IMG/VR virus record: IMGVR_UViG_3300012211_000004
Span: 1 to 64,000 of that record
From: a virus
DNA: 64,000 nucleotides
Strand: one strand, 5' to 3'
Shown: positions 1 to 64,000 of the stretch, in pieces
How the letters are laid out: every line of letters starts with the position of its first letter
How positions within the stretch are numbered: the stretch's first letter is position 1
Notes under the pieces: model-generated
What the model was told of the DNA's origin: nothing
Seen by the model: only the letters and a program-made list of their open reading frames with translations
Database searches by the model: none
Program-made: the position numbers and the translations under genes

Positions 1-100
1 GCACAAGCGGTATAGAGCAGCCATTGACGCGTTTCGATATTCATGCTATGCTAGCTTTGTCTGAGTCCCATCCACCCTTTTCGTGGGTGGCAGAGAACTA

Positions 101-223
101 GTCCCAAGCGGGCTGGTTCTCTCTCGCAAGCGCGATTGAAACTATACCACTGTCTAGTGCAAGGCTTCCCAGGCGGGATTGAAAATATACATCTCCAAGA
201 AGCCCAATGTGTTCCCAGGCGGG
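101..223. repeat. Short degenerate repeats near the left edge
   Basis: The 12-mer TTCCCAGGCGGG occurs at 166-177 and 212-223, with a weaker copy (GTCCCAAGCGGG) at 101-112. Two positions carry the tail ATTGAAA (135-141 and 178-184), which resembles the 3' end of many type I/III CRISPR repeats. The period is about 43-46 bp, too short for a normal array, and no full-length repeat is seen. It may be a decayed array end or chance repetition. Nothing coding is evident in 1-383. Confidence 0.2.
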
Positions 224-226
224 TAC

Positions 227-255
227 AGAGCATCGAAAGGTGCTCTTTCTTTTTG
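227..255 (+). terminator. Rho-independent terminator
   Basis: AGAGCA (227-232) and TGCTCT (241-246) form a perfect 6-bp stem around an 8-nt loop, followed by a T-rich tract to 255. It would end rightward transcription entering from left of the window, upstream of the promoter at 314. Confidence 0.55.
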
Positions 256-313
256 CCCCTTTGTAGAGCGCAATACGGGTATTTGAGACAGTGAGAAATT
301 GGCGTAAAAACCC

Positions 314-343
314 TTGACAGATAGGTAGGATATATCTTACAAT
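314..343 (+). promoter_or_regulatory. Sigma-70-type promoter
   Basis: TTGACA (314-319) and TACAAT (338-343) are separated by 18 bp, about 40 bp upstream of the start codon at 384. The preceding terminator makes this the likely promoter of the first two rightward genes. Confidence 0.65.
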
Positions 344-383
344 ACTACTAGATCGAAACACACATACACAAAGGAGGTTTGAG

Positions 384-929
384 ATGCCAAATACTTATTA
401 CGTAACCCCTGATCATTGGACTGATCAGTATATTCAGCAGGTTGCAAAGATTTTTGGTGAGAGCCCTGTATTTGCTGGCGAGGTTCCTGGCAGGGAAAAG
501 TTCAGCAAACAGCCCTGTCAGTATGTCGCCTACACGCTGGAGAAAGAGCCAAGAACCATGGATGAGAATTGGATTACGGGTTCAACTCATGAACGTATGC
601 TTGCAAGTGGTCTGATCGGTGAAGTTGCTCCGATTGCAGATCCTGTCAGCGCCGAGCCTGAGCCCACAAAAGAGCAGCCGAATGGCCCCGTGTTGACTAC
701 GCTTAGACCATGGGGAAACAACTACAAATTTGAGGTTCTGGCACTGCAACATGGTGCTGACGAATTGGAGTATGGACCTGCGTTCAAAGAGGATGAGGCA
801 AAAGCGTACATTGCTGAAAAATATCCTGACTCTCAATTCACGGATCTGAACGCATTTTTCGTTGAGTATCGCAGACGTGTCGATGAAAGCGGCTTCTCAT
901 TTGAAGACCGAGCGAGGTTCTGGCGATGA
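384..929 (+). CDS. Hypothetical protein, 181 aa
   Basis: Starts at ATG after a strong SD (AAAGGAGG, about 8 nt upstream) and below a good promoter. It is a soluble, acidic protein with no signal peptide or membrane segment. A Pro/Glu-rich linker near residues 88-101 separates two predicted globular parts; the second is rich in Tyr, Phe and charged residues. I do not recognise the family. The stop codon overlaps the next start (ATGA), so the two genes are probably translated together. Confidence 0.75.
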   Translation: MPNTYYVTPDHWTDQYIQQVAKIFGESPVFAGEVPGREKFSKQPCQYVAYTLEKEPRTMDENWITGSTHERMLASGLIGEVAPIADPVSAEPEPTKEQPNGPVLTTLRPWGNNYKFEVLALQHGADELEYGPAFKEDEAKAYIAEKYPDSQFTDLNAFFVEYRRRVDESGFSFEDRARFWR

Positions 930-1273
930 CGCACCCAGGCGGGAGGCCCGTAACCAAGAATCGCGTCAAACGAACGTATATGGTGGATAGGGTTGTCGCC
1001 GAGTTCATCGACAACCTCCCTGACGGGGATCGTAGCGATTTTGTCAGTGCAGTGCTGGTGGAAGGTATCAGACGACGACCTCAGACAAAATATATTGAAA
1101 TTCGCCTTACCCCTGACCAGCTAGAATTGCAAGAGGAAATCAACGGAAAGTGTAAAGGTGTTTGGCATCCGAATCCAGACCCTTACAGCAACGCATGTAT
1201 CATAGGCGTGTCGCCTGATACGGACACGGCATTCCTAGACAATCTAGGCGTTGAGTACAAGCGAGTTCAATAG
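926..1273 (+). CDS. Ribbon-helix-helix-like small protein
   Basis: 115 aa, with its start overlapping the previous stop. Residues 1-50 begin with the basic segment GRPVTKNRVKR, followed by a short beta-like stretch (RTYMVD) and two helices, which resembles a ribbon-helix-helix DNA-binding domain. The C-terminal half has no recognisable motif. A role as autoregulator of the two-gene operon is plausible but not shown. A terminator follows directly. Confidence 0.65.
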   Translation: MTHPGGRPVTKNRVKRTYMVDRVVAEFIDNLPDGDRSDFVSAVLVEGIRRRPQTKYIEIRLTPDQLELQEEINGKCKGVWHPNPDPYSNACIIGVSPDTDTAFLDNLGVEYKRVQ

Positions 1274-1289
1274 TAATCTAGCCATTCTT

Positions 1290-1322
1290 AGAGCCGTCGC
1301 ACTCAGCACGGCTCTTCTTTTT
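1290..1322 (+). terminator. Rho-independent terminator
   Basis: AGAGCCGT (1290-1297) pairs perfectly with ACGGCTCT (1308-1315), followed by a T-rich tail to 1322. It closes the two-gene operon at 384-1273. Confidence 0.8.
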
Positions 1323-1348
1323 GCCCAATTTCCCTCCCTTGGTAAAAT
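1321..1348 (+). promoter_or_regulatory. Possible promoter for the 1430 gene
   Basis: TTGCCC (1321-1326) and TAAAAT (1343-1348) lie 16 bp apart, immediately after the terminator tail. The -35 is weak, so this is tentative. Confidence 0.3.
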
Positions 1349-1389
1349 GAAAGAGAGCCCCATAAGCACAATAGCAATTCAGGATGTAG

Positions 1390-1413
1390 ATGCAACGTAG
1401 CATGCAACGTAGC
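1390..1413 (+). repeat. Perfect 12-bp tandem repeat in a 5' leader
   Basis: ATGCAACGTAGC is repeated head to tail at 1390-1401 and 1402-1413, just upstream of the SD of the 1430 gene. It could be an operator or a slippage product. Confidence 0.6.
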
Positions 1414-1429
1414 AGAGAGGAGTCCCACC

Positions 1430-1990
1430 ATGCAAGAAATGCAGCAAGCAGTAGTAACACCACGTGGATTTTTGCAAGATCTAGGAACGAATGATGAAGT
1501 AAAAGCGTGGGCAAATGAAATGCTGAGCGAACGGAATAGTAGCGCCACTAGCATAAGTAGAGCAGAAGTCCTTGATGGCATCAAAGGAGAGCAGAGAAGG
1601 ATAAGGAGAGCAGAGGAAGAGATGCTGAGCACTCTCGACATTGGAGAAGCTCCCACGCGCTATGATCTACCTGCTATGCCCAAGACAAGTCCCTACACGA
1701 CAGAGAAGATGCCAGCTCTAGACCTTGCTCAGCAGGAAGAGATTGAAGAAGATGAGCCGTGTGTGACAATCACGGCCTCTGCTGAGTACCACACCATCGA
1801 TCTCATCCACCAGGCGGTCGAGCAGCTCGGTAGCATGCCAACCCTCATAGTTGTGTCCAATTTGCGCCACATGGCCTCAGAAAAGCTTCTGAGACGCATA
1901 CAGTACCATTGCCATGGCGTGCGTATCCCAATCGTCCCTAGTGATGGCCCGTGTGAATTCGACGTGAAAGTCTTTGGCAGTAAGATATGA
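1430..1990 (+). CDS. Hypothetical protein, 186 aa
   Basis: Starts at ATG after the SD AGAGGAG. The N-terminal half is rich in Glu, Ser and Arg and probably helical. The linker near residues 75-105 is acidic and Pro-containing. The C-terminal 75 residues alternate hydrophobic strands and helices, like a small alpha/beta domain. No catalytic motif is visible and I do not recognise the family. Its stop overlaps the next start (ATGA), which suggests coupling to the membrane-protein gene that follows. Confidence 0.7.
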   Translation: MQEMQQAVVTPRGFLQDLGTNDEVKAWANEMLSERNSSATSISRAEVLDGIKGEQRRIRRAEEEMLSTLDIGEAPTRYDLPAMPKTSPYTTEKMPALDLAQQEEIEEDEPCVTITASAEYHTIDLIHQAVEQLGSMPTLIVVSNLRHMASEKLLRRIQYHCHGVRIPIVPSDGPCEFDVKVFGSKI

Positions 1991-2208
1991 TAGATGCATT
2001 ATTATATATTATTCTTATGCTCTGTTTCTTAGGTGCAATGGCTATTATTATTCTGGTTTATATGTTAGCAGGCGATGAATATGAAAGATGTACAATTCAG
2101 GTTTCACGAAGATCTAGACCTCCTGAACGCTCCGACCGACCGTATCCCTACGGTACGCATGACCTCTATTGTACAGAAGAAGATGCAAAAGGAGACAATA
2201 TGCACTGA
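1987..2208 (+). CDS. Small membrane protein, 73 aa
   Basis: The ATG overlaps the previous stop. Residues 3-28 form one strong transmembrane segment (repeated Ile, Leu, Met, Val), followed by a polar tail whose second half overlaps the next gene in another frame. The tail looks compositionally odd, so selection may act mainly on the membrane segment. With the next gene it forms an overlapping pair of small membrane proteins facing the lysis genes; a lysis role is possible but unproven. Confidence 0.5.
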   Translation: MIDALLYIILMLCFLGAMAIIILVYMLAGDEYERCTIQVSRRSRPPERSDRPYPYGTHDLYCTEEDAKGDNMH

Positions 2209-2365
2209 GCGGCCTAGAGCTGATTTTCAGGAAGAGCCGATCTTAGCGCGTACACCTCTACTCATCTTCTTCTGCATATTCTCGCTCTATCTGCTCTTGC
2301 TTCTCAGAGGTGTGAATATGCTCTTGTACATCATGGTGATGGTTGGGAATAGGCTTGCACGGTAG
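2081..2365 (+). CDS. Small membrane protein with C-terminal anchor
   Basis: 94 aa if started at the ATG at 2081, which has GCAGG 8-9 nt upstream; an ATG at 2075 is also in frame. It overlaps the preceding gene by more than 120 bp in a different frame. The N-terminal 55 residues are polar and charged, and residues 60-90 are a strongly hydrophobic Leu/Ile/Met-rich anchor. It ends 2 bp from the convergent leftward lysis region. No family is recognised. Confidence 0.5.
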   Translation: MKDVQFRFHEDLDLLNAPTDRIPTVRMTSIVQKKMQKETICTERPRADFQEEPILARTPLLIFFCIFSLYLLLLLRGVNMLLYIMVMVGNRLAR

Positions 2366-2366
2366 C

Positions 2367-2714
2367 CTATTGATCGTGTATCCTCGCTATTGTATTGTCC
2401 CCCTTGCTATTGCCTATGATAATCAAGTCTCCGTCAATCGTGATGATAAGCCCCTGCTTCTTGAGAGCTTGGCATATTGTATCTATCGTCTGCTTCATCC
2501 GTGTATTATCTTTTGTAGTATCATCTACCTTTCTACGCAATCCATCAATCTCATCCTTCATCGTGCTCATTAACCTCTGCTGAGCATTGTTTGCGTCTTC
2601 ATTGACTTTGCTCCTCAACATGGCCTTTCCTGCAAATATGGCAGGAATGCATACAATAAGCATGCTGAATAAGCCAGCATACGCATTAAGACCCGCTATA
2701 ATACTGCCTATCAT
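2367..2714 (-). CDS. Small membrane protein with coiled coil
   Basis: 115 aa. Residues 4-33 are hydrophobic (probably one membrane segment containing Gly, Ala and Ile), followed by a long amphipathic region (about 38-85) with coiled-coil character and a short beta-rich tail. It lies directly downstream of the holin and is the last leftward gene. Such proteins in lysis cassettes can be second holins or holin regulators; that role is inferred from position only. Confidence 0.65.
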   Translation of the reverse strand: MIGSIIAGLNAYAGLFSMLIVCIPAIFAGKAMLRSKVNEDANNAQQRLMSTMKDEIDGLRRKVDDTTKDNTRMKQTIDTICQALKKQGLIITIDGDLIIIGNSKGDNTIARIHDQ

Positions 2715-2716
2715 GG

Positions 2717-3076
2717 CTACCCGCCTGTTTTTGGAGCTTCGATCTTTGGCAGATTTTTGCTCTCGACCACCGTCACTCGCGCTAGCAAGTACACAGCAGC
2801 CTCTATAGCAATATCCACAGCTATAGCGGGTGGAACTGGCAATCCGAACGCTAGAAAGAGCTTGGTGACCGAGGCTATGGCTAGCTCTTTCTTAGATGCC
2901 CCGGAGAGCGTGCCATTCTGCTGCTCAACTTGCCATACAGCTTGCCTTGCGAACTGCTCCAAAGCTACACGGATATGCTCAGGAAGCTTCTGCTTTACGA
3001 TATAAATGATGTAGAGAGCAGCAAAAACCGCAATAAACACCCCAAAGATGAATATAATCGTATTGACCGTTTGCAT
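2717..3076 (-). CDS. Phage holin, LLH family
   Basis: 119 aa from the ATG at 3076, which has the SD GAGGGG 5 nt upstream. An N-terminal membrane segment (about residues 5-27) is followed by an amphipathic C-terminal domain. The segment QAVWQVEQQNG, then SGASKKELAIASV and the terminal IEAAVYLLA, match the layout of the LLH holin family, whose members permeabilise the cytoplasmic membrane at lysis. It sits between the endolysin and another small membrane protein, a standard lysis order. Confidence 0.75.
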   Translation of the reverse strand: MQTVNTIIFIFGVFIAVFAALYIIYIVKQKLPEHIRVALEQFARQAVWQVEQQNGTLSGASKKELAIASVTKLFLAFGLPVPPAIAVDIAIEAAVYLLARVTVVESKNLPKIEAPKTGG

Positions 3077-3084
3077 AATTCCCC

Positions 3085-3894
3085 TCAGATCTTCCCGTTT
3101 GGGCCATACCAATTAGGTACCCCGGACACCCACTCACACCGAGCCCCTGCGAACTGCTGAACCGTGATCTTGTTGCCGTTCCAATCATTGCTGTCGTATT
3201 CGTGTGTGATTGGAGGTCCGTACTGTTTTCCATGATTTATCCAGTCCGACAGCCAAGCTTGATAGATGCCAGTTCCACCGACTGGAATTGGCTGTCCGAT
3301 AGCCTTGAAGAAGCTATTCCAGCATTCATTAGCTTCTTTGAGCTGAGAAGCCGTTGGTTGTGTGTTTGCCACTGGTGTTCCTCCCTTTAGATAAGCCCAC
3401 AGCTCCGACCACGGGTACAGGCCGGGGCACCTACTTCTGTTCACAGGATCGATAGATGCATGAGATGTTATTCCAGTTGTATCATCAGCATCATGCATGC
3501 CAATGCCATTCCGTTGGCATATGTCTTTGATGAGTGCGAAAGATGCTGATTGTTGAGCAGGTGTAAGAGCGGTTGCGTTCGCGTCATCAGGCTTCACATG
3601 CTCGATACTCAGACAGTAGAAGTTAGGGTTCCCAGCCCAATTAGGGTTATTTACGACACCTTGCGCATAGGCCCCATTAGATTCTGCTACAGCCTGAATC
3701 ACATGACCGTCTTGCCCTACAATGTAGTGGCTTGAAACCGGATTGCCACTACCCTCAGTACTTCTAAAGTATGCTGCTATTTCCTCAGCACTACTTCCGC
3801 CCGCTGTACTATGGAGGATGACAAAGCTTTTCTTCCCGGTGTTTGCGAAGTAATTATTGTTAGGGGACCACACGGCCCCCGCATAATCTACCAT
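3085..3894 (-). CDS. N-acetylmuramoyl-L-alanine amidase (endolysin)
   Basis: 269 aa, with a strong AGGAGGT SD. Residues 20-175 are an Amidase_2/PGRP-type catalytic domain. The zinc ligands appear to be His28 (FVILHST), His145 (GITSHAS) and Cys156 (SRCPG), the His-His-Cys set known from T7 lysozyme. Such enzymes cut the bond between MurNAc and the L-Ala of the stem peptide. Residues 185-269 form a separate C-terminal region rich in Trp, Gly and Asn, probably for cell-wall binding. There is no signal peptide, so release would depend on the neighbouring holin. Confidence 0.9.
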   Translation of the reverse strand: MVDYAGAVWSPNNNYFANTGKKSFVILHSTAGGSSAEEIAAYFRSTEGSGNPVSSHYIVGQDGHVIQAVAESNGAYAQGVVNNPNWAGNPNFYCLSIEHVKPDDANATALTPAQQSASFALIKDICQRNGIGMHDADDTTGITSHASIDPVNRSRCPGLYPWSELWAYLKGGTPVANTQPTASQLKEANECWNSFFKAIGQPIPVGGTGIYQAWLSDWINHGKQYGPPITHEYDSNDWNGNKITVQQFAGARCEWVSGVPNWYGPNGKI

Positions 3895-3932
3895 TGAAAC
3901 CTCCTGGCGTAGTGCCGCTTTGTCGCTTTGTG

Positions 3933-4190
3933 CTATGTCAGTGGCGGATCATATGTAAAACTCACGCTCCCAAAATTGGGATCGTTGGCCTCGCTGTCAG
4001 GCAATGAGAAGCCTTGCTCAGGACACCACAAAAGCTGCACTTGCGCTGTCCCTGATATTGTATCGGTGTACGTGCATTGCAGCATATTGTCAAGGGACGG
4101 CCCTGGCTGGTCAGGGAATTGCAAAGTACCCGATGGATTGGGCTGATTATTCAGTGACGGGATGGTGACTGCGTAGTTGGTTACTGGCAT
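3933..4190 (-). CDS. Hypothetical protein between fibre and lysis genes
   Basis: 85 aa, beta-rich and low in charge (TNYAVTIPSLNNQPNPSG near the start), with two Cys residues. It lies between putative tail-fibre genes and the endolysin, so a minor virion or fibre-associated role is plausible. No family recognised. Confidence 0.6.
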   Translation of the reverse strand: MPVTNYAVTIPSLNNQPNPSGTLQFPDQPGPSLDNMLQCTYTDTISGTAQVQLLWCPEQGFSLPDSEANDPNFGSVSFTYDPPLT

Positions 4191-4199
4191 GATGTGTTG

Positions 4200-4448
4200 C
4201 TACTCCATTTCTTTTAAGTACGCTTGTACTTGTTCTACATTTGCACACCAATGTGGTATACCTCGCAATATGTTGCCATTATCGTCAGCATATTCATTGA
4301 TTGTGATATGCCAACAATTCTTATCACCAAAGAGACGTATTGCCTCTTTTATGACATCGTTATCATCAACAGGTGTCACATCAACTTCTAGAGGAATAGG
4401 TTGATGCCCTTTAATAAGTGGTTTCTTGTATGATTTCAGTTCGTACAT
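4200..4448 (-). CDS. Hypothetical protein, 82 aa
   Basis: A small soluble protein with mixed alpha/beta composition, two Cys and several Trp/His residues. It lies 11 bp downstream of the large fibre-like gene and is probably cotranscribed with it. No motif is recognised. Confidence 0.6.
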   Translation of the reverse strand: MYELKSYKKPLIKGHQPIPLEVDVTPVDDNDVIKEAIRLFGDKNCWHITINEYADDNGNILRGIPHWCANVEQVQAYLKEME

Positions 4449-4459
4449 TATTTCTCCTA

Positions 4460-6529
4460 TCAGACGACGAACCCATGTACGTTACATGCACATTTTGAGC
4501 TTGAAGCCCCAAGAGCGGCAATACTCACACTAATGGCAGTATTGACAGCACTTGCAGCACGCGGTGGGTTCCATGTGACAATGAGCGAATTGTCTTGTCC
4601 AACTGATTCGGCAAATTCCGCAGTAAGTGTATTCTGCAATCCTGAGATAGTCACATCTGCTGATGAGAGTGCTGTTGCTGGCAATCCTGTTATCTCGTAT
4701 CCTGAAATGTAGTTCGTCTTTGCGGATACGGCGGGCATCGTTGCGGTACACGTTGCATTTGTGGCTGTTGCGGACACATCGATTTGGGCGCCAACGTTCG
4801 TAGGCCCCTGGGTGATCATCCATGGAGTGGTATTTTGCGTATTGCCGGGCTGAACGGTCCAAGTGCTTAGTTGAGCAGCATTGGCCACGGCTCCATATCG
4901 AAGTGGCGATGTATACAGCTCAAGCACACCATTAGCCGTTCCGCTCGTATAGGATGTCATACGAATACGAAGATATCTATAAGCGATATCTCCTATGGCG
5001 ATAAGATTTGCAGAAATCGTACTGGACTCACCTGCACTAGAAGACATCGCTCGATAGGCTGCACTACTGAAATTGACGTTATCATTTGATCCCTGAATTG
5101 TTATCGTGCCTACCCATGCACCTGTAACTTGTATCGAGAAGCTCTTATACGCACTAACATCCATTGACGGCACCAAGTCCACATTGAGTCCGTTGGAACT
5201 GAGCGATGCCTGCTCAGTGAAGTCACCGAGAACGTACTGATCACCACTGGAATTGACTTTGAGTGCCGTGTCGCCTGCTGTTGTGGACTTGCCGTAGAGT
5301 GATGCGCGTAACTCAGTGTTGCTCTGATCAGCAGCAAGAGCAGTGCCAGCCGCAGCTTGCAAAAGTGCGGTAATACGTCCTGAAGCGTCAAGACCTAGAG
5401 GCGTATCGCCTACTGCTACATTTTTACCATAGAGGTTGGCATTGACAACTTTGCCGTTATACGGTAACGGTACTGCATGACCTGTTACTGTTACCGTTCC
5501 TGCCGATACACCTGATGTACGTGCCTGTATTTGCTGCAAACCAGCAATGGGTATCTCATAAAGTGCAATTGATGTCGTTGTGGCCCCTATTGCTGTCTGT
5601 GTGATGGTATTGGTGCCAACAAGTACCGCATTCAACGCTTTGAAGTTTGTCCCATCCTCTTGTCCTTCAAAGTTGACGGTGCCTGTAAAGCCTGTCATGT
5701 TGACCGTGAGAACCGCTGATGACATACCAAGCACTGAGAGAGGCGTACCTACTGCATTACCATTCTGAGCATTCTGGAGAGTAGTTGAGGTACTAGCGGT
5801 TGATTGTTGTGAAATGGGAAGCGTTGCATTCAGCAAATCTCTAATCTTCGTTAAGCGACCCATGAGCGAGTTGACCGTGTTTGCATCGCTGGCCTGTCCT
5901 GCTGTGGTATTGATCGCTGCTGTGCTGGTATTGATTGTTGCCAGATTGTCCCCGTCTGCAAGTAAATCAGCCGTGTTCGCGACTAAACTAGCGAGATTTC
6001 CACCTTCCTGAGCAGGGGACGTTGGTATTCTGCCTGTATTCGTAATAAGCGTGTCTAAATCGGCTACCAAGTCAGCAGTAGCGGTATCAATATTGCCTAG
6101 GTGTGTTGAGTTCGTTGCATCAATGTTGGCTGTTATTGTGCCCGCCACCGTTAATGTTGCACTGAGAAGGTCCCGTATCTTGGTGAGCCTTCCCATCAGA
6201 GATGCCACAGTATTTGCATCACCTGCCGCTCCTGCAAGATTGAGGAGTGTGAGCAGATCAACAATTGATCCGGTCAAGAAGTCGCCTGATTGGGCATTGA
6301 CACGCTGGTTGGCCGCTGGTGTAACCGTTGCACTCGTCGGTAGCGGATTGGATGCGCTTACAGCCGTCATTGTGCCCGCGTTGTTATAGACGAGCTCATT
6401 GCCGATTGGATGAGCAGGAGCTGCCGCACCATCTGTGTACTGAGTGCCTGATGTGCCTCCTGATTGAAGCTGAGTAAGCACTTGTTGCTGTGTGCTTTCA
6501 TATGCTCCTGTACCTGGTGGTACTGTCAT
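4460..6529 (-). CDS. Tail fibre or receptor-binding-like structural protein
   Basis: 689 aa, almost free of Cys, rich in Thr, Ser, Ala, Gly and Asn, typical of beta-structured fibre proteins. A repeat containing SLMGRLTKIRDLL occurs twice in the first 240 residues, each copy preceded by DANTV. Later segments such as TITIQGSNDNVNFSSA resemble carbohydrate-binding beta sandwiches often found in phage tail proteins. The position downstream of the baseplate genes fits a receptor-binding or fibre role. The exact family is not recognised. Confidence 0.7.
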   Translation of the reverse strand: MTVPPGTGAYESTQQQVLTQLQSGGTSGTQYTDGAAAPAHPIGNELVYNNAGTMTAVSASNPLPTSATVTPAANQRVNAQSGDFLTGSIVDLLTLLNLAGAAGDANTVASLMGRLTKIRDLLSATLTVAGTITANIDATNSTHLGNIDTATADLVADLDTLITNTGRIPTSPAQEGGNLASLVANTADLLADGDNLATINTSTAAINTTAGQASDANTVNSLMGRLTKIRDLLNATLPISQQSTASTSTTLQNAQNGNAVGTPLSVLGMSSAVLTVNMTGFTGTVNFEGQEDGTNFKALNAVLVGTNTITQTAIGATTTSIALYEIPIAGLQQIQARTSGVSAGTVTVTGHAVPLPYNGKVVNANLYGKNVAVGDTPLGLDASGRITALLQAAAGTALAADQSNTELRASLYGKSTTAGDTALKVNSSGDQYVLGDFTEQASLSSNGLNVDLVPSMDVSAYKSFSIQVTGAWVGTITIQGSNDNVNFSSAAYRAMSSSAGESSTISANLIAIGDIAYRYLRIRMTSYTSGTANGVLELYTSPLRYGAVANAAQLSTWTVQPGNTQNTTPWMITQGPTNVGAQIDVSATATNATCTATMPAVSAKTNYISGYEITGLPATALSSADVTISGLQNTLTAEFAESVGQDNSLIVTWNPPRAASAVNTAISVSIAALGASSSKCACNVHGFVV

Positions 6530-6537
6530 ATTTTCAC

Positions 6538-6882
6538 TTATGCCTTTCTAATCTGTATCTGCATAGGTTGAGCATCGTATACAAGACTGCTAATTGTCGC
6601 CTCTGCTAATGCCTCAAAGATCTCAGTGCCTGGATTAGCTGAGAACACTGCATAAGCGTTAGCAAGATCCGTTGATGATAGGTTGTAGGTGACAATGCCT
6701 GTTGCCTGATTCGGGCTTGAGAATGAGCCACCGCCAGCCACCTTCTGTCCAGTGCTCATGCTGCGAAACTTCAGCGTGAACGCGCCCGTCGTGAAGCTAG
6801 GCGGTATATTCCCGTATGAGTCCACAAATGAGACAGGAATAGGTGGCGCGTCTGATGTTGTGAAATAGATCGGTATGCTCAT
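6538..6882 (-). CDS. Baseplate/fibre-associated protein, BppU-like N-terminus
   Basis: 114 aa from the ATG at 6882, which has the SD GAGGGA; an in-frame upstream ATG (6912) lacks one. The sequence begins with short beta strands (SIPIYFTTSDAPPIPVSF) and resembles the N-terminal beta domain of baseplate upper proteins that anchor receptor-binding proteins. It stands directly upstream of the large fibre-like gene. The family match is by eye. Confidence 0.6.
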   Translation of the reverse strand: MSIPIYFTTSDAPPIPVSFVDSYGNIPPSFTTGAFTLKFRSMSTGQKVAGGGSFSSPNQATGIVTYNLSSTDLANAYAVFSANPGTEIFEALAEATISSLVYDAQPMQIQIRKA

Positions 6883-6953
6883 CTGCAATTCCCTCTTGTA
6901 TAAGTTACACATCCCTCTCTCACGCGTTTTATATCGAAGAAAGGAAATATCAT

Positions 6954-7061
6954 ATGCTTCAGCTCATCAAATGTTCCAAAGTCGCTCTAAATGTCCTCTT
7001 CATCGCTTTCTTGCTCCTTATCGTTGGTATATCGCTATTCTTTGCCATACCTTTTAAATGA
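6954..7061 (+). CDS. Candidate 35-aa membrane peptide on the opposite strand
   Basis: A short frame with a good SD (GAAAGGA, 7 nt before ATG) in the gap between two leftward genes. After a short polar start (MLQLIKCSK), residues 10-33 are uniformly hydrophobic, ideal for one membrane span. Its last 8 nt overlap the end of the leftward gene at 7054. A weak promoter-like TTACAC (6905-6910) lies upstream. It could be a holin-like or regulatory peptide; chance is possible at this length. Confidence 0.4.
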   Translation: MLQLIKCSKVALNVLFIAFLLLIVGISLFFAIPFK

Positions 7062-7461
7062 CATAAGCGTAGATATACCAGTCTTGCATGACTGTGTTAC
7101 CTCCGTTCGATTTGGCTGTAAATTGGCCTCCTGCACTGAGCGGGATAAGGATAGCTGTTTCAAAGAATTGCGATGCAACGGGAGCACTAACCTGTGGATA
7201 CCCCGTTGCGGAACCTCCAGTAGGGTACAAGTTGAGCGAGGTAGCAGCCGCGCTACACGTGATAGAGATTGCAACCCAGACTGCCAATGCGCCTGATGGT
7301 ATGCCACCAACACCCGTACAAGTTTGATCGCGTGTTGCGCCGCTGTTGACCGTTGGATTGGTTGTAAGATGGTAGGGCGTGATGAAATACGTCATACCCC
7401 CAGCTTGTAGCGCATTTTCAACCCCATCAAGAAATGTTTTATTTATCAATTTGTTACTCAC
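7054..7461 (-). CDS. Tail-associated structural protein
   Basis: 135 aa, low in charge, rich in Thr, Ser, Gly and aromatic residues, with the look of a beta-structured virion protein. The start is uncertain: a GTG at 7461 has the AGGA sequence too close, and a TTG at 7449 would have better SD spacing. It lies among the fibre genes in the leftward late region. No specific family is recognised. Confidence 0.65.
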   Translation of the reverse strand: MSNKLINKTFLDGVENALQAGGMTYFITPYHLTTNPTVNSGATRDQTCTGVGGIPSGALAVWVAISITCSAAATSLNLYPTGGSATGYPQVSAPVASQFFETAILIPLSAGGQFTAKSNGGNTVMQDWYIYAYVI

Positions 7462-7763
7462 TCCTAAAGAGTGGACTGCATCATTTCTGTACAGTTCTGC
7501 ATCTTCTTGCTTAGGTTATTCATGCAGATCGGATCATGTCTTATCTTTCGATCCCGCGTATGATCTCTACGGTGTCCCTGAATTTTCAGGGTTCCCTCGG
7601 CGTTGCGTTCCTCAACGTTTTCGCCGATACAGCGGGTTTTTCAGTCAAGCAGCTTTAACTACCTGAAAGCGGCATAGATTTACCGGGTGCACCACCTTGA
7701 TTGAAGGGCCCGATCTTTGTATATTGTCCCGTATCACACCTCCTTTGTGTTTTTTAACATGCC

Positions 7764-7791
7764 AAAAAGCCCGTAAACTTGCTCTACGGGC
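7764..7791 (-). terminator. Terminator for leftward transcription
   Basis: GCCCGTA (7769-7775) and TACGGGC (7785-7791) form a perfect 7-bp stem; on the minus strand it is followed by five T residues. It would stop leftward late transcription at the edge of the inserted HNH block. The -35 of the rightward HNH promoter lies in its loop. Confidence 0.55.
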
Positions 7792-7807
7792 GGTTTTGTG
7801 GTATACT
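7779..7807 (+). promoter_or_regulatory. Promoter of the inserted HNH gene
   Basis: TTGCTC (7779-7784) and TATACT (7802-7807) with a 17-bp spacer. The leader that follows contains the inverted repeat GTCCCAG (7827-7833) / CTGGGAC (7875-7881), enclosing much of the 5' untranslated region. This gives the endonuclease gene its own transcript opposite to the late operon. Confidence 0.5.
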
Positions 7808-7910
7808 TGAGGTAGAATATTGTTGTGTCCCAGCAATGTCGTACCGACGCTGATAACATCGATACAAAAGCACCCTGGGACGTGAGCTAGACCTGTAAGG
7901 AGGTTTCGCC

Positions 7911-8834
7911 GTGAATACCCTATCACTCTTTGCTCATGAGAGCAATCCCCCCAAGTTAAAACAGTGTCCCAAATGCCCTGAAGGACAGCAATGGCATCCT
8001 GCAACTCCTGAACACTTTTCCAGAAACAAGAACCGTGAAGATGGTCTTCAAACGATCTGCAAAACATGCACGAAAGAATACAAGAAGCGACATTATCAAG
8101 CCCACAAGGAAGAGATAGACGCGAAAAACAAAGCATATGCAGAGTCGCATAAAGAACAGATGCGTGAGAAAAAGAAGCAATATGCAGAATCCCATAGGGA
8201 GCATTTACAGGAATATCACGCAAGGTATTATGAAGAAAACAAAGAACAGCTCTTAGAAGAGATGAAGCAATATTATCAGAACAATAGAGAGCAGAAGATT
8301 GCTTATCAGAGACAATATGAAGAGACACATAGAGAGCAAGTAAGAGAGAATAAAAGACAGTATCGAGAGAGAAACAAAGGGCGGATTTATGAACACAGAA
8401 AGACGCGTTATAAAGAAAGAATACGTGATTATCATAAGATGTATTATAAGATGCATAGAGGCCAGCATCTTGAGAATATGAGAAAATATCGTGAGACTCA
8501 TAGGGAGCGATTGCTTGCACATAAGAGAAACTATTATAAGACCCCACAAGGGCGAATGATAGACCGCGCTCATTGGCATAGGCGCAGAGCACAGAAACTG
8601 GCTTCTGGTGGCTCTTACACTGCACAGCAGATACGAGATCAACTAAAGAGGCAAAAAAGGAAATGCTACTGGTGTAGCTGTAAGTTAGGAGCTTATCATA
8701 TTGATCATATTGCCCCTCTCTCAAGAGGCGGATCGAATGATATAAGCAATATAGTGCTAGCCTGTGCTGGCTGCAATCTTCGCAAGGGAGCAAAGCTCCC
8801 ACACGAATGGTCAGGCGGTGGTCGTCTTCTTTAG
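7911..8834 (+). CDS. HNH homing endonuclease with repetitive linker
   Basis: 307 aa from GTG with SD AAGGAGG. Residues 15-65 contain two CxxC pairs (CPKC, CKTC), a zinc-binding module. Residues 70-215 are a long basic helical linker of degenerate repeats of the type YxxxHREQxRE. The C-terminal HNH domain (about 245-300) has CYWCSC, HIDHIAPLSRGG and ACAGCN, matching zinc-stabilised HNH nucleases. It lies opposite to the late genes between two tail genes, like a mobile homing endonuclease. The long antisense frame here is a shadow. Confidence 0.85.
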   Translation: MNTLSLFAHESNPPKLKQCPKCPEGQQWHPATPEHFSRNKNREDGLQTICKTCTKEYKKRHYQAHKEEIDAKNKAYAESHKEQMREKKKQYAESHREHLQEYHARYYEENKEQLLEEMKQYYQNNREQKIAYQRQYEETHREQVRENKRQYRERNKGRIYEHRKTRYKERIRDYHKMYYKMHRGQHLENMRKYRETHRERLLAHKRNYYKTPQGRMIDRAHWHRRRAQKLASGGSYTAQQIRDQLKRQKRKCYWCSCKLGAYHIDHIAPLSRGGSNDISNIVLACAGCNLRKGAKLPHEWSGGGRLL

Positions 8835-8843
8835 TTGTCTCCA

Positions 8844-8870
8844 GAGGGTATATTATCATAGTATGCCCTC
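8844..8870 (+). terminator. Hairpin after the HNH gene
   Basis: GAGGG (8844-8848) and CCCTC (8866-8870) with additional inner A-T pairs form a stem-loop 10 bp after the HNH stop. There is no long T run, so termination is probable rather than certain. Confidence 0.4.
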
Positions 8871-8880
8871 ACACCTCCTT

Positions 8881-9270
8881 TCATGTCGTTGAATCTAGCT
8901 GCAGCGTTATACTTTCTAAATTGGTCTTGCTTGGGTGACTCCATAAAGCACGGCCTATCATCTTTCCGCTATTTGCTAAGCTTGTAGCACTATTGCCACC
9001 AAAAACAGCTACTTCGGTGATTGAAACGCCTGCAGCATCTGTGTCGCTTATGAAGCAATTAATGAGTCTTTCTCCTACATTCGCTCCATTGCTAAAACTA
9101 CTCACTTTCTTCCTGAATATTTCTACATCAAGCTTCGTTTGTGTCGCTATAGGTGTAGATGCTCCGGTCCCAAGCGCGAAATAGGTAGCTTTTGGATTGT
9201 CGGCCCCTGTAATGCCATCAGCTAGGAGACCATGGCCGCTATTAACGATTGTAAGAGTTACTACTGGCAT
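8881..9270 (-). CDS. Tail or baseplate-associated protein
   Basis: 129 aa, SD GAGGTGA. It begins with PVVTLTIVNSGHGLLADGI and continues with beta-strand segments (TYFALGTGAST, SITEVAVFGG), a composition common in phage baseplate or fibre-attachment proteins with a tail-collar-like start. It stands immediately downstream of the baseplate hub-like gene. The specific family is uncertain. Confidence 0.65.
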   Translation of the reverse strand: MPVVTLTIVNSGHGLLADGITGADNPKATYFALGTGASTPIATQTKLDVEIFRKKVSSFSNGANVGERLINCFISDTDAAGVSITEVAVFGGNSATSLANSGKMIGRALWSHPSKTNLESITLQLDSTT

Positions 9271-9278
9271 AAATCACC

Positions 9279-10787
9279 TCAACATGGCCAAAGTGTATCA
9301 GATGGATATAAAGTGTTGCTTGGTATGGGACAGGCATTAACGGTGATATTCAGATTAGCTGAAGGAGCGAACGTTGCTGCAAGTTGCGTAAGAATATTCA
9401 CATCTTGGTTTGATCCAACATTAATGCTATTTGCAGGTGGTGGTGTTTTGAGCAGTTTCGAGAAGAAGTCCACCCACGTCACATCATAGGCACCCAACAC
9501 TGCTGTTATCGTGTAGTAGATGTTTATACCGTCGCGTTGATCGCTAGCTATCACACTCTCGATAAGCAACTGCTGATTATTGAGACCGTGCCATGGAAGA
9601 TTGACAGGGATGAGCTGACCAGGTGCGAATCCTGCTACCCGTGTATCGAATGTGAGCACACACCCCTGTTGTCCATAGAGCGTGAGAGCAGACGAAGCCT
9701 CTGCAAGTGCGCTATTCATATCATTGAGAGATGGGTCAGTGATCAAGTCCTCAATGATGCCACTCGTCCCGTCTATACCAGCCTGATAAGCCACTTGAGC
9801 CGCGTTCTGACTAATAATGGTGTTCGGGTATTGACCGATGTAAGTTACTGCAAGGACATCGGTACCAGTGAGCTTAGTAGCACTGCTATCCTGAGTGATG
9901 ACTTTTGAGCCTTTATTCCAGTAGAAGTCTTTTCCAGTATCAACTCCTCCTATGCCTACCGTCTTGCCTGTGCCATTGACTGTGATAGTTGGAACCGTCG
10001 CAAGATCAAAGAGCATCGTCCAGGTTGTAGAACTGCCATCCCCTTTACGCGTTTCAGGTTGCGAGAGCGTCTGAGCTACACCCCCGTTTACTATTTGCTG
10101 TGTTCTATAAGACGGGTTAGCCCATTTTACACTAATAGTATCTTGCAGCGTACCATCTATCAGTGTGTTATTTACAACTGTAGTATAGGGAACAAACCAG
10201 AATTGTTTATTTTGATCTATCATCCAATAATACGGGACACCAGAGTCAGAAGCCGCTTTTGCAAGTGCGTCTAACGCTTCTGAGACTTTGCAATAGCCAA
10301 AGATAGCCTGGGGGATCAAGCCAACATTCCCGCCCGGGTAGAGGGTATCAGAAGGATAGAGGGTATCAGAGGGGGTTAATCCGTCATAGATCTGTCCTCT
10401 TGTGACACCTTCCTGGCTCAAAATGTTGTTGAGAATGTCCTGAGCGATAAATCCGCAGGTCTTATTGGTGTAAGTGGCTGCTATACGCCTCTTGGAAGCA
10501 AGCCAAGACTGATCTGAACAACTGATAGCATTCCTGATGTAGCCATGAAATCCGAGCGGGTCATTATAGCCGTTGGGCGTCTCCGTTGGATCATTCATGT
10601 ATCCAGAGAAGGATAGGACGTTATTCTGGTCATAGACACTGACTTGAGTTAGTGGTGTGAAATGTACATCACTTCCCGTTTCGAGTGTAAAATTGGCTTG
10701 CCCGTGTTTGCCTATTGAGGATTGGGCATTCAATGAGCCTTGTACTACGAGCTGATCTACTCCATTCACATTGACTCTATAGCTCAT
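9279..10787 (-). CDS. Baseplate hub / tail-associated protein
   Basis: 502 aa, starting inside the last codons of the tape-measure gene (overlap of 4 bp). The N-terminus (residues 1-80) resembles the beta-barrel start of hub proteins (YRVNVNGVDQLVVQGSL, then FSGYMNDPTE). Later segments with HGLNNQQLLIESV resemble the lysozyme-less gp27/Tal-type hub fold. A duplicated PSDTLYPSDTLYPGG motif and a C-terminal PSDTLWPC are unusual. In siphophages the gene after the tape measure encodes the distal tail or hub protein. Confidence 0.75.
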   Translation of the reverse strand: MSYRVNVNGVDQLVVQGSLNAQSSIGKHGQANFTLETGSDVHFTPLTQVSVYDQNNVLSFSGYMNDPTETPNGYNDPLGFHGYIRNAISCSDQSWLASKRRIAATYTNKTCGFIAQDILNNILSQEGVTRGQIYDGLTPSDTLYPSDTLYPGGNVGLIPQAIFGYCKVSEALDALAKAASDSGVPYYWMIDQNKQFWFVPYTTVVNNTLIDGTLQDTISVKWANPSYRTQQIVNGGVAQTLSQPETRKGDGSSTTWTMLFDLATVPTITVNGTGKTVGIGGVDTGKDFYWNKGSKVITQDSSATKLTGTDVLAVTYIGQYPNTIISQNAAQVAYQAGIDGTSGIIEDLITDPSLNDMNSALAEASSALTLYGQQGCVLTFDTRVAGFAPGQLIPVNLPWHGLNNQQLLIESVIASDQRDGINIYYTITAVLGAYDVTWVDFFSKLLKTPPPANSINVGSNQDVNILTQLAATFAPSANLNITVNACPIPSNTLYPSDTLWPC

Positions 10788-13700
10788 ATCGTCGCCCCCG
10801 TAGCGTACCTTATCAAATCCACCTGATGGGGCATGAGCCCACGTGCTAGCGTACGCCCGTCAACCTGGAAGTGAGGCGGGGCATTGTGGACATGGACATG
10901 GATAGTAGGAGAGCTTTGCTGTGCAGCGAGGTTAACACCGCCCGGGACATAAGGTGTTATGAGTTCGGGTCCTCTCTCACCAAAAGCGTAGTTAGTGCCC
11001 GTTCTTAGTCCTCTGCCTAAAATAGGTTCCGAGATTGTGCCGCCTTCAGAGTACCCAACATAGGGCCCGCCTGAAGCAAGCGAAAGTATACCGGGTACAT
11101 GAAAAACATCACCATATCTTCCTTGAATGTAACGGATAGCAGAAATTGCTGAATCAATTCCGTTGAGGATATTGGTATGTCCGGGTAGCATATGCGCAGC
11201 AAATGTAGACGGTATCATTTGGAAGAGGCCTTGGCTAGGATGACCCGCTTGAGCGTTACTATCCGTAAGATTTACAGCCGCCGGGTTGCCACCCGATTCC
11301 CTTACTGCTATCACTCCAAGCGGATTAGCCCAACTCGCGGGAACACCTGTAATCCCCATCGCAGTCGCTATCCAACTCGCTACATTCCCCGGAATATTCG
11401 CGGCCTGTCCCCCAAGGCTAAATTTAGGAAGCAGGTTTTCAACCCAAGATAAAGCCCAGTCCTTCACTTTGTTAAACATCCCAGTTGCTAAATTTTCCAT
11501 TCCGGGTAAGTTGGGGGCCGTGATATGAAGGCTGTTCATAACCCCGTCGAGAATACTTTTCGCTCCACCGGATATCCATCCTAGGATTTGACTGCCAAGG
11601 TCTCCGATTCCACCAGCATAGCCCGGTATCTTGCCGCCTGTCATGCTCAGGAACAGCTCGGTGATATCATGCGGTGCTACTTTGGATCCTTTTGGCATCC
11701 AAGCCAGCTCAGGACCACGCTCACCCATGACCGCAAAACCACCTGGATGGTCGTCGGTGCCTTCAGCATAGTGAGCGATCCTGCCAAGATGAGCTACTGG
11801 TATGGTGCCTTTCGTGCCCAGGCTGGTAGCGATATCATCAAGTCCTTTTCCGAAGAAGTTGATGAAGTTCTCAATACCCGATATGCCGTTATTCAATTGA
11901 TCTATAATTGCGTTAATCAGTCCTTTAAATATATTTGATGCATCTGTTTTTATTTCATTCCACTTATCGCTTGTCTTCTTTTTAACATCATCCCACGTAT
12001 CAGAGAACCATTTACCGATAGGAGCCCATATTTGTGTAACCTTATTCCAGGCACCTTGGAATAGGTCATGAAACCAGTTACCTACCCCACCTAGGATATT
12101 TTGTACGTCATGCCACTTATCACCGAACCACTTGCCTATTGGTGTCCATATTTCAACTGTCTTATCCCACGCCTCTTTCCAACGATCATGAAACCATTGT
12201 CCTATGCCACCGAATATGTTCTGCACATCTTTCCATCTATCACCAAACCACTTGCCTAGAGTCGCAAATAGCCAAGTAGTCCCGTTCCAAGCTTCCATCC
12301 ACCGATCGTGAAACCATTGGCCTACACCCTGGAACCACTTTGAAACATCTTTCCATCTATCACCGAACCACTGCCCTATAGGCATCCATATCTCAACTAC
12401 CTTGTTATATGCCTCTGTGAACCTATCATGGAACCATGTACTTACTTTCCCCCAAACTGCTACAAGAATATTCCATATCGTCTGAAACACGTCGCCCATA
12501 TAGTCCCGGAACGGCTTTGTGCTGTTCATGACCTCAGTCCAACGGTCAGAGAACCAATGACCTATACCGCCAAAGAAAGCGATTACACCATTCCAGGCCT
12601 CTTGCCACTTGTCATGGAACCACTGTCCGATGCTGCCAAATATGGCTTGCGTATCGTGCCATCGGTCCTCAAACCACTTGCCAATACCACCGAAGAAGTG
12701 CGTAACGCCGCCCCAGGCTTCTGACCATCGATCATGAAACCAAGCTCCTATGCCACCCCAGATATTTTGTACACCTACCCACACACCATGAAACCAGTTA
12801 CCTATGCCACCCCATATGTTCTTGATATCCTGTATAATATCTCCATGCTTCTGCTTTGAGCTCGCTTTGAGCTTATCCATCTCGCTTTCTGCTGATGTAC
12901 GAGCTTTTTCATGAACACCTTTTGTGTTCATTGCGTGTTTTTCATCGGCCGTTACCTGTTGAAGTTGTATTTCGAGAGGATGGCGAGCTGCTTCGTCTTT
13001 TGTCTGGCTTAGTTTCTGTATTATGCCTATACGCATATCATCAAGCTTTTGTATGGTTTGATTATCCATATCTATCACGCCGCCCAGATACATGTCTTTC
13101 ATATTGAGCGAATGATACTTGGCCTTGTCCGCAGTGCTCATAAGAGAGGTATCAACACCACTTTTTAGCAAGTCTATCTGTTCTTGCGACTTGTAGCGCA
13201 TATCAACAAATTTCTGACCAGTCTCTTGAGACATTGTTAATGCATTATTTACAGCGGCCAATCTCATTTCTAGTGTATGTCTTTGTGTTGCATCCGTTGT
13301 CTGTTTTAGTTGATTTTCAATTTCATTTCGCATCTCAATAAAATGAGTTTGCATGCCTTCATTCGTTTTTTGTGCATTTTCAATTGATTTATCTTTCATT
13401 TCAGCGGTATGTATTTGAGCAGCAATAGCCGCTGTTTTTGTCTTATCATTTACTCCATATACAATATCATTCAAATATCCTATAATGCTCGTAGCTGCAC
13501 CTTTAAAGCCACCTGTTATCCCCCCAACTATCCCGTCTACTATTCCCTTGAGCACGTTTCCGAACCCGCTGAATATCTGGCCTATTCCACCTAAGATAAC
13601 CTTTAGATCGCCTCCAAGCTTATCAAAATGTCCAGTAAACAAATCTACGATAAAGGCGACAAATCCTGTAAATATCTGAATGTAGCCTGAAACTATCTGA

Positions 13701-15928
13701 ACGATGCCACCAAAGATCTCAGCGATTCCGTGTGCCATACCAGCTATTGAGCCGATTATGCCGCCGAGTGACTCTACCAGCAGGCCGATAGACACAAGCA
13801 GTACGCCGCCTATGATCTCCCCTACAATCGTCAGCTCAGGTTGAAGTTGCTTGAAGGATGCCCACAACTCTTGTAGAGCAGGTTGAAGCTGAGACTTCCA
13901 TACATCTTGCAGTTGTTCCCAGACAGGGGTAAAGACACCAGCGATGAAAGAGCCTATTTGCTGTAAGACGAGGCCTGTACTGGTGAGAAAGTTCCTAAAA
14001 TCAGCACTGGTATTGTAGAAGTGGAGGAAGACAGCAGTGAGCCCACCTACAGCCACGCCTATTGCCAAGAAGGGCCATGTAGCAGCGATCACACCAGCAG
14101 CTAATCCCCACACAGCAGGCACAAGAACGGTCGCTATCACAGCTCCGATTCCGGCAAAGATGGGAATAGCTGCCTGCCCATGACCTACGAAGTTCTGGAA
14201 CCAGGCACCAACAGTCTGGAGAGGCTCAAAAAAGTGCTGCAGCGCGGGTATGCCCTGGGCAATGAACCAATCACTGAAGCTACTGAGGGCTGGCAGCGCA
14301 CGCTCTGTGAAGAGTCCGATCAACTGCCCAACGGGTGGCGCTAGCGCGGTTGCTATCTTGATGCCGAAAGCCCCAACAGCGTCTTTTGCCTGATCCATTC
14401 GGAAGTTGAAATTCTTTTGAACGTCGCTCCATCCTGCAATAGAGTTCCCGCCCTTTTTCACAGCATCGTTGATAGCATTCACGTTTGATCTAAACGTGTC
14501 CATTTGTGTGCCCGATGTTTCCATAATTGCAGCCATCGAGCGACTTCCACCGGATATAGCTTTGAGTGCTTCGTTGTATGCTGTTGACCCTTCTGGAAAC
14601 TTTGCCTTCATTGCCTTTACAATCATATCGATTGCGTCAGGAAGCGACTTGCGCATCTCATCGGTTACTTGTTGAGTTGTGAGTCCAACAGAATGAAGAG
14701 CATCTGCACCAGCCTTGGAAGGCGCTTCAATCGTTTTGATCATCATAGCAAGGTGTGTGGCAGATTGCGCAGCATCGTCACCTTGCATAGTCATGGTATC
14801 TAATCCACCCACAATATCGGTAAGTGAGATTCCAAATGTTTTAGCAGTAGGAAGCACGTTAGATATAGCAGTTGATAAATTCTGCATGGTCATCTCACCA
14901 TGACCAACACCAGCAATTAAGGTATTCATGGCACCAGCAGCAGTAAGACCTGTATCTTTAAAATTATTGAGGGTGAACATGAGGGCTTTGGTTACGTCGG
15001 TTAAGTTTGCATTTTCAGCCTTAGCGCCCATAGCCGCTATCTTCAGATCCGTCAAAGCTGCCGAACCATGGGCGCTCCCGGATTCCACCCAGTAAGCCGC
15101 GTCTCCTAGATCTTTGACAGCGGTCGCAGTAGGGCCTGCCATGTTGAGAATGCCGTCACCGACCATCTTGAGGTTGCCTTGGCTCTCGCCTGCCGTGGTG
15201 ACGAGCTTGGTCATCTGCTGTTGAAAGTCACCGATCATCTTGCCAGCGGCATCACCCACACCAACGAACGCACGAGTAAGCTGCTCGACTCCGAAGACGG
15301 CAAAGCCAAACTTCTGACCAAGCTCCATTAATTTGCCGGGCGCTTCTGCAAGGCTTGAGAAGAAGCCGCTCACATGCTCTCTTGCGCCACTCATGACAGT
15401 AGAGAAGATACTAGATTTTGCCCCAGACGCTCCCATGGCATCTGCTAGTCGTGTTGCCTCGCCCTGAACCATGCTCATCGCATCACCAGCGGCTAGCTCT
15501 GCTTTCTTCACATTCTCAGCGGCTAGTGTGGCCTTAGACTGAGCAAGTGCGACTTTTTCAGCAGAAGAGGAGGCATCTGCTGAGACGAGGTTGGCCTTTT
15601 CCATAGCAGCAGCTGCTTGGGCCTGGGCTACTCCTAAACGAGCAGAGGACTCAGCAGCTTGCATTTGGAGAGAAGCAAATTTGGAGACATCAAGACCTGC
15701 AGCGTCGGCGCGTTGGGCTAGATCTTGCAATCCGCTTTGAGCATTCTTCAGCTCAGCAGACATTCTTGAGGAGAGAATCGAGCTGACATCTTTCGCTGCA
15801 TTTTGGAGTTGAGTAAGGTCGGATTGTGCCGTCTGTGATGCGGTGCCCACGCTGAGGAGGTCAGCTTTACCCTGGGCTGCGCCCTGAATTGAGATCACGC
15901 CTGTTAGCTGAGATGCAACAATTCCCAC
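10784..15928 (-). CDS. Tail tape measure protein with lytic transglycosylase domain
   Basis: 1714 aa from GTG with SD GAGGAGGG. Residues 30-150 are Ala-rich coiled coil. Residues 230-480 match the conserved tape-measure core (TP901-type, with GDAAYWVESGSAHGS). Residues 550-860 hold several hydrophobic membrane-like segments. Residues 1025-1325 are Trp-rich repeats of the type IGxWFxDRWxxxW. Residues 1510-1610 form an SLT lytic transglycosylase domain (VIAVRESGGNP, with the catalytic Glu, then QGLFQMIPSTFAAH), which probably opens peptidoglycan during DNA entry. The length implies a tail of roughly 250 nm under the usual scaling. Confidence 0.92.
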   Translation of the reverse strand: MGIVASQLTGVISIQGAAQGKADLLSVGTASQTAQSDLTQLQNAAKDVSSILSSRMSAELKNAQSGLQDLAQRADAAGLDVSKFASLQMQAAESSARLGVAQAQAAAAMEKANLVSADASSSAEKVALAQSKATLAAENVKKAELAAGDAMSMVQGEATRLADAMGASGAKSSIFSTVMSGAREHVSGFFSSLAEAPGKLMELGQKFGFAVFGVEQLTRAFVGVGDAAGKMIGDFQQQMTKLVTTAGESQGNLKMVGDGILNMAGPTATAVKDLGDAAYWVESGSAHGSAALTDLKIAAMGAKAENANLTDVTKALMFTLNNFKDTGLTAAGAMNTLIAGVGHGEMTMQNLSTAISNVLPTAKTFGISLTDIVGGLDTMTMQGDDAAQSATHLAMMIKTIEAPSKAGADALHSVGLTTQQVTDEMRKSLPDAIDMIVKAMKAKFPEGSTAYNEALKAISGGSRSMAAIMETSGTQMDTFRSNVNAINDAVKKGGNSIAGWSDVQKNFNFRMDQAKDAVGAFGIKIATALAPPVGQLIGLFTERALPALSSFSDWFIAQGIPALQHFFEPLQTVGAWFQNFVGHGQAAIPIFAGIGAVIATVLVPAVWGLAAGVIAATWPFLAIGVAVGGLTAVFLHFYNTSADFRNFLTSTGLVLQQIGSFIAGVFTPVWEQLQDVWKSQLQPALQELWASFKQLQPELTIVGEIIGGVLLVSIGLLVESLGGIIGSIAGMAHGIAEIFGGIVQIVSGYIQIFTGFVAFIVDLFTGHFDKLGGDLKVILGGIGQIFSGFGNVLKGIVDGIVGGITGGFKGAATSIIGYLNDIVYGVNDKTKTAAIAAQIHTAEMKDKSIENAQKTNEGMQTHFIEMRNEIENQLKQTTDATQRHTLEMRLAAVNNALTMSQETGQKFVDMRYKSQEQIDLLKSGVDTSLMSTADKAKYHSLNMKDMYLGGVIDMDNQTIQKLDDMRIGIIQKLSQTKDEAARHPLEIQLQQVTADEKHAMNTKGVHEKARTSAESEMDKLKASSKQKHGDIIQDIKNIWGGIGNWFHGVWVGVQNIWGGIGAWFHDRWSEAWGGVTHFFGGIGKWFEDRWHDTQAIFGSIGQWFHDKWQEAWNGVIAFFGGIGHWFSDRWTEVMNSTKPFRDYMGDVFQTIWNILVAVWGKVSTWFHDRFTEAYNKVVEIWMPIGQWFGDRWKDVSKWFQGVGQWFHDRWMEAWNGTTWLFATLGKWFGDRWKDVQNIFGGIGQWFHDRWKEAWDKTVEIWTPIGKWFGDKWHDVQNILGGVGNWFHDLFQGAWNKVTQIWAPIGKWFSDTWDDVKKKTSDKWNEIKTDASNIFKGLINAIIDQLNNGISGIENFINFFGKGLDDIATSLGTKGTIPVAHLGRIAHYAEGTDDHPGGFAVMGERGPELAWMPKGSKVAPHDITELFLSMTGGKIPGYAGGIGDLGSQILGWISGGAKSILDGVMNSLHITAPNLPGMENLATGMFNKVKDWALSWVENLLPKFSLGGQAANIPGNVASWIATAMGITGVPASWANPLGVIAVRESGGNPAAVNLTDSNAQAGHPSQGLFQMIPSTFAAHMLPGHTNILNGIDSAISAIRYIQGRYGDVFHVPGILSLASGGPYVGYSEGGTISEPILGRGLRTGTNYAFGERGPELITPYVPGGVNLAAQQSSPTIHVHVHNAPPHFQVDGRTLARGLMPHQVDLIRYATGATI
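11950..12850 (-). repeat. Repeated Trp-rich segment of the tape measure gene
   Basis: About ten units of roughly 30 codons with the pattern GGIGxWFHDRWxxAW, spaced 80-95 bp apart. DNA conservation includes repeated AAACCA and GATCATGAAACCA stretches on the plus strand. Such arrays change in copy number and may set tail length. Confidence 0.8.
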
Positions 15929-15942
15929 AAACTACCCTCCTC

Positions 15943-16203
15943 TCATTGATGCTTTGCTTTCTCTTCTCTAGCGTAGTTCTCAGCACTAAGCACTATAAGC
16001 GCTTTATCCTTCCAATACACTGAAACGTCTTTTAATTCCCATGGCTTGCAGTTGCACGCTCTTGCTATCACAAAGTCTGGATAGAAGTCAGGACAGTAGC
16101 CGACGAGTCCATCCGTTGCGAGATAGCGCCCCAGTCCGATCAAGTCGGGATCTGAGGCGTTACCCCTTCCGGGCGCATGTGCCTCATGATGGCATAGAGA
16201 CAT
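15943..16203 (-). CDS. Tail assembly chaperone, downstream (T-like) frame
   Basis: 86 aa as an independent frame, lying between the G-like gene and the tape measure. It overlaps the upstream frame by 64 bp and is in its -1 frame, the arrangement of lambda G/GT chaperones made by programmed frameshifting. The ATG at 16203 has no SD, which supports expression as a fusion. Residues include a Cys pair (ARACNC) and a charged C-terminus. These proteins coat the tape measure before tail-tube assembly. Confidence 0.65.
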   Translation of the reverse strand: MSLCHHEAHAPGRGNASDPDLIGLGRYLATDGLVGYCPDFYPDFVIARACNCKPWELKDVSVYWKDKALIVLSAENYAREEKAKHQ

Positions 16204-16511
16204 TTCATCTTGAGCGGGAACTCAAGTTGAGCAAGCCGATCCGGTTCTAGAGGCCACATGACCGTCTGGGCGTCATCCTCAAAGTAATCCCATGATTTCA
16301 TAACATAAATCATAAGTTCGCTAGCTTTGCTTATGCATCTTTTCGCATCTTCAACGGTCTTAGCGCTAGCAATACTCTCAAGTTCCGAAAAACCTATTAA
16401 GAACTCGTCGGTTATCCTAGATGGATAGTAAACAAGTTTAAGCTGTCCGCCATACGCTTCTGTAGTAGCAGTAGCTTCGTCCTTTTGTGCCTGTGAATGT
16501 GATACTGGCAT
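16140..16511 (-). CDS. Tail assembly chaperone, upstream (G-like) frame
   Basis: 123 aa, mostly helical, directly downstream of the major tail protein and upstream of the tape measure, the conserved place for tail chaperones. The 3' end overlaps the T-like frame. No classical XXXYYYZ slippery heptamer is visible; the best candidate is C-CCG-GAA-GGG-G at plus coordinates 16163-16175, where Pro-tRNA could re-pair one base back. Confidence 0.7.
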   Translation of the reverse strand: MPVSHSQAQKDEATATTEAYGGQLKLVYYPSRITDEFLIGFSELESIASAKTVEDAKRCISKASELMIYVMKSWDYFEDDAQTVMWPLEPDRLAQLEFPLKMKCLYAIMRHMRPEGVTPQIPT

Positions 16512-16518
16512 AGAACTC

Positions 16519-17793
16519 CTAAAGTGCCGTTAATTTATTGGTTACGGTTATTTTGTGAGCATTTGCCCATGTTGCATCTTCAAAGACTTCACATGAGTAT
16601 CCGATCGCATAGACCCCGTTTAAATCTTCCCATGGGTCTGGATCGCCAATCTTGATACACAGGTCATGCCAAAAAGTGTGGTAAACCTGTGTTGAGGTGA
16701 TAAGGAAGGTTCCACCTGTGAGGCTGGCACCTGATCCTGTGAGAGCTGTAGTGTCCAATGCCAGCGTTCCAGTAAACGTGACGGTGTAAGGTCCGCCTGC
16801 GCTTCCAGAGACGGTTGCGTTGCCAGTCCCAACAGTAGAGAGACCAGTAAGAGCAGTTTGAACTACGGTGTTTGTGGCGTTATAAGCAATGCCAGAGGTT
16901 GTCTGTCCTTTGTAGGTCAAGGTGAATGTGCCAGCAGAAGGGGAGCCGAGTGCAACTGTCCAGGTATTGTCAATCACATCTCCAACCGCCTCTATGCGCA
17001 TGAAGCGGCTAGCACCGGATCGTAGCAAGTCAACCAAACTCATGCCAGTTGCATCAGCAGCGAGCTTGAACTTGACCATGGCAGTTGGGTTCGTGTCAAC
17101 ATGAGCAGAAAAGGAGGGATTGGCACGGTTGACGTACCAAGCAGGATTGTAGATATTGTCCATTGAAAACTCAGCTTCAAGAACTTTGAGAAGCTGAGTT
17201 GTTCCAAGTCCTGCAGCGGTCGTGTCGAGATAGAGGTTAAACTCCTGGCCCGTCATTGGCACCAGGGGGACCGCTGTAGGGCTACCAGTCATCGTGATGC
17301 CATCGGTCGTCTTCTGCGCGATCCATCCACCAGTGACTGAGGCGTCCGTCTTGCGATTGAACTTGTATCCAAACTTATTGAAGAGCATGTAAGGATACTT
17401 GTGCGCACGGGTGACAGCTTCGCCTTTTTCAAGCGTGTATGTCTGGGGCTGAATTGAACCGCTAAGCGAAGCTGGAAGTATCCAATCTTTAGCGACGGCA
17501 CTAGACCCGTGTGCTACTGGTGAAATCTTGCCCAGAGCGCTACAGGCAGGGTACAGAATACCATTGAAGTCCATAGATCCATCTAGTGACCCCTCAGTCC
17601 ACTCTGCATTCAACTGTTGCACAGATGGATATTTGCGCCCTGTACCCGATGTGCTTTTACGTTCAGGCTTAATTCCATCCTTGATAACGAAACAGTCAAC
17701 TCTTTTGTTACTGGCAACCGCTGTACCCGGATCTACCTCAGCTCCCCATTGTGCAGTCTGGTTCGCTGAACTCACTTCCGCCGTCCATGTCAT
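16519..17793 (-). CDS. Major tail tube protein with Ig-like insertion
   Basis: 424 aa, SD AGGAGGGA. The N-terminal 300 residues resemble phage tail tube proteins. Residues about 282-375 contain a beta-sandwich unit (GTFTLTYKGQTTSGIAYNAT, then GGPYTVTFTGTLA) of the type often inserted in tail and capsid proteins of actinophages and others. The position before the chaperones supports the call. The last segment returns to the tube fold (DLCIKIGDPDPW). Confidence 0.8.
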   Translation of the reverse strand: MTWTAEVSSANQTAQWGAEVDPGTAVASNKRVDCFVIKDGIKPERKSTSGTGRKYPSVQQLNAEWTEGSLDGSMDFNGILYPACSALGKISPVAHGSSAVAKDWILPASLSGSIQPQTYTLEKGEAVTRAHKYPYMLFNKFGYKFNRKTDASVTGGWIAQKTTDGITMTGSPTAVPLVPMTGQEFNLYLDTTAAGLGTTQLLKVLEAEFSMDNIYNPAWYVNRANPSFSAHVDTNPTAMVKFKLAADATGMSLVDLLRSGASRFMRIEAVGDVIDNTWTVALGSPSAGTFTLTYKGQTTSGIAYNATNTVVQTALTGLSTVGTGNATVSGSAGGPYTVTFTGTLALDTTALTGSGASLTGGTFLITSTQVYHTFWHDLCIKIGDPDPWEDLNGVYAIGYSCEVFEDATWANAHKITVTNKLTAL

Positions 17794-17887
17794 GACCTAA
17801 TCCCTCCTGTCTAGCTATTTCTCTGCTGTACTCTAATTCTGTTTCCATAAATTGAGTGCAATAAGCATAGTGAAAATGCCATAAAGC

Positions 17888-17917
17888 TAGACAGGAAGCA
17901 CATAGATGAGGTATAAT
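17888..17917 (+). promoter_or_regulatory. Promoter of the inserted GIY-YIG gene
   Basis: TAGACA (17888-17893) and TATAAT (17912-17917), 18 bp apart. The leader (about 75 nt) ends with TTAGGAG...TTCGCC before the ATG, resembling the end of the HNH leader at 7895-7910. Confidence 0.55.
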
Positions 17918-17999
17918 AGAGGCCTAATGAATCGAGGCCACAGGCGTTATCAGCACCTATGACCTCTAGGCTACTACATCTGTTAGGAGATGATTCGCC

Positions 18000-18707
18000 A
18001 TGACCACATTCTACCATCCTGGGCAACCTCTCTCTGATATTCCGCCAGCATCCGGCATTTATCGCATTACTTGCATCGTCACTAAAAAGATTTACATTGG
18101 CAGCGCTGTCAGTTTGCGCAGACGCTGGAAGGAACATCGCGGCGAACTTCGCCATGACCGCCATGGCAACCCTTACTTGCAATCCGCATGGAATAAGCAT
18201 GGTGAAGATACTTTCACCTTTGAAGTTCTTGAGTTTGTGCTTGCTCCCCTTTTGCTTGAGAGAGAACAATACTGGATGGATAAACTTAAGCCCTATGAAA
18301 AAGACAAGGGGTTTAATATTGCTCACTCTGCATGGTCCCCTTTGGGGGTAAAACGCTCGCCTGAAACCCTTGAGAAAAACCGTATTGCGTCGACTGGTCG
18401 CACTCATTCTCCAGAAACCATTGAGCTTATGAGAGCATCTCACCGCGCCACACATCGCACGCCTAAAGAGATAGAGAGGGTACGCGCTCTGCAAAAACGT
18501 GCTGTTAACGCAAGACGTGGGCGTATCATTGCTATTGACCCTAATGGGACTGAGTATGAGGTTTTCGGTATTAGGCAGTTCTGTATAGACCATAACCTTA
18601 TTGATTCCCACCTTATTAGCGTTGCTAAGCGTCCTACCACCCCTAACGGCAAACTACGTCATCATCAAAGATGGACTGCGCGTTATCCTGAAACAGATAC
18701 TAAATAA
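18000..18707 (+). CDS. GIY-YIG homing endonuclease with NUMOD motifs
   Basis: 235 aa, SD TTAGGAG. Residues 18-100 are a GIY-YIG nuclease domain: GIYRITCIVTKKIYIGSAVS, then Arg (RRRWKEHR), His and the Glu of LLLEREQYWMDK. Residues 115-150 carry two NUMOD3-like units (SPETLEKNR, SPETIELMR), and the C-terminal 60 residues look like a NUMOD1-type HTH (GTEYEVFGIRQFC). It lies opposite to the late genes between the tail tube and a connector gene, as expected for a mobile endonuclease. Confidence 0.88.
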   Translation: MTTFYHPGQPLSDIPPASGIYRITCIVTKKIYIGSAVSLRRRWKEHRGELRHDRHGNPYLQSAWNKHGEDTFTFEVLEFVLAPLLLEREQYWMDKLKPYEKDKGFNIAHSAWSPLGVKRSPETLEKNRIASTGRTHSPETIELMRASHRATHRTPKEIERVRALQKRAVNARRGRIIAIDPNGTEYEVFGIRQFCIDHNLIDSHLISVAKRPTTPNGKLRHHQRWTARYPETDTK

Positions 18708-18737
18708 CGTATAACTTGTCACTATGTACCGCTCCAT

Positions 18738-19187
18738 TTACGGCTTTTGTTGTACGCGGACGCGGTACAGTCCGCCGATATGCGTGTATTGAATACCTGC
18801 TGTATCATCATCGTAGGCTAAGGGTGATTGGCGATACGCGGAGAGCACGTAGCCCCCGGGTACTGGAATATGCTTTAGCCCTTTGTCACCTCCAAACGCG
18901 TCGTCAATAGCCGCTGCAAGATCGAATACTGCTTGTGAACTGCCAAACCCCGGATCTGTTGGACCCGTTGCTTTTATCTGATAAAGAGCGTCAATGAATG
19001 CTCTAACGGCATTCGCGTATATAACATCATTTCCGCCCTGGAATGCGGTTATCGTACACGGAAATACCGTCCCTACAGGAGCTTTCCCTCTATGAATGCC
19101 ACCAAGGCTAAGAGCTACCCACTGGCTGCTAGCTTTGAGCGTTGTGACGATAAAAGAGAATCCACTGACGACTTCGTTGGTGCTCAC
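18738..19187 (-). CDS. Head-tail or tail completion protein
   Basis: 149 aa, starting inside the stop of the preceding gene (ATGA-type overlap). Mixed alpha/beta, with Gly-rich segments (GKAPVGTVFPCTITAFQGG). Its position between connector genes and the tail tube suggests a tail terminator or completion protein. The family is not recognised with certainty. Confidence 0.65.
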   Translation of the reverse strand: MSTNEVVSGFSFIVTTLKASSQWVALSLGGIHRGKAPVGTVFPCTITAFQGGNDVIYANAVRAFIDALYQIKATGPTDPGFGSSQAVFDLAAAIDDAFGGDKGLKHIPVPGGYVLSAYRQSPLAYDDDTAGIQYTHIGGLYRVRVQQKP

Positions 19188-19441
19188 TGCGCAGGCTGAG
19201 CCTCTTGAAGCGGCGTGAACAGCACGCTAAACTCTGAGTTGATAGGCGCATTCAAGAAAACTTGAGCAGCTGCAGGATTCACAATAAGCATCTCAGCACT
19301 TGCTTGTGGTGTGGCAGGTCCGAACGGTTCCCCTTGAACACCACTGAACCTAACCTTGGTCGCTTCCTTGGTCTCACCTCCTGTGTAGTAGGGAGTACGT
19401 GTTACCTCAACTAAATAAAATCTTGCTAAAACTTGTGACAT
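19184..19441 (-). CDS. Small structural protein, 85 aa
   Basis: A beta-rich protein (SQVLARFYLVEVTRTPYYTGG) in the head-tail connector block, overlapping the next gene by 4 bp. It could be a minor tail or connector component; no motif identifies it. Confidence 0.6.
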   Translation of the reverse strand: MSQVLARFYLVEVTRTPYYTGGETKEATKVRFSGVQGEPFGPATPQASAEMLIVNPAAAQVFLNAPINSEFSVLFTPLQEAQPAQ

Positions 19442-19461
19442 ATTCTTGCTCCTTATTCTGT

Positions 19462-19764
19462 CTAGGCAGGCTCTACAGGCGCTTCAGTCTGAGCAGGTGG
19501 CTCAGGTGGTACTACAGGCATTTTAGGTTCTGTATGCTCAGTAGTGATTACATGGTTCCATGAATTTTTTTCATGGCTCGTACTGTAAGGCACGTCTGAC
19601 ACTGGTGTGATTTGCCCGTCCACATTCACATCAAGCTCTGCATGGTGATTACCGTCATGGTGCGTTATGCGCTTGATAACGGCATCGAATAATCTACCTG
19701 CATGATTGATATAGTGAGCTTTGTCGTTTGAAACCGTTTCGCGATTGTTTACGATGTCTGACAT
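19462..19764 (-). CDS. Hypothetical structural-region protein with Pro-rich tail
   Basis: 100 aa. The first 70 residues form a His-rich beta-like domain (ITHHDGNHHAELDVNVDG), and the tail is Pro/Glu-rich (VVPPEPPAQTEAPVEPA). It is located in the head-tail connector block. No family recognised. Confidence 0.6.
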   Translation of the reverse strand: MSDIVNNRETVSNDKAHYINHAGRLFDAVIKRITHHDGNHHAELDVNVDGQITPVSDVPYSTSHEKNSWNHVITTEHTEPKMPVVPPEPPAQTEAPVEPA

Positions 19765-19770
19765 ACTTTC

Positions 19771-20175
19771 CTACTTTCCTGCCTCTTCAATCCGCTTGGC
19801 AAGATCTTCCATCCCAACTGCAAAATCGATACTCACCTTCTCCATGCTAGGAGAGAAAAACGGGTGCGGTGCTTGGTGTACTGTACCCATCTCGGGAAAT
19901 ACCGCATAATCCGCTGATACTCCTATGATAGCTTCCTGATTATTTTCCGGTTTTACCTCTGGTAGTGACCTCTCAACATCAGATTGATAGTCACTGCTCT
20001 CAGGAGTAGAGGCGTACACACTTTTCAGCATGTTCCCTGAGCGGACTTGCCCATTCGATGCAATTTGGTTTCTCACTTCACCAGCACCATTTCTTGCAAC
20101 TGAGCTGACTATCTCCGTACATGCAGGCTCAAGAGCATTGGCTATAGCCGCCCAATTGTTGTATGCGTTACTCAT
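19771..20175 (-). CDS. HK97 gp10-like tail completion protein
   Basis: 134 aa. The C-terminal segment FPEMGTVHQAPHPFFSPSME is characteristic of the HK97 gp10-like family, which caps the tail or joins head and tail. The helical N-terminal half also fits. It overlaps the preceding gene by 4 bp. Confidence 0.8.
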   Translation of the reverse strand: MSNAYNNWAAIANALEPACTEIVSSVARNGAGEVRNQIASNGQVRSGNMLKSVYASTPESSDYQSDVERSLPEVKPENNQEAIIGVSADYAVFPEMGTVHQAPHPFFSPSMEKVSIDFAVGMEDLAKRIEEAGK

Positions 20176-20546
20176 GTGACAGCTCCTGCGATAACCGTGT
20201 CTTCGACGCTAAAAGTATGCGGATCTTGCACAATCTGTACTATCATCTTTTGACCGTTAATAGTGAGCAAGTCCCCTTCTGCTGGATTCGTGTTCAGAGG
20301 AAAGCCCACATTCCATTTAGAGAATGCTCCAATGCGCTCGTTATAGTTCTGAAGCAGCACAGGCCTGGGCAAGACTGCTACACGACACTTGACCGTGCGA
20401 GTTGTGACCGTGCCTGCAACTTCTGTGCCGTAGGGATCGTCTACCTTTGCCGTGTGCGTGATCAGGCAGTCATCCTTGTACAGCCCTTCCTCTACGAGAT
20501 CGCCACTCAGTTCTTGCAGCTCATCGTCATCAATAAATACCATCAA
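20172..20546 (-). CDS. Head-tail stopper/joining protein
   Basis: 124 aa with two Met codons at the start. The beta-rich sequence has KCRVAVLPRPVLLQ and GDLLTINGQKMIVQIVQDP, like head closure proteins that follow the connector adaptor. It overlaps the adaptor gene by 17 bp and the gp10-like gene by 4 bp. The assignment is mainly by order. Confidence 0.65.
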   Translation of the reverse strand: MMVFIDDDELQELSGDLVEEGLYKDDCLITHTAKVDDPYGTEVAGTVTTRTVKCRVAVLPRPVLLQNYNERIGAFSKWNVGFPLNTNPAEGDLLTINGQKMIVQIVQDPHTFSVEDTVIAGAVT

Positions 20547-21168
20547 GCCCTCTTGTCAGCAAGTCTCTATTGTTGGTATCATCGCGTCTCATCTTTGCCG
20601 TTTTCGGTTTTGCCTGTCGCCGGTAGTATTGAGACATGGTGAGCTTGGATTGCATAAGTTGCGACCTGGATAACTCATTCCCTCCTACTTTCACATCATA
20701 TTTGCTCGCTAATCTAGCAGCCCAAAACTCTAGTAAATCGGCTGCTGCTGCATTGCAATCATATATTTTGCCAGTCGCAAAAACAGGCGGTAGTTGTCCG
20801 GGTGACGTGCCATTCACAAAAGGCGTGAGTTGAAATTGAAAGTGACCTGTGATGTAATCCGATGCAGCAGGAGTAATCACTTTCCAGAAATTACCGGATA
20901 GATCACCTTGCAGCGTAACATCGCTTTCCCACCAACCAAAATCTGCATAATAGTCTGCAAAGACGAATTGAGCTTGATTATTCGTACTTGCCGTATTTAC
21001 AATGGATGGTGCCTCTTTTAATCGAAGATACCTTATGTCATCACGACTTGCGTCTAGTCTGTCTTGGATTTGTTGTTCCGTGAATTGTGTCACTGTCATC
21101 CCCACCGGATCATTAATCATAGTGCGAACAAGGACTATCAGATCAGACATACTGCTACGAACAGGCAT
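20530..21168 (-). CDS. Head-tail connector adaptor
   Basis: 212 aa. Helical segments (LVRTMINDPVGMTVTQFTE near the start; AAAADLLEFWAARLASKYD later) match the helical-bundle adaptor family (gp6/gp15-like) that docks below the portal. It lies right after the capsid genes. An internal ATG at residue 7 is an alternative start. Confidence 0.7.
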   Translation of the reverse strand: MPVRSSMSDLIVLVRTMINDPVGMTVTQFTEQQIQDRLDASRDDIRYLRLKEAPSIVNTASTNNQAQFVFADYYADFGWWESDVTLQGDLSGNFWKVITPAASDYITGHFQFQLTPFVNGTSPGQLPPVFATGKIYDCNAAAADLLEFWAARLASKYDVKVGGNELSRSQLMQSKLTMSQYYRRQAKPKTAKMRRDDTNNRDLLTRGLDGIY

Positions 21169-21177
21169 AGTATCCCC

Positions 21178-21417
21178 CTATTGCGCCTTCTTCGTACCCT
21201 GAGCAGGCTTCCCAATCTGCTCAGCAGATTTGTCCTCTTGTGTCTGCTCGCTACCAGCTTCACCGCTTGGCACTTGCGGTTGCTCCGGTTCTTGTGGTGC
21301 TTCCTGTTGTGTAGGATCTGCTATCTCTTGTCCACCTTCACTCAGCAGACGCTTGATATGATCCTCATTCACCACTTTTATCTTTTGTCCGTTTGTATGC
21401 AATATCCACATAATCAT
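21178..21417 (-). CDS. Small protein with disordered Gln/Glu-rich tail
   Basis: 79 aa if started at the ATG at 21417, which overlaps the previous stop (ATGA); an ATG at 21411 is also possible. Residues 1-30 form a small folded part (MWILHTNGQKIKVVNEDH), the remainder a Pro/Glu/Gln-rich tail with repeated PQ. A conserved-looking small gene between capsid and connector genes; function unknown. Confidence 0.6.
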   Translation of the reverse strand: MIMWILHTNGQKIKVVNEDHIKRLLSEGGQEIADPTQQEAPQEPEQPQVPSGEAGSEQTQEDKSAEQIGKPAQGTKKAQ

Positions 21418-21806
21418 GCGCTCGTTGGTACCATGAATGCCGTGATAGTTCCGGTAGTTCCTGCGTCCGTGTCTATATTCAGCGACCCGTCGGGCTGTGC
21501 AAAACGCGCGATCTCGAATGGCCCTATCCACTTGGTTGTGGCATTGGTGACAGAGACCACCAGATCTCCAATGCCTGCACGGAATGCCAGTGCCTTATCA
21601 GATCCTTTGCCAACTGTCACGTTATGCGGAGCAGCTGCTGTGTTCGCAACTCGCAGCAGAAGCTTATCCATATGTGGCCCCGATGGAATAGCTGTGGTAG
21701 GAATTGCCACATTCATGCCATTGGCCTGATCGATCGCTGTCCCTGCCGGGTCTGCAAGGCTGCCATTTGCCACAAGGTTCGAGAGAGGTAAATTTGTTCT
21801 AGCCAT
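21414..21806 (-). CDS. Capsid-associated (decoration-like) protein
   Basis: 130 aa, beta-rich, low in charge, starting MARTNLPLSNLVANGSL and followed by strands. Directly downstream of the major capsid gene, the usual place of head decoration or fibre proteins. No catalytic motif. The call is inference from context and composition. Confidence 0.65.
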   Translation of the reverse strand: MARTNLPLSNLVANGSLADPAGTAIDQANGMNVAIPTTAIPSGPHMDKLLLRVANTAAAPHNVTVGKGSDKALAFRAGIGDLVVSVTNATTKWIGPFEIARFAQPDGSLNIDTDAGTTGTITAFMVPTSA

Positions 21807-21821
21807 GTCTTTCTTTCCTCC

Positions 21822-22748
21822 TTATGGCTTCTGCAGGTAAGCGACGGCTATAGCATCCGGTCGGATGGTTTTAGCCCCATAGAGCATGAGCCCTTTGACG
21901 GCATCTCCAAATCGACGCTCAGGCCGATACGCCACGACTTCACGCAAGCCCTCAGCTTTTGTAAGCCCCATGCTGTGACCCGCGAAGAAGACATCCTGCG
22001 AACCGGAGGCCCCGACTGTTCCGCCTATATGGGGAGCATTCAGACTCTCGTAGATGTCCATGTTCTCGATCTTGCCAAGGTATGCATCACTCGCTTGGCC
22101 TGCGCTAGCATCAAGCTTTCCAGAAAGGATAGTCAGACGTGCTTCAGGCGTGTTGAAGCCTGTAAAGCGTGCATCCTGAGTGAGATGTGATTTACCCCAG
22201 GGGGGTATCACACACCATCGGCCCTGCTTGGGTATCTTGGCTTCTGTAAGCTTCTGGGCAAGAGTAACGAGGTTGTCGTAGAGCGTTGTGCCTGCACCAA
22301 TGTTTGCAGCGGTAGGGACAGCAACAACCGTAGGAGTACCTGAAGAACCAATGAGATTAGCAGATGGAGCATCGGTATAGAAACCCGCATAGTACTGATC
22401 TTGAGTATCTGCCATCTGGTAGCCAGCATCGGACATAGCCTGCATCATGACCTTTGGCTTGCTCTGTGCCTTGTCCACGTCATCAATAAGGAAGTTGTAA
22501 GACTTCGCTTGTGAGATGGTAAGTACCGTTTGTGCATCAGTTAGGGCTTGAGGAGATGTTATGTCGGTATCTTTGACATAATTCGAGATCGTTACTTGGC
22601 TTATGGAGCTAATTCTAACTGTATCGCCGTATGCTTCAATTTCACCTGAGTAGTCGGAATTGAATAAAGCGCCGAATACTTGGTTTTTGCGCAGGGCGAC
22701 GATCATAGAATCAGCCCATATCTCGGCTATAAATGAGTTGAGGCTAAT
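21822..22748 (-). CDS. Major capsid protein
   Basis: 308 aa if translation starts at ATT (22748), preceded by GGGAGG with 6-nt spacing. The resulting start, SLNSFIAEIW, is exactly where known coat proteins of this class begin. An in-frame ATG at 22766 would add six residues but lies upstream of the SD. Sequence features include ALRKNQVFGALFN, YGDTVRISSISQ and a conserved end (RPERRFGDAVKGLMLYGAKT), typical of P22 coat/gp5-like phage capsid proteins with the HK97 fold. It follows the scaffold gene. Confidence 0.85.
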   Translation of the reverse strand: MSLNSFIAEIWADSMIVALRKNQVFGALFNSDYSGEIEAYGDTVRISSISQVTISNYVKDTDITSPQALTDAQTVLTISQAKSYNFLIDDVDKAQSKPKVMMQAMSDAGYQMADTQDQYYAGFYTDAPSANLIGSSGTPTVVAVPTAANIGAGTTLYDNLVTLAQKLTEAKIPKQGRWCVIPPWGKSHLTQDARFTGFNTPEARLTILSGKLDASAGQASDAYLGKIENMDIYESLNAPHIGGTVGASGSQDVFFAGHSMGLTKAEGLREVVAYRPERRFGDAVKGLMLYGAKTIRPDAIAVAYLQKP

Positions 22749-22823
22749 ATCACACCTCCCTATCATCCCCTGTCTAATGTCTCTCGAAAGGCACTAAACA
22801 CGAGATATAAAGACTATAGAGTG

Positions 22824-23540
22824 TTATCTAGGTCCGGGGTTACTTGCCATCCATTGCTGTATTTCAGCACGTCGTGCTCTATATTGAGCGGGATCTTTCA
22901 TCGACATCTCTGAGATAATCTCCCAGGAAAGCGGCTGTGAAGCGGTCTGTGACCTGCTCGGGTTAGTAGCGCCTCCGCTCGTTTGAGCTTGCTGTTTACT
23001 TACCAGCCAAGTGCGCTCCTTCACCAATGTCTTGAGCAAAGCTTCAATGTTGGAAGGGTTACCGCTATCGTCATACTCGATCTGAGAGTCATCTAGAAGC
23101 CTATCGGCGGCGTCCAAGTCAATGATATTAAGCCTTTGGCCGTGCTTGAATACTTCGTTCGTGACTCTTAGTTTCTGAGTCTGACGTGTAGCAGCCTCTC
23201 TTTCCTTCTGAAGCTCTGCTAGTTGCTTTTCCAAGGCCTGACGTTCAAGTTGACGCTTCTCATCGTCTGACATCTTCTCAGCGTCAACTTTTGCCTTGAA
23301 TGCTTCTAGCTCTTTGAGCTTGGCAGACAGATCATTAGATTGAAGTCGATGATCCTTGCCGTCCTTATTGGCCTTGCTAAGAGCAGCCTCCATGCGCTGC
23401 ACTTGTGCTTTTAGATCGTCAATGGATGGTTCGGTGCTTCCTGACGTCGCGTCATTCTGCTGAGTGACCGTCTCGGTCGTGGGGTCCGCTTCGTTTCGCG
23501 TCTCGCTAGTCGAAGTGGATGTTGTGGTTTCGTCTCCCAT
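22824..23540 (-). CDS. Capsid scaffolding protein
   Basis: 238 aa. An acidic Thr/Ser/Glu-rich N-terminus is followed by long coiled-coil helices (about residues 40-130, rich in Lys, Glu, Gln and Leu) and a basic C-terminus. This composition and the position immediately upstream of the major capsid gene are typical of scaffold proteins that guide procapsid assembly. Confidence 0.85.
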   Translation of the reverse strand: MGDETTTSTSTSETRNEADPTTETVTQQNDATSGSTEPSIDDLKAQVQRMEAALSKANKDGKDHRLQSNDLSAKLKELEAFKAKVDAEKMSDDEKRQLERQALEKQLAELQKEREAATRQTQKLRVTNEVFKHGQRLNIIDLDAADRLLDDSQIEYDDSGNPSNIEALLKTLVKERTWLVSKQQAQTSGGATNPSRSQTASQPLSWEIISEMSMKDPAQYRARRAEIQQWMASNPGPR

Positions 23541-23597
23541 GGTACACGATACCTTTCTATATTGTCAAGATACTTCTAGTACATCCAAGGTATTCGA

Positions 23598-24182
23598 TTA
23601 GCTGTGAGCTATTCCAGAAATTGTCTTTTCTGTCATGTTCCTGTCTCTTTGGCGATTGGATTGAATATAGCTCAAGATCTCCTGAGCATAGTTTTGCCAA
23701 AGTAACCCTATACAGATCTCATCAGCAAAATTTAGAGCATCAATGTGCTGTATCGTGACACTTTTGCTCTTATCCCAAGCAAGATGGGCAATATATTCAG
23801 TTGGAGTTACCTCACATTCAATGGGGATAAGGTCGGAAAGCTTCGTTTGCTCTATCCGTTTCTCAGTAGGGCAAAATGCTTCAGCAAGTATCGGATTTTT
23901 ACGCTTCCAAGCTTCAAACATTCCTCCCAGCAGGGTATCTCTAAAATCCTTGATGATCGGCAAGATATGAGCCACTTCATCACGATCTGACTGCTTTTCC
24001 TGTTCGGATAACTCAGCATAGGGCGTGTCTATCTGTATTTGCAGTGCTGCTACGTAACCAGCAGGAATAGTGAGCGACCCGTCTGGATTGTGCTCACACT
24101 TTGAGAACAGATAGGCCATATACGAAGACCAGCCAGCGTGCTCTTTGCCTGCTAGTGCCTCTATCAGTTCTTCTTCTGTCAT
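23598..24182 (-). CDS. RyR-domain-like protein
   Basis: 194 aa. The first 80 residues contain HAGWSSYMAYLFSKC, LQIQIDTPYAEL and EKQSDRDEVAHILPII, the spacing of RyR-type domains seen in many phage proteins; their biochemical role in phages is unknown. The C-terminal part is helical with two Cys. It starts right after a short Lys-rich frame (TAGATG junction). Confidence 0.65.
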   Translation of the reverse strand: MTEEELIEALAGKEHAGWSSYMAYLFSKCEHNPDGSLTIPAGYVAALQIQIDTPYAELSEQEKQSDRDEVAHILPIIKDFRDTLLGGMFEAWKRKNPILAEAFCPTEKRIEQTKLSDLIPIECEVTPTEYIAHLAWDKSKSVTIQHIDALNFADEICIGLLWQNYAQEILSYIQSNRQRDRNMTEKTISGIAHS

Positions 24183-24239
24183 CTAATACCAGCCTTTCCC
24201 TTTCATCGGCTTCCCTTTGCCCTTCTTAGTCTTTTTCAT
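24183..24239 (-). CDS. Candidate 18-aa basic peptide
   Basis: A short frame with SD AAGGAG 4 nt before ATG. It overlaps the previous gene by 14 bp and ends immediately before the next start (TAG then ATG), filling the gap exactly. The peptide is almost entirely Lys, Gly and Pro, ending in GWY, and would bind nucleic acid or acidic surfaces. Short length makes it uncertain. Confidence 0.4.
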   Translation of the reverse strand: MKKTKKGKGKPMKGKGWY

Positions 24240-24573
24240 GTCTCTCCTTATTGCGTATAACAGGCACACCGTCACGAAAGTCCATGGAAGCACCTTCACC
24301 TGCATACTGTTCTAACAATGCCTTCCCTTCCGTGCTTTCCCAATAATCTCTCCATATGGGGCTATCAGAAGTCTCATATGCCTCGTAGATAGATGCTAGA
24401 ATCTTGACGAGTTGAGGCCCAGAAGCGCCGCTATGGCCTTGCTTAGCGATCAAATCAACAACTTGCATAGCGCATGTGCCAAGCCATCCATCGTAGTCGC
24501 TGTCCTTATCGAATAATCCCTCACGTTCGAGCCATTTCTTTGCAAATATACGAGAATTCATGTTATCACTCAT
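24226..24573 (-). CDS. Hypothetical protein, 115 aa
   Basis: A soluble, mostly helical protein with several Trp residues and acidic patches. Overlaps its upstream neighbour by 4 bp. It lies in a block of small genes between the exonucleases and the scaffold. No family recognised. Confidence 0.6.
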   Translation of the reverse strand: MSDNMNSRIFAKKWLEREGLFDKDSDYDGWLGTCAMQVVDLIAKQGHSGASGPQLVKILASIYEAYETSDSPIWRDYWESTEGKALLEQYAGEGASMDFRDGVPVIRNKERHEKD

Positions 24574-24833
24574 GATGACCTTTCCATATCCTCTCTCAAC
24601 TGGTCACTGTGAATGCCAGCAGATTTAGCCGCAGCTTCGTTCAGTGCCGCTGCAAGCTCATAGTTTTGCTGAGCAAGATCCAGGGAGAACGCATATCCCT
24701 CCAAAGACGCTTGCTCTGGTGTGATTCCGCTACGGCAAAGAGCCAACATAAACTCGCTGACCCTGTTACAAAGCAGACGGAAATCAAGCCCGTATTTGTT
24801 GAACTGCCTGACAAGTTCGTTATAAGTCTCCAT
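24570..24833 (-). CDS. Helical small protein, 87 aa
   Basis: Started at the ATG at 24833 because it forms a TAATG junction with the stop of the half exonuclease and has TAAGG close upstream. Almost wholly helical (METYNELVRQFNKYG, later repeated Ala/Leu). Function unknown. The overlap suggests coupled translation even though the upstream gene is truncated. Confidence 0.6.
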   Translation of the reverse strand: METYNELVRQFNKYGLDFRLLCNRVSEFMLALCRSGITPEQASLEGYAFSLDLAQQNYELAAALNEAAAKSAGIHSDQLREDMERSS

Positions 24834-25090
24834 TACCTTACTCCCCATCCTAGAGCATCTTTCAAGACATACTCGCATAACTTCTTGATATGCCTTGCAT
24901 CATCTAGTGCGTTATGCGCATACCCATATTGCTTAGGAAGATCATCATCTGATATACCACGAACGTCTAGCACGTGCTGAAGATCTCGAATGTAGTGGGG
25001 ATACCCCTTGGGCAAGTCCATCATAGTGCCAAAGAGTTGACACAAAGCAACGAAGTCGTAAGCTAAAAGCAGCTTCGCAAAACATTCCAT
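24833..25090 (-). pseudogene. C-terminal half of a DEDD-type 3'-5' exonuclease
   Basis: 85 aa closely resembling the second half of the intact exonuclease at 25921-26391: both share AYD-x4-CQ-[LI]-FG, then DLP-[KE]-GYP, and end with HNALxDAR. The N-terminal half, with the first catalytic Asp and Glu (YDTEF in the intact copy), is missing and replaced by the adjoining LAGLIDADG gene. The fragment keeps an ATG with GGAG upstream, so a peptide may still be made, but a complete DEDD site is not present. Confidence 0.75.
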
Positions 25091-25863
25091 TTTCTCTCCA
25101 ATCTAGGCAGATCTGGCTGCATCAGCTTCTTCCCCATATTAATAGCTCGGGTAGCCCCGATACGATAAGCATAGAGATTATGTTGTGGCACAAAACAGAC
25201 TTCAGACCGCTTATAATTTGTGATGGGAGACCACTTATCAAAATAGGTTTGTACCCACTTTAATATAGCTTGTGTCCCATAAATCGCAATTCGTGGATAA
25301 TGACGAATTGCGTCCTTGATTGTTATAGAGCCGTCACCATCAATTAAACCTACAATGAATGCACATATCATGTCTTCATCAGTAAGAAATGGAGGCTCTA
25401 ATGTAAAACTCTTTTTAGGAGTAACATTAAAATTCCTCACTAAATCATCCGCCATCTCTGGACATGCTATTTCTAGGGAAGCATCCTTTTCATACCGATA
25501 CACCTTACCTGTGTACTCTAGTGCTTCACGGAACTTTTCCAAATGAGACGCATCCTTTATATGGAGTTTGACACTGATCCTTTTCCGATGAGGCCGTATA
25601 TTTCCATCCGCAGCCAAAAAACCAGCCCAATAAGAATTGAGCATGTTAGGAACAGCAAAAAACTCCTTGTTAGCGCAATACTTACGACCTAAATTTGAAG
25701 TACTAGTTATATCAAGCGTATTAGCGTGATTTCTTACTGCCATCCAAGTCCTCCCCGGAAGTAAGTCTGCCATTTGCTGATAAGTAAGCACTCCATAATT
25801 CGCAATCAATATCTGTTCCTCTGCTTGTGTCCACCGGATAGGAGTATCATATGAATGGGGCAT
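25063..25863 (-). CDS. LAGLIDADG homing endonuclease with SANT-like N-terminus
   Basis: 266 aa. Residues 8-50 (WTQAEEQILIANYG, then WMAVRNHANTL) look like a Myb/SANT-type DNA-binding helix bundle. Two LAGLIDADG motifs are visible: WAGFLAADGN (79-88) and FIVGLIDGDGS (169-179), so it should act as a monomer. It overlaps the half exonuclease by 28 bp in a different frame, which argues against an intein. It probably entered by homing and removed the 5' half of a duplicated exonuclease gene. Confidence 0.88.
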   Translation of the reverse strand: MPHSYDTPIRWTQAEEQILIANYGVLTYQQMADLLPGRTWMAVRNHANTLDITSTSNLGRKYCANKEFFAVPNMLNSYWAGFLAADGNIRPHRKRISVKLHIKDASHLEKFREALEYTGKVYRYEKDASLEIACPEMADDLVRNFNVTPKKSFTLEPPFLTDEDMICAFIVGLIDGDGSITIKDAIRHYPRIAIYGTQAILKWVQTYFDKWSPITNYKRSEVCFVPQHNLYAYRIGATRAINMGKKLMQPDLPRLERKWNVLRSCF

Positions 25864-25920
25864 AATAAGTCATCCTTTCTCAAATTGATGACTTTATTAT
25901 ATAGCCCCAAATTTATAATG

Positions 25921-26391
25921 TCAACCATGAAAGCGCTCCCATGTTTGTTTTACCCAACGAGCATCTTCAAGCGCATTGTGAATTGAGTCATCAGGCTGAC
26001 GAATATCATGCAATCCTTTCATGTCAAGCATCTGGCGTAAGTCGTAAGTGAGCATTGGATAGCCTTCAGGCAAATCAGCCATCTCTCCAAAGATTTGGCA
26101 AAAGACAACGTGGTCATAAGCACTGTAGTATCCCCACAACTCAGGATTACCATACTCTTCTATATCAAAGAAATCAAGCAATGTAACTTTAATACTTCTC
26201 AAAGACCATCGGCATTCGCCGCCCTTCAAATGCGATAAGACATTTTCTCTTACCCATTGATTTGCTTTCCCCTTATCAAAATCAGCAGACTCTAGATATA
26301 ACTCTCTTCCATCCTCACACACTATTCCTATACTTATAAGATCAATTGTCTTACCATCTTCAATAAATTCTGTGTCGTAGAAATATTTCAC
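25921..26391 (-). CDS. DEDD-family 3'-5' exonuclease
   Basis: 156 aa. Motifs: YDTEF (residues 5-9, Exo I Asp/Glu), SAYDHVVFCQIFG (about 88-100, Exo II Asp) and HNALEDAR (about 138-145, Exo III His and Asp). The size and spacing match small phage-type exonucleases related to the RNase T/polyA exonuclease superfamily. A half copy lies just downstream beyond the LAGLIDADG gene. Substrate (DNA or RNA) cannot be told from sequence. Confidence 0.8.
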   Translation of the reverse strand: MKYFYDTEFIEDGKTIDLISIGIVCEDGRELYLESADFDKGKANQWVRENVLSHLKGGECRWSLRSIKVTLLDFFDIEEYGNPELWGYYSAYDHVVFCQIFGEMADLPEGYPMLTYDLRQMLDMKGLHDIRQPDDSIHNALEDARWVKQTWERFHG

Positions 26392-26408
26392 CGCTTGCTC
26401 CTAACCTC

Positions 26409-26438
26409 TTGCACAACATGACACCATTATGGTATAAT
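26409..26438 (+). promoter_or_regulatory. Promoter giving a leaderless HNH transcript
   Basis: TTGCAC (26409-26414) and TATAAT (26433-26438) with an 18-bp spacer. The expected transcription start, 7 nt downstream, coincides with the ATG at 26445. Confidence 0.6.
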
Positions 26439-26444
26439 ATGTAC

Positions 26445-26978
26445 ATGATATGTTCTATGGAAAATTGCACAAAACAGACCTACGCACGCAACGTCTGTAT
26501 GGCTCACTATCGTTGGCTTAGACGAAGGGGGATGCTTCCTCCTCAAGAGGAAGCGACTCAACCTTTTCAAAAATGCACCGTTGATGGGTGCGAAAAGCCC
26601 CAGGACGTAAAAGGGTATTGCGTTGCGCACTACAAAAAAGTTCTTAGGTATGGGGACCCTCTTGCAGGCCCAGGCAAAGGGTCCCCAGGAAAACCAAAAC
26701 CTTATATGGAAACAGATCGCAGGCGCATGATCAATAATCACGGATACGCCTTGATCAGGGTCGCACCAAGCAAGTGGGTGATGGAACATCGTTATGTTAT
26801 GGAACAGCGTCTTGGGCGTCCTCTGGAAAAGGATGAACGGATACATCATAAAGATGGCAATCGACTGAATAATACCCCAGAGAATTTGGAGCTTTGGTTG
26901 CATAGCCACCCTAGCGGACAGCGCATGGAGGACATTGTTGCTTGGGCAAAAGAAATCTTGCAACGTTACGGAGAATAG
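26445..26978 (+). CDS. HNH homing endonuclease with zinc-finger N-terminus
   Basis: 177 aa from the ATG at 26445; ATG 26457 is also possible. Residues 1-80 hold two Cys/His clusters of similar layout (MENCTKQTYARNVCMAHYRW and VDGCEKPQDVKGYCVAHYKK), a duplicated small zinc finger. The HNH_3-type nuclease core follows: HRYVMEQRLGRPL, IHHKDGNRLNN and PENLELW. It is divergent from the exonuclease gene. With the promoter 6 bp upstream the mRNA would be leaderless. Confidence 0.85.
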   Translation: MICSMENCTKQTYARNVCMAHYRWLRRRGMLPPQEEATQPFQKCTVDGCEKPQDVKGYCVAHYKKVLRYGDPLAGPGKGSPGKPKPYMETDRRRMINNHGYALIRVAPSKWVMEHRYVMEQRLGRPLEKDERIHHKDGNRLNNTPENLELWLHSHPSGQRMEDIVAWAKEILQRYGE

Positions 26979-27055
26979 TTTTATTAGGGGTTGTCCTTGA
27001 GATAGCCCCTTATCCGTGTCGTAGAAAAAACGTGTCATATATCTCCTTTTGCATT

Positions 27056-27355
27056 TTATGCATTCAACCACTCAATATACTGCTGAGCATACGTCTGTAG
27101 GACACTTCGCACATGGTCATAGTCCAAGTACAGACCCTCGTCATCGTCGCCTTCTAGGACAAATACACGATCATTAGAGGCAAACCCAAGCTGAACGCTG
27201 ACTAATTCCTCAGTACTCAACTCTTTGGGGCCTGCTACGAATTGCCACGCCTCATGCCTGCCACGGAAGTAGAATGCTGAGTGACCGTCTATTGTGCCAG
27301 TAGCTTGCACTGGACAGCTTCCATCAAGCCTGTCAATATGAATGTTCGGTGCCAT
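27056..27355 (-). CDS. Hypothetical protein, 99 aa
   Basis: A soluble acidic protein of mixed strands and helices, with FVLEGDDDEGLYLDYDHVRS near the middle. Overlaps the upstream gene by 23 bp. It belongs to the small-gene run following the portal. No recognised family. Confidence 0.65.
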   Translation of the reverse strand: MAPNIHIDRLDGSCPVQATGTIDGHSAFYFRGRHEAWQFVAGPKELSTEELVSVQLGFASNDRVFVLEGDDDEGLYLDYDHVRSVLQTYAQQYIEWLNA

Positions 27356-27710
27356 CCTCCGCCTCTTCTAAAAACCTGTACATCATGCTCGTATCAGGCT
27401 TCCCAAACTCGAACGGCTCACCAATAGGCCAATCTATCGCACTTCTCAGCGATGCTTCCCGTTCTTGCTCTCGTTCCTCCGCTCGTTGCTCCATGGCTGG
27501 TAGCAGGTTGGCTTCCTCCATCCTCTTCTCTGCTTCCTCCATGACACCATCAGTCAGCGACTTGCCAGTCTTGTGCCTTTCTATCAGCACATCCGCTATA
27601 GCCTGTTTATACTCATACCCACCACGATGGGTAAATGTGATATTCACATCTGTAGCAGGATGTCTCAGGTAGTGAAGCCAGTCGAGAAAGCGTTTTAGAA
27701 GTCTTTTCAT
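27333..27710 (-). CDS. Hypothetical helical protein, 125 aa
   Basis: A basic start (MKRLLKRFLDWLHYLRH) is followed by a charged helical region with repeated Glu/Arg (about residues 55-90) likely to form a coiled coil. Overlaps its neighbours at both ends. No family recognised; a minor head protein is possible from position after the portal. Confidence 0.6.
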   Translation of the reverse strand: MKRLLKRFLDWLHYLRHPATDVNITFTHRGGYEYKQAIADVLIERHKTGKSLTDGVMEEAEKRMEEANLLPAMEQRAEEREQEREASLRSAIDWPIGEPFEFGKPDTSMMYRFLEEAEDGTEHSY

Positions 27711-28081
27711 TGCCCTTGCTCCTTAACACTGCCTGCATAATGCAAAATACCCTCAAACGCATCTCCGTTACTCAAAGTAACTTTTATTCTCCTAGGCTGC
27801 CTATTGGGATCATCGGGGAAAGCCACCGTTTCAGTCTCGGCATTGTACTCACCCATGATTGGTATGCCCTGTAACATCGCTAATCGCTCCAACTCTTCCC
27901 GCTCCTGTTCTAGCCACTTAAGTAAATTCAAGGCTTCAGACGGCTCTAGGTGGATAGCAGCACACATTCTACTACCGAAGCCAACAACCTTATGCGATTC
28001 TCTCTCACTGCCTCTATGGAGCTGAAAATAGTAGACGGCATAGCCTTTGCTGAATTTGAGATATCCTTCAGGATCGCTCAC
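27707..28081 (-). CDS. Hypothetical protein with LNLLKWL helix
   Basis: 124 aa. Residues about 45-75 contain EPSEALNLLKWLEQEREEL, closely similar to SLNLLKWLQEHEELLIELA in the protein at 44878-45159, so the two are probably distant paralogues. The C-terminal part is a small beta domain (RRIKVTLSNGDAFEGIL). Located directly after the portal gene. Function unknown. Confidence 0.65.
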   Translation of the reverse strand: MSDPEGYLKFSKGYAVYYFQLHRGSERESHKVVGFGSRMCAAIHLEPSEALNLLKWLEQEREELERLAMLQGIPIMGEYNAETETVAFPDDPNRQPRRIKVTLSNGDAFEGILHYAGSVKEQGQ

Positions 28082-28085
28082 GGAT

Positions 28086-29570
28086 CTATCCTTTCTGCCC
28101 TACCAGGTCACTTTGCTGCTTCTTGTCATCCTGCTGGTTAGGCGGTTGCTGCATTTGAGGAGGAACTATACCCATCTTTTGCTGCTGCTCCATCTTCTTC
28201 TTGTTTTCCTCTTCCTTCTTCTTAGCCTCTACATCAGCGTTATAGCCGATTTCCTGTAGAGATGTGTCCTCACTCACGCCGGCTTGTTGAAGTGCTGAGG
28301 CTGTTTGTGCATCTTTCATCTTATCCACTGGCAAGAGATTGGGCCAATGTATATCAATAGGATAGCTCTCATACTCCTCTACTATGATTTTTCCACCTAA
28401 TACCAGTGCTGCTCTTGATAGCTCACGTATCATTTTACCGTACAATCTACGCTTCTGAGTTGTCTTCTCGATAAGAGGTTGAAACATCAGCTTCATGGTA
28501 GTAGCTGGTATGTCGCCTCCACCGGGCAGGTTCTCAAGTCTGCCTAGCGCCACGGCTGGCACACGGCTCCGCTCATCCATCGTCATGCGGATATCAGCAG
28601 AGAAGTTTCGAGAGCTGCCGAGATCGCTGTTCATCTCCAGGTTGTAGACTTTGCTATCAGGGGATGGCAGAAGGGTGATATCGCCAGGGCTGGTCTTGAG
28701 CTCTTGTATGTTTGCTCCTGTGGCTATTGTCTTAGGATGTCCATGAAAAAAGATGATAGAAGCCGTGTTGCTATCGTTGAAGTTGAGAGACTCATTTTGC
28801 CCTATCAAATCCTCTGTAAGGTCAGGGATACCCCACGACTCGTTAGGATTGGGCAGGTTCTTATTTGTGAAGATAGGAGCAAATGGGTAGAGCCAGTCTT
28901 CTTGTGTCCCCACTTGTACCCATGTTGTTGCCGTGATCTTCTTCTCATAATTCGTGATAGTCCAGTAGTCGTCTAGCGTTGACCCTAGTTTTGTAGTATC
29001 AGCATTTGGGTCAACACGCGCTATAATCTGCCTTTTCTGTGTATCATTATAAATAGGATATTCAATGATATACGCCCAATGCATCTTACAATCTTCAGGA
29101 TCGGTCACGATACGTACATTTGATGGATCAAGCTCCACAATACGCGGGTATTTCTGGGAGCCCTGTGCAGGTACAAGCTTAGAAAATACTTGACCGCATA
29201 CGCCGCCGTTCATGCCGATTTCAGAGAGCAGCGTCATTTTGTCGTCGTCATCGCCCCAGACAGCATCGAGGAATTCCTGATTAGCTTCATCTGGTGTATC
29301 TGTTTCGCTCCCTTCCTTCTCACCGGGTTCTATCTTTAGAGACTCTCCAAACAGGAACGAGACACCTTTATCGACAATAGGCGCACATCGATTAGAAATG
29401 ACATTGGGGTCTTCATCACCTTTTTCTACTTTGAGTGGCTTCTCGAACTCACCTCTATATCTTTTCCACGCTTCAGTCATACATCTTTTGCGCTTGATAT
29501 CTTCAGGCGGAACGGGAGCCTGTGCAAGCGTCTTTTGCTGATTTTGCTGTATTCGGTAGTCAATACTCAT
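28086..29570 (-). CDS. Portal protein
   Basis: 494 aa from the ATG at 29570, with GAAAGG 9 nt upstream, overlapping the terL stop. SPP1 gp6-type portal features: WKRYRGEFEKPL, then VISNRCAPIVDKGVSFLFGE near the N-terminus, a long central alpha/beta region, and a C-terminal Gln/Pro-rich tail (PPQMQQPPNQQ). The dodecameric portal is the DNA entry vertex and binds terminase. Its place after terL is standard. Confidence 0.9.
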   Translation of the reverse strand: MSIDYRIQQNQQKTLAQAPVPPEDIKRKRCMTEAWKRYRGEFEKPLKVEKGDEDPNVISNRCAPIVDKGVSFLFGESLKIEPGEKEGSETDTPDEANQEFLDAVWGDDDDKMTLLSEIGMNGGVCGQVFSKLVPAQGSQKYPRIVELDPSNVRIVTDPEDCKMHWAYIIEYPIYNDTQKRQIIARVDPNADTTKLGSTLDDYWTITNYEKKITATTWVQVGTQEDWLYPFAPIFTNKNLPNPNESWGIPDLTEDLIGQNESLNFNDSNTASIIFFHGHPKTIATGANIQELKTSPGDITLLPSPDSKVYNLEMNSDLGSSRNFSADIRMTMDERSRVPAVALGRLENLPGGGDIPATTMKLMFQPLIEKTTQKRRLYGKMIRELSRAALVLGGKIIVEEYESYPIDIHWPNLLPVDKMKDAQTASALQQAGVSEDTSLQEIGYNADVEAKKKEEENKKKMEQQQKMGIVPPQMQQPPNQQDDKKQQSDLVGQKG

Positions 29571-30910
29571 CTCCAAAAGCCTTTCACGTAACCTACTTGA
29601 TTAGGTACAAGATCCATAAAGGCGCACATGTATCTATCGCAGTCCATGCTATGATCGAACTCTTTCACAGGCTGATCACCTTTCTTGAGCCCTTGACGTG
29701 TATCCCAAATGTATACATCAAATTCTTCAATGCCACACTTCGGTTTCTTCTCTCGCACCAGTTCCGGGTCAGGTTCCACTAGGCAGTTGCTGAAATACAT
29801 CAGGCGTGGTTTCCCATCGCCCGCTGGCCTAAGTCTGGAAGCGACGGCCTGTATACCATCCGAGACAGACTTGTGAGCAGGCGTCGTGTAGAGACCAGTG
29901 TGTCTAGTAAACGTCTCACGATCTTCTGCATCGTGATCCGCTATAACCTGTCTTGGTAACGGATCGCCATCTTTTTCGCCCCATCGCGATAAATGCTTAA
30001 TTTGTTTGGCATGGTCTTCTACAAGCGTTTTAGTCTTGTATATCTCTCTATAACAGTAGAGACGCCCATCGTTATCTTCCGCATACCACTTGCAAACAAA
30101 TGGATTTGTGAAGCCAAAGTCTAGAACAATCCAACGCGGCCATTCCTTTGGGATAGGGAACGGATCTATAACGTTCTTGGCTCTATCGTACGATCCTTCA
30201 TACACAGTTCCGGACGCGGCGGCCCAAACCCCATACCTTAGTCTCGCAAGACGTACGCCCGTAAGACCGCCAAGGATCTCAAAAATATACGTATACCCTT
30301 CCTTGGTCCAATCGTTTTTGCGGATATCAAAGTAGCGAGGGTTCTGCTCATGTCGACTAAGTAAGCGTGTCGTTTTTCCCTCAAGCATACGAACATTGAC
30401 CCAGTGAGTCGGGGCATCAGGATTCGTATCCATGATCAACTGATGGTATGGTGTTTTACCATGACGAAGACGGGAGCGCACAAACTCTATATCCTCTTCG
30501 GTCATTTCGGTTACTTCGTTTAAATAAGCTAAATCAAACTCGAACGACTTGATTTTTTCGGGTTTGTCGAGGCCGGAAACGATCATAATGGAACCATTCC
30601 GATACTGATATGCAGCAGGTTTGACTTTGCTGCCACCATAGTACGTCGCCTCGCGGGGATCAAGCATCTCACGAAACGTCGCCATAGCAGAGCCAGCTAA
30701 TGCAATATTCGTCTTTCTGGCAACCAATGCTTTAGAGCCAGGATAGAGAGTAAGCATTATATGCACTTTAAATAGGCATGCGAACGTCTTGCCGGTCCCT
30801 GCCGGGCCATCGAGGCACACCTCCAAGTCCCTGCAAGATCCTAGTGCGTGGTTCCCGCCCCTAAACTCAGGGGCGGGTATGACTAAAGAAGCGGCAAGGT
30901 TAGGCACCAT
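29567..30910 (-). CDS. terL: Terminase large subunit
   Basis: 447 aa. Walker A GPAGTGKT (35-42), Walker B FDLAYLNE (125-132) with a downstream motif MDTNPD, and the RNase H-like nuclease residues in IVLDFGF (Asp264), IADHDAED (about 323-330) and FDHSMDCDRY near the C-terminus. It packages DNA into the procapsid and cuts it. Overlaps terS upstream and the portal gene downstream. Confidence 0.95.
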   Translation of the reverse strand: MVPNLAASLVIPAPEFRGGNHALGSCRDLEVCLDGPAGTGKTFACLFKVHIMLTLYPGSKALVARKTNIALAGSAMATFREMLDPREATYYGGSKVKPAAYQYRNGSIMIVSGLDKPEKIKSFEFDLAYLNEVTEMTEEDIEFVRSRLRHGKTPYHQLIMDTNPDAPTHWVNVRMLEGKTTRLLSRHEQNPRYFDIRKNDWTKEGYTYIFEILGGLTGVRLARLRYGVWAAASGTVYEGSYDRAKNVIDPFPIPKEWPRWIVLDFGFTNPFVCKWYAEDNDGRLYCYREIYKTKTLVEDHAKQIKHLSRWGEKDGDPLPRQVIADHDAEDRETFTRHTGLYTTPAHKSVSDGIQAVASRLRPAGDGKPRLMYFSNCLVEPDPELVREKKPKCGIEEFDVYIWDTRQGLKKGDQPVKEFDHSMDCDRYMCAFMDLVPNQVGYVKGFWR

Positions 30911-31424
30911 TTACCCCCTCTAAATTTACCTTCGGACCTTCCAGATAGTTGGCAGGAATTTCACGAATGATCACCTGAGCACCGATGGTATCTTCAGGCT
31001 GCACATCCAAATTCAGCAACTTACGTCTATCCCTGGATAATTCAAGCAGACGGTCTACGGCCCATAAATTTACCTTATCCTCATTTTTATCATTCTTTTC
31101 TCTACTTTCATCTTTTTCTTTGATATTATCTCTATCATCATTTTCATTTGAGAAAGCTACTTCCCATACTCTTCTATGTATTTCATCTAATATATCTAAT
31201 TCTTGTGCTCTATATTCATCTATCTTAGGAACAATACGCCGCTGCATTTCGCGTTGAATAGCTTTACGTGCTGCACTTCTATCAGAATATCCACATCTCT
31301 GAGCTATCTGATCGTATGTCAAGCGCTGCTTCATAAGGTCAATTGCCATTGCTGCACGTTCAGCAGCATTAATATCACGGCGTGGTACCCCTTGTGTGGC
31401 CGTCTTTTTCTTGCTGCTACCCAT
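30900..31424 (-). CDS. terS: Terminase small subunit
   Basis: 174 aa. Residues 18-55 form an HTH (RLTYDQIAQRCGYSDRSAAR) for DNA recognition. A highly charged Asp/Glu/Lys/Asn-rich central segment (about 90-120) and a C-terminal region for oligomerisation or TerL contact follow. Directly upstream of terL with an 11-bp overlap. Confidence 0.88.
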   Translation of the reverse strand: MGSSKKKTATQGVPRRDINAAERAAMAIDLMKQRLTYDQIAQRCGYSDRSAARKAIQREMQRRIVPKIDEYRAQELDILDEIHRRVWEVAFSNENDDRDNIKEKDESREKNDKNEDKVNLWAVDRLLELSRDRRKLLNLDVQPEDTIGAQVIIREIPANYLEGPKVNLEGVNGA

Positions 31425-31644
31425 GTGCCACTTCCTCTAATAATGCCGATACCTGATACAATTCCTGCTGTGTGAGCTTAGCTCCCATACGGATCTTGAG
31501 CGAGAGCAGAGCAGCCATAGCTCGTTCTTGGCTGCCGTATGACCTATCGTTGACGAACATGTTCTTAGGCTGCCCTATCTCATGGCCTGGTAGTCCAGAC
31601 ACGACTTGCGGCCCTTTGGCACCCATGGCGAGACGATAGATCAT
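31417..31644 (-). CDS. Hypothetical protein, 75 aa
   Basis: A small basic protein, the C-terminal half helical (SQERAMAALLSLKIRMGAKL). Overlaps both its upstream neighbour and terS. May be a terminase-associated accessory; no recognised motif. Confidence 0.6.
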   Translation of the reverse strand: MIYRLAMGAKGPQVVSGLPGHEIGQPKNMFVNDRSYGSQERAMAALLSLKIRMGAKLTQQELYQVSALLEEVAHG

Positions 31645-32120
31645 GGCGCTATTCCCTCTTCAGCTCCCAACTCTTCCAAGTCAAACAGGACGCCCAAAAT
31701 CCCGGCAATCTCTTGCAGATACCACTGCTTGTGATGTGATCCTTCTGCCTGCAAGCCGTCTATAATGAGCTTTTCTAGCCGTATATAATCCTCTTCACTG
31801 TACTCAAATGTCAGCTTGATATCGTGGTCTAGATAGCCCTTGCCCTGACAATTCTCGCACGTCTGGCTTCGCGGTCCTGGCCCACCCACTGCAAAGATGC
31901 CAACATTTACAGGACGAGTGAAGATATAGCCTCTTCCTCCACATGCATCACACTTCCTAGCTACTGGTGCGCACGTGCAATGGTCAATACACTTATGGCA
32001 ATCCAAGCAAGGCTTGATCTCTTTGCAATGACACTGAGGCCCGCGTGTGCATCCTGTTCCCCATTGCTTCCCGCAACATGAACATCTAGGAGTCCCTACT
32101 CTGTCATAGCGTGGAATCAC
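31641..32120 (-). CDS. Cys-rich zinc-binding protein with DnaJ-type repeats
   Basis: 159 aa from the GTG at 32120, which overlaps the previous stop (GTGA) and has AAGAGG 8 nt upstream. Many Cys pairs: CSCCGKQW, CHCKEIKPCLDCHKC, then CDACGGRGY and CENCQGKGY, the last two being DnaJ-type CxxCxGxG knuckles. The C-terminal 60 residues are helical and acidic. A protein-folding or nucleic-acid role is possible; unknown. Confidence 0.7.
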   Translation of the reverse strand: MIPRYDRVGTPRCSCCGKQWGTGCTRGPQCHCKEIKPCLDCHKCIDHCTCAPVARKCDACGGRGYIFTRPVNVGIFAVGGPGPRSQTCENCQGKGYLDHDIKLTFEYSEEDYIRLEKLIIDGLQAEGSHHKQWYLQEIAGILGVLFDLEELGAEEGIAP

Positions 32121-32263
32121 CTCTGCCACCTCTTTTCAATCAATAGCCCTACAGCGACACCAGCCAAGAACACCAGCAGACCAACAATAGCATCAGTTGA
32201 GATACGATCGTCATGCGCATGATATGACCGTGTTGACATATCTGACAATCTATCCCTATTCAT
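32117..32263 (-). CDS. Small membrane protein, 48 aa
   Basis: Found by reading the gap: ATG at 32263 overlapping the end of the upstream gene, stop overlapping the next GTG start. Residues 1-22 are polar (with SYHAHDD), residues 25-42 form one membrane segment (AIVGLLVFLAGVAVGLLI), and the tail is basic (EKRWQR). Tight packing in the operon supports it as real. Confidence 0.6.
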   Translation of the reverse strand: MNRDRLSDMSTRSYHAHDDRISTDAIVGLLVFLAGVAVGLLIEKRWQR

Positions 32264-32483
32264 CCATTATCTTCCTATCTACAACTATTCTTGGCAATTT
32301 ATTCCCTACCTTCACTTCTGCTAGCAATGGATGAGATACCGTGATCTCTAGCATGTTCCTATCGTCTGCACTTACTTTCATAGACAATGCCTTATGCTCA
32401 GTATTCCCATACAAAGCTTTGATGATGCTATCTGCATGTATTCTTATGATGCCACGTCTTCTATCATTCTTTCCTTCATCCAT
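32256..32483 (-). CDS. Hypothetical protein, 75 aa
   Basis: First gene of the leftward terminase operon. Basic start (DEGKNDRRRGIIRIHAD) and a beta-rich remainder. No family recognised. The upstream region contains a perfect 12-bp inverted repeat (32520-32556). Confidence 0.6.
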   Translation of the reverse strand: MDEGKNDRRRGIIRIHADSIIKALYGNTEHKALSMKVSADDRNMLEITVSHPLLAEVKVGNKLPRIVVDRKIMDE

Positions 32484-32519
32484 ACTTTCACATTTTCTAA
32501 TGCCTAATTAAAACAGAAA

Positions 32520-32556
32520 GGCTCATATGCACGGGTGGAGTGTATGCATATGAGCC
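32520..32556 (-). terminator. Perfect 12-bp stem-loop ahead of the terminase operon
   Basis: GGCTCATATGCA (32520-32531) and TGCATATGAGCC (32545-32556) with a 13-nt loop. On the minus strand it is followed by TTTCTGTTTTAATT, so it can work as a terminator separating the integrase transcript from the terminase operon. A protein-binding site is the alternative. Confidence 0.5.
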
Positions 32557-32694
32557 TCCTGCATGGATACTGACCGTTGACTTCCTGAAGAGAGAAAAAG
32601 AGCTGCTTAGTGTTGTTAAAGGTTCTAGAAATAGCGTACTACATAACGTCAAATTGATGAATATCGATAGTGAGGTCGAGTTTGGGCACGCAAA

Positions 32695-32757
32695 AGCCTC
32701 TCTCGCTGTGTCACTCGAAGCGCTAGACTTCAGAGCGTGTCAGACTTGAGAGAGGCT
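32695..32757. other. Long inverted repeat in the 32484-32910 gap
   Basis: AGCCTCTCTC (32695-32704) pairs perfectly with GAGAGAGGCT (32748-32757), enclosing shorter inverted repeats. With the stem-loop at 32520 this makes the 427-bp gap structured. It may be a phage attachment region (next to the integrase) or an RNA. A 69-codon frame crossing it looks unlikely to be a gene. No clear promoter for the 32483 operon could be assigned. Confidence 0.35.
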
Positions 32758-32910
32758 AGTTGGATGTTTTGAGGCACTATCCATACCTATATATCTTTTA
32801 TCGAAATGATATGTTTTCGGGCGAGCTGTTCCCCTGACTCTCGTCGGATCATCATTTGACCTATCTATCTAGGCACTCGCCACACTCATCTTAGCAGAGG
32901 CGTCAATCAG

Positions 32911-33138
32911 CTAGCGCCCTTGCCTCAGTTGCCGACGTAGCCACCATGTCCGCAATTTGCCATGCTCTTGTGCTCTCATTGCCCATAGCGCATCGTCGGC
33001 TAGGCATTGCTCCCAAGCTTGCTGCATAGCTGGCCCAAGAGTTGCCATAGCATCAGCAGCCTCTTGCATGGTCGGCTTCCAAGCTTCTATTGCCGCTATA
33101 TTCGCACAGATATTGTTGGCTATTTCTTCAGAGTTCAT
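32911..33138 (-). CDS. Hypothetical helical protein, 75 aa
   Basis: SD GGAAAGGAC, 4 nt before ATG. Ala/Trp/Gln-rich, helical, ending in a basic WWLRRQLRQGR tail. Directly downstream of the integrase gene and probably cotranscribed. Position suggests an excision or regulatory factor, but no HTH is evident. Confidence 0.55.
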   Translation of the reverse strand: MNSEEIANNICANIAAIEAWKPTMQEAADAMATLGPAMQQAWEQCLADDALWAMRAQEHGKLRTWWLRRQLRQGR

Positions 33139-33155
33139 CGGTGTCCTTTCCTTCT

Positions 33156-34052
33156 CTAGAAATTGAGCACATCCACAGCGTTATTATCCAAATTCAGCTT
33201 GCGTCTCTGATACCGCTCTGTTGTCCTCGGATCTGCATGCCCTAGCGCATACTGGACCTGATGTAGAGGTGCTTCTGCCTCAAGAGCCAAGGTTGCGAAC
33301 GTCGCCCGTAGCCCGTGGGGGGTCAACTCTGTTCCTGCAGGTGCGTACTTTTTAACCAGCAACTCAACAGACTTATCAGTCATCTGGCAGCTGGTAGGGT
33401 GGTCCCCGCGCCTGAACGAGACGAATAAAGCTTCACCCTCGTTTCCTCTTGCAGATAGATAGTCCTCCAGTGCTCTGAAGACATCCACTCGAAGCTTGAC
33501 GATCCGTCGCTTATCGCCCTTGCCGTGCTCAATGACTGCCACATGGTGTCCATCCATGATCTTGATATCCGCTCGATTCAGCGAGACCAATTCAGCACGT
33601 CTTAATCCTGTTTTCATAAGCATCAGGATAAGCGCATAATCACGCTTCCCTTGATTGGTACTTCTATTGATAGTATCAAGCATATCCTTTGCTTGGGTCT
33701 TAGAAAGTGCTGTATGGGTTGTTTCGTCACTATTTCCGCTAAATCCTTTTACATCTTGCGTTATATCATCTGTGAGATATCCCGCTCTTTTTCGCTCTTT
33801 CATAAGCTTACAGGCAATGCTAAACATACGCTGTTTTGTTGCCTTAGCATAGGCACTCTCAGCTAGATGTACACGATATGCTATCATGTCAGATCGTGTC
33901 ATACTTTCTGGCAATATACCTTTTTCTTGCATCCATGCCACAAAATGCTTTATATCATTTTCATATACGCGTTTTGAAGACGGAGCAAGTTGACCAGCAA
34001 TATCAGTAAGTGTCTGATCTAACTGCTGAGGGGTTGGTATCAGATCGGTCAT
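33156..34052 (-). CDS. Tyrosine recombinase (integrase)
   Basis: 298 aa. An N-terminal SAM-like core-binding domain (residues 10-95) is followed by the catalytic domain with Arg151 (KTGLRRAELVSL), Lys178 (HGKGDKRR), His246-x-x-Arg249 (TPHGLRATFAT), His272 (LGHADPRTT) and the nucleophile Tyr281 (TERYQRR). It resembles XerC/D-like and phage integrases and probably acts in integration, excision or dimer resolution. Flanked by structured noncoding DNA that may hold attP. Confidence 0.93.
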   Translation of the reverse strand: MTDLIPTPQQLDQTLTDIAGQLAPSSKRVYENDIKHFVAWMQEKGILPESMTRSDMIAYRVHLAESAYAKATKQRMFSIACKLMKERKRAGYLTDDITQDVKGFSGNSDETTHTALSKTQAKDMLDTINRSTNQGKRDYALILMLMKTGLRRAELVSLNRADIKIMDGHHVAVIEHGKGDKRRIVKLRVDVFRALEDYLSARGNEGEALFVSFRRGDHPTSCQMTDKSVELLVKKYAPAGTELTPHGLRATFATLALEAEAPLHQVQYALGHADPRTTERYQRRKLNLDNNAVDVLNF

Positions 34053-34218
34053 ACATCCTCCAAATTAGGTTCGTTAAATCGGTATTTACAGGAGCTATTC
34101 TACCAGATTTGTCAAGGTAGACCGCATTACCTATATCTCAACACATCACAATCCCCCATTCTTCCTACTATCATTCTTACTTATCAATCTTACACACTCC
34201 ATTCAATCCACCTATGCT

Positions 34219-34359
34219 CTATTCGCGTCTCCTGTATCTCCTAAACAGTACTCTATCAAGCTTAGGTGTTTTGACTCTCTTACTGCTATATCTTCCTGTA
34301 ACGAACACTATCACGATAAGCAGTGCAAAGCATGCCAGAAAGATGTAGAGTATATTCAT
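34219..34359 (-). CDS. Small membrane protein, 46 aa
   Basis: Read from the gap: the ATG overlaps the previous stop (ATGA) and has AAGGTAA upstream. Residues 2-21 are one membrane segment (NILYIFLACFALLIVIVFV), and the tail is strongly basic (many Arg/Lys), typical of an N-out/C-in anchor. Function unknown. Confidence 0.55.
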   Translation of the reverse strand: MNILYIFLACFALLIVIVFVTGRYSSKRVKTPKLDRVLFRRYRRRE

Positions 34360-34565
34360 TCGCTCTTACCTTCCATCTTCTGAAACGCCTCTATCCATGC
34401 GTCAAACACATTTCTCTGCTCATTTGGGTCTGGTTGCGGACATTCCTTGTGCCGTGCCTTTTTCGTAGAAGGATCGTAAATGATCCATGTACCGACTACA
34501 ATCTTATATCCACAGTCGGTACACTTTCCCTCGTATTTTGCAGACATGGTAAATTCATGCGCCAT
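34356..34565 (-). CDS. Small zinc-binding protein
   Basis: 69 aa. CTDCGYKIVVGTWI and ARHKECPQPD give a CxxC...HxxxC cluster resembling single zinc ribbons that bind DNA or protein. The C-terminal part is a helix. In a run of tightly overlapped small genes; function unknown. Confidence 0.65.
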   Translation of the reverse strand: MAHEFTMSAKYEGKCTDCGYKIVVGTWIIYDPSTKKARHKECPQPDPNEQRNVFDAWIEAFQKMEGKSE

Positions 34566-34577
34566 ATTCTCTATCTC

Positions 34578-34817
34578 CTAGCCTATAACATCCTTAAACG
34601 CATGGATAACTTGTGATGGCATAATGCATTTATTATCGCCATCTTCGCCAATGATATCCACCCATTCTTTTGCTTCAAATCCTTCTACGTCACGAGTTGA
34701 CAATCCAAGAACGATCCCGAAAAACGTGCTGTCCGCAAATTGCCCACCCGGGTGGTCTTTGAATCGCTTATAGGCAACAATGTCGCATTCTTGCAGTATG
34801 CGTGCTCTAGATATCAT
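34578..34817 (-). CDS. Hypothetical protein, 79 aa
   Basis: A small acidic alpha/beta protein (ILQECDIVAYKRFKDHPGG), overlapping the upstream gene by 4 bp. No family recognised. Confidence 0.6.
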   Translation of the reverse strand: MISRARILQECDIVAYKRFKDHPGGQFADSTFFGIVLGLSTRDVEGFEAKEWVDIIGEDGDNKCIMPSQVIHAFKDVIG

Positions 34818-35392
34818 TTGGCACTCTCCAATCCCAATATATCCTTCAATTGCTCCATGACATTCTGAGAAGGTTGGGCGCTCCCTCCCTCATATGCCCT
34901 AATAGAGCGTTCTGTCAATCTTCCTCCCTTCACCTTCTTGATCTTCGCTGCAAGCTCATGTGTACTCATGCCAAGCTTGATCCGTGCCGCTTCGATCTGC
35001 TTGCCAAGCTCTGCATCACCTTGTTTTGCACGAGGCAGACGCGGTGGATGCTGAGCGGGATTTTTATGTCCAGAGGCTTCCCATTCCTCTGCGCATTCTT
35101 CCAGATTTGGATATCGCTCTAGAATGTCTCTATAATGCGATTCTGGGCGAGTACGGACGCGATGGTACAAACACCGTAGACATCCATGCAAGAGACCTTC
35201 TTGACCCCTACAGAAGACTCTACAACCGCAAGAATAGCACGCGTATTCTTTGCCAACAACGAAGACCGAATCAAAGACAACATCTCGGAGCTGAGCAGCG
35301 AACATGTCGAGCTTCTTTCGGTAGAATGCCTCAAAGTTTTCCGGGCTGGTCATCGATTCAGACTTCCATCGGGAGTCATTATTCTTGATCAT
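34814..35392 (-). CDS. Zinc-ribbon plus XRE-type HTH protein
   Basis: 192 aa. Residues 48-75 hold CYSCGCRVFC and a later CLRC, a zinc ribbon. Residues 130-185 are an HTH_3/XRE domain (KQIEAARIKLGMSTHELAAK, then SIRAYEGGSAQPSQ). The architecture suggests a DNA-binding regulator. The start overlaps the previous stop (ATGA). Confidence 0.75.
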   Translation of the reverse strand: MIKNNDSRWKSESMTSPENFEAFYRKKLDMFAAQLRDVVFDSVFVVGKEYACYSCGCRVFCRGQEGLLHGCLRCLYHRVRTRPESHYRDILERYPNLEECAEEWEASGHKNPAQHPPRLPRAKQGDAELGKQIEAARIKLGMSTHELAAKIKKVKGGRLTERSIRAYEGGSAQPSQNVMEQLKDILGLESAK

Positions 35393-35751
35393 TCTGCTTG
35401 TCCCTTTTTCAATGTCCCTTGGTAGAGCCTACATCCGCATGGGACGCTATAGACACATCGTCCCACTTGTTTCTTCTCTTTGATTGGTGTCTCGCAATGT
35501 GGGCAGATATCATTTTTGAGATTGTCCAGAAACCTCTGAAGTATTTGGCTATCCTCTTCCACTTTCGCCGCAACCTCTTCTGGTGTACGAAAGCTTGCTT
35601 TCTCGCATCGCTCAGTACATCCCCTATCTTTGAAGCACGGCAATTGAAGGATATCACCCGCAGGATCTTTTACATCTTTGTAATCCACTCCTGCTCTGCA
35701 TATTTTGCTATGTAAACCGTTATAGCTCTTACACCATATCTCGTAGCTCAT
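35389..35751 (-). CDS. Cys-rich hypothetical protein, 120 aa
   Basis: Contains several Cys pairs: CFKDRGCTERC, CPHC near residue 85 and CVYSVPCGC near residue 99, suggesting two zinc sites separated by a helical segment. No enzymatic motif. First gene of a tightly overlapped group. Confidence 0.6.
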   Translation of the reverse strand: MSYEIWCKSYNGLHSKICRAGVDYKDVKDPAGDILQLPCFKDRGCTERCEKASFRTPEEVAAKVEEDSQILQRFLDNLKNDICPHCETPIKEKKQVGRCVYSVPCGCRLYQGTLKKGQAE

Positions 35752-35767
35752 ACCTGTCTTTCCTTTC

Positions 35768-36076
35768 TCAATGCGCCGGGTAGTTCACAGCCACCGGGCG
35801 CGTATCCTGTTTCTTCTGTACAGGCCTCGTTTGCACGCCCTGTGCCCGCTCTTCTGCCATCCTACCTTGCTGAGTCCTTGCAGCATCCTCAAGTTCTGCT
35901 TTCTTGCCTGCTACATACTTCCTGGCCTCATCCTCTGATTTCTCAGGATCGAGCACCAGCGTGCAGCTTTGCACGCGGGCCTCAACTCGGAGCGTGACGA
36001 CGAAGCGACCTGCATAGCTCAAGTGCAGATTGAGACCAGCGTCGGCTATGAGCTTTTGGAAGTCCTCAGATTTCAC
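35768..36076 (-). CDS. Hypothetical protein, 102 aa
   Basis: Beta strands near residues 15-45 (LNLHLSYAGRFVVTLRVEAR), then a charged Glu/Gln/Arg-rich helix and a disordered tail. Overlaps the methyltransferase gene by 4 bp. Function unknown. Confidence 0.6.
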   Translation of the reverse strand: MKSEDFQKLIADAGLNLHLSYAGRFVVTLRVEARVQSCTLVLDPEKSEDEARKYVAGKKAELEDAARTQQGRMAEERAQGVQTRPVQKKQDTRPVAVNYPAH

Positions 36077-37074
36077 GATGCGTCCTCCAAACTAATCCGC
36101 TCTGCCAACGTTGCCTTTTGTCCGGTATGTTGCTCCCATCGTGCCAGAATAAGATCGCAGTACTCTGGTGAGATCTCGCACCCGTACACTCGGCGCTTCC
36201 CCACTACCTGAGCTGCAATGATGGTTGTTCCTGAGCCAAGGAAAGGATCGTAGATCAAGCTGTCATCGTGCGTGCATAGATTGAGAAGTCTCTGTAAGAG
36301 CAAGACTGGCTTGCGAGTTGGATGAAGCTTGATCTTTCCACTCTTCTGATTGTGCCCTTCTGGAAGAAAAGACCACACATTCGTGAAATTCACTTGCTCA
36401 CTCGAGAGACTCGATCCTGCCTTATCCATGTACCAGTAGGTCTCATCATTGCCTCTAGTTATGGGTGACGCTTGTTTTCCATGCCCTCTTCGCAATTTGA
36501 GATGCAAATCACTGATATATCTCTTGATGCTCTCAATTGTTATGAGATCGAAAAGAAGTCCCGGAAGTTTCACATCTGTATACGCACCTTTTACCATATA
36601 GTAGTCACTATGAGGCGCTGAACTGTACACAAACAAGCTTTCATGGCTGCGATGAAGCGGGGTTGAATTCGTCGTTGCTACACGTTTCACCCAGGCAATG
36701 TGATCTTTGAACCGCAACGACGAATTACGCAACGCTACGAGCCAGTCTAGTGCGTGTGGTAGTTGGTGAGCCAGGGCAAAGAAGCCGCCGGGCTTAAGGT
36801 ACTCCGTGATGAGGGCAATGAGCCCTGGGACATTCTCCAGAGGTTTATCCCACTCATCAAAGCCTATGCCGTAGGGAGGATCAACATAACAGAAATCATA
36901 GTGCTCATCTCCAAAGAGACGTGCTACATGCTGCCTGTCAGTAGCATTGCCACAAAGTAGCTTGTGCCCTCCCATCTGCCAGATATCGCCAACCTGTACC
37001 CATTGCGGGATAGTGCTAGGCATTTGTTGCTCGCTAGTGTCCCCAGACTCTCCAAACAATGACAATTGTTCCAT
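36073..37074 (-). CDS. DNA methyltransferase (N4/N6, beta-type order)
   Basis: 333 aa from the ATG at 37074 (MEQLSLFGE). Catalytic motif IV DPPYG lies near residue 70, and the AdoMet motif I DPFLGSGTT near residue 285, the order of beta-class amino-methyltransferases, with a target-recognition region between. No restriction enzyme gene is next to it, so it is probably an orphan phage methylase protecting DNA from host restriction or marking it for regulation. Confidence 0.88.
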   Translation of the reverse strand: MEQLSLFGESGDTSEQQMPSTIPQWVQVGDIWQMGGHKLLCGNATDRQHVARLFGDEHYDFCYVDPPYGIGFDEWDKPLENVPGLIALITEYLKPGGFFALAHQLPHALDWLVALRNSSLRFKDHIAWVKRVATTNSTPLHRSHESLFVYSSAPHSDYYMVKGAYTDVKLPGLLFDLITIESIKRYISDLHLKLRRGHGKQASPITRGNDETYWYMDKAGSSLSSEQVNFTNVWSFLPEGHNQKSGKIKLHPTRKPVLLLQRLLNLCTHDDSLIYDPFLGSGTTIIAAQVVGKRRVYGCEISPEYCDLILARWEQHTGQKATLAERISLEDAS

Positions 37075-37076
37075 AG

Positions 37077-37325
37077 CTACCTTCCCTCCCAATTCCCTAT
37101 ACTCCGCTTCATCACCTCTTCTGCCACCTTCACCCGCTGCACATCACCACTTCTCAACAACTGCTCTACCATCGCTTTATGCACCTCTTTTTCAAGTATC
37201 ATAGTCTTGTGTCCTCTGTCTAGTACTACCCACATGATGGTATCTAGCTTGCTTGCTAACGCTGCTGCATAGTCGCCGTACAACTTCTGATATTCGGTGG
37301 GTATGGGTTGTTCTACTTGTATCAT
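37077..37325 (-). CDS. Hypothetical protein, 82 aa
   Basis: A helical, charged protein (KEVHKAMVEQLLRSGDVQRV). It ends 2 bp before the methyltransferase start, so the two are probably coupled. No family recognised. Confidence 0.6.
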   Translation of the reverse strand: MIQVEQPIPTEYQKLYGDYAAALASKLDTIMWVVLDRGHKTMILEKEVHKAMVEQLLRSGDVQRVKVAEEVMKRSIGNWEGR

Positions 37326-37646
37326 CTATTTCTTCTCAACTTGTACAATATAGCTCTTCAGTTCAGGATGCATACGAACGCAATCCGGGCCAATAGGCCA
37401 TTGTCCTAGTTCCTCCCATGCCTGGGGATCTTGCATAGCCTCTTTGATCGAGAGGAGATGCTCACCGTCGTTTGCCATGTAGACACGATGCTTTATCAAG
37501 TCTATATTGACTGACTTGCCGCATATGACGCACGGAAACTTTCCAAGCTTATATGAGTTCGTACTCCATTCATCATATCTTTTGTGCCTTGGTATTTCTA
37601 TCATCTCATCTCGCCTTGCTTGCTTCTTCTCTATCATATCGATCAT
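37326..37646 (-). CDS. Hypothetical protein with CxxC motif
   Basis: 106 aa. Starts MIDMIEKKQARRDEM; CVICGKSV near residue 40 and a Cys near residue 89 with His suggest a small zinc site. A methionine at residue 15 is an alternative start. Function unknown. Confidence 0.6.
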   Translation of the reverse strand: MIDMIEKKQARRDEMIEIPRHKRYDEWSTNSYKLGKFPCVICGKSVNIDLIKHRVYMANDGEHLLSIKEAMQDPQAWEELGQWPIGPDCVRMHPELKSYIVQVEKK

Positions 37647-37661
37647 CTATAGCCGCTTTAC

Positions 37662-38015
37662 TCATTGTGCCTCCATTGCTTCAATCCGAGTCGAGTTGTC
37701 CACATCTGCGGATAAGTCACTGTACGGATAGATCAATCCAAGCGCTAGCCCATTCGGTGACATATCTATTGCTCCCATGCCCTCATTATAGAGTCGAGCT
37801 ACTTCTAGGGCACTATCAACCCCTTTCTCCCAAAAGACACCGTTCACAATTCTGTTAAGCAGCCGATCATAGACCACATATCCACCATTGTTGACCTGAA
37901 GCACGGCATGCCGGCAGTCTTTGATAGACGGTGCCTTTCTCTCACGTGTGATATACACATCAATTATGGCTTTTATCTGATCACCTACTTTGTATAGTCT
38001 CTCTCCATTTTGCAT
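37662..38015 (-). CDS. Hypothetical protein, 117 aa
   Basis: From the ATG at 38015, with GAAAGAGGA upstream (the longer frame to 38057 lacks an SD). Soluble alpha/beta composition with a KVGDQIKAIIDVYITRE opening that resembles a small beta-barrel. No family recognised. Confidence 0.6.
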   Translation of the reverse strand: MQNGERLYKVGDQIKAIIDVYITRERKAPSIKDCRHAVLQVNNGGYVVYDRLLNRIVNGVFWEKGVDSALEVARLYNEGMGAIDMSPNGLALGLIYPYSDLSADVDNSTRIEAMEAQ

Positions 38016-38058
38016 TGTCTTGTCCTCTTTCTTACATCCTATGACTATGTGAAACACG

Positions 38059-38517
38059 CTACTTCCAAACTCCAGAGACGGCTATGAAGAGCTGATCAGC
38101 ATCTCTGATAGTTTGCAGAGTCTTCTTCCATGAAGCTTCGTACTCTTTAAGCCACCCTTGCATTTCTGCTTTACGCTCTGGGTCTGATGTACGCCTTATA
38201 TCGTCTTTTAAATCACGCCCGGATGTATCAGGCCCATAGTACGCACATGACACCCTGGATCTCTTTAATGTGCCACCTATTTCATAAATCACATGGAGGT
38301 GTACATCAGTCTCTTTTTTACACTCAGATGTACAGACATTCACCCATCCCCAGATGGTAGCAAGAGGGTTTATGGTTCCATTCTCATCAGTGATAAAGTC
38401 ACTTCCCTCAACAAGTTGTTGATAGAGGGCCTGCGTTACCTGCTTGGTTCCTATCGTGAGCACTCTAATCGTGATTTGACGCTCTTCTATTGCCGGTTCA
38501 TTTGTTGCTCTATTCAT
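38059..38517 (-). CDS. Hypothetical protein, 152 aa
   Basis: From the ATG at 38517 with SD AGGAG. Beta-rich start (ITIRVLTIGTKQVTQALY), two Cys near residue 63, and a charged helical C-terminus. It lies between the iteron array and accessory genes. The pattern resembles phage proteins of unknown function near replication genes. Confidence 0.6.
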   Translation of the reverse strand: MNRATNEPAIEERQITIRVLTIGTKQVTQALYQQLVEGSDFITDENGTINPLATIWGWVNVCTSECKKETDVHLHVIYEIGGTLKRSRVSCAYYGPDTSGRDLKDDIRRTSDPERKAEMQGWLKEYEASWKKTLQTIRDADQLFIAVSGVWK

Positions 38518-38575
38518 CTTGTTTTCTCCTATAGCCAAGTACTATACATTGACACTACATTGTTGCTTTACAATT

Positions 38576-38784
38576 CGGTAACGGTAACGGATGTAACGGA
38601 GGAAACCAGGGAAGATTTTTCTATGATTTCCAAAAGGCACTTTACCGATTCTCTCCGTTACATCCGTTACCGTTACCGGGTAACGGATGTAAAAAATAAG
38701 TGTTACCCCTGAGTAAATTGGCTCTACATGCTGATTCAAGACCTTCCCCCGGTAACGGTAACGGATGTAACGGAGGAAACCAGG
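38576..38784. repeat. Iteron array, candidate replication origin
   Basis: Two identical 35-bp direct repeats (38576-38610 and 38750-38784) contain three copies of GTAACGG each. Between them lies an inverted 26-bp copy of the same block (38653-38678), followed by a further direct copy, so that 38658-38671 and 38679-38692 form a perfect 14-bp inverted repeat. In total about ten GTAACGG/CCGTTAC units. It directly follows the primase-helicase gene, the usual setting of an iteron origin. Confidence 0.7.
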
Positions 38785-38810
38785 TTTTTTGCACGCAATT
38801 GTCGGTCTTT

Positions 38811-41081
38811 TCACTCAAATTCCCTTTCATCTTTCTTTGGCTGGCTCTTAGAGTAGATATACAATCCTTCTACTCCTTTTTTGTTCTTTCCCTCGATTTT
38901 CTTCTGCACACCAGTGATGTACCCTTTTGACTGCAAGCTAAGAGAGAGTCCTCTAGGGCTTTTGGGGTGCTGTACATTGTTGTCCTTGCACCATGTGGTA
39001 TAGCTCTTAGTCACATCTTCGTTGGCTTCCCAGCACCCCTTGGCCTCTTCTTCTGTTTCGCAGCACTCGTCTAGCCACTGCTGCACATAGTCCAATTCGG
39101 CACGCTGCTTTTGCGTTACATTTTTGACGGCATCGGGAGTTGTAAGCCCCTTAGATCCCAGCGCATACCACTTCTTAGAGCCTTCAATACCCCATGCTAG
39201 TACCGCTTCTAATGCATCTGGCTGTTGCAGTCGAGACTTCTTCGTTTTATCTTCGTTGCCCAGGAAGCTGTTAGGAAATTCGATAACCTTGACTCGTCCC
39301 CACAACGCGTCGTCTTCTGGGTCCCCATTAACAGGCCAATTCGAGAGCATCCACACCTTGAATTGCGGTCTATACTCAAAAAAGTCTTTGTGTTTGAAAC
39401 ACGCGCGTATGCGGTCGCCTCCGGTGAGCTGCTTGATCTTTGCAGGATTGAGAGACTGCCCTCTCAAACTCTCACTGGCGAAAATCATTCGGCTAGCTTT
39501 GAGTGGGGCTAGATCGAAGTTACTAACATCTCCCTCTCGTTTGGCAGTAAAGCTATTGAAATCCACGCCAGTCGAAAGCGGACTTGGCATGAGGGACATG
39601 AATATTTCTGAGATTGTGCCCTTGCCACTTCTAGGAGGTCCAAATAGGTAGAACAATATTTCTTCTCTCGTATGTCCTGTCATGCTATAGCCTAGGGCTA
39701 GCTGCAGGTAGTCGATAACCTCTTGTCCCCCGCCGACAACACCAGTCAAGTAGTCAGGCAATTCTTGGGAAAAAGCTTCTGGCCTATAGGCGACTGGTAT
39801 GCAGTAGGTAAATCGCTGTACTCTACTATGGGGCTGGATATCCCCTGTCTCCAGATTGACAACTCCATTTTTGCAATTGAGTAGATCTGGATTATTATCA
39901 AATTCCTCGATACTGACATTTACCAGTGTCTTGAAGCGGTTAATGCAACCATTAACGCGTTTATCCTCTCCTTTTGTGCATTTGACAACATTTTCTTTTT
40001 CTAGATCAACCGCCGCGTGCCTGCGGATACGTAGCGTCTTCACTGCATTCTTTTTAGCTTCAGCTCCCTCTGGGTCGAGCTTCCAATGGGTCCCTGTATA
40101 GTAAAGCCATCCTCTAGAAGGACAGTAGAGGAAGTCCTGACCAAAGAGAGCTTCCATGGCATCGCCATTGCCTGAATCATCATCAGTGAAGCTGCATAAT
40201 CGTTCTTTGGTCGGCTCGCTAGTGCTATGGGGCTTACTCCCGTTCCCATTTGGAGAATGGGCTTGGCCGGGGCTATACGTGGTGGTACTCCCCCAAGGAT
40301 CACGCTTTGCATAGGAATAGGCGGATGCTACCTTAGCTCTTGCGTCCGCTTCTGTGAAGGGTTCATGCTTTCCCTTCGTGTTGTGTGTGGGCGCTCGTCT
40401 GGCAAATTCCATGCAGACGGATTCCGCTTCCATCTGGGAATAGTTGTTGTCTTGCAACTGCTTGGCGAGTCGGAAGCAAGCATCATCCCTTCCGTTATGA
40501 GCTTCTGCTAAGGCCTTTTCAAGTGCGATGTCAGCTATAGAGCGTGTTCGCTTCTCTTGTGGGGGATAGAGCAAGCCTAGAAAGCTGCGCAAGTCTTTGG
40601 GGAGAATATTTAAGCTGTCTAACTCGCCGGGGGTGCGCAGCCAGACATACTCGCCACTGGTGTTCTTGCCACAAAAGACAGCATAGCCGCCATCGCCACG
40701 TATGTCGAGCCCGGGCCAGCGTTCCCCCATCTCTATTTTGGATCTACTATTAAGAGTGGGAACAAACCATCCAGGGTGTTCAAAGTCCGCGTGCAAGCCA
40801 CCTGAGCCAGTCTGCCTATGCGGATCTAGTCCTAAGCTCTCAAATGTATTTTTTCCTGGCTCCCCATCACCGTCAAGGATAATGAGATTGCTGATAGACC
40901 CGGTGATCACCGCCCAGGCTGGCGGATTATACTGTTTCTGCCATTGGTTTATCTGCTCAACACTAGCGCGTTCTTGCTGGTATTGCTTCCAGGCAAACAG
41001 AGGCTTTTTATTGATGCCGACAGGGATAACCGACCAGCCGAGGCCTGTTACCACATCGGTAATAGAGGAGATGGTATACAT
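38811..41081 (-). CDS. Primase-polymerase / SF3 helicase
   Basis: 756 aa. Residues 1-190 are a PrimPol (bifunctional primase-polymerase) domain with the metal-binding LIILDGDGEPG and LDIRGDGGYAVF. A Pro/Ser/Gly-rich linker near residue 280 precedes a D5_N-like region and the SF3 helicase with Walker A GPPRSGKGT (about 480) and SNWPVNGDPEDDALWGR (sensor/arginine region). Such proteins open the origin and prime phage and plasmid replication. The adjoining iteron array supports this role. Confidence 0.93.
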   Translation of the reverse strand: MYTISSITDVVTGLGWSVIPVGINKKPLFAWKQYQQERASVEQINQWQKQYNPPAWAVITGSISNLIILDGDGEPGKNTFESLGLDPHRQTGSGGLHADFEHPGWFVPTLNSRSKIEMGERWPGLDIRGDGGYAVFCGKNTSGEYVWLRTPGELDSLNILPKDLRSFLGLLYPPQEKRTRSIADIALEKALAEAHNGRDDACFRLAKQLQDNNYSQMEAESVCMEFARRAPTHNTKGKHEPFTEADARAKVASAYSYAKRDPWGSTTTYSPGQAHSPNGNGSKPHSTSEPTKERLCSFTDDDSGNGDAMEALFGQDFLYCPSRGWLYYTGTHWKLDPEGAEAKKNAVKTLRIRRHAAVDLEKENVVKCTKGEDKRVNGCINRFKTLVNVSIEEFDNNPDLLNCKNGVVNLETGDIQPHSRVQRFTYCIPVAYRPEAFSQELPDYLTGVVGGGQEVIDYLQLALGYSMTGHTREEILFYLFGPPRSGKGTISEIFMSLMPSPLSTGVDFNSFTAKREGDVSNFDLAPLKASRMIFASESLRGQSLNPAKIKQLTGGDRIRACFKHKDFFEYRPQFKVWMLSNWPVNGDPEDDALWGRVKVIEFPNSFLGNEDKTKKSRLQQPDALEAVLAWGIEGSKKWYALGSKGLTTPDAVKNVTQKQRAELDYVQQWLDECCETEEEAKGCWEANEDVTKSYTTWCKDNNVQHPKSPRGLSLSLQSKGYITGVQKKIEGKNKKGVEGLYIYSKSQPKKDEREFE

Positions 41082-41125
41082 AGACGCGCTCCATTCCTAC
41101 TGCTACCCAGCACGTCTATATACTG

Positions 41126-41149
41126 CCTTGATCTTTTTGAGATCCAAGG
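41126..41149. promoter_or_regulatory. Inverted repeat upstream of the primase gene
   Basis: CCTTGATCT (41126-41134) and AGATCCAAGG (41140-41149) form a near-perfect inverted repeat about 60 bp upstream of the primase-helicase start. It may be an operator or a stem-loop in the leader. Confidence 0.35.
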
Positions 41150-41251
41150 CTATACTAAGAGTGAGTAGCAAGTTCCAAGGGTCATCTCTAGCAGTTTTCC
41201 AGACCGGCATATGAGGTGACCTGAATGCTACGAAATTTTCAATTGTCGTCG

Positions 41252-41279
41252 GCCAGCACGTCGCTGGCTTTATTTTTTG
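41252..41279 (+). terminator. Rho-independent terminator (plus strand)
   Basis: GCCAGC (41252-41257) and GCTGGC (41263-41268) followed by TTTATTTTTTG. It points rightward and overlaps the 3' end of the leftward GIY-YIG gene, with no obvious rightward gene upstream to terminate. It may protect the switch region from antisense transcription. Confidence 0.45.
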
Positions 41280-41779
41280 TCTTCTGGTCGGCTGTCGATG
41301 TATTCCTGTAAGTCCTCCGGTTTGACTTTCCAGTGAAAACCAGCATTGACACTCTTGATAAGGCCATGTTGCAGCATCGACCTGGCCCTGTTTGGATGTA
41401 CCCCCAGCCTTTTGGCTATATCCTTCGCTGTAAGTAAATGATCTGCTGGTTTGTGTTTTGGCGCGTATGGTCTGTATGCAATTCTTTTGTTTTTTAATGG
41501 CATTCCAAGCTCTAAGTAATGCATTATATGCAATCGTTCTTGCTTTGCCGCCTCGTCGCTTGTCAGGTCTGCCATGATGATAATTAAGATAGGCGTGAGT
41601 GAATGGTGCTTCAGATCCGTAATCCATCTCTTTTTGTCCTCGCTTTCCCTTTCCGATGTATTTAGCATATGAACTTGCAATCTGCGTCGAGCATCGCAAG
41701 TGCGCCCAATGTAGTGGATGAGATTGTCTCTCGGATCGATTAATGCATAAACTGAGTGCACTGCCTCTCTTCTTGGCAT
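41270..41779 (-). CDS. GIY-YIG protein with C-terminal excisionase-type HTH
   Basis: 169 aa, SD TAGGAGG. Residues 8-90 are a GIY-YIG domain (SVYALIDPRDNLIHYIGRTC, then RRLQVHM and the Glu of EAAKQERLHI). Residues 115-160 are a MerR/excisionase-like HTH (LLTAKDIAKRLGVHPNRARS). Divergent from the repressor gene with a shared control region, so it may be the first early leftward gene of the switch rather than a homing enzyme. The larger antisense-looking frame across it is a shadow. Confidence 0.75.
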   Translation of the reverse strand: MPRREAVHSVYALIDPRDNLIHYIGRTCDARRRLQVHMLNTSERESEDKKRWITDLKHHSLTPILIIIMADLTSDEAAKQERLHIMHYLELGMPLKNKRIAYRPYAPKHKPADHLLTAKDIAKRLGVHPNRARSMLQHGLIKSVNAGFHWKVKPEDLQEYIDSRPEDKK

Positions 41780-41797
41780 GAATTAACCTCCTATGTT

Positions 41798-41927
41798 CTT
41801 TTACTTTCCTTTTGCTAATAGCATTGTACCATGGAAGTAAAAGATTTGCAAGAGTGTAGTAAAATAAAAATGAATGTGTTACAATGGTTTTAGATCTGTG
41901 TTGACTTTCTTTCAGAAAGGTTTTACT
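41798..41927. promoter_or_regulatory. Repeated operator half-sites of the divergent switch
   Basis: AGTAAAA or its complement TTTTACT occurs four times: 41799-41805 (reverse; part of a CTTTTACTT/AAGTAAAAG inverted repeat with 41835-41843), 41836-41842, 41858-41864 and 41921-41927 (reverse). Copies flank the leftward -10 and overlap the rightward -10, as expected for sites bound by the repressor at 41973. Confidence 0.55.
41823..41851 (-). promoter_or_regulatory. Leftward promoter of the GIY-YIG/HTH gene
   Basis: On the minus strand TTGCAA (41851-41846) and TACAAT (41828-41823) lie 17 bp apart, about 40 bp upstream of the start at 41779. It lies between the two arms of the operator-like inverted repeat. 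Confidence 0.6.
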
Positions 41928-41929
41928 AT
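41901..41929 (+). promoter_or_regulatory. Rightward promoter of the repressor gene
   Basis: TTGACT (41901-41906) and TACTAT (41924-41929) with a 17-bp spacer, 44 bp upstream of the ATG. The -10 overlaps a TTTTACT half-site, consistent with autoregulation. Confidence 0.6.
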
Positions 41930-41972
41930 TAGAGTAATAAGACTTGTCATTGCAACACAGTAGGAGGGGCTT

Positions 41973-42224
41973 ATGAAAGACGAAAAGAATCTGAGGGTTC
42001 TGCTGAAATACTGGCGTAAACGTCGCGGATTGTCGATAGAGAAGCTTGCAAAAGATGCCAAGGTCTCTACGGTTACTATCCAGAGGATTGAGAAAGAAGG
42101 GCGCATGCCGCGTCCAGACGTTCTTGAGCGATTGATCAAAACTTTGAATATCACCTTGGAAGAGTTGGTTGCTGATACTTCCGAAGATACGGCTGAAGAC
42201 AGCCATAGTATTGCGGTTGCGTAG
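41973..42224 (+). CDS. Cro/CI-type HTH repressor
   Basis: 83 aa, SD TAGGAGGGG. A single HTH_3/XRE domain occupies residues 8-65 (LLKYWRKRRGLSIEKLAKDA, then VSTVTIQRIEKEGRMPRPDV), with a short acidic tail and no peptidase domain. Divergently placed relative to the 41779 gene with shared operators, it is the best candidate for the lysogeny or copy-control repressor. Confidence 0.82.
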   Translation: MKDEKNLRVLLKYWRKRRGLSIEKLAKDAKVSTVTIQRIEKEGRMPRPDVLERLIKTLNITLEELVADTSEDTAEDSHSIAVA

Positions 42225-42280
42225 GGACAGATCCCCCTGTCCCTCTAGTTCGCTTCTATTCACTTCAACACTCCTCTCTC

Positions 42281-42445
42281 TTATTCATCCCAATATCGTA
42301 AAGTACTGTACAGCAGTTTAGTATGTGCCCACTCTTTATACGCGTTGTTATAGAGTTTGTCTCTTACACACATGTAGAGACAGAAGCGCATTCTGCTGGT
42401 GTAGGCTTTGTTTATGCAAGCGCGAATAATGCTTCTGCTAGCCAT
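42281..42445 (-). CDS. Candidate 54-aa protein
   Basis: Read from the gap: the ATG overlaps the stop of the small membrane-protein gene. A basic protein with Arg, Tyr and Trp (MASRSIIRACINKAYTSRMR at the start), probably helical. No SD is convincing, so expression would depend on coupling. No recognised family. Confidence 0.35.
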   Translation of the reverse strand: MASRSIIRACINKAYTSRMRFCLYMCVRDKLYNNAYKEWAHTKLLYSTLRYWDE

Positions 42446-42563
42446 CATATCGCCAGTCCTTCTCTTTCCACTCCCTGAGATGCTTCTGCACTCTCAATTC
42501 ATAAATGATGATACAGCCGCTTATGGTGAAGAGTACGGCTATGCCTGAGATACATATGATCAT
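42438..42563 (-). CDS. Candidate small membrane protein, 41 aa
   Basis: ATG at 42563, stop overlapping the next start. Residues 2-20 are hydrophobic (IICISGIAVLFTISGCIII), and the tail is charged (LRVQKHLREWKEKD), a typical single-span anchor. A weak purine-rich stretch (AAAGAGAA) precedes it. Confidence 0.4.
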   Translation of the reverse strand: MIICISGIAVLFTISGCIIIYELRVQKHLREWKEKDWRYDG

Positions 42564-42616
42564 TGTGTGTTCTCTTTCTGATGGTTATCCACATGTTAAT
42601 AACTTTTGTTGATAAG

Positions 42617-42973
42617 TTATTGTGATGCTTTGTTCTTACGCTTTTTCTTGTCTTCGAAGCCCGGGAGGAACTGCTGACCAGCATCTATCTGAGCTTGACG
42701 TACCTTGCGTTTCCTAGTCTTGGCATGGGCAGTCCCGTCGTATTCCATGTGGCATGCTTGGCAAAGAGCGGCTAGCACGGGCCGTTTGCTCTTGATGTCG
42801 TGGTCGAGGTGTGCAGCTGCTAGATTAACTGTGAATGGGCGTCGGTAGATCTTGCCAGTACGAATCTCTCCATGTTGAGCGCCGCACCGTTCGCACTTCC
42901 ATCCTGCTAGCTCTTTGCATTTCTTGGCTATCTTTTGCCAGTTGCGTGGGTAAAGCTTGATGTCATAAGGCAT
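42617..42973 (-). CDS. HNH nuclease-like protein
   Basis: 118 aa. The core has CERCGAQHGE, AAAHLDHDIKSKRP and CQACHMEYDG, a zinc-stabilised HNH fold, followed by a Lys/Arg-rich tail. It overlaps the gene upstream by 11 bp and lies in the leftward operon, so it may be a phage functional gene (recombination or packaging) rather than a mobile insert. Confidence 0.75.
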   Translation of the reverse strand: MPYDIKLYPRNWQKIAKKCKELAGWKCERCGAQHGEIRTGKIYRRPFTVNLAAAHLDHDIKSKRPVLAALCQACHMEYDGTAHAKTRKRKVRQAQIDAGQQFLPGFEDKKKRKNKASQ

Positions 42974-43961
42974 CGCTCGTTACCTCCGAATCGAGGAATG
43001 TAGAGGCTTTAGAGCTTTTGAGTTGAGCAACCGCGTCTATAATCCGTTGGGCCATGTCTACGGCGTGGTCTATGAGTGCCCAGTTACTCCCTGTAACCAC
43101 CTGGCTCTCAATGGGAGATGGGAGTTGGCCGAGCAGGGTTACTGAACACTTTCCCCACTCTTCCGTTGCTTTCTTCACTCGGTCATTAATCCGGTGCTCA
43201 TACATCTCTTGCTCATGTCTAGCTTTATTGGCGTCTCTTTGCTCGTCTAGTTCTTTGCTCAATTTTGCTCTAATTTGCGCAAGATTGTCCCTCTGCTGAG
43301 TGCGTTCTTGCAGCTCGGCTTCTAGCCTCTTTAGCCGCTCTTTGGTTTCCGGGGTATCCTCTGGTATCAGCTTGGTCTCAGATATCTCTTGCTCTAGATC
43401 GTCTATCCTTGCGTTTAGTAGCTCTTTCTGCTGTTGTGCATCTTGCTTGTAGTAGTCGAACATTGTTTGCAGTTGCTTGTTCTTGGCTTCAAGTTCTGCT
43501 AACTCTGCTTTGTGTTTGTCTCTGATTTGCTTAGCTAACTCTTCACTGACATCTTTACCAGCCTCTAGGAGTGACTTAGCCTCTTGGCGTGCTGACTCAG
43601 GAACACGCTTTGAAGAGAGCAGATACATCGCACGATCCTCAATTACTGCGATGGTCGCAGTAAAATCCCCCCATCGCAGTGCGGTATTCATCTTGTCAAC
43701 AATTGTGCGTTCACTCCATCCAAATGTAGCCTGAGCTGACTCTATGAATTCCTTGTATGGAAGATTTTCAATTCCCCTAGCTTCAAGCAGGTCCTTTCCA
43801 TCTTCGTATGCCGTAGCTATGTTTCGTATCAGGATACGTTTGTAAATTCCCTGTAATGTATCTGCTTGTTCTGGCGTCACCTTAGAATAGTCGTAAATTG
43901 CTTGTGAAGGGACTTCAGCAGACACATTGAACTCGTTGAAAAGAGATAGCTCGCTACTCAT
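42963..43961 (-). CDS. Coiled-coil protein, DUF3102-like
   Basis: 332 aa from the ATG at 43961, which overlaps the upstream stop region. Residues 30-130 are helical with an HTH-like feature (TFGWSERTIVDKMNTALRWG); residues 150-275 are a long coiled coil rich in Lys, Glu, Gln and Leu. Similar proteins in plasmids and phages are often labelled DUF3102 and stand near regulatory or partition genes. Function unknown. Confidence 0.65.
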   Translation of the reverse strand: MSSELSLFNEFNVSAEVPSQAIYDYSKVTPEQADTLQGIYKRILIRNIATAYEDGKDLLEARGIENLPYKEFIESAQATFGWSERTIVDKMNTALRWGDFTATIAVIEDRAMYLLSSKRVPESARQEAKSLLEAGKDVSEELAKQIRDKHKAELAELEAKNKQLQTMFDYYKQDAQQQKELLNARIDDLEQEISETKLIPEDTPETKERLKRLEAELQERTQQRDNLAQIRAKLSKELDEQRDANKARHEQEMYEHRINDRVKKATEEWGKCSVTLLGQLPSPIESQVVTGSNWALIDHAVDMAQRIIDAVAQLKSSKASTFLDSEVTSDAL

Positions 43962-44688
43962 CTGCTTTGCCTCTCTTCTTCTCACCCATTGGTAGCAGCA
44001 ACGGGACTGAGACACCCGCTGGCAACGGATCAAGAGAGTAACCTGGAAGATCTCTAGCCGCCAGCTGCTCTACAATCTCAGCTATCTTGCTCTGTAGTAG
44101 GCTGGCTGTTTCCTCTGCTTTCTGGTCATCTTCATTATGCTTAGCCATATGGTTGGGTGCTTCATGGGCATATCCGCGTATCCTTCTCAGGACAAAGCCA
44201 AGATCTGCAAGGGTAGCAGCTCGGTCGTCTACGAAAGCCTCTTGATCACGCTTGTTCCACCCGATACACTCCGCAATAGCAAATACACAGATATTATTGA
44301 GCCAATTGACATCATCTTCTAGTGAGATTAGGTAGTACTTGGAGTTCTTGTTCTTCTTTCGGTAGTCTGTGCGCAAGTATGCTGCATACTCACCGGCAAG
44401 GTTTGGCACACGATATGATGCAACGGTCAAGTTTTGTAGACCCTTGGTAGCAAGAAAAGCTCTCACCGTTCTAACATCACAAATAGCGCTAGCCTTTATA
44501 GTCACATCTTTACCTTGCTCATCCCTGACTATCAGGACATCGGGGAATTGTTTCATTTTGATAGCGTGAGAGGTGCTATCAGCACAATTCAGTCTAGCTA
44601 ATGTCCGCTCTGCATGGCGTTCGATATCTTTGCTGTTATTGTCTAACTCTAATGCATTAATGGTGTTGAATGATAATTCTAGTGACAT
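43954..44688 (-). CDS. Hypothetical protein, 244 aa
   Basis: A soluble alpha/beta protein (FPDVLIVRDEQGKDVTIKAS, then VASYRVPNLAGEYAAYLRTD). The C-terminal 60 residues are helical. No family recognised. Next to the DUF3102-like gene with an 8-bp overlap, so the two probably act together. Confidence 0.65.
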   Translation of the reverse strand: MSLELSFNTINALELDNNSKDIERHAERTLARLNCADSTSHAIKMKQFPDVLIVRDEQGKDVTIKASAICDVRTVRAFLATKGLQNLTVASYRVPNLAGEYAAYLRTDYRKKNKNSKYYLISLEDDVNWLNNICVFAIAECIGWNKRDQEAFVDDRAATLADLGFVLRRIRGYAHEAPNHMAKHNEDDQKAEETASLLQSKIAEIVEQLAARDLPGYSLDPLPAGVSVPLLLPMGEKKRGKADE

Positions 44689-44702
44689 GTGTAATTCCTC
44701 CT

Positions 44703-44885
44703 CTACTTGTCTTTTGCCTCTTTTATCAACTTACTGGTGTCAGTAACATGATCGGTCGTCGGGCCTGCCTCTACTATGTTCGATGGAAGCCCCATGCGCC
44801 TCTTCAGCTCTTCAACGTCTTTCTCGAAAAGCTGGCCTTTTGTCCAATATTGTACCTCTTGTGCTTTAATCGGTTCCTCATTCAT
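44703..44885 (-). CDS. Hypothetical protein, 60 aa
   Basis: A small, charged, helical protein. Overlaps the upstream gene by 8 bp. No motif beyond the helix KGQLFEKDVEELKRRMGL. Confidence 0.55.
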   Translation of the reverse strand: MNEEPIKAQEVQYWTKGQLFEKDVEELKRRMGLPSNIVEAGPTTDHVTDTSKLIKEAKDK

Positions 44886-45159
44886 GCTTTCTTTCCTTCT
44901 CCTCTGCTAATTCTATCAACAACTCTTCATGCTCTTGCAGCCACTTGAGCAAGTTGAGTGATGTTCCTGGTGTCATACCTACTAAGTAGAGCGCTTCGCA
45001 ATATGGCACTTTTGGCGATACGAGCGCTACATGGTACTCATCTTCCCGCTTGAATGTGTTATCAGTTTGCATCACATGTGGGTGTGTTGTCTTAAACTCC
45101 ACGATAAGCGGTTTATGCTGCTCAGTACTGATAGAGGTGCTGTGCTTTTCAAGATCCAT
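44878..45159 (-). CDS. Hypothetical protein with LNLLKWL helix
   Basis: 93 aa. The segment TSLNLLKWLQEHEELLIELA resembles that of the protein at 27707-28081, with a preceding beta region (HVALVSPKVPYCEALYLVGM). The two are probably distant paralogues in different operons. Function unknown. Confidence 0.6.
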   Translation of the reverse strand: MDLEKHSTSISTEQHKPLIVEFKTTHPHVMQTDNTFKREDEYHVALVSPKVPYCEALYLVGMTPGTSLNLLKWLQEHEELLIELAEEKERKHE

Positions 45160-45460
45160 GGTTTGCCTCTTCTTCTATATGCTTCTCTTGCTTCTCTCTA
45201 ATCTGCCTCTCTCGAATAGCGGCACGCCACAAGCAGAGCTGCATGGTCTGAGCACTCATGTGGTGCTGCTCACCATCTACGCTCTTCCATGTGATGGTCC
45301 ACCAGTAGCGGGTACTCACGTCTGGTCTGTAGTGGACTCCAAGCGTAGCTGGCCCCTGTCCGTTAATGGCAATATCCTTGAGAAAATATTCGAGGTCAAT
45401 TTCTGCCCACTCGACAGCACGACGCGCCTGGTAGACGGTGGTATCGAAGAGAGAGGTCAT
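45149..45460 (-). CDS. Hypothetical protein, 103 aa
   Basis: From the ATG at 45460, which overlaps the upstream stop (ATGA-type). Contains many Trp and a central beta region (RYWWTITWKSVDGEQHHM), then a charged helical tail. No family recognised. Confidence 0.6.
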   Translation of the reverse strand: MTSLFDTTVYQARRAVEWAEIDLEYFLKDIAINGQGPATLGVHYRPDVSTRYWWTITWKSVDGEQHHMSAQTMQLCLWRAAIRERQIREKQEKHIEEEANHGS

Positions 45461-45954
45461 TCCGTCGCCTCTTCTTCTGCAATATGCTTCTGCCAAAACC
45501 TAAGAGACTGCCATAAGCGCATCTGTTCCACACACATCAGTTCTATATCAGAGAGCCTCTTGCACTCTTGGCAGTCGTCTTGATGGAGAGAGATAGCGTC
45601 GTTAACACACACCCAAACGCGCCTTGCACGATCTGGTGTGATCTCTTCAAAGTTGCTGGTCCTGGTCGTGAGTGCTGGTAGATCTATGGCAGTGTCGCGC
45701 TCTGAGATCGGGATGGACATGCCACAGGAGTGCAGTGAGCCCCGAGCGTTACGATACATGGAGCCTCCGCAGTGTGGACACTGGCCCTCGTAAGTCACTT
45801 GGGGCTCTGTACCTGCTGTAGCTTCTGCGGAGTATGCAGACATGGCAGGCCCTGAGCAATTGCAGCTAGGGCACATCCGATCAAAAATGAGGTACATCGG
45901 GGCTCCGCATTGTGTGCAGTAGCTGTTTGGCTGCATACCGAGGTAGGTGCTCAT
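45457..45954 (-). CDS. Zinc-ribbon protein
   Basis: 165 aa from the ATG at 45954, coupled to the previous gene by overlap. Two Cys4-type ribbons: CTQCGAPMYL...CPSCNC (residues 13-33) and CPHCGGSMYR (about 60-70). The C-terminal half is helical with Cys residues. Possibly a nucleic-acid-binding protein working with the RNA-ligase-like gene upstream. Confidence 0.65.
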   Translation of the reverse strand: MSTYLGMQPNSYCTQCGAPMYLIFDRMCPSCNCSGPAMSAYSAEATAGTEPQVTYEGQCPHCGGSMYRNARGSLHSCGMSIPISERDTAIDLPALTTRTSNFEEITPDRARRVWVCVNDAISLHQDDCQECKRLSDIELMCVEQMRLWQSLRFWQKHIAEEEATE

Positions 45955-46520
45955 GCAGATGCTCCCTTCTTCACAGGCCATGGTAGCCCAAAATCACGCC
46001 GCTTGATCTTGGCATAGCGATAGAGCAGGTTGTCATGCCAGACAATGCCTTCAATGGGGTGCGTAGCTAGGAAATCTCGAATACCGTCATAGCTCAACTT
46101 GAACGGCTCGGTGATGATCAGAGGATAAAGCACAAAGGCGTACAGCATCGGATGTGAGGCTTCTACACCGCCCTGTATCTTAGGTCCTAGTGCCTCACAC
46201 GACCATGCAACATCAGGCCACGTGAAGAAGTCCGTAGCGTCTACAGCAGCATAGATATGCTTGTCTGAGGGATCATTGCGACTGGCCTCGACATAGCCAG
46301 GCTCAGCACCAGCGGCTTTTTCTTCGCGTGTAGGGTTGCGTCGCTTCTCGACATGGACGGCATATCCATTGGAGGTAGTCACACGAATGTTTGTCCCGTC
46401 CTTCTTGACTGTAGGTATGCCATATCCATCTAGTACCCATGCTGCTTCAGGATTAACTTCACGGGTGACTAGCTTCATATTCTCAGGATTGCGGATAAAC
46501 AGAGTTGGTATTTTGATCAT
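45951..46520 (-). CDS. RNA ligase-like nucleotidyltransferase
   Basis: 189 aa. The motif KKDG (39-42) matches the KxDG active-site lysine motif, followed by TNIRV. EGIVWH (157-162) fits motif IV and KIKRRDFG (171-178) motif V of the ATP-dependent RNA/DNA ligase superfamily, close to short RNA ligases of the DUF5565 type. It has no extra DNA-binding domain. Phage RNA ligases often repair tRNAs cut by host defence nucleases. No tRNA or kinase gene lies nearby. Confidence 0.75.
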   Translation of the reverse strand: MIKIPTLFIRNPENMKLVTREVNPEAAWVLDGYGIPTVKKDGTNIRVTTSNGYAVHVEKRRNPTREEKAAGAEPGYVEASRNDPSDKHIYAAVDATDFFTWPDVAWSCEALGPKIQGGVEASHPMLYAFVLYPLIITEPFKLSYDGIRDFLATHPIEGIVWHDNLLYRYAKIKRRDFGLPWPVKKGASA

Positions 46521-46780
46521 ACGGCAGCCTCCTCGCGCTTTCCATAGCCGTTCTCGATAGCGTATCTGGCAATGCGAATATAAGTACGTAGACCTATCTT
46601 GAGGCTAATATTCTCTACATGCTTCTCTATGGTCCTAATGGATATATTGAGGATAGGAGTCATTTCTTCATATGTGTAGCATCTTGCCATGAGATGCAGT
46701 ATATCTTTCTCTCTGTTCGTCAGCTCCATATTGCGAATACGACTCATCCGGTTCTCGTACCCTGTGTTTTCCCTGTCCAT
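46517..46780 (-). CDS. LuxR/GerE-type HTH regulator
   Basis: 87 aa from the ATG at 46780, with SD GGAGG 7 nt upstream. Residues 20-85 are a LuxR C-terminal HTH (ELTNREKDILHLMARCYTYE, then ISIRTIEKHVENISLKIGL). No receiver or ligand-binding domain, so a stand-alone regulator of the GerE type. First gene of a long leftward operon, with palindromic sites upstream. Confidence 0.85.
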   Translation of the reverse strand: MDRENTGYENRMSRIRNMELTNREKDILHLMARCYTYEEMTPILNISIRTIEKHVENISLKIGLRTYIRIARYAIENGYGKREEAAV

Positions 46781-46820
46781 ATGCGTCCTCCGATAAATGC
46801 ATGAATAATATGACGTGGAA

Positions 46821-46930
46821 TACGTGTAATCACGTAGAAAAGACAATTCTCTTGATATTATGCCCTATTTTCTGCTGAAAGAGAATTGACGATATTGGAT
46901 ACGTGATACATTGATATATATAATCACGTA
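46821..46930. promoter_or_regulatory. Palindromic sites upstream of the LuxR-type gene
   Basis: TACGTG-TAAT-CACGTA (46821-46836) is a perfect inverted repeat. TACGTGAT (46900-46907) and ATCACGTA (46923-46930) form another. CAATTCTCTT (46844-46853) is inverted at 46879-46888. The core TAATCACG recurs near 50157, which suggests a common regulator. No convincing -35/-10 pair was found here. Confidence 0.5.
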
Positions 46931-47287
46931 TGATACCCGATAAGTGCCGATATTTCTGTAATCTCGGTCACTGGATTGATGTGGAACGGTTCGCAGCCAG
47001 AAAGATATAGCTCTATATGACCGATATGAGGTAGTTCATCGGCTGAGCCCCGCTTTCTGCTTGTGTAATAAGTTAATGGTTGAGGTTACACTTTTAGTGT
47101 AGTTGCAGCTATTGTGTATGAACGGGTACTTTTTGACTATAGAGAGATGTATAGATGTGGTTGTGATGTGGTAAATTTTCGGTAAAATGGCATGACAAAA
47201 CCTCGACCAAGCTGTTTTTTTTGGCCGAGTGCTGTAATTATGAGAGCCGCGTCCTTCTTTGCCCAGACACCTGCTGCGTGCTCTTTT
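46931..47287. other. Noncoding gap without recognised element
   Basis: Between the palindromes and the XRE gene I see no credible coding frame, promoter pair or terminator, only short AT-rich inverted stretches (such as GATATAGCTCTATATG near 47001). Confidence 0.5.
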
Positions 47288-47497
47288 TTATATTCCTCTC
47301 AAGATGTCTTCAGGTGCCATCTTGAAGGCGTTTGCTAGCTTCCTAAGCGTAGCGACCCTGGGCCAGAGTTCTCCATATTCTATCTGCTGGAGATGGCGTG
47401 GGTTTAGATCTGCTTCAGCAGCTAATTTCTCTTGCGTCCACTTCCTCTCCTCTCGGAGTTGCACTATCCGCTTTCCGAGCAACTGTTCTAATGACAC
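47288..47497 (-). CDS. XRE-family HTH regulator
   Basis: 69 aa from the GTG at 47497, which has TAGGA 7 nt upstream (a GTG at 47515 is an alternative). One HTH_3 domain: GKRIVQLREERKWTQEKLAA, then PRHLQQIEYGELWPRVATL. Divergent from the rightward gene at 47623; probably a second switch regulator. Confidence 0.8.
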   Translation of the reverse strand: MSLEQLLGKRIVQLREERKWTQEKLAAEADLNPRHLQQIEYGELWPRVATLRKLANAFKMAPEDILRGI

Positions 47498-47547
47498 ACT
47501 ACAAGTCCTACACACTTTTGTGCAAGCATATGCCTGTTATAGGGCTT

Positions 47548-47577
47548 TTGCCACGAGTGTAACTCTGGTGCTACAAT
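47548..47577 (+). promoter_or_regulatory. Promoter of the 47623 gene
   Basis: TTGCCA (47548-47553) and TACAAT (47572-47577) with an 18-bp spacer, 45 bp upstream of an ATG with a strong SD. It lies in the gap shared with the XRE gene. Confidence 0.55.
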
Positions 47578-47622
47578 GAGGCTCTTCTATTTGTGTGCAT
47601 GTAGATCTAGGAGGTAAGGACT

Positions 47623-47853
47623 ATGCTAGGCAATCAAAGCGAGCTGGCGTCTATTTTGGAGCGGATCGACTCGGAGAATCAGGCAGCTCAGTGGGCTCTC
47701 AGTGCTCCGAATTTGGGCACGGCAAAGCACCTATTCATTACGCGTCGTATGGAGCGTATGGGAGCGCTGCATGAAGAGTTAGAAGGGCTGGTAGGGGAGC
47801 AGCAAGCGATGGAACTGACGGTGAAGACGATGGAAGGAGGGATTATACAATAG
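47623..47853 (+). CDS. Hypothetical helical protein, 76 aa
   Basis: SD TAGGAGG. Wholly helical, charged (LASILERIDSENQAAQWALS). It is monocistronic between its promoter and a strong terminator, opposite to the surrounding genes. Function unknown; could be an anti-repressor or inhibitor, by context only. Confidence 0.65.
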   Translation: MLGNQSELASILERIDSENQAAQWALSAPNLGTAKHLFITRRMERMGALHEELEGLVGEQQAMELTVKTMEGGIIQ

Positions 47854-47872
47854 ATATATCTGAGCACTGAAA

Positions 47873-47902
47873 GGGCCATACCTGGATAATTAGGTATGGC
47901 CC
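47873..47902. terminator. Bidirectional terminator
   Basis: GGGCCATACCT (47873-47883) pairs perfectly with AGGTATGGCCC (47892-47902), an 11-bp stem between convergent genes, with moderately T-rich flanks on both sides. Confidence 0.7.
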
Positions 47903-47911
47903 ACTTTGTTG

Positions 47912-48118
47912 CTATGACTCAGGTTTTTCTGCTAGTTTGCTCAGCGCAATGCAATCTGAGCATATAGTGCCTTGCTCTCCTAGATCAAGGAGAATGCCCG
48001 ATGAGCAATCCTCATGCACAGGCTCATTGCAGCTATCGCACAAATGCATTTCACTTGTTTTGCTGTACTTGTGGCAGACCGTACATGCTGCCTCAAAGAT
48101 GTCTAGAACTTGGTTCAT
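47912..48118 (-). CDS. PHD/RING-like zinc finger protein
   Basis: 68 aa. Cys/His order CTVCHKYS, LCDSCNEPVHEDC and CSDC gives a cross-brace-like Cys4-His-Cys3 pattern close to PHD fingers, unusual in a phage. SD GAAAGGG, preceded by a hairpin (48133-48150). Probably protein-protein interaction; function unknown. Confidence 0.65.
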   Translation of the reverse strand: MNQVLDIFEAACTVCHKYSKTSEMHLCDSCNEPVHEDCSSGILLDLGEQGTICSDCIALSKLAEKPES

Positions 48119-48158
48119 ACATCCCTTTCTAAGGCTCCCGCGAGAGAGCCCCTTGCTG

Positions 48159-49085
48159 CTATGAAGCCTGCTGCTTAGGTGTCCTCTTAGAGGCTACGTA
48201 GGCTCTCATGGCCTCAACCTGCTCATCAGTGTAATCCTCTGGGATAGCCCCCTCCGTGATGTCTAGGGCCTTCTTGAGAGCCATTGCTTCCCAATTGTGT
48301 ATTCTGGCATAGGTGGCTGGTGAGAGGCTGTAGAACTCTTGCAGAAGCTCTTTCATAGCGATCTGCTGTGATGTTGGTTCTGGCATCGGCTCACCTGCTA
48401 ACCATAGCTTGATCGTCTCTGCTACCTTCCCATCCGGTAGAGGGATAGACACATTGTCGAGTCCCGGGCACCTGGAGCCGTCTATGGTCATCGTGTGCGA
48501 CTTGTCCATCATGGCAGCAATGTCGAACTCGTACTCAGTATCGTCTTTCTGGATAGGAGCAAGCCCAATCTTGACGGGTACCTGTTTGCCCTTCTCATTC
48601 TGCTCTAGAACGTACTCAACTTTGGTTCTGAGAGTGACTATCACATGCATTTTGCAGTGCGTAATCGTGTATATGAGCTTAGTATGCTTGGGGCTTGCCT
48701 CTGACCAGGCTGTATAGCTATTCATCCCAGCTTTGCCGCTCTTGGCTACTTGATCTTTGTACTCGAGCAGACCACCCGGGCCATTCCAGGCATGGGTAAG
48801 ACTATCGATAACGAGGACATCATAGCCTAGCCGTTCGGCCTCTTGGATCTCCCTCACGTAGTTGTCAGGATTGAACTGCTCCAATTCAGAGACATCGAAC
48901 GCGGGAAACAGCTCAGCATACTTTGAAGCTGAAGCGTTCTCAGTGTCGATCACTGCTACCCTACCATTTTCACCTGCTAGCGCGTGTGCGACCGTCAAAG
49001 CTGTAAAGCTCTTGCCAGTCTTAGGGCCTCCCATGATAGCCATTCTCAAAAATCTTTGATAATTCTTAGCTGCTTTAAATGCCAT
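48159..49085 (-). CDS. Sak4-like RecA ATPase
   Basis: 308 aa from the ATG at 49085. Walker A GGPKTGKS (19-26), Walker B DVLVIDSLTH (about 85), and the sensor region HVIVTLRTK. This is the AAA_24/Sak4 type, a short RecA-like single-strand annealing or recombination ATPase of phages. The C-terminal extension is helical. Tandem hairpins lie in its leader and downstream. Confidence 0.85.
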   Translation of the reverse strand: MAFKAAKNYQRFLRMAIMGGPKTGKSFTALTVAHALAGENGRVAVIDTENASASKYAELFPAFDVSELEQFNPDNYVREIQEAERLGYDVLVIDSLTHAWNGPGGLLEYKDQVAKSGKAGMNSYTAWSEASPKHTKLIYTITHCKMHVIVTLRTKVEYVLEQNEKGKQVPVKIGLAPIQKDDTEYEFDIAAMMDKSHTMTIDGSRCPGLDNVSIPLPDGKVAETIKLWLAGEPMPEPTSQQIAMKELLQEFYSLSPATYARIHNWEAMALKKALDITEGAIPEDYTDEQVEAMRAYVASKRTPKQQAS

Positions 49086-49128
49086 GATAACCATTCTCAC
49101 TTTCTAAAACTTATGATACAATCTCAGC

Positions 49129-49195
49129 GGGCTAGCTTCGACAACTAGCCCCTATTCCATCAGGGAAGGCTTGTTCTTGCCGTCCAGGCCTTCCC
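49129..49195 (-). other. Tandem hairpins ahead of the Sak4 gene
   Basis: GGGCTAG/CTAGCCC (49129-49135, 49145-49151) and GGGAAGGC/GCCTTCCC (49163-49170, 49188-49195) stand between the 49201 gene and the Sak4 start. They may attenuate, process or stabilise the polycistronic RNA. Confidence 0.55.
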
Positions 49196-49200
49196 CCCCA

Positions 49201-49455
49201 CTAGTACGGCTCCTGACCGTCTAGGATGAACTCGAGCCCCTTCTGGAACTCTGTCCAAGCCTCTTGACCCTGCTCATCTAAGCCATCAGGATTGATTTTG
49301 TCATTCAGGAACTCTGCCATCAGCTCATATTTTTCTTTGCTCACTTCAGGCAGGCTTTCCCATTTCCCCCTTTCGTGTGGCTGAAATCCCCTTCGAGCCG
49401 TTGACTCGTTCTCAGCGTATGCCCACCCTGCATGAATATCTTTTCCTGTCAACAT
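49201..49455 (-). CDS. Hypothetical protein, 84 aa
   Basis: SD TTGAAAGGA. An acidic, helical small protein beginning LTGKDIHAGWAYAENESTAR. A stem-loop (49478-49499) lies just before the SD. Function unknown; early operon. Confidence 0.6.
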   Translation of the reverse strand: MLTGKDIHAGWAYAENESTARRGFQPHERGKWESLPEVSKEKYELMAEFLNDKINPDGLDEQGQEAWTEFQKGLEFILDGQEPY

Positions 49456-49477
49456 TTGATAATTCCTTTCAAGCTAC

Positions 49478-49499
49478 TTGAGAGGCCCTTACCTCTCAA
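49478..49499 (-). other. Leader hairpin
   Basis: TTGAGAGG (49478-49485) and CCTCTCAA (49492-49499), a perfect 8-bp stem, overlap the stop of the upstream gene and lie about 14 bp ahead of the SD of the 49455 gene. Its architecture matches other hairpins ahead of small genes in this region. Confidence 0.6.
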
Positions 49500-49693
49500 G
49501 ATACTTTCCCTTTTCTGGCAACACTCTTAATCCAAGATTTCTTCGTGGATGCAAACCACTGAGTACAACATCTTGGAATGTCTCTCCATTCCACTTTCGC
49601 TTGCTCTATTGCCTCTTCCGAGCAAGAGGCATCTAGAACTTTCATTCCTGCATAGAGACCTCTACCGTCTGTTGCATGAACGTAAACTTTCAT
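49496..49693 (-). CDS. Hypothetical protein, 65 aa
   Basis: SD TTGAAAGGA. Beta-rich start (MKVYVHATDGRGLYAGMKV), followed by a helix and a basic tail. Preceded by a hairpin (49714-49730). No family recognised. Confidence 0.6.
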   Translation of the reverse strand: MKVYVHATDGRGLYAGMKVLDASCSEEAIEQAKVEWRDIPRCCTQWFASTKKSWIKSVARKGKVS

Positions 49694-49713
49694 CGTTTAT
49701 CCTTTCAACTACT

Positions 49714-49730
49714 GAGAGGCTTTGCCCCTC
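49714..49730 (-). other. Leader hairpin
   Basis: GAGAGGC (49714-49720) and GCCCCTC (49724-49730), with one central mismatch, precede the SD of the 49693 gene; downstream AGTAGTTGAAAGGA resembles the leader of the 49455 gene. Confidence 0.5.
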
Positions 49731-50098
49731 TACGCTATTTTCAATATTGAGAAGCCGCGATTCGTTGTGAGAGGCGCATTCATGATGTCAGGCACCTCCT
49801 TTGGAGCTTCAACCGGAGCAGGCAACTCGACCACCTTCACAGCCTTAGCAGCAAGCCTAGCTTCAATTCTCGCATTCTCAATACCTTTGCAAACCTTTAT
49901 GTGGTAGCAAGAGCTTTTGTGGGCAGGACAGCTACAAGAATGATTGCCATCTCTCTTCAAGCTCACATAGTAGCGTACGCCTTTGTCATTCTCGACATAC
50001 AGAACAACATTTTTCGTTGCTTTTATGAAGTACCTGACAAGGATTTTTACGGTTCGAAGCTCTTTTTTGCTGATCTCTTTAACTTGCTGTTTAGCCAT
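49730..50098 (-). CDS. SWIM zinc-finger-like protein
   Basis: 122 aa from the ATG at 50098 with SD AAGGAG. The core VSLKRDGNHSCSCPAHKSSC, then YHIK, gives CxCPA...CxHI, the SWIM-type zinc site that often accompanies recombination or ATPase proteins. It is the first gene of the leftward set that includes the Sak4 ATPase, so a recombination role is plausible. The C-terminal tail is Pro-rich and helical. Confidence 0.7.
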   Translation of the reverse strand: MAKQQVKEISKKELRTVKILVRYFIKATKNVVLYVENDKGVRYYVSLKRDGNHSCSCPAHKSSCYHIKVCKGIENARIEARLAAKAVKVVELPAPVEAPKEVPDIMNAPLTTNRGFSILKIA

Positions 50099-50143
50099 TT
50101 CAGTGGTCTCCTTAGTGGTTTTCTCTGTCCTCTCGACACTCTT

Positions 50144-50172
50144 ATAATACCACGATATAATCACGATGTCAA
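50144..50172 (-). promoter_or_regulatory. Leftward promoter of the SWIM/Sak4 operon
   Basis: On the minus strand TTGACA (50172-50167) and TATTAT (50149-50144) lie 17 bp apart. The spacer contains a direct CACGAT repeat and the TAATCACG core also found near 46922, suggesting shared control. Confidence 0.7.
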
Positions 50173-50240
50173 GCATATTTACCCCCAATTTAAGTTAATT
50201 TTCAAAATTGATAAAATCTTATTCCGCTTGGATTTAGCAC

Positions 50241-50269
50241 TTGACATACGTGACTATAGCGTGCATACT
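50241..50269 (+). promoter_or_regulatory. Rightward promoter of the 50289 operon
   Basis: TTGACA (50241-50246) and CATACT (50264-50269) with a 17-bp spacer. Divergent from the SWIM operon. Confidence 0.6.
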
Positions 50270-50288
50270 AAAGATGAAAGGAGGATAT

Positions 50289-50582
50289 GTGGCAAAACTA
50301 TATACAGCCAAGGCAAAGCAAGAGGCCCTCCGCTCCCTTGAGATTAAGCCCATAGATGGGAAGCTGACAGGAAGGGAAGCTGCTCAGGTCCTAGAATGGA
50401 GAGCGAAGCAAGAGTTCGGCATAGATCGTAAATACGATGATGCCTCTCTTCGCAAGCATGTCCAGCATGGGAACCTGCATGCAGATCCTGATAATCGTGG
50501 AAGTCGATACTTAGTTGAGGAAATCTTCGATTTGGGGATCTATCCAGCCAGAGGACGACCAAGAAAAGAAGCTACTGTTTGA
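50289..50582 (+). CDS. Hypothetical DNA-binding-like protein, 97 aa
   Basis: From the GTG at 50289 with SD AAGGAGG. HTH-like segment KLTGREAAQVLEWRAKQEFG and a basic C-terminus (RGRPRKEATV, AT-hook-like). The upstream in-frame TTG coincides with the -35 and is not a start. Probably an early regulator. Confidence 0.65.
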   Translation: MAKLYTAKAKQEALRSLEIKPIDGKLTGREAAQVLEWRAKQEFGIDRKYDDASLRKHVQHGNLHADPDNRGSRYLVEEIFDLGIYPARGRPRKEATV

Positions 50583-50724
50583 ATGCCGTTTTTAGCCTCC
50601 CTGTAGCGTTTTTTTTGGCAGAGATGATTTGCTCATCGATGTCTCGGACGGCTAAATTTTGCTCGCTCAGAAATCGCTATATTGACCCTTCTAGGGCATA
50701 TCGTAAAAACAAAGGAGAAGAGAA

Positions 50725-50979
50725 TTGACAACCCGACGGATTGGAATGGAATGTTGTGCATGTGGGCTCATCTTCAGTGGAGAAGGTGCCTTCAAAAAGC
50801 ATAGAACGGGCACATATGGCCTGGGCGTCCCTGCTAGCAACGGCGTAACAAAATACGCAAAGCATGAAAGAAGATGCCTAACAGAGGAAGAGATAAAAGG
50901 AAAGGGTTTATCTCAGAATGAAAAAGGATTGTGGACAACAGCCACAGAAGAGACCACCGAAGAAGAACAGGAGAACTGA
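50725..50979 (+). CDS. FDXHR-like zinc-binding protein
   Basis: 84 aa from TTG with SD GGAG. CCACGLIFSGEGAFKKHRTG places a CxxC before an Fxx-His-Arg motif as in the FDXHR zinc-binding family common in phages. A conserved-looking end (LTEEEIKGKGLSQNEKGLW) follows. Function unknown. Confidence 0.65.
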   Translation: MTTRRIGMECCACGLIFSGEGAFKKHRTGTYGLGVPASNGVTKYAKHERRCLTEEEIKGKGLSQNEKGLWTTATEETTEEEQEN

Positions 50980-51168
50980 ATGCAAGAACTCTCAACTGAA
51001 GCAAAACAGATGCTTCACATGATTTTGAGGCGATTAACCTATACCGAGATACGTATGCATATATTAGACGGCAAGAAGTATCTAGTTGTATGTGATGAAT
51101 TGGACGCTCTACAGCGACAATTAGAGAAGGATATATTAGAAGTGGGGAAAGAAGGTAAGAGCGATTGA
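50980..51168 (+). CDS. Hypothetical protein, 62 aa
   Basis: SD CAGGAG. Helical, charged (LSTEAKQMLHMILRRLTYTE). Adjacent to the FDXHR gene without gap; its last bases overlap the next start. No family recognised. Confidence 0.55.
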   Translation: MQELSTEAKQMLHMILRRLTYTEIRMHILDGKKYLVVCDELDALQRQLEKDILEVGKEGKSD

Positions 51169-51401
51169 ATGAAGAATTGCGAGAGGCTATCGGTAGAGCA
51201 GCATATGAAGCTGCTCTAGGCGATGATATGATACTGTCATGGGCTCAGCTCACCGAAGAGGCCAAAGAGGTCAATCGAAGGTCTGCTGAGGCTGCTGTAG
51301 TTGCGGCTAATCAGTGGATGAAGCGAGACCTTGAGCAGCAATTAGGCATACGAAACGAGAGTGCTGATGTTGTATCGATTGATGAGCAGAAAGGAAACTG
51401 A
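51165..51401 (+). CDS. Hypothetical protein, 78 aa
   Basis: TTG start overlapping the previous stop (TTGA). Ala/Glu-rich helical protein. Last gene of the rightward set; AAGCAGC/GCTGCTT lies shortly downstream and could form a weak terminator. Function unknown. Confidence 0.55.
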   Translation: MNEELREAIGRAAYEAALGDDMILSWAQLTEEAKEVNRRSAEAAVVAANQWMKRDLEQQLGIRNESADVVSIDEQKGN

Positions 51402-51578
51402 GCAAACAAAAAGCAGCTCTGGGTAGCTACTCCCTTTGCTGCTTCTCGCCCCAAGGTCCGCTGTACATCGGCCAGCCATCCGTCGACGGCTGTTCTCCCT
51501 GACAATTCCTAATTTTGGTGATGGGCTGCATTATACCAATATCCTCAAGTCCTGGCAAGAGATACGGGCGTGTGTATC

Positions 51579-52019
51579 TTAGATTTTGCGAAGCTTCCTA
51601 TTCTCCTGGCTATATATCTGTGTCCACTCTATTTGTTCCCCAAAGTGGACTACCTCGACTATATACCTGTCTAGCAACTCATCTATGATGGTGCTTGCAT
51701 GGCAGGTATTAAACTTGCGACATTGACAGAGCAATATCAGATCATATCCCTCATACAGATACGTCATGAGCCCTTTCAGACCTGTATCAATATCCGCTAT
51801 TTTGATATAGCCGCTCTTGTACCCGAGATTGCCAAGGAACTTGCCAGCATAGCGATATTTCTCATTGTAGCGCGATTTGAGTGCTTCGCCTTTCCAGTAA
51901 TTGTCCCAAGACCAGGGCGTGATCCTAGTGTCGATGAGCAGCGTCTTAGAGCCTTCTAGCAGCTCGTCTATACGTTCCTTAGCCCCAGGCGTCGAGTATC
52001 CAATTGGGTAGACTTTCAC
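51579..52019 (-). CDS. DUF488 family protein
   Basis: 146 aa from the GTG at 52019 with SD AAGGAGG. Starts IGYSTPGAKERIDELL; TLLIDTRITPWS, then KYRYAGKFLGNLGY and LLCQCRKFNTCHASTIIDEL match the DUF488 pattern, including the conserved Cys/His. The biochemical role of DUF488 is unknown. It terminates a leftward operon. Confidence 0.8.
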   Translation of the reverse strand: MKVYPIGYSTPGAKERIDELLEGSKTLLIDTRITPWSWDNYWKGEALKSRYNEKYRYAGKFLGNLGYKSGYIKIADIDTGLKGLMTYLYEGYDLILLCQCRKFNTCHASTIIDELLDRYIVEVVHFGEQIEWTQIYSQENRKLRKI

Positions 52020-52291
52020 GGTGCAGCCTCCTTATCTACGATGGTCCAATGATGGGCATGACACATGCCATCAAGAGACACATACATGCTTCCGCCATCA
52101 GAGAAACGTGCAACAAGATTGGGGGATTTCCATTCAAAAACTTTGTCTTTTTCCTCTTCCATCTTAGCTATTTGCCCCTCATACCTATGGGGTGCCTTGC
52201 TGCTAGTAAATGGTACAAACGTACCATTTAGCATAACGCCATCTCGAAAACGGACGGTATCTCCTGCCTTAAAAACTGGCTCTTCGTTCAT
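52016..52291 (-). CDS. KOW-like small protein
   Basis: 91 aa from the ATG at 52291, which overlaps the upstream stop. The start PVFKAGDTVRFRDGVML resembles KOW/SH3-like beta barrels, as in the protein at 56693. The remainder is beta-rich with a Trp. Function unknown. Confidence 0.6.
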   Translation of the reverse strand: MNEEPVFKAGDTVRFRDGVMLNGTFVPFTSSKAPHRYEGQIAKMEEEKDKVFEWKSPNLVARFSDGGSMYVSLDGMCHAHHWTIVDKEAAP

Positions 52292-52734
52292 ACCGTCACT
52301 TCCTGAGCATTGCACTCGCAGAGCTGCAACCAGCACTTGCTGCACCGTTCCGTCTCTGGAATGTCCTCCAGAGTCACCCGCTTTAGCAGCCAGCCAGCAT
52401 CGGTCTCGTAGCGGAAGCCCTGCAGCACCTCGGTCACGGCATCCACACCATACTTGATCTTGGCACATCGTAGCCCTAGCAGCTCCCCATCGAAGATACC
52501 TACAGCAATAGGCGTGATGTCATCCCATTTTCGCCTGGGTCCCGTGAAATCGGGCAAAGGATCATTGTACAGAGGCTCCTCAAATGCTTCCTGCTTTATC
52601 CAATCCAGGCAGCTACGACATACATATCCCTTTGGCGGGAAGGCAGTCCATTCATGCCGACGCCGCCATATCTGCATGAAATTAATTTCTGATGCGGGGC
52701 TGTCCATTCTTATCCCACATGCTGCACATCTCAT
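52288..52734 (-). CDS. Zinc-binding hypothetical protein, 148 aa
   Basis: Two Cys pairs at the start (CAACGIRM, then CRSC near residue 40) and two more at the end (CSKCWLQLCEC), which may form two zinc sites. The central region is alpha/beta. Early operon; no recognised family. Confidence 0.6.
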   Translation of the reverse strand: MRCAACGIRMDSPASEINFMQIWRRRHEWTAFPPKGYVCRSCLDWIKQEAFEEPLYNDPLPDFTGPRRKWDDITPIAVGIFDGELLGLRCAKIKYGVDAVTEVLQGFRYETDAGWLLKRVTLEDIPETERCSKCWLQLCECNAQEVTV

Positions 52735-52747
52735 CTCTTCACCTTTT

Positions 52748-52951
52748 CTACTGTACTACTCCAAACGCTCTAAACGCGCTACGAACTTCTTCTTCACTAT
52801 GCTGCGGAATACCCGTAACCTCAGCGTGATGCTCCACTGAGAAGTGACACCAGCAGTCTCTATCGTTGCAATATGGCTCGTCTTGGCTATGACTTGTCAT
52901 CATGGCAATATCTTGTGTATCATCAGTTATGAGGACTGTCTGTTTCGACAT
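52748..52951 (-). CDS. Hypothetical protein, 67 aa
   Basis: From the ATG at 52951 with SD GGAAAGGAC. Contains CNDRDCWCHFSVEHH, a possible metal site. A hairpin lies just upstream (52966-52986). Function unknown. Confidence 0.6.
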   Translation of the reverse strand: MSKQTVLITDDTQDIAMMTSHSQDEPYCNDRDCWCHFSVEHHAEVTGIPQHSEEEVRSAFRAFGVVQ

Positions 52952-52965
52952 TGGGAGTCCTTTCC

Positions 52966-52986
52966 GGGCCAGCAACTATCTGGCCC
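52966..52986 (-). other. Leader hairpin
   Basis: GGGCCAG (52966-52972) and CTGGCCC (52980-52986), a perfect 7-bp stem directly before GGAAAGGA and the start of the 52951 gene; another member of the recurring hairpin leaders. Confidence 0.6.
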
Positions 52987-53002
52987 TTTCTTCACATTTT
53001 AC

Positions 53003-53386
53003 CTACACAGACGCTATAGCCGCTTCAATCGCCCGACGCTCAGCAGCCTTGTCTTTCGTGTCCCGACCAGCTGCACGCAACTGGAACTTTGCCAGCGTCG
53101 CAGCTTCGATCTGAGCTTGGCTATAGTCGAAGCGAGGAAACAGATCAAATGCGAACTCTTCAAGCTCATCATGCCGTCCCTGAGAGCTGAGGCAGACGGC
53201 ATAGTACAGCACGTCTGTCAACTCTTCAGGAGCATATTCCGTCTCATGCAGCTCTTCAACCTCTGCCTGATACTTTGCTGCAAGAATATCCACATCCTGC
53301 AAATGATCCTCTCCACGCTGATGCTTCGCGATTTGAAGTGCAAGAGCAACAATCTGCTCTTGAAACTCTCTTGAGAATGAAAACAT
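53003..53386 (-). CDS. MazG-like NTP pyrophosphatase domain protein
   Basis: 127 aa from the ATG at 53386, preceded by GAAAGG (the longer frame to 53407 has no SD). The helical core with AEVEELHETEYAPEELTDVL provides the ExxE...EExxD metal-binding pattern of MazG-type enzymes. Phage MazG-like proteins hydrolyse nucleotides or (p)ppGpp-related compounds. The catalytic pattern is not complete enough to be certain. Confidence 0.5.
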   Translation of the reverse strand: MFSFSREFQEQIVALALQIAKHQRGEDHLQDVDILAAKYQAEVEELHETEYAPEELTDVLYYAVCLSSQGRHDELEEFAFDLFPRFDYSQAQIEAATLAKFQLRAAGRDTKDKAAERRAIEAAIASV

Positions 53387-53438
53387 GTATTTGCCTTTCT
53401 TGTCCATAATTCACTAAAAAGATGCACTACTCTGTCTT

Positions 53439-53669
53439 TCAATCATCCCACTCAGGGCCTCGATACTGCTCACGTTCAGCTCTCATTTGCACGAGTCTGT
53501 CATTGAGCCAAGAATAATCCTTCTTTGGAGCAGGACCTGGGACATAATCCTCTTCAGTTAGGTTCTGGAGAGCTTGTTGTGTCGCAGGAGAGACACAACC
53601 ATAGTGTGCTATCTCCTGGTCTTGCTGCTCTACGAGACGATCAAAGTTACTTAGAGTGTCGTCTGACAT
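53439..53669 (-). CDS. Hypothetical protein, 76 aa
   Basis: From the ATG at 53669 with SD AAAGGAA. Acidic and polar, with little predicted fold (QQALQNLTEEDYVPGPAPKK). Overlaps the Cys-rich small gene upstream. Function unknown. Confidence 0.55.
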   Translation of the reverse strand: MSDDTLSNFDRLVEQQDQEIAHYGCVSPATQQALQNLTEEDYVPGPAPKKDYSWLNDRLVQMRAEREQYRGPEWDD

Positions 53670-53793
53670 GATTTGTTCCTTTCTGCCCTCTACTACAATG
53701 GTAGAGATGCATTGCTTCACACTTCGCACAATATCTACAGTTACACCACCTACATATGACTTTCAGTGTGCCGCATATCGAACACTTGTACAT
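53647..53793 (-). CDS. Cys-rich zinc-binding peptide, 48 aa
   Basis: Found by reading the gap: the ATG at 53793 has a perfect AAAGGAGGTGATAT SD. Residues 4-33 carry ten Cys/His-type ligands in CSIC, CRWCNC and CRYCAKC clusters, followed by a basic tail. The layout suggests two zinc sites. It overlaps the next start by 23 bp. Real because of the SD and composition; function unknown. Confidence 0.65.
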   Translation of the reverse strand: MYKCSICGTLKVICRWCNCRYCAKCEAMHLYHCSRGQKGTNHVRRHSK

Positions 53794-53892
53794 ATATCAC
53801 CTCCTTTCATTCCTCTCTATTCAGTTATAAGGCTAAGGTCTTCCATGCCTCTAAAAGGTCCGTTTAACTTCTTTAGCCTAGAAATAGAGCTA

Positions 53893-54795
53893 TTAGCTCT
53901 TTACTGCTCTTTCTAAGCAGTGATAGAAGTACTCCATATCGCTACCATGCTTCATTGCTTCTCTTGAAGCTTGTGTCACCTTGGATTTGAATATCTCCTC
54001 GTCTTCCAGGGGACAATCTAAGTACAGTTGGGCTATCCTCTGCGTGTGCGCTTTCCTGTTCCAGTACTCACCAGCCGCTTTTAGGAGGTCCTTGACGTAT
54101 GGCTCTAGGTAGAATGCTCCTATCGGTTTTTTATTTTGAGATAAAGATGGATTGACTTCTGTATTTTTTGATAAAGTCTGTAAACTTCTGGAATCTATTG
54201 TAGGGGAGTTTGTGCTTAGTCCGCTAACAGTAACGTTAGCGTCGCTTACAACATCGTTGCCCTCGCTAACGTTACTGTTGCCCTCGCTAACGTCATTGTT
54301 AGCGTCGCTTACAGTAGGACTGTTGCCCTCGCTAACAGTAACCTCTCTGTAGGTCCCCCATAGTACTGGCTTGTGAGCTGGTTTGTCCCATGACTCAACA
54401 AAGCGGGTATTGTCACTCCATATTCTTTCCAGGTGGATATGGAGATAGGTCTGAGTTCTGCCCTCTTTCCCTGTTGTGGGGTCTATTGGCTTCGCATCGA
54501 AGAAGGTCACATAGCCTATAGCCTGTAGTTGGTCTAGGATACCCTCACGCGGATCTTTCCCTTCCCTGTTTCTCAACATAGTGTGTTTCACACCAGTGAT
54601 AGCAGCTATTTCCCTAAGAGAGAGTTTGTATGGTCCCTCTCGCTCTTTCATCGTTTTGCCAGCTCCTAACCATGTCATTGCTATAAGTGCTGAAAGAGCC
54701 CATTTAGCCTGTATAGATATATCTGATAGTCCATAGAGAACGATGTGGGGAATTTGCCCAAAGGTCCCGTTCTCAGCTTTCTTTCTTTCATCCAT
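53893..54795 (-). CDS. Replication initiator-like protein with winged helix
   Basis: 300 aa from the ATG at 54795 (a GTG at 54813 is an alternative). Residues 20-130 resemble phage replication proteins with a winged helix (ALSALIAMTWLGAGKTMKER, then SLREIAAITGVKHTMLRN). A Ser/Asn/Val-rich repeated linker (about 160-215) carries short direct repeats in the DNA. The C-terminal domain is helical with Trp. Similar to lambda O-type proteins whose origin lies in the gene. A role in replication is inferred. Confidence 0.6.
   Translation of the reverse strand: MDERKKAENGTFGQIPHIVLYGLSDISIQAKWALSALIAMTWLGAGKTMKEREGPYKLSLREIAAITGVKHTMLRNREGKDPREGILDQLQAIGYVTFFDAKPIDPTTGKEGRTQTYLHIHLERIWSDNTRFVESWDKPAHKPVLWGTYREVTVSEGNSPTVSDANNDVSEGNSNVSEGNDVVSDANVTVSGLSTNSPTIDSRSLQTLSKNTEVNPSLSQNKKPIGAFYLEPYVKDLLKAAGEYWNRKAHTQRIAQLYLDCPLEDEEIFKSKVTQASREAMKHGSDMEYFYHCLERAVKS
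54222..54351. repeat. Iteron-like repeats inside the replication-protein gene
   Basis: The units GTTGCCCTCGCTAAC (three copies, near 54256, 54277 and 54323) and GTTAGCGTCGCTTACA (near 54235 and 54299) are spaced by about 21-24 bp. In protein they give VSEGN and VSDAN repeats. Their position within a replication gene recalls the lambda origin in gene O. Confidence 0.5.
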
Positions 54796-54829
54796 GATCC
54801 GCTCTACTACCACTATGAGGAGGATAAGA

Positions 54830-54853
54830 GGGAGTCAGGACCGTCTGACTCCC
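54830..54853 (-). other. Leader hairpin
   Basis: GGGAGTCA (54830-54837) and TGACTCCC (54846-54853), a perfect 8-bp stem between the 59-aa gene and the replication-protein start. Confidence 0.55.
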
Positions 54854-54859
54854 TGAATA

Positions 54860-55039
54860 CTACCAGTTACTCTGATGAAAAAATGCTACATATGCCGCTC
54901 GCTTCTCAGACTCGCTGAGGTCACAATATCGGACCTGGACCAGCTTGCCCTGGCGAATAGCATTGACGAGTTCAGTGTCAAATTGGCTGGTAGCAGTGGT
55001 CTGTGTAGAGGGTTGCATTTCTTGTGTAAGATGTGTCAT
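54860..55039 (-). CDS. Hypothetical protein, 59 aa
   Basis: Read from the gap: ATG at 55039, stop at 54860. Polar Gln/Thr-rich start (MTHLTQEMQPSTQTTATSQF) and a helical basic C-terminal half (YCDLSESEKRAAYVAFFHQS). It stands first in the leftward operon below a good promoter, with a weak SD (AGAAAGA). Composition looks like a natural protein. Confidence 0.55.
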   Translation of the reverse strand: MTHLTQEMQPSTQTTATSQFDTELVNAIRQGKLVQVRYCDLSESEKRAAYVAFFHQSNW

Positions 55040-55062
55040 ACTGTATCTGTCTTTCTGAACTA

Positions 55063-55078
55063 GGAACCCGGAGGTTCC
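55063..55078 (-). other. Leader hairpin
   Basis: GGAACC (55063-55068) and GGTTCC (55073-55078) with a 4-nt loop, between the leftward promoter and the 55039 gene. Confidence 0.5.
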
Positions 55079-55160
55079 AACTTAGGCCCTTTGCTGTATC
55101 AGAGCGAGGGGTCTTTTTTTTGTTGTCTTCGAGTACTTTTGGTTGATTTTCAAAAGCCTC

Positions 55161-55189
55161 TTGACAAACATCGATTGTACAGATATACT
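55161..55189 (+). promoter_or_regulatory. Rightward promoter, overlapping pair
   Basis: TTGACA (55161-55166) and TATACT (55184-55189), 17 bp apart. Its -10 shares bases with the leftward promoter's -10. GTGAG-ACAT-CTCAC (55228-55241) nearby may be an operator. It would drive the 55296-61864 genes. Confidence 0.6.
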
Positions 55190-55213
55190 AACACATAAGC
55201 AGTTAGTTGTCAA
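55185..55213 (-). promoter_or_regulatory. Leftward promoter, overlapping pair
   Basis: On the minus strand TTGACA (55213-55208) and TAGTAT (55190-55185), 17 bp apart, heading to the 55039 gene and replication operon. The two -10 boxes overlap, so both promoters cannot be open at once. Confidence 0.6.
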
Positions 55214-55295
55214 GACAGTTGTTTAAAGTGAGACATCTCACAGAAATGGAGTGATGTATAATTACTGCTAGCTGTCTAGAAGGATGTACAGACAT

Positions 55296-55553
55296 ATGAT
55301 TGGACAGAATCTAATCAACTGGGAGGCCCTAGTGGCTATGACGCAACCGAGAAAAGAAGATTGCCTCTCAATCGATGACGCGGCAGCTAGCCTGAAGATG
55401 AGTAGGGGGACTCTCTACTCATACATGAACATGATTAGTGCTCAGAGATTGAGATTTTTCAAGGACAAGCGCACATATATCATGAAAGCGGATATAGAGC
55501 GCATACGTTTACTAAAAGGCGGTGAACAACAGAAAGAGAAAGAAGGTATGTAG
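55296..55553 (+). CDS. Excisionase-type HTH protein
   Basis: 85 aa from the ATG at 55296 (ATG 55284 is also in frame). Core: CLSIDDAAASLKMSRGTLYS, then RTYIMKADIERIRLL, the pattern of excisionase/MerR-like HTH_17 domains. First gene of the rightward operon; probably a DNA-binding regulator. Confidence 0.7.
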   Translation: MIGQNLINWEALVAMTQPRKEDCLSIDDAAASLKMSRGTLYSYMNMISAQRLRFFKDKRTYIMKADIERIRLLKGGEQQKEKEGM

Positions 55554-55554
55554 G

Positions 55555-56079
55555 ATGAAGTACTGGTACATGGACGCAACAAAACGAACGCATGTTGCAG
55601 TATACAAGAACTACAAGTTGATGCAACGTGACGTTGAACGCGCTGCACAATATCGTTGGGTGCCACAAACATCGGCTGCGCAAGGTGGTCGTGGGAGTGC
55701 GCTAGCAGTACTCGGAGGCGCTGCGGTGCTAGGACCTGTTGGCATGGTTATGGGTGCTGCTCATAGAGGTAAGGGATCAATCACGATGACCTTTATTCGT
55801 GAGCAAGGGTGGCAACCTCCGACAGCAGAAGAGATGAAAGCCCTACGAGACCAGCAACTTGCACTACGTACACAGCAGTCAGAGCAAGCGATGCGGGTGC
55901 TAAAGGTGATTGGGTTGGTGCTCTACGTGATCTACATCGGCTTATGGCTGGCGGGTGTCTGGCTCGTTATCGGTGGCATCCTTGCCCTGTTCAAGCTTCC
56001 TGTGGGACACACGATGCTAGCGCAACTGCCGACTGTGCTCTACCTGAAGAAGCAAAAGCAGCAGGAAGGGGGTGAGTGA
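55555..56079 (+). CDS. Membrane protein, 174 aa
   Basis: From the ATG at 55555 with GAAGG upstream. Hydrophobic segments near residues 48-68 (ALAVLGGAAVLGPVGMVMGA) and 112-145 (IGLVLYVIYIGLWLAGVWLV), separated by a polar helical part with a Gln-rich stretch. Probably two membrane regions. Function unknown; in the operon leading to the FtsK-like gene. Confidence 0.65.
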   Translation: MKYWYMDATKRTHVAVYKNYKLMQRDVERAAQYRWVPQTSAAQGGRGSALAVLGGAAVLGPVGMVMGAAHRGKGSITMTFIREQGWQPPTAEEMKALRDQQLALRTQQSEQAMRVLKVIGLVLYVIYIGLWLAGVWLVIGGILALFKLPVGHTMLAQLPTVLYLKKQKQQEGGE

Positions 56080-56288
56080 TGAATGATACAGAAGTAGAGC
56101 TATTAGAGATCTTGCGCAAGATGAGGTCTCTTGGCTCGTTAGGCGATGCTGAGCAAGAGTTACGTATGGCAGGATCATATCTTGCAGGAGCGGTAACAGC
56201 CCTTGCAGCAGATACGCCGTATGTAGAGTTGTCGCTCAAGATTGTAGCGACATATGCGAGTACGTTTGAGCCAGGAGCGATAACATGA
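56076..56288 (+). CDS. Hypothetical protein, 70 aa
   Basis: Start overlaps the previous stop; two Met codons. A small helical protein (VELLEILRKMRSLGSLGDAE) with moderate hydrophobicity in the second half. No family recognised. Overlaps the next start (ATGA). Confidence 0.6.
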   Translation: MMNDTEVELLEILRKMRSLGSLGDAEQELRMAGSYLAGAVTALAADTPYVELSLKIVATYASTFEPGAIT

Positions 56289-56692
56289 ATGACGCGCTAG
56301 GCAGGATTGAGAAGCTCGAAGAAGAAGTTGCCAAGCTGAAACAGCAAGTGACTGAGCCTATGAGGGTGACTCGGATAGAGCTTGATCCGGGCGGTATCCA
56401 GAACGGGCTAGACGCTCATGCTGAGATCTTGAAAGAGCTTTCAGCAGAGCAGAAGAGCCAAGGTGAGTTGCTGCAAGTGCTCTTCAATCAGAGCGGCCAG
56501 CAGGCTACTGACATAGGTGTGCTCAAGCAAGATGTGAGCACCTTGAAGACCGATGTTAGCACGCTCAAGCACACTGTAGCGCGTTTAGAGCAAAAGATGG
56601 ATGAAGGTTTTCAGGATATGGAGAAGCGCTTCGATGCTATCGCTGAGGTGCAGAAGCTGATCCTGGAGCGTTTGCCAGAGAAAGGGGAATAG
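56285..56692 (+). CDS. Coiled-coil protein, 135 aa
   Basis: Starts in the previous stop. Heptad repeats (KLEEEVAKLKQQV) and, from residue 75, a strong coiled coil with a direct repeat (VSTLKTDVSTLKHTV) and a charged end. No membrane segment. It may act as a scaffold or partner of the nearby membrane ATPase system; function unknown. Confidence 0.6.
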   Translation: MNDALGRIEKLEEEVAKLKQQVTEPMRVTRIELDPGGIQNGLDAHAEILKELSAEQKSQGELLQVLFNQSGQQATDIGVLKQDVSTLKTDVSTLKHTVARLEQKMDEGFQDMEKRFDAIAEVQKLILERLPEKGE

Positions 56693-56890
56693 ATGAACGA
56701 ATTCAAGCCTGGCGACAGGGTAGTTGTCGGCCCTGGATGTCATGATACGCAATATTGTGGGCATGTGGGCGTTGTGTTGCAGGTCATTCAACCGAATAGT
56801 GATGGGCAAGGCAACCGTGTGAGTCTTGATAGTCCAGTAAATCATCAATGCCTGTTCTGGTTTCGCGATGACGAGCTGGTTAAACAGTAA
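56693..56890 (+). CDS. KOW-like small protein, 65 aa
   Basis: Follows the coiled-coil gene without gap. NEFKPGDRVVVGPGCHDTQY is a beta-barrel start like that at 52016-52291; two Cys and His residues follow. Function unknown. Confidence 0.6.
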   Translation: MNEFKPGDRVVVGPGCHDTQYCGHVGVVLQVIQPNSDGQGNRVSLDSPVNHQCLFWFRDDELVKQ

Positions 56891-56900
56891 TTCGCAAGCT

Positions 56901-56934
56901 CAGCGCCCGACAGACGGCAAAATCCCGGGCGCTG
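56901..56934 (+). other. Strong hairpin ahead of the 57033 gene
   Basis: CAGCGCCCG (56901-56909) and CGGGCGCTG (56926-56934) are perfectly complementary, with a second hairpin-like region (GGGCT...AGCCC) following at about 56955-56990. No T run follows, so a processing or leader role is preferred over termination. Confidence 0.5.
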
Positions 56935-57032
56935 GCTTTGACCCTGAATAGACCAGGGCTAAGACGGATGATACATCAGGTCTAGCCCCGGAGACAATCT
57001 GAACGAGAGTTCGAAGGAGGCTAGGATTTTTT

Positions 57033-57230
57033 ATGTCTAGAATAGACATAACAAACGAGCAATTAAGCCTAGATGAGGCAGTAGAGCTTATCAATGCTGC
57101 TATTGCAGAAGGCGATGCAAGCAAGGCGCGACGGCTAGAGGTGCTGGTGAGCGCATTAGGATCTGATGAGCCGAATTGGCTCAAAGAGCAATGGCAGGAG
57201 TGGCAGCAAGAGCAGGGAGGGGGAGCATGA
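57033..57230 (+). CDS. Hypothetical helical protein, 65 aa
   Basis: SD GAAGGAGG. Helical, acidic (LSLDEAVELINAAIAEGDAS), ending in a Gln/Trp-rich helix. Coupled to the next gene by overlap. No family recognised. Confidence 0.6.
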   Translation: MSRIDITNEQLSLDEAVELINAAIAEGDASKARRLEVLVSALGSDEPNWLKEQWQEWQQEQGGGA

Positions 57231-57460
57231 GTAGCAGGCAGTATACGTATAGTGAAGTCTCATTCCTCTCTACGCTTGAAGAGGCATATGAGCAACAATT
57301 CCATGGCCATGGCGAGCGCTTCATGAGAGAGGATGTTGAGGAGTTTGCCAGGGGAAGATGTGAGATGACATTATATTGTGATCTTGTCGCGCATGGAGAT
57401 ATTACATTCGCGCTTGATGGAGAGATAGAAGGCATAGCAGTGCCAGAGGGAGCGTCATGA
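57227..57460 (+). CDS. Hypothetical protein, 77 aa
   Basis: From the ATG at 57227 overlapping the previous stop. Charged, mixed composition (FLSTLEEAYEQQFHGHGERF), with two Cys. No recognised motif. Its stop overlaps the start of a tiny membrane-protein frame. Confidence 0.55.
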   Translation: MSSRQYTYSEVSFLSTLEEAYEQQFHGHGERFMREDVEEFARGRCEMTLYCDLVAHGDITFALDGEIEGIAVPEGAS

Positions 57461-57564
57461 ATAAAGTAGAGATTGCATGGATCGTGCAGGTGGCGATAGT
57501 AGTGGTGATGCCATGGGCTTTGGATGCTTTGCGCAGGAAAGGGAAAAGATTATGGCGACTGTAG
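57457..57564 (+). CDS. Small membrane protein, 35 aa
   Basis: Read directly: the ATG overlaps the previous stop (ATGA), and the end overlaps the next start by 13 bp. Residues 6-22 (IAWIVQVAIVVVMPWAL) are one membrane span with a basic tail (RRKGKRLWRL). Tight coupling on both sides supports it. Confidence 0.5.
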   Translation: MNKVEIAWIVQVAIVVVMPWALDALRRKGKRLWRL

Positions 57565-58100
57565 AAGCAAATCCTGGTAGTGGGGCACGTGGGCAGAGAC
57601 ACTGGATACCGCCGCTTGCACTAGCAATCATAGGCTGGCTGGCAATCATATTCGGGGTTGCTTGTATCACCATCCAATTGCAGACGACAGAAGGCAACCT
57701 GCAAGGACTGGCCTCAATCGATGCTTATAAGCCGAATATCCTGATGTTCTTGCAACCGTGGAACATCTTTTTTGGAAGCATGGCCTTCTGGGAACGTGGC
57801 GCGGATATCCTCGCTTGGATTATTGAGATTGCTACAGGCATCTTCATTGTTGGCTACAGCGATGCTCTTGATGTTTCAGGCTCCAGCGGCTGGGTCATGC
57901 AGAGGTTCTGGCTTCTTTCGTCGTGGGCACTATTCGCGTTCAATTTCTTTTCGGACTACAAGTACGGCAATGTTCCAGGTGCGGCTAATGCGGAATTGGG
58001 TCACTTTGAGTTTGCTGTTGGTATATCGGCAGCCGTCTGCTTCTTCCCGATTATCGGGCTTCATTTGATACGAAAAGCGAATACAACGTCTAGAGGCTAG
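57552..58100 (+). CDS. Multi-span membrane protein, 182 aa
   Basis: From the ATG at 57552 with AGGAAAGGGAAAA upstream. Four or five hydrophobic segments, such as PPLALAIIGWLAIIFGVACI, ILAWIIEIATGIFIVGYSDA and one near residue 115. No enzymatic motif. Directly upstream of the FtsK-like ATPase, so possibly its membrane partner. Confidence 0.7.
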   Translation: MATVEANPGSGARGQRHWIPPLALAIIGWLAIIFGVACITIQLQTTEGNLQGLASIDAYKPNILMFLQPWNIFFGSMAFWERGADILAWIIEIATGIFIVGYSDALDVSGSSGWVMQRFWLLSSWALFAFNFFSDYKYGNVPGAANAELGHFEFAVGISAAVCFFPIIGLHLIRKANTTSRG

Positions 58101-58109
58101 GAGAGTGAC

Positions 58110-59816
58110 ATGGATAAGGAATTAACCGCACAGCAAAGCAGTCAGGTCGCACAAGTTGGAGGGAAGCATAACATCTTCCCTCACACTCGCGCAGGTTGGG
58201 TGATTACTGGCGTCACAACGATTGGGAGTATTATCGTTTGCACTGTCTCGCAGTTTGATGGCGGGGCCGTGCTCGGCAGTCTCTTTGTCACCCTCACTGT
58301 TTCAGGCTTTTCTGATGACGTCATTCATGCTCTGCTTTATGGGCGTCGTTTTCCTGAGCATCTGGCTATGAATAATGGCAAATCAGCAGGAAAGTGGTTT
58401 CAGGAGTCGGCATCCGACTTTGCAGAGCGCTGGCTGGGATTTGAACGCAATCCTCACAAAGGGGGAAGTTTCAAATCCTGGGCGGCCCGCTGGCTGGGAA
58501 TGCCTGTGTACGATGAGCCGCCGACGGTAGAGGGGACGATTGTTGTTGAGGAGGACGGGCAGCCAAAGGATGAGCCTATGGTGGCTGTTCAGAAGATAGT
58601 AGAGCAGAATGGGCGTTTTCCTGAGCCTATCGATATGGCAATGGTTGTTGAGCAAGGCTTTAAGCCATCCCGTGATGGTATCTTGCTCATGAATACCAAT
58701 AATGGACATGCAACAGAGAAGATGAGCAAGTTGCATCATATTGGACTAGGGGGGTCAAGTGGTAGAGGCAAGACAAACACGACGCGCTTGATTGTGTCTC
58801 AGTTGCTCGCATGTGGCGCAAAAGTATATATGGTCAATCCGAACTTTGCGCCAATCAAACAGAATGGCAATCGTTTGGAAGATTGGCGGCCTATTGCTGA
58901 GAGGTTGCAAGAGCCTGTGGCACGCAATGCGGATGATATTAAGCGATTGCTCAATCATTTCATGAAGATCTTTGAAGAGAGGCGTGAGCGCGAGCAATTG
59001 ACTCCCAAACGTGGGGCTGATCTCTTCTTAGTCTTGGGCGAATGGCCTGTCATTGTTGAGGAATATCCCGATGCTGAAAAGATTATCGGGCGTTTACTAA
59101 GGCAATCCCGCCAGTACGGTATCCATATCATCGCAGAATTCCAGGATGCCCTCATCTCTACTATCAAGGGTAGTGGTGGCACTCGAGCAAACTACGGAAC
59201 AGCGTTTTTCTTCGGTGGCGACGTGACAACTGCCAAGACGCTATTAAGCCTGACTGATGGTGTCAAGATCGACAATACGGACCTTGGAGATATGGGAGCT
59301 GTCTACCTCAAGAGTTTTTCATCACAGGCTATCCCGGGGCGTGTGCCATTCTTCAGCAACAAAGCGCTCTACATGCTGTTAGGGTTTCCGAAAGATCCAG
59401 TAACAGACGAGCTGGTAGATGAGGACGAATTCTACGAAGATGAAGAGGACGAGGAGTCACTCTCGGAACGTGAGCAGTTGTATGAGGATGTCCTCAAAGT
59501 CTGGGGAAAGGGAAAAAGATCGCTCTATGAGATACAGGCTGCTATAGGGCTTGGTTCTCTTGAGACGGAAGCGCTTCTGCAAGAGATGAACGAATGGGGA
59601 TTGATCGTGTGGCGCAAAGAAGCGGAGTCCGTCCAAACAAAGGTCTTGCCTGTCATCCCCGAAAAAGGAAGGCGTGCAGAGGAGATTGATATCAATGCGG
59701 CAATTGCTGTGTATAATGCAGGCAATACAAGCAGATATCAACTTGCAAAGATATTCGATCTTAATGAAAATCAGGGAAGACGGCTAAAGGAGATTATTGA
59801 AGCGCGTGCTGAGTAG
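58110..59816 (+). CDS. FtsK/HerA-like membrane ATPase
   Basis: 568 aa. Two membrane segments near residues 28-46 and 52-68. The ATPase domain has Walker A GGSSGRGKT (214-222), then KVYMVNPNFAPIKQ. The expected Walker B is unusual (LFLVLGEWPVIVEE, about 305-318), with no DE at the standard place. RLLRQSRQYGIHIIAEFQ is the later sensor-like strand. An acidic stretch (about 430-450) and a C-terminal winged-helix-like region follow. Related to plasmid DNA translocases; here probably partition or transfer of a plasmid form. Confidence 0.78.
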   Translation: MDKELTAQQSSQVAQVGGKHNIFPHTRAGWVITGVTTIGSIIVCTVSQFDGGAVLGSLFVTLTVSGFSDDVIHALLYGRRFPEHLAMNNGKSAGKWFQESASDFAERWLGFERNPHKGGSFKSWAARWLGMPVYDEPPTVEGTIVVEEDGQPKDEPMVAVQKIVEQNGRFPEPIDMAMVVEQGFKPSRDGILLMNTNNGHATEKMSKLHHIGLGGSSGRGKTNTTRLIVSQLLACGAKVYMVNPNFAPIKQNGNRLEDWRPIAERLQEPVARNADDIKRLLNHFMKIFEERREREQLTPKRGADLFLVLGEWPVIVEEYPDAEKIIGRLLRQSRQYGIHIIAEFQDALISTIKGSGGTRANYGTAFFFGGDVTTAKTLLSLTDGVKIDNTDLGDMGAVYLKSFSSQAIPGRVPFFSNKALYMLLGFPKDPVTDELVDEDEFYEDEEDEESLSEREQLYEDVLKVWGKGKRSLYEIQAAIGLGSLETEALLQEMNEWGLIVWRKEAESVQTKVLPVIPEKGRRAEEIDINAAIAVYNAGNTSRYQLAKIFDLNENQGRRLKEIIEARAE

Positions 59817-59921
59817 GTGGGTAGGCGAGCCCGGCATTTAGATTTCAAGCTCAAGATGCCAGCGGATAAGCCACCCGCCCGACCACCTACCCGCCCGCCT
59901 ATTTGATGGAAAGGACGTTTG

Positions 59922-60038
59922 ATGAATTATACATGGAAAGACAGACTAAAAGACTCAAGTTGGGTAACAATCGCCTGGGAATGGCTGTTTCTGTACAGTA
60001 CGGAACCTGACAGTACAGTCAAATTGGCAACAAAATAG
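59922..60038 (+). CDS. Candidate 38-aa peptide across partition repeats
   Basis: ATG with GGAAAGGAC upstream, a match to other small-gene leaders, following a hairpin (GGCAT/ATGCC near 59838-59867). The peptide is Trp-rich (MNYTWKDRLKDSSWVTIAWE), and its 3' half covers two of the parC-like repeats. It might be a short leader gene or chance. Confidence 0.35.
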   Translation: MNYTWKDRLKDSSWVTIAWEWLFLYSTEPDSTVKLATK

Positions 60039-60116
60039 CAAAAATGCAACTTGTCTCTTGACAGGTAACAGAAATGAGAGTATTCTGTACAGTACCAAAC
60101 TTGACTGTACTGTACA
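59991..60116. promoter_or_regulatory. parC-like repeats and promoter of the actin-like operon
   Basis: The core ACAGTAC occurs at 59995-60001, 60010-60016 and 60089-60095, and inverted (GTACTGT) at 60107-60113. The promoter TTGACA (60058-60063) / TATTCT (60081-60086), 17-bp spacer, lies between the pairs; its -10 abuts one repeat. This matches type II partition centromeres, where the ParR-type protein binds iterons around the parMR promoter. Confidence 0.6.
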
Positions 60117-60140
60117 TATCTACTAGTGAAAGGGAATCCA

Positions 60141-61238
60141 GTGAATTATCACACCTATCCGTATGGACATGACTATGGTAACTCTAAAACATGTGGCATC
60201 GCCTACATAGGCAGTAGTGTTTGTGCTCAAACTATGCCAAGTGCGCTTTATGAGGGATCGCAAGAGGAACTAGAGAGCATGTCAATGGGCGGAGACCTAC
60301 GTCAAACAGGGACGCTTAATGATCGATCGCATATCATCAAAGTCAATGGCAATGAATTCTATGTTGGAGACCTGGCAATTGAGCAAGCTCCATCAATGAA
60401 CATTGCAGAGTTGACTAGCCGTGGTGACATCACGCGCTATTGGAGTGTTCGCAGTCTAGCGATGCTCCTAGCAACGTCAGGAACGGTTATCAAGGATCGT
60501 GAGTATGGCTTGATCATTGTGACTGGTCTGCCGATTGCGACCCACAACGAAGAGAATATCCAGGCCATTAAAAATGCTCTCGAAGGCGACCATGATTTTA
60601 TCCTTGATGGCGAAAGACGTATAGCCCATGTCGCCGTTAGGAAGATCATCATGGAAGGCTCTGGTGCCAACATTGCGCATGGCGCTATCGGCAAAGTAAA
60701 AGCTGGCATTATCGACATTGGAGGACGTACAACTGACATTTATATGGTCAGCGGTCAGACGCCTATCAAGGATCAATGCAAGTCGTTTGATATGGGCGTT
60801 GAGTCTGCAATTGATAGCCTTATTGAAGCTTTTGAAAAAGAGTTTCGCTATCCGTTATCTGCTGGCGATGCCGCCAAATTGCAAAACTGTTTTGTTGATA
60901 CAAAGTCCTATGATTTTGTTGCGACTGTCAGGAATGCAGGGGCTAATCACCAGAGAGTAGACGCACTCTTGAGCAAGTCTTTAGGTGAAGTTGGCAGAAA
61001 GATTTCAGGCTTCATTAAACGGTCTTGGTCTAGTTCTCTGCGCAATGATGTTGTTGCCAGCGATGCTGAATACGTCCTACTTGTCGGGGGTGGTGCATAC
61101 TACTTTGAGGAAGGTATAAGAGCCCTCTTCCAAAATCGGCTATCTCTACCTCACAAGCCAGAATTAGCGAACGCAGCAGGTTACGCCAGACTTGCACTCC
61201 ATTTCTCTAATCGAGATCTTAAAGAGCAGGTTTCCTAG
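60141..61238 (+). CDS. ParM-like actin-family ATPase
   Basis: 365 aa from the GTG at 60141 with AAAGGG upstream (a GTG at 60126 lacks an SD). Actin-fold motifs: phosphate 1 GHDYGNSKTCG (9-19), phosphate 2 AGIIDIGGRTTDIY (188-201) and adenosine-binding VLLVGGGAYYF (312-322). It should polymerise with ATP to push plasmid copies apart. The next gene encodes a ParR-like adaptor and the upstream region has parC-like repeats. Confidence 0.85.
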   Translation: MNYHTYPYGHDYGNSKTCGIAYIGSSVCAQTMPSALYEGSQEELESMSMGGDLRQTGTLNDRSHIIKVNGNEFYVGDLAIEQAPSMNIAELTSRGDITRYWSVRSLAMLLATSGTVIKDREYGLIIVTGLPIATHNEENIQAIKNALEGDHDFILDGERRIAHVAVRKIIMEGSGANIAHGAIGKVKAGIIDIGGRTTDIYMVSGQTPIKDQCKSFDMGVESAIDSLIEAFEKEFRYPLSAGDAAKLQNCFVDTKSYDFVATVRNAGANHQRVDALLSKSLGEVGRKISGFIKRSWSSSLRNDVVASDAEYVLLVGGGAYYFEEGIRALFQNRLSLPHKPELANAAGYARLALHFSNRDLKEQVS

Positions 61239-61240
61239 CC

Positions 61241-61522
61241 ATGCCAAGAGATACAGAAAAGAAGTCGTACATCACGGTAGCTGTCAATAAAGATAGCGAT
61301 TTGATGAGGCAATTGATCGAAGATGAAAGGCGTAAAGGCATCCCAAAAAGCCACTTAATCATCAATTATGCAGATGAGTATGTACGCCTTTTCATCCAAG
61401 GAAACACGGCCCCTCCTGTCACCCAAAACGTGACAAAGGGACCGCTTCTTAATCAGGAAAATGAAGCCATGATCACCAGTGATATTAGTGACGATGATCT
61501 GGCAGACGCCTATGGAGACTAA
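61241..61522 (+). CDS. ParR-like ribbon-helix-helix adaptor
   Basis: 93 aa, 2 bp after the ParM-like gene. The N-terminal KKSYITVAVNKDSDLMRQL strand, then helices (PKSHLIINYADEYVRLF) fit a ribbon-helix-helix fold; the polar, acidic C-terminus (about 55-93) fits the ParM-binding tail of ParR proteins. It probably binds the upstream repeats. Confidence 0.7.
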   Translation: MPRDTEKKSYITVAVNKDSDLMRQLIEDERRKGIPKSHLIINYADEYVRLFIQGNTAPPVTQNVTKGPLLNQENEAMITSDISDDDLADAYGD

Positions 61523-61523
61523 C

Positions 61524-61679
61524 ATGAAACTAGCAACCTTTGGCTTTCTCATCTCAGCTATCATCTTTGGATTTTGGCTAGCTGGGAGAGCCGATGCCTT
61601 CCTAGGTGGAATTGCTCTAGGCGTATGCGGTACGTGCGTGATAGCTCAGTTGGCAAGCATGATGAAAGAAAGGAGGTAA
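61524..61679 (+). CDS. Small membrane protein, 51 aa
   Basis: From the ATG at 61524 with TGGAG upstream. Two hydrophobic segments (TFGFLISAIIFGFWLAG and FLGGIALGVCGTCVIAQLAS), a short loop and a basic end. In the operon after ParR. Function unknown. Confidence 0.6.
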   Translation: MKLATFGFLISAIIFGFWLAGRADAFLGGIALGVCGTCVIAQLASMMKERR

Positions 61680-61684
61680 AAGGC

Positions 61685-61864
61685 ATGGGTGAAAGCATAG
61701 AAGACAAAATAGCTGAGTGCCGACAGCTTTGCAAGCAAGTGCAGGAGTATCAAGGGCCTGGAAGCAGTGAAGATTTTTCAGCGAAAGTCTTGCATGCTGC
61801 AGAGGCATTGATAGAATTGCAGCATGCAGGAGTAGATACAAGTGGATTGGTGGAAAATGAGTAG
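61685..61864 (+). CDS. Hypothetical helical protein, 59 aa
   Basis: From the ATG at 61685 with SD AAAGGAGG. Helical, with two Cys and many Glu (AECRQLCKQVQEYQ). Final gene of the partition operon, followed by a terminator. No family recognised. Confidence 0.6.
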   Translation: MGESIEDKIAECRQLCKQVQEYQGPGSSEDFSAKVLHAAEALIELQHAGVDTSGLVENE

Positions 61865-61869
61865 CGCGG

Positions 61870-61898
61870 TCGCCCTTCGCAAGAGGGGCTTTTTTGTT
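61870..61898 (+). terminator. Rho-independent terminator
   Basis: A short GC stem (GCCCTT...AGAGGGGC) followed by six T residues, ending the partition operon. Confidence 0.55.
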
Positions 61899-61981
61899 GC
61901 CTTGAAACTCTTGTTCCTTGACACGGCGTCGGGGTAATGGCAAGCTTGTCCTAGTCGTGACTAGACAGGACAGGAGTAACC

Positions 61982-62638
61982 ATGCAACGATACTATAATG
62001 CATCTCAAGCTGCAAGAGAACTGAATGTCCCTGATAAAACGATTAGGAGATGGCTCAAGCAAGGACTGTCAGGCAGATGGCAGCTTACAGCAGTACGAAC
62101 AGAGTCTGGTCAGCTTGCCATAGCCACTTCAGATATTGAGAGAATCAAGCGAGAACGTGAACAGGACCGCATGCGCTTTGCAAAGCCAGCAGGACTAGGC
62201 ATGTCTAATCTGGACGAGGGAGACTTGCCTAAGCAGGTAGAGTCACTTACACAGAGAGTAGGCGAATTAGAGAAAAGAATTGCAGAACTAGAGAGCACTC
62301 TATCGCAACAGAACATGCCTAATCTTGACTACCAGCAACCTCTAGGCATGCCTAGTCCACAACCATCCTCTCATCCATCCTCTCCAAAGCCACAGCCTCA
62401 CAAATCGATTGTAGCGCCTGCTGAAGACGACATGCTCTCAGCTAGAGACTTTGCTACCAAGATCGGCATCGAATACACACTCCTGGACGGCTATGCACGA
62501 CGCGGTATAGCTGGTGAAAAGATGGATGTTACTGAGGTGCCTACGACGAGAAAGGGATACTCACGTAAGTATTTCAACCCCACTCAGCAGGAACGAGCGA
62601 TAGAGCTACTTCGAAGACACGGCAAGCTACCATCCTGA
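61982..62638 (+). CDS. Two-HTH DNA-binding protein with coiled-coil linker
   Basis: 218 aa, SD GACAGGAG. Residues 1-60: MerR/excisionase-like HTH (YYNASQAARELNVPDKTIRR). Residues 80-110: coiled coil (ESLTQRVGELEKRIAELEST). A Pro/Ser/His-rich linker is followed by a second HTH-like domain (about 150-215, SARDFATKIGIEYTLLDGYA). Upstream CTAGTC-GT-GACTAG (61951-61964) is a palindrome, perhaps an operator. Probably a regulator. Confidence 0.75.
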   Translation: MQRYYNASQAARELNVPDKTIRRWLKQGLSGRWQLTAVRTESGQLAIATSDIERIKREREQDRMRFAKPAGLGMSNLDEGDLPKQVESLTQRVGELEKRIAELESTLSQQNMPNLDYQQPLGMPSPQPSSHPSSPKPQPHKSIVAPAEDDMLSARDFATKIGIEYTLLDGYARRGIAGEKMDVTEVPTTRKGYSRKYFNPTQQERAIELLRRHGKLPS

Positions 62639-62648
62639 TCTGCTGTGG

Positions 62649-62654
62649 TATACT
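62649..62654 (+). promoter_or_regulatory. Possible -10 of the double-glycine peptide gene
   Basis: TATACT, preceded by TGTGG, the same 11-mer as the -10 region at 7797-7807. No good -35 is visible, so the promoter call is tentative; a similar TGTGGTATA precedes the RNA region at 63433. Confidence 0.35.
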
Positions 62655-62681
62655 GGATAAAAATTCCAGGAGGACCAAGAA

Positions 62682-62861
62682 ATGGAAGACAATGGCTTTG
62701 ATGAACGCGAGTTGACCGATGAGGAGCTGCAGGCTGTCTATGGTGGTCTCAGCGTCTCAGATCTGCTGAATGTTGGGGACGTGACTACTGTGCTCGATAG
62801 GGTAGCTGTAGGCAATGTCGTGGCACCCATCAGCATTGCAGGGAACGATCTTTCCCTTTAG
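62682..62861 (+). CDS. Double-glycine-leader secreted peptide (bacteriocin/RiPP-like)
   Basis: 59 aa, too short for routine gene calling. SD CAGGAGG, 8 nt before ATG. The leader ends ELTDEELQAVYGG (residues 10-22), the acidic double-glycine signal cut by C39-peptidase transporters. The 37-residue core begins LSVSDLLNVGDVTT, is Gly/Val-rich, and has no Cys, so lanthionine or disulfide rings are unlikely. It may be an unmodified bacteriocin or signal peptide. No transporter or modification gene is in the window. A perfect terminator follows. Confidence 0.7.
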   Translation: MEDNGFDERELTDEELQAVYGGLSVSDLLNVGDVTTVLDRVAVGNVVAPISIAGNDLSL

Positions 62862-62877
62862 CTTCATCTGCACGAAA

Positions 62878-62909
62878 AGAGGACTCCAAATAGCGGAGTC
62901 CTCTTTTTT
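62878..62909 (+). terminator. Strong rho-independent terminator
   Basis: AGAGGACTCC (62878-62887) and GGAGTCCTCT (62895-62904), a perfect 10-bp stem with a 7-nt loop and a run of T residues, isolating the peptide gene as a single transcription unit. Confidence 0.9.
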
Positions 62910-62925
62910 ATGAGGAGGGATACCT

Positions 62926-63195
62926 TTGAACGATCAACATCACACCTGGAATGATGGCCCGGCAATTCGCACAAGAAAGCGTCCTTGTGGATGCTACATC
63001 ACGAAACGGACGTTCATCTTATGCAAGAGAGGGCAAGATCTCAAGAAAAGCGTAGATGGCTGCTACGGGCTATGGCAGTCGCACAAGGATAAGCCTGTAG
63101 ATAAAGCAATCATCCGTGCTCTATTCGATAATTTTGGCATACATAAGAACGCGTACAGAGGTCATGTGATGAGAGGAGATGAATGGGCGGGATAA
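62926..63195 (+). CDS. Hypothetical protein, 89 aa
   Basis: TTG start with SD GAGGAGGG. Contains PCGCYITKRTFILCKRG and a single later Cys, with an aromatic-rich, basic C-terminus. May bind zinc. A stem (63202-63236) follows. No family recognised. Confidence 0.6.
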   Translation: MNDQHHTWNDGPAIRTRKRPCGCYITKRTFILCKRGQDLKKSVDGCYGLWQSHKDKPVDKAIIRALFDNFGIHKNAYRGHVMRGDEWAG

Positions 63196-63201
63196 CGAGA
63201 A

Positions 63202-63236
63202 ACGCCGCTTCCTCTGCCAATCAATGAAAGCGGCGT
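63202..63236 (+). terminator. GC-rich hairpin after the 62926 gene
   Basis: ACGCCGCTT (63202-63210) and AAGCGGCGT (63228-63236), a perfect 9-bp stem; no T run follows, so it may be a terminator with another mechanism or a processing hairpin. In 63237-63414 I see nothing else credible. Confidence 0.45.
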
Positions 63237-63414
63237 CTCTCGAACATGATTTGAACGTGTCGTGACAAATATCCGCCGGTCTCACACGGTTGCTATACAC
63301 ATCTACACAACCCTATCATCAATACCGCATGGCCTTTAGATCATGGCTCTATTATATCTATATCAATCATACATGTCTATAGTTTCCTGATGTATTTTCC
63401 ATGTTACACAAACA

Positions 63415-63442
63415 TTGACAACCGTGAATGATGTGGTATAGT
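63415..63442 (+). promoter_or_regulatory. Promoter of the candidate RNA
   Basis: TTGACA (63415-63420) and TATAGT (63437-63442) with a 16-bp spacer; the expected transcription start is near 63449, directly before the hairpin-dense region. Confidence 0.6.
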
Positions 63443-63448
63443 GTGATA

Positions 63449-63745
63449 CATGCATTTGATTTTGTTCTCAATTAGAAGGGGCATCCTAACAGTGATCGCA
63501 TACATACTCCAACGTGGTGATATGCATGCGAATCGAACACTTTCACCACGAGGATCGATAGGACGGGGACGCAAGTCTTTGCGCGATCCGCAAAAAGGCA
63601 GCGTAACTGCGCCACGCCAGCATACTGCTGGTTTTATGGAACATATGCAGCAATGCGGTTCCTTGCCCGGCTAGGGCCATACACAGAGCAATCTGTGCGA
63701 TGTATTGCAGGGATGTGTGGGTAGTAGAGCCGCTGAGGCTCATTC
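63449..63745 (+). ncRNA. Candidate structured noncoding RNA
   Basis: Many perfect hairpins follow one another: CGTGGTGA/TCACCACG (63513-63550), GGATC/GATCC enclosing CGCAA/TTGCG (63552-63589), CCAGCA/TGCTGG (63617-63631), GGAAC/GTTCC with GCA-GCAA-TGC inside (63638-63662), CACAGA-GCAA-TCTGTG (63682-63697) and GAGCC/GGCTC (63727-63741). Two have GNRA-type GCAA loops. A 74-codon frame from 63450 would be leaderless and is not protein-like. No known RNA family is recognised. The 3' end is not defined. Confidence 0.45.
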
Positions 63746-63802
63746 ACACTGAAGTGCAGAAATTAACACGTTTGAACACGTTTTGAAAGGCAGAGATATA
63801 CC

Positions 63803-64000
63803 ATGTCCAATCATACAGGCCATTTAGGCCATGCACACCATACTGCGGAAGATAGGCTGTTGACAGTGGCTGAAATTGCAGCAAAGCTTCGTGTTGATCA
63901 AACAACTGTACGAAGATGGATCAAGCATGGCACGCTAGAAGCCGTTTCTCTGCCACATGTGGGCAAGCGACAATCCTATAGGGTAAAAACATCTACCTTT
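63803..64000 (+). CDS. Excisionase/MerR-like HTH protein, truncated by window edge
   Basis: 66 codons to the edge. SD GAAAGG. His-rich start (SNHTGHLGHAHHTAED), then LLTVAEIAAKLRVDQTTVRR, the HTH_17/excisionase domain. AACACGTTT is repeated just upstream (63768-63784), a possible operator. The C-terminus lies outside the window. Confidence 0.75.
   Translation, partial: MSNHTGHLGHAHHTAEDRLLTVAEIAAKLRVDQTTVRRWIKHGTLEAVSLPHVGKRQSYRVKTSTF

Follow-up and report, generated by a model that had tools for sequence, protein, structure and literature searches.

The window analyzed here (64,000 nucleotides, positions 1 to 64,000 of IMG/VR virus record IMGVR_UViG_3300012211_000004) contains a gene for a 59-aa double-glycine leader peptide (positions 62682 to 62861, plus strand), and the phage that carries it has no C39 domain. 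At the level of sequence, the gene, its double-glycine leader, and the absence of an exporter on the phage are firm. We consider it reasonably probable that this gene is a moron on a temperate phage and that its product would be exported by a C39 transporter of the host; the further step, that the exported peptide acts in competition, is held separately and is treated below.

The reading frame extends from an ATG at 62682 to a TAG at 62859 to 62861 and is preceded, 8 nt 5′ of the ATG, by the Shine-Dalgarno sequence AGGAGG (62668 to 62673), in agreement with the 59-codon frame and strong ribosome-binding site of the initial annotation. Its leader, MEDNGFDERELTDEELQAVYGG (62682 to 62747, plus strand), ends in ELTDEELQAVYGG, with cleavage predicted after GG, and is of the type found beside C39 exporters of the probable host class. 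The core that follows, LSVSDLLNVGDVTTVLDRVAVGNVVAPISIAGNDLSL (62748 to 62858, plus strand), consists of 37 residues, is rich in Val and Asn, has a computed net charge of -3 (i.e., is anionic), and, as translation confirms, lacks Cys. An extended -10 element, TGGTATACT (62646 to 62654, plus strand), is situated directly 3′ of the stop codon of the upstream gene, and only 4 sites of the form TGnTATA(A/C)T occur in the 64 kb, counting both strands. A two-hexamer promoter scan found no good -35 for the peptide gene, and we infer its promoter from the -10 motif alone. Downstream, an intrinsic terminator hairpin (62874 to 62908, plus strand; 14 pairs, RNAfold -21.9 kcal/mol) extends into a T run, at the place where a perfect 10-bp terminator was originally noted. 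A generic signal scanner listed neither this terminator nor the TGGTATACT promoter; its requirement for two sigma-70 hexamers and for a T tail free of pairing is the probable reason. No RNA family matched near the peptide gene.

Assignment of the leader is based on both a curated family and a profile built from host peptides. TIGR01847, the double-glycine leader domain, matches residues 10 to 22 at 17.4 bits (curated cutoff, 15.7 bits), which provides the family search that the initial annotation had proposed. On a 12-position matrix derived from 34 leaders encoded beside C39 genes of the probable host class, with the window peptide excluded, the leader scores 32.6 bits, within the span covered by those host leaders (26.7 to 40.3 bits), whereas the second-best site in the record reaches 14.5 bits and 60 dinucleotide shuffles peak at 20.4 bits (mean, 11.6 bits; standard deviation, 2.8 bits). 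An AlphaFold2 model from a two-row alignment predicts a helix at leader residues 13 to 20 and assigns low confidence to the core (mean pLDDT of 51).

The record as a whole (64741 bases, or 64.7 kb, with a GC content of 47%) combines phage and plasmid features. It encodes a terminase large subunit (29567 to 30910, minus strand; Terminase_3, 3.9e-14), a tape-measure-like protein of 1714 aa along with further virion-type genes, a primase/helicase, a tyrosine recombinase (33156 to 34052, minus strand; Phage_integrase, 1.4e-30), and an actin-like ParM-type partition protein (60126 to 61238, plus strand; PHROG 691, 4e-31; ALP_N, 1.6e-14), which is followed by a small partner that is ParR-like by position only (61241 to 61522, plus strand). 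The co-occurrence of virion genes with a ParM-type gene and its partner supports in part the phage-plasmid lifestyle claimed initially; a tyrosine recombinase is also present, and the 64741-base record has no end repeats.

Directly upstream of the peptide gene lies a gene for a MerR/excisionase-type helix-turn-helix (HTH) protein with a coiled coil (61982 to 62638, plus strand; Pfam MerR_1 above cutoff), and downstream is a phage gene of 89 aa (62926 to 63195, plus strand). IMG/VR searches with these two neighbors gave nothing, and the upstream protein has no match in the probable host class. A sibling phage is G003, an IMG/VR record whose ParM is 83% identical and whose parM partner, likewise directly after parM, is 58% identical, but in which the peptide gene is absent and leader scores on the host matrix are at background level only, making the peptide gene accessory. 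With its own Shine-Dalgarno sequence, terminator, and predicted promoter, and missing from so close a relative, the gene has the properties of the moron that it was first taken to be. G003 does contain a 45% relative of the gene at 62926, at an unrelated position and without the peptide, and for this reason the 62926 gene is probably not an immunity gene. Farther downstream, about 600 bases (63200 to 63790) between the peptide region and an HTH gene at 63803 contain no convincing gene and match no Rfam family even at an E value of 1; they are possibly a regulatory region or a replication origin.

Several lines of evidence point to a host within the Ktedonobacteria, an assignment that we regard as likely. 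The best genome match of the terminase is a Ktedonobacterales MAG (50%), with Streptomyces prophages close behind (43 to 49%); relatives of ParM occur in 18 of 47 Ktedonobacteria genomes (closest, 53% in G024) and in none of 72,556 plasmids. A Streptomyces host, suggested by terminase identities of up to 49%, was rejected: the prophage region checked has a GC content of 70%, versus 47% here, and several Ktedonobacteria loci range from 47 to 56%. Both the distribution of ParM relatives and the GC content thus favor Ktedonobacteria, which are multicellular soil bacteria whose phages, to our knowledge, have been little studied.

C39 exporters, which the initial annotation had proposed to seek in the host, are common in this probable host class and stand beside leaders of the same type. 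The C39 domain (PF03412) exceeds its cutoff in 26 of the 47 genomes, among them every one of the 18 that have a relative of ParM, and a leader regular expression recovers some 35 small ORFs with leaders of this type in 40 C39-gene neighborhoods. Scanned as a DNA pattern, the leader occurs at 28 sites in 16 of the 47 genomes (a reversed control pattern gave 0), 25 of them at most about 6 kb from a C39 gene. All 16 of these genomes have a C39 gene, whereas the pattern occurs in 0 of the 21 genomes without one (Fisher P = 4.5e-6 over 47 genomes, with kinship ignored). At a typical host locus, the peptide is followed by a protein of ~200 aa without a known domain and then by a C39-ABC protein of 836 to 1014 aa, whose best family, the NHLM exporter TIGR03796, remains below cutoff. 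One conserved host family (MFKFGKKN...GGSL) has Cys-free cores and, in five genomes, adjoins a C39-ABC exporter (L100, L103, L112, L113, and L123). For at least one host peptide (L032, in G030), the closest C39 gene among the matches listed on its contig is ~620 kb away, and export in trans is therefore plausible for it too. As there is no transporter on the phage, export of the phage peptide would be in trans, probably through a host protein of this kind, and the reliance on a host transporter originally proposed is consistent with the exporters present in the probable host clade.

Scans of IMG/VR with the leader pattern led to a parallel gene in G053 (IMGVR_UViG_3300036823_000091), a phage of 64488 bases that matches 11 ORFs of the window and has no ParM match. 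The G053 peptide gene (L136; 40394 to 40579, minus strand) is also stand-alone, with AAGGAGG 5′ of the gene and hairpins on both sides, and encodes MSNENERELTDEELEQVLGG plus VCIGDVNVANITSTPITVQALNGTTVNVVPQVPINVVNTSV; its leader, ERELTDEELEQVLGG, has ERELTDEEL, V, and GG in common with the window leader. Both genes thus have a Shine-Dalgarno sequence, a hairpin, the same leader type, and a Val/Asn-rich core; they differ in that the G053 gene starts with TTG, has a core of 41 aa with one Cys, and adjoins integrase and repressor-like genes rather than ParM. By sequence, then, two gene-sharing phages carry stand-alone double-glycine genes of one plan with different cores.

Conservation of the core in related elements, which had been proposed as a check, was not found. 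Searches of IMG/VR, phages, plasmids, and 47 host-class genomes yielded no relative of the whole peptide, the weak matches being confined to the leader or due to chance, and homology of the core to that of G053 or to host cores was not supported by a shuffling test, all 24 comparisons being at chance level (P of 0.03 or higher). Nor does the core match known bacteriocin families, as the scores for PF10439 (12.5 bits), TIGR03949 (12.4 bits), and NF038034 (13.9 bits) fall below the respective cutoffs of 27.1, 21.5, and 37 bits. The hallmarks of class II bacteriocins, namely, Cys residues, a family match, positive charge, and a recognizable immunity gene, are absent, no recognizable immunity gene being seen next to the peptide gene. 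Similarly, the features of a lanthipeptide or a glycocin of the sublancin type are lacking: the core has no Cys, and no modification enzyme was seen among the neighboring ORFs.

The reading that we prefer is as follows. The gene would be a transcription unit in itself, with promoter, strong Shine-Dalgarno sequence, ORF, and terminator, on a temperate phage that has partition genes of plasmid type and whose hosts are probably Ktedonobacteria. During lysogeny, the leader would be bound by one of the host's C39-ABC exporters, which would cut after GG and release the 37-residue core unmodified. The much weaker step is the last, in which the released core would serve the lysogen as a bacteriocin-like competition factor; we advance it tentatively and recognize that it may well be wrong. 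What favors it is that cores differ between phages and leaders do not, a combination of variable cores behind a fixed leader that suggests selection for specificity, in keeping with either a competition factor or a signal. Standing against the preferred reading as a whole are the absence of a recognizable immunity gene, the anionic (-3) and Cys-free core, the chance-level similarity of this core to those of G053 and the hosts, the lack of a whole-peptide homologue on which purifying selection could be judged, and a host that is only probable. A signal, by which lysogens would make themselves known to neighboring cells or phages through the action of the exported core on a regulator, is in our estimation unlikely, though the stand-alone gene without an immunity gene, its position directly 3′ of the MerR-type HTH gene, and a weak likeness of the leader to that of pheromone VP1 (NF033772, 16.2 bits) would all suit it. 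The VP1 cutoff is 85 bits, so membership in that family fails; moreover, no peptide receptor family is recognized adjoining the gene, and the sibling phage G003 does without the peptide. We place a competition factor slightly ahead of a signal, with low confidence.

Other roles appear less probable still. Some host cores (L189, L198, and L130) are of low complexity, of Gly-, His-, and Asn-rich types that do not resemble toxins, and the phage peptide, with its Val/Asn-rich core, could by analogy be host-derived cargo with a structural or surface role on filamentous host cells; since no host core is related to it in sequence, we find this improbable. Ktedonobacteria contain many lanthipeptide clusters, including class II clusters with GG cleavage sites (PMC6497799), and host RiPP enzymes might modify the precursor further in trans, but a core without Cys can form no lanthionine and the leader does not have the MSIEEIxKAWK start of Cys-rich host precursors, which leaves this very unlikely. 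We give marginally less credence to a peptide with an intracellular role, such as occupancy of the host exporter, and no release in active form: so close a likeness to host leaders could let it compete for the exporter, and an immunity gene would then be unnecessary, but so would a canonical GG site and a core of this length. That the ORF arose by chance, as the lack of any whole-peptide homologue in phages, plasmids, IMG/VR, and the 47 genomes might imply, is scarcely credible given the coincidence of Shine-Dalgarno sequence, -10 element, terminator, and leader, a leader score far above shuffles and above the TIGR01847 cutoff, and the parallel gene in G053.

Phage-borne double-glycine peptides are known, and it is the stand-alone arrangement that is new. 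SunT is a C39-type ABC transporter, and the leader of sublancin is of the GG type. In Bacillus subtilis, the sublancin 168 gene (sunA) came with prophage SPbeta, and its product is exported by SunT, which also takes off the leader (PMC6391423). Like the window gene, sunA is a phage-borne gene for a leader-bearing peptide, but SPbeta supplies the full kit, with transporter, glycosyltransferase, oxidoreductases, and immunity gene, whereas the window phage has the precursor alone, and sublancin contains Cys and a sugar, whereas the window core is without Cys. The telocins of Klebsiella telomere phages, which are phage-plasmids, are protein bacteriocins carried as cargo (PMC12042878) and resemble the window gene in differing between related phages and being absent from some; they are, however, large proteins with cognate immunity genes and not leader peptides for C39 exporters. 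Loci in Ktedonobacteria (e.g., L115 in G024 and L112 in G028) have the same leader type and Cys-free, Val/Ser/Asn-rich cores, but there the peptide adjoins its exporter, and the cores align with that of the window at chance level. A literature search outside subscription journals found no published description of a stand-alone phage double-glycine gene.

If the preferred reading is true, a phage equipped with the precursor alone gains, by way of a host exporter, a secreted function for about 200 bases. Such stand-alone precursor genes are easily overlooked in annotation, and this one offers a direct handle on how Ktedonobacteria prophages affect their neighbors. It is conceivable, although we are doubtful, that stand-alone double-glycine precursors are a common cargo of temperate Ktedonobacteria phages, with a leader that is fixed and cores that are interchangeable, and that use of host C39 exporters thereby provides every lysogen with an extracellular competition factor or signal of its own.

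Two further groups of double-glycine peptides were observed in viral sequences. IMG/VR phage contigs encode peptides with a post-GG core motif of roughly GG[MQ]SxxxFxxYRxxLIN (nine distinct sequences; loci L135, L138, L141, L142, L143, L144, L146, L148, L149, L151, L152, and L161); the three tested had no PHROG match below an E value of 0.06, and these peptides look like a phage peptide family of their own. Viral contigs of 58 to 65% GC (L137, L140, L139, and L145) contain another double-glycine type, in which ELTDAELDQVSGG is followed by Gly/Asn/Pro-rich cores, e.g., AMSTETPSGNPTNGHGEG.
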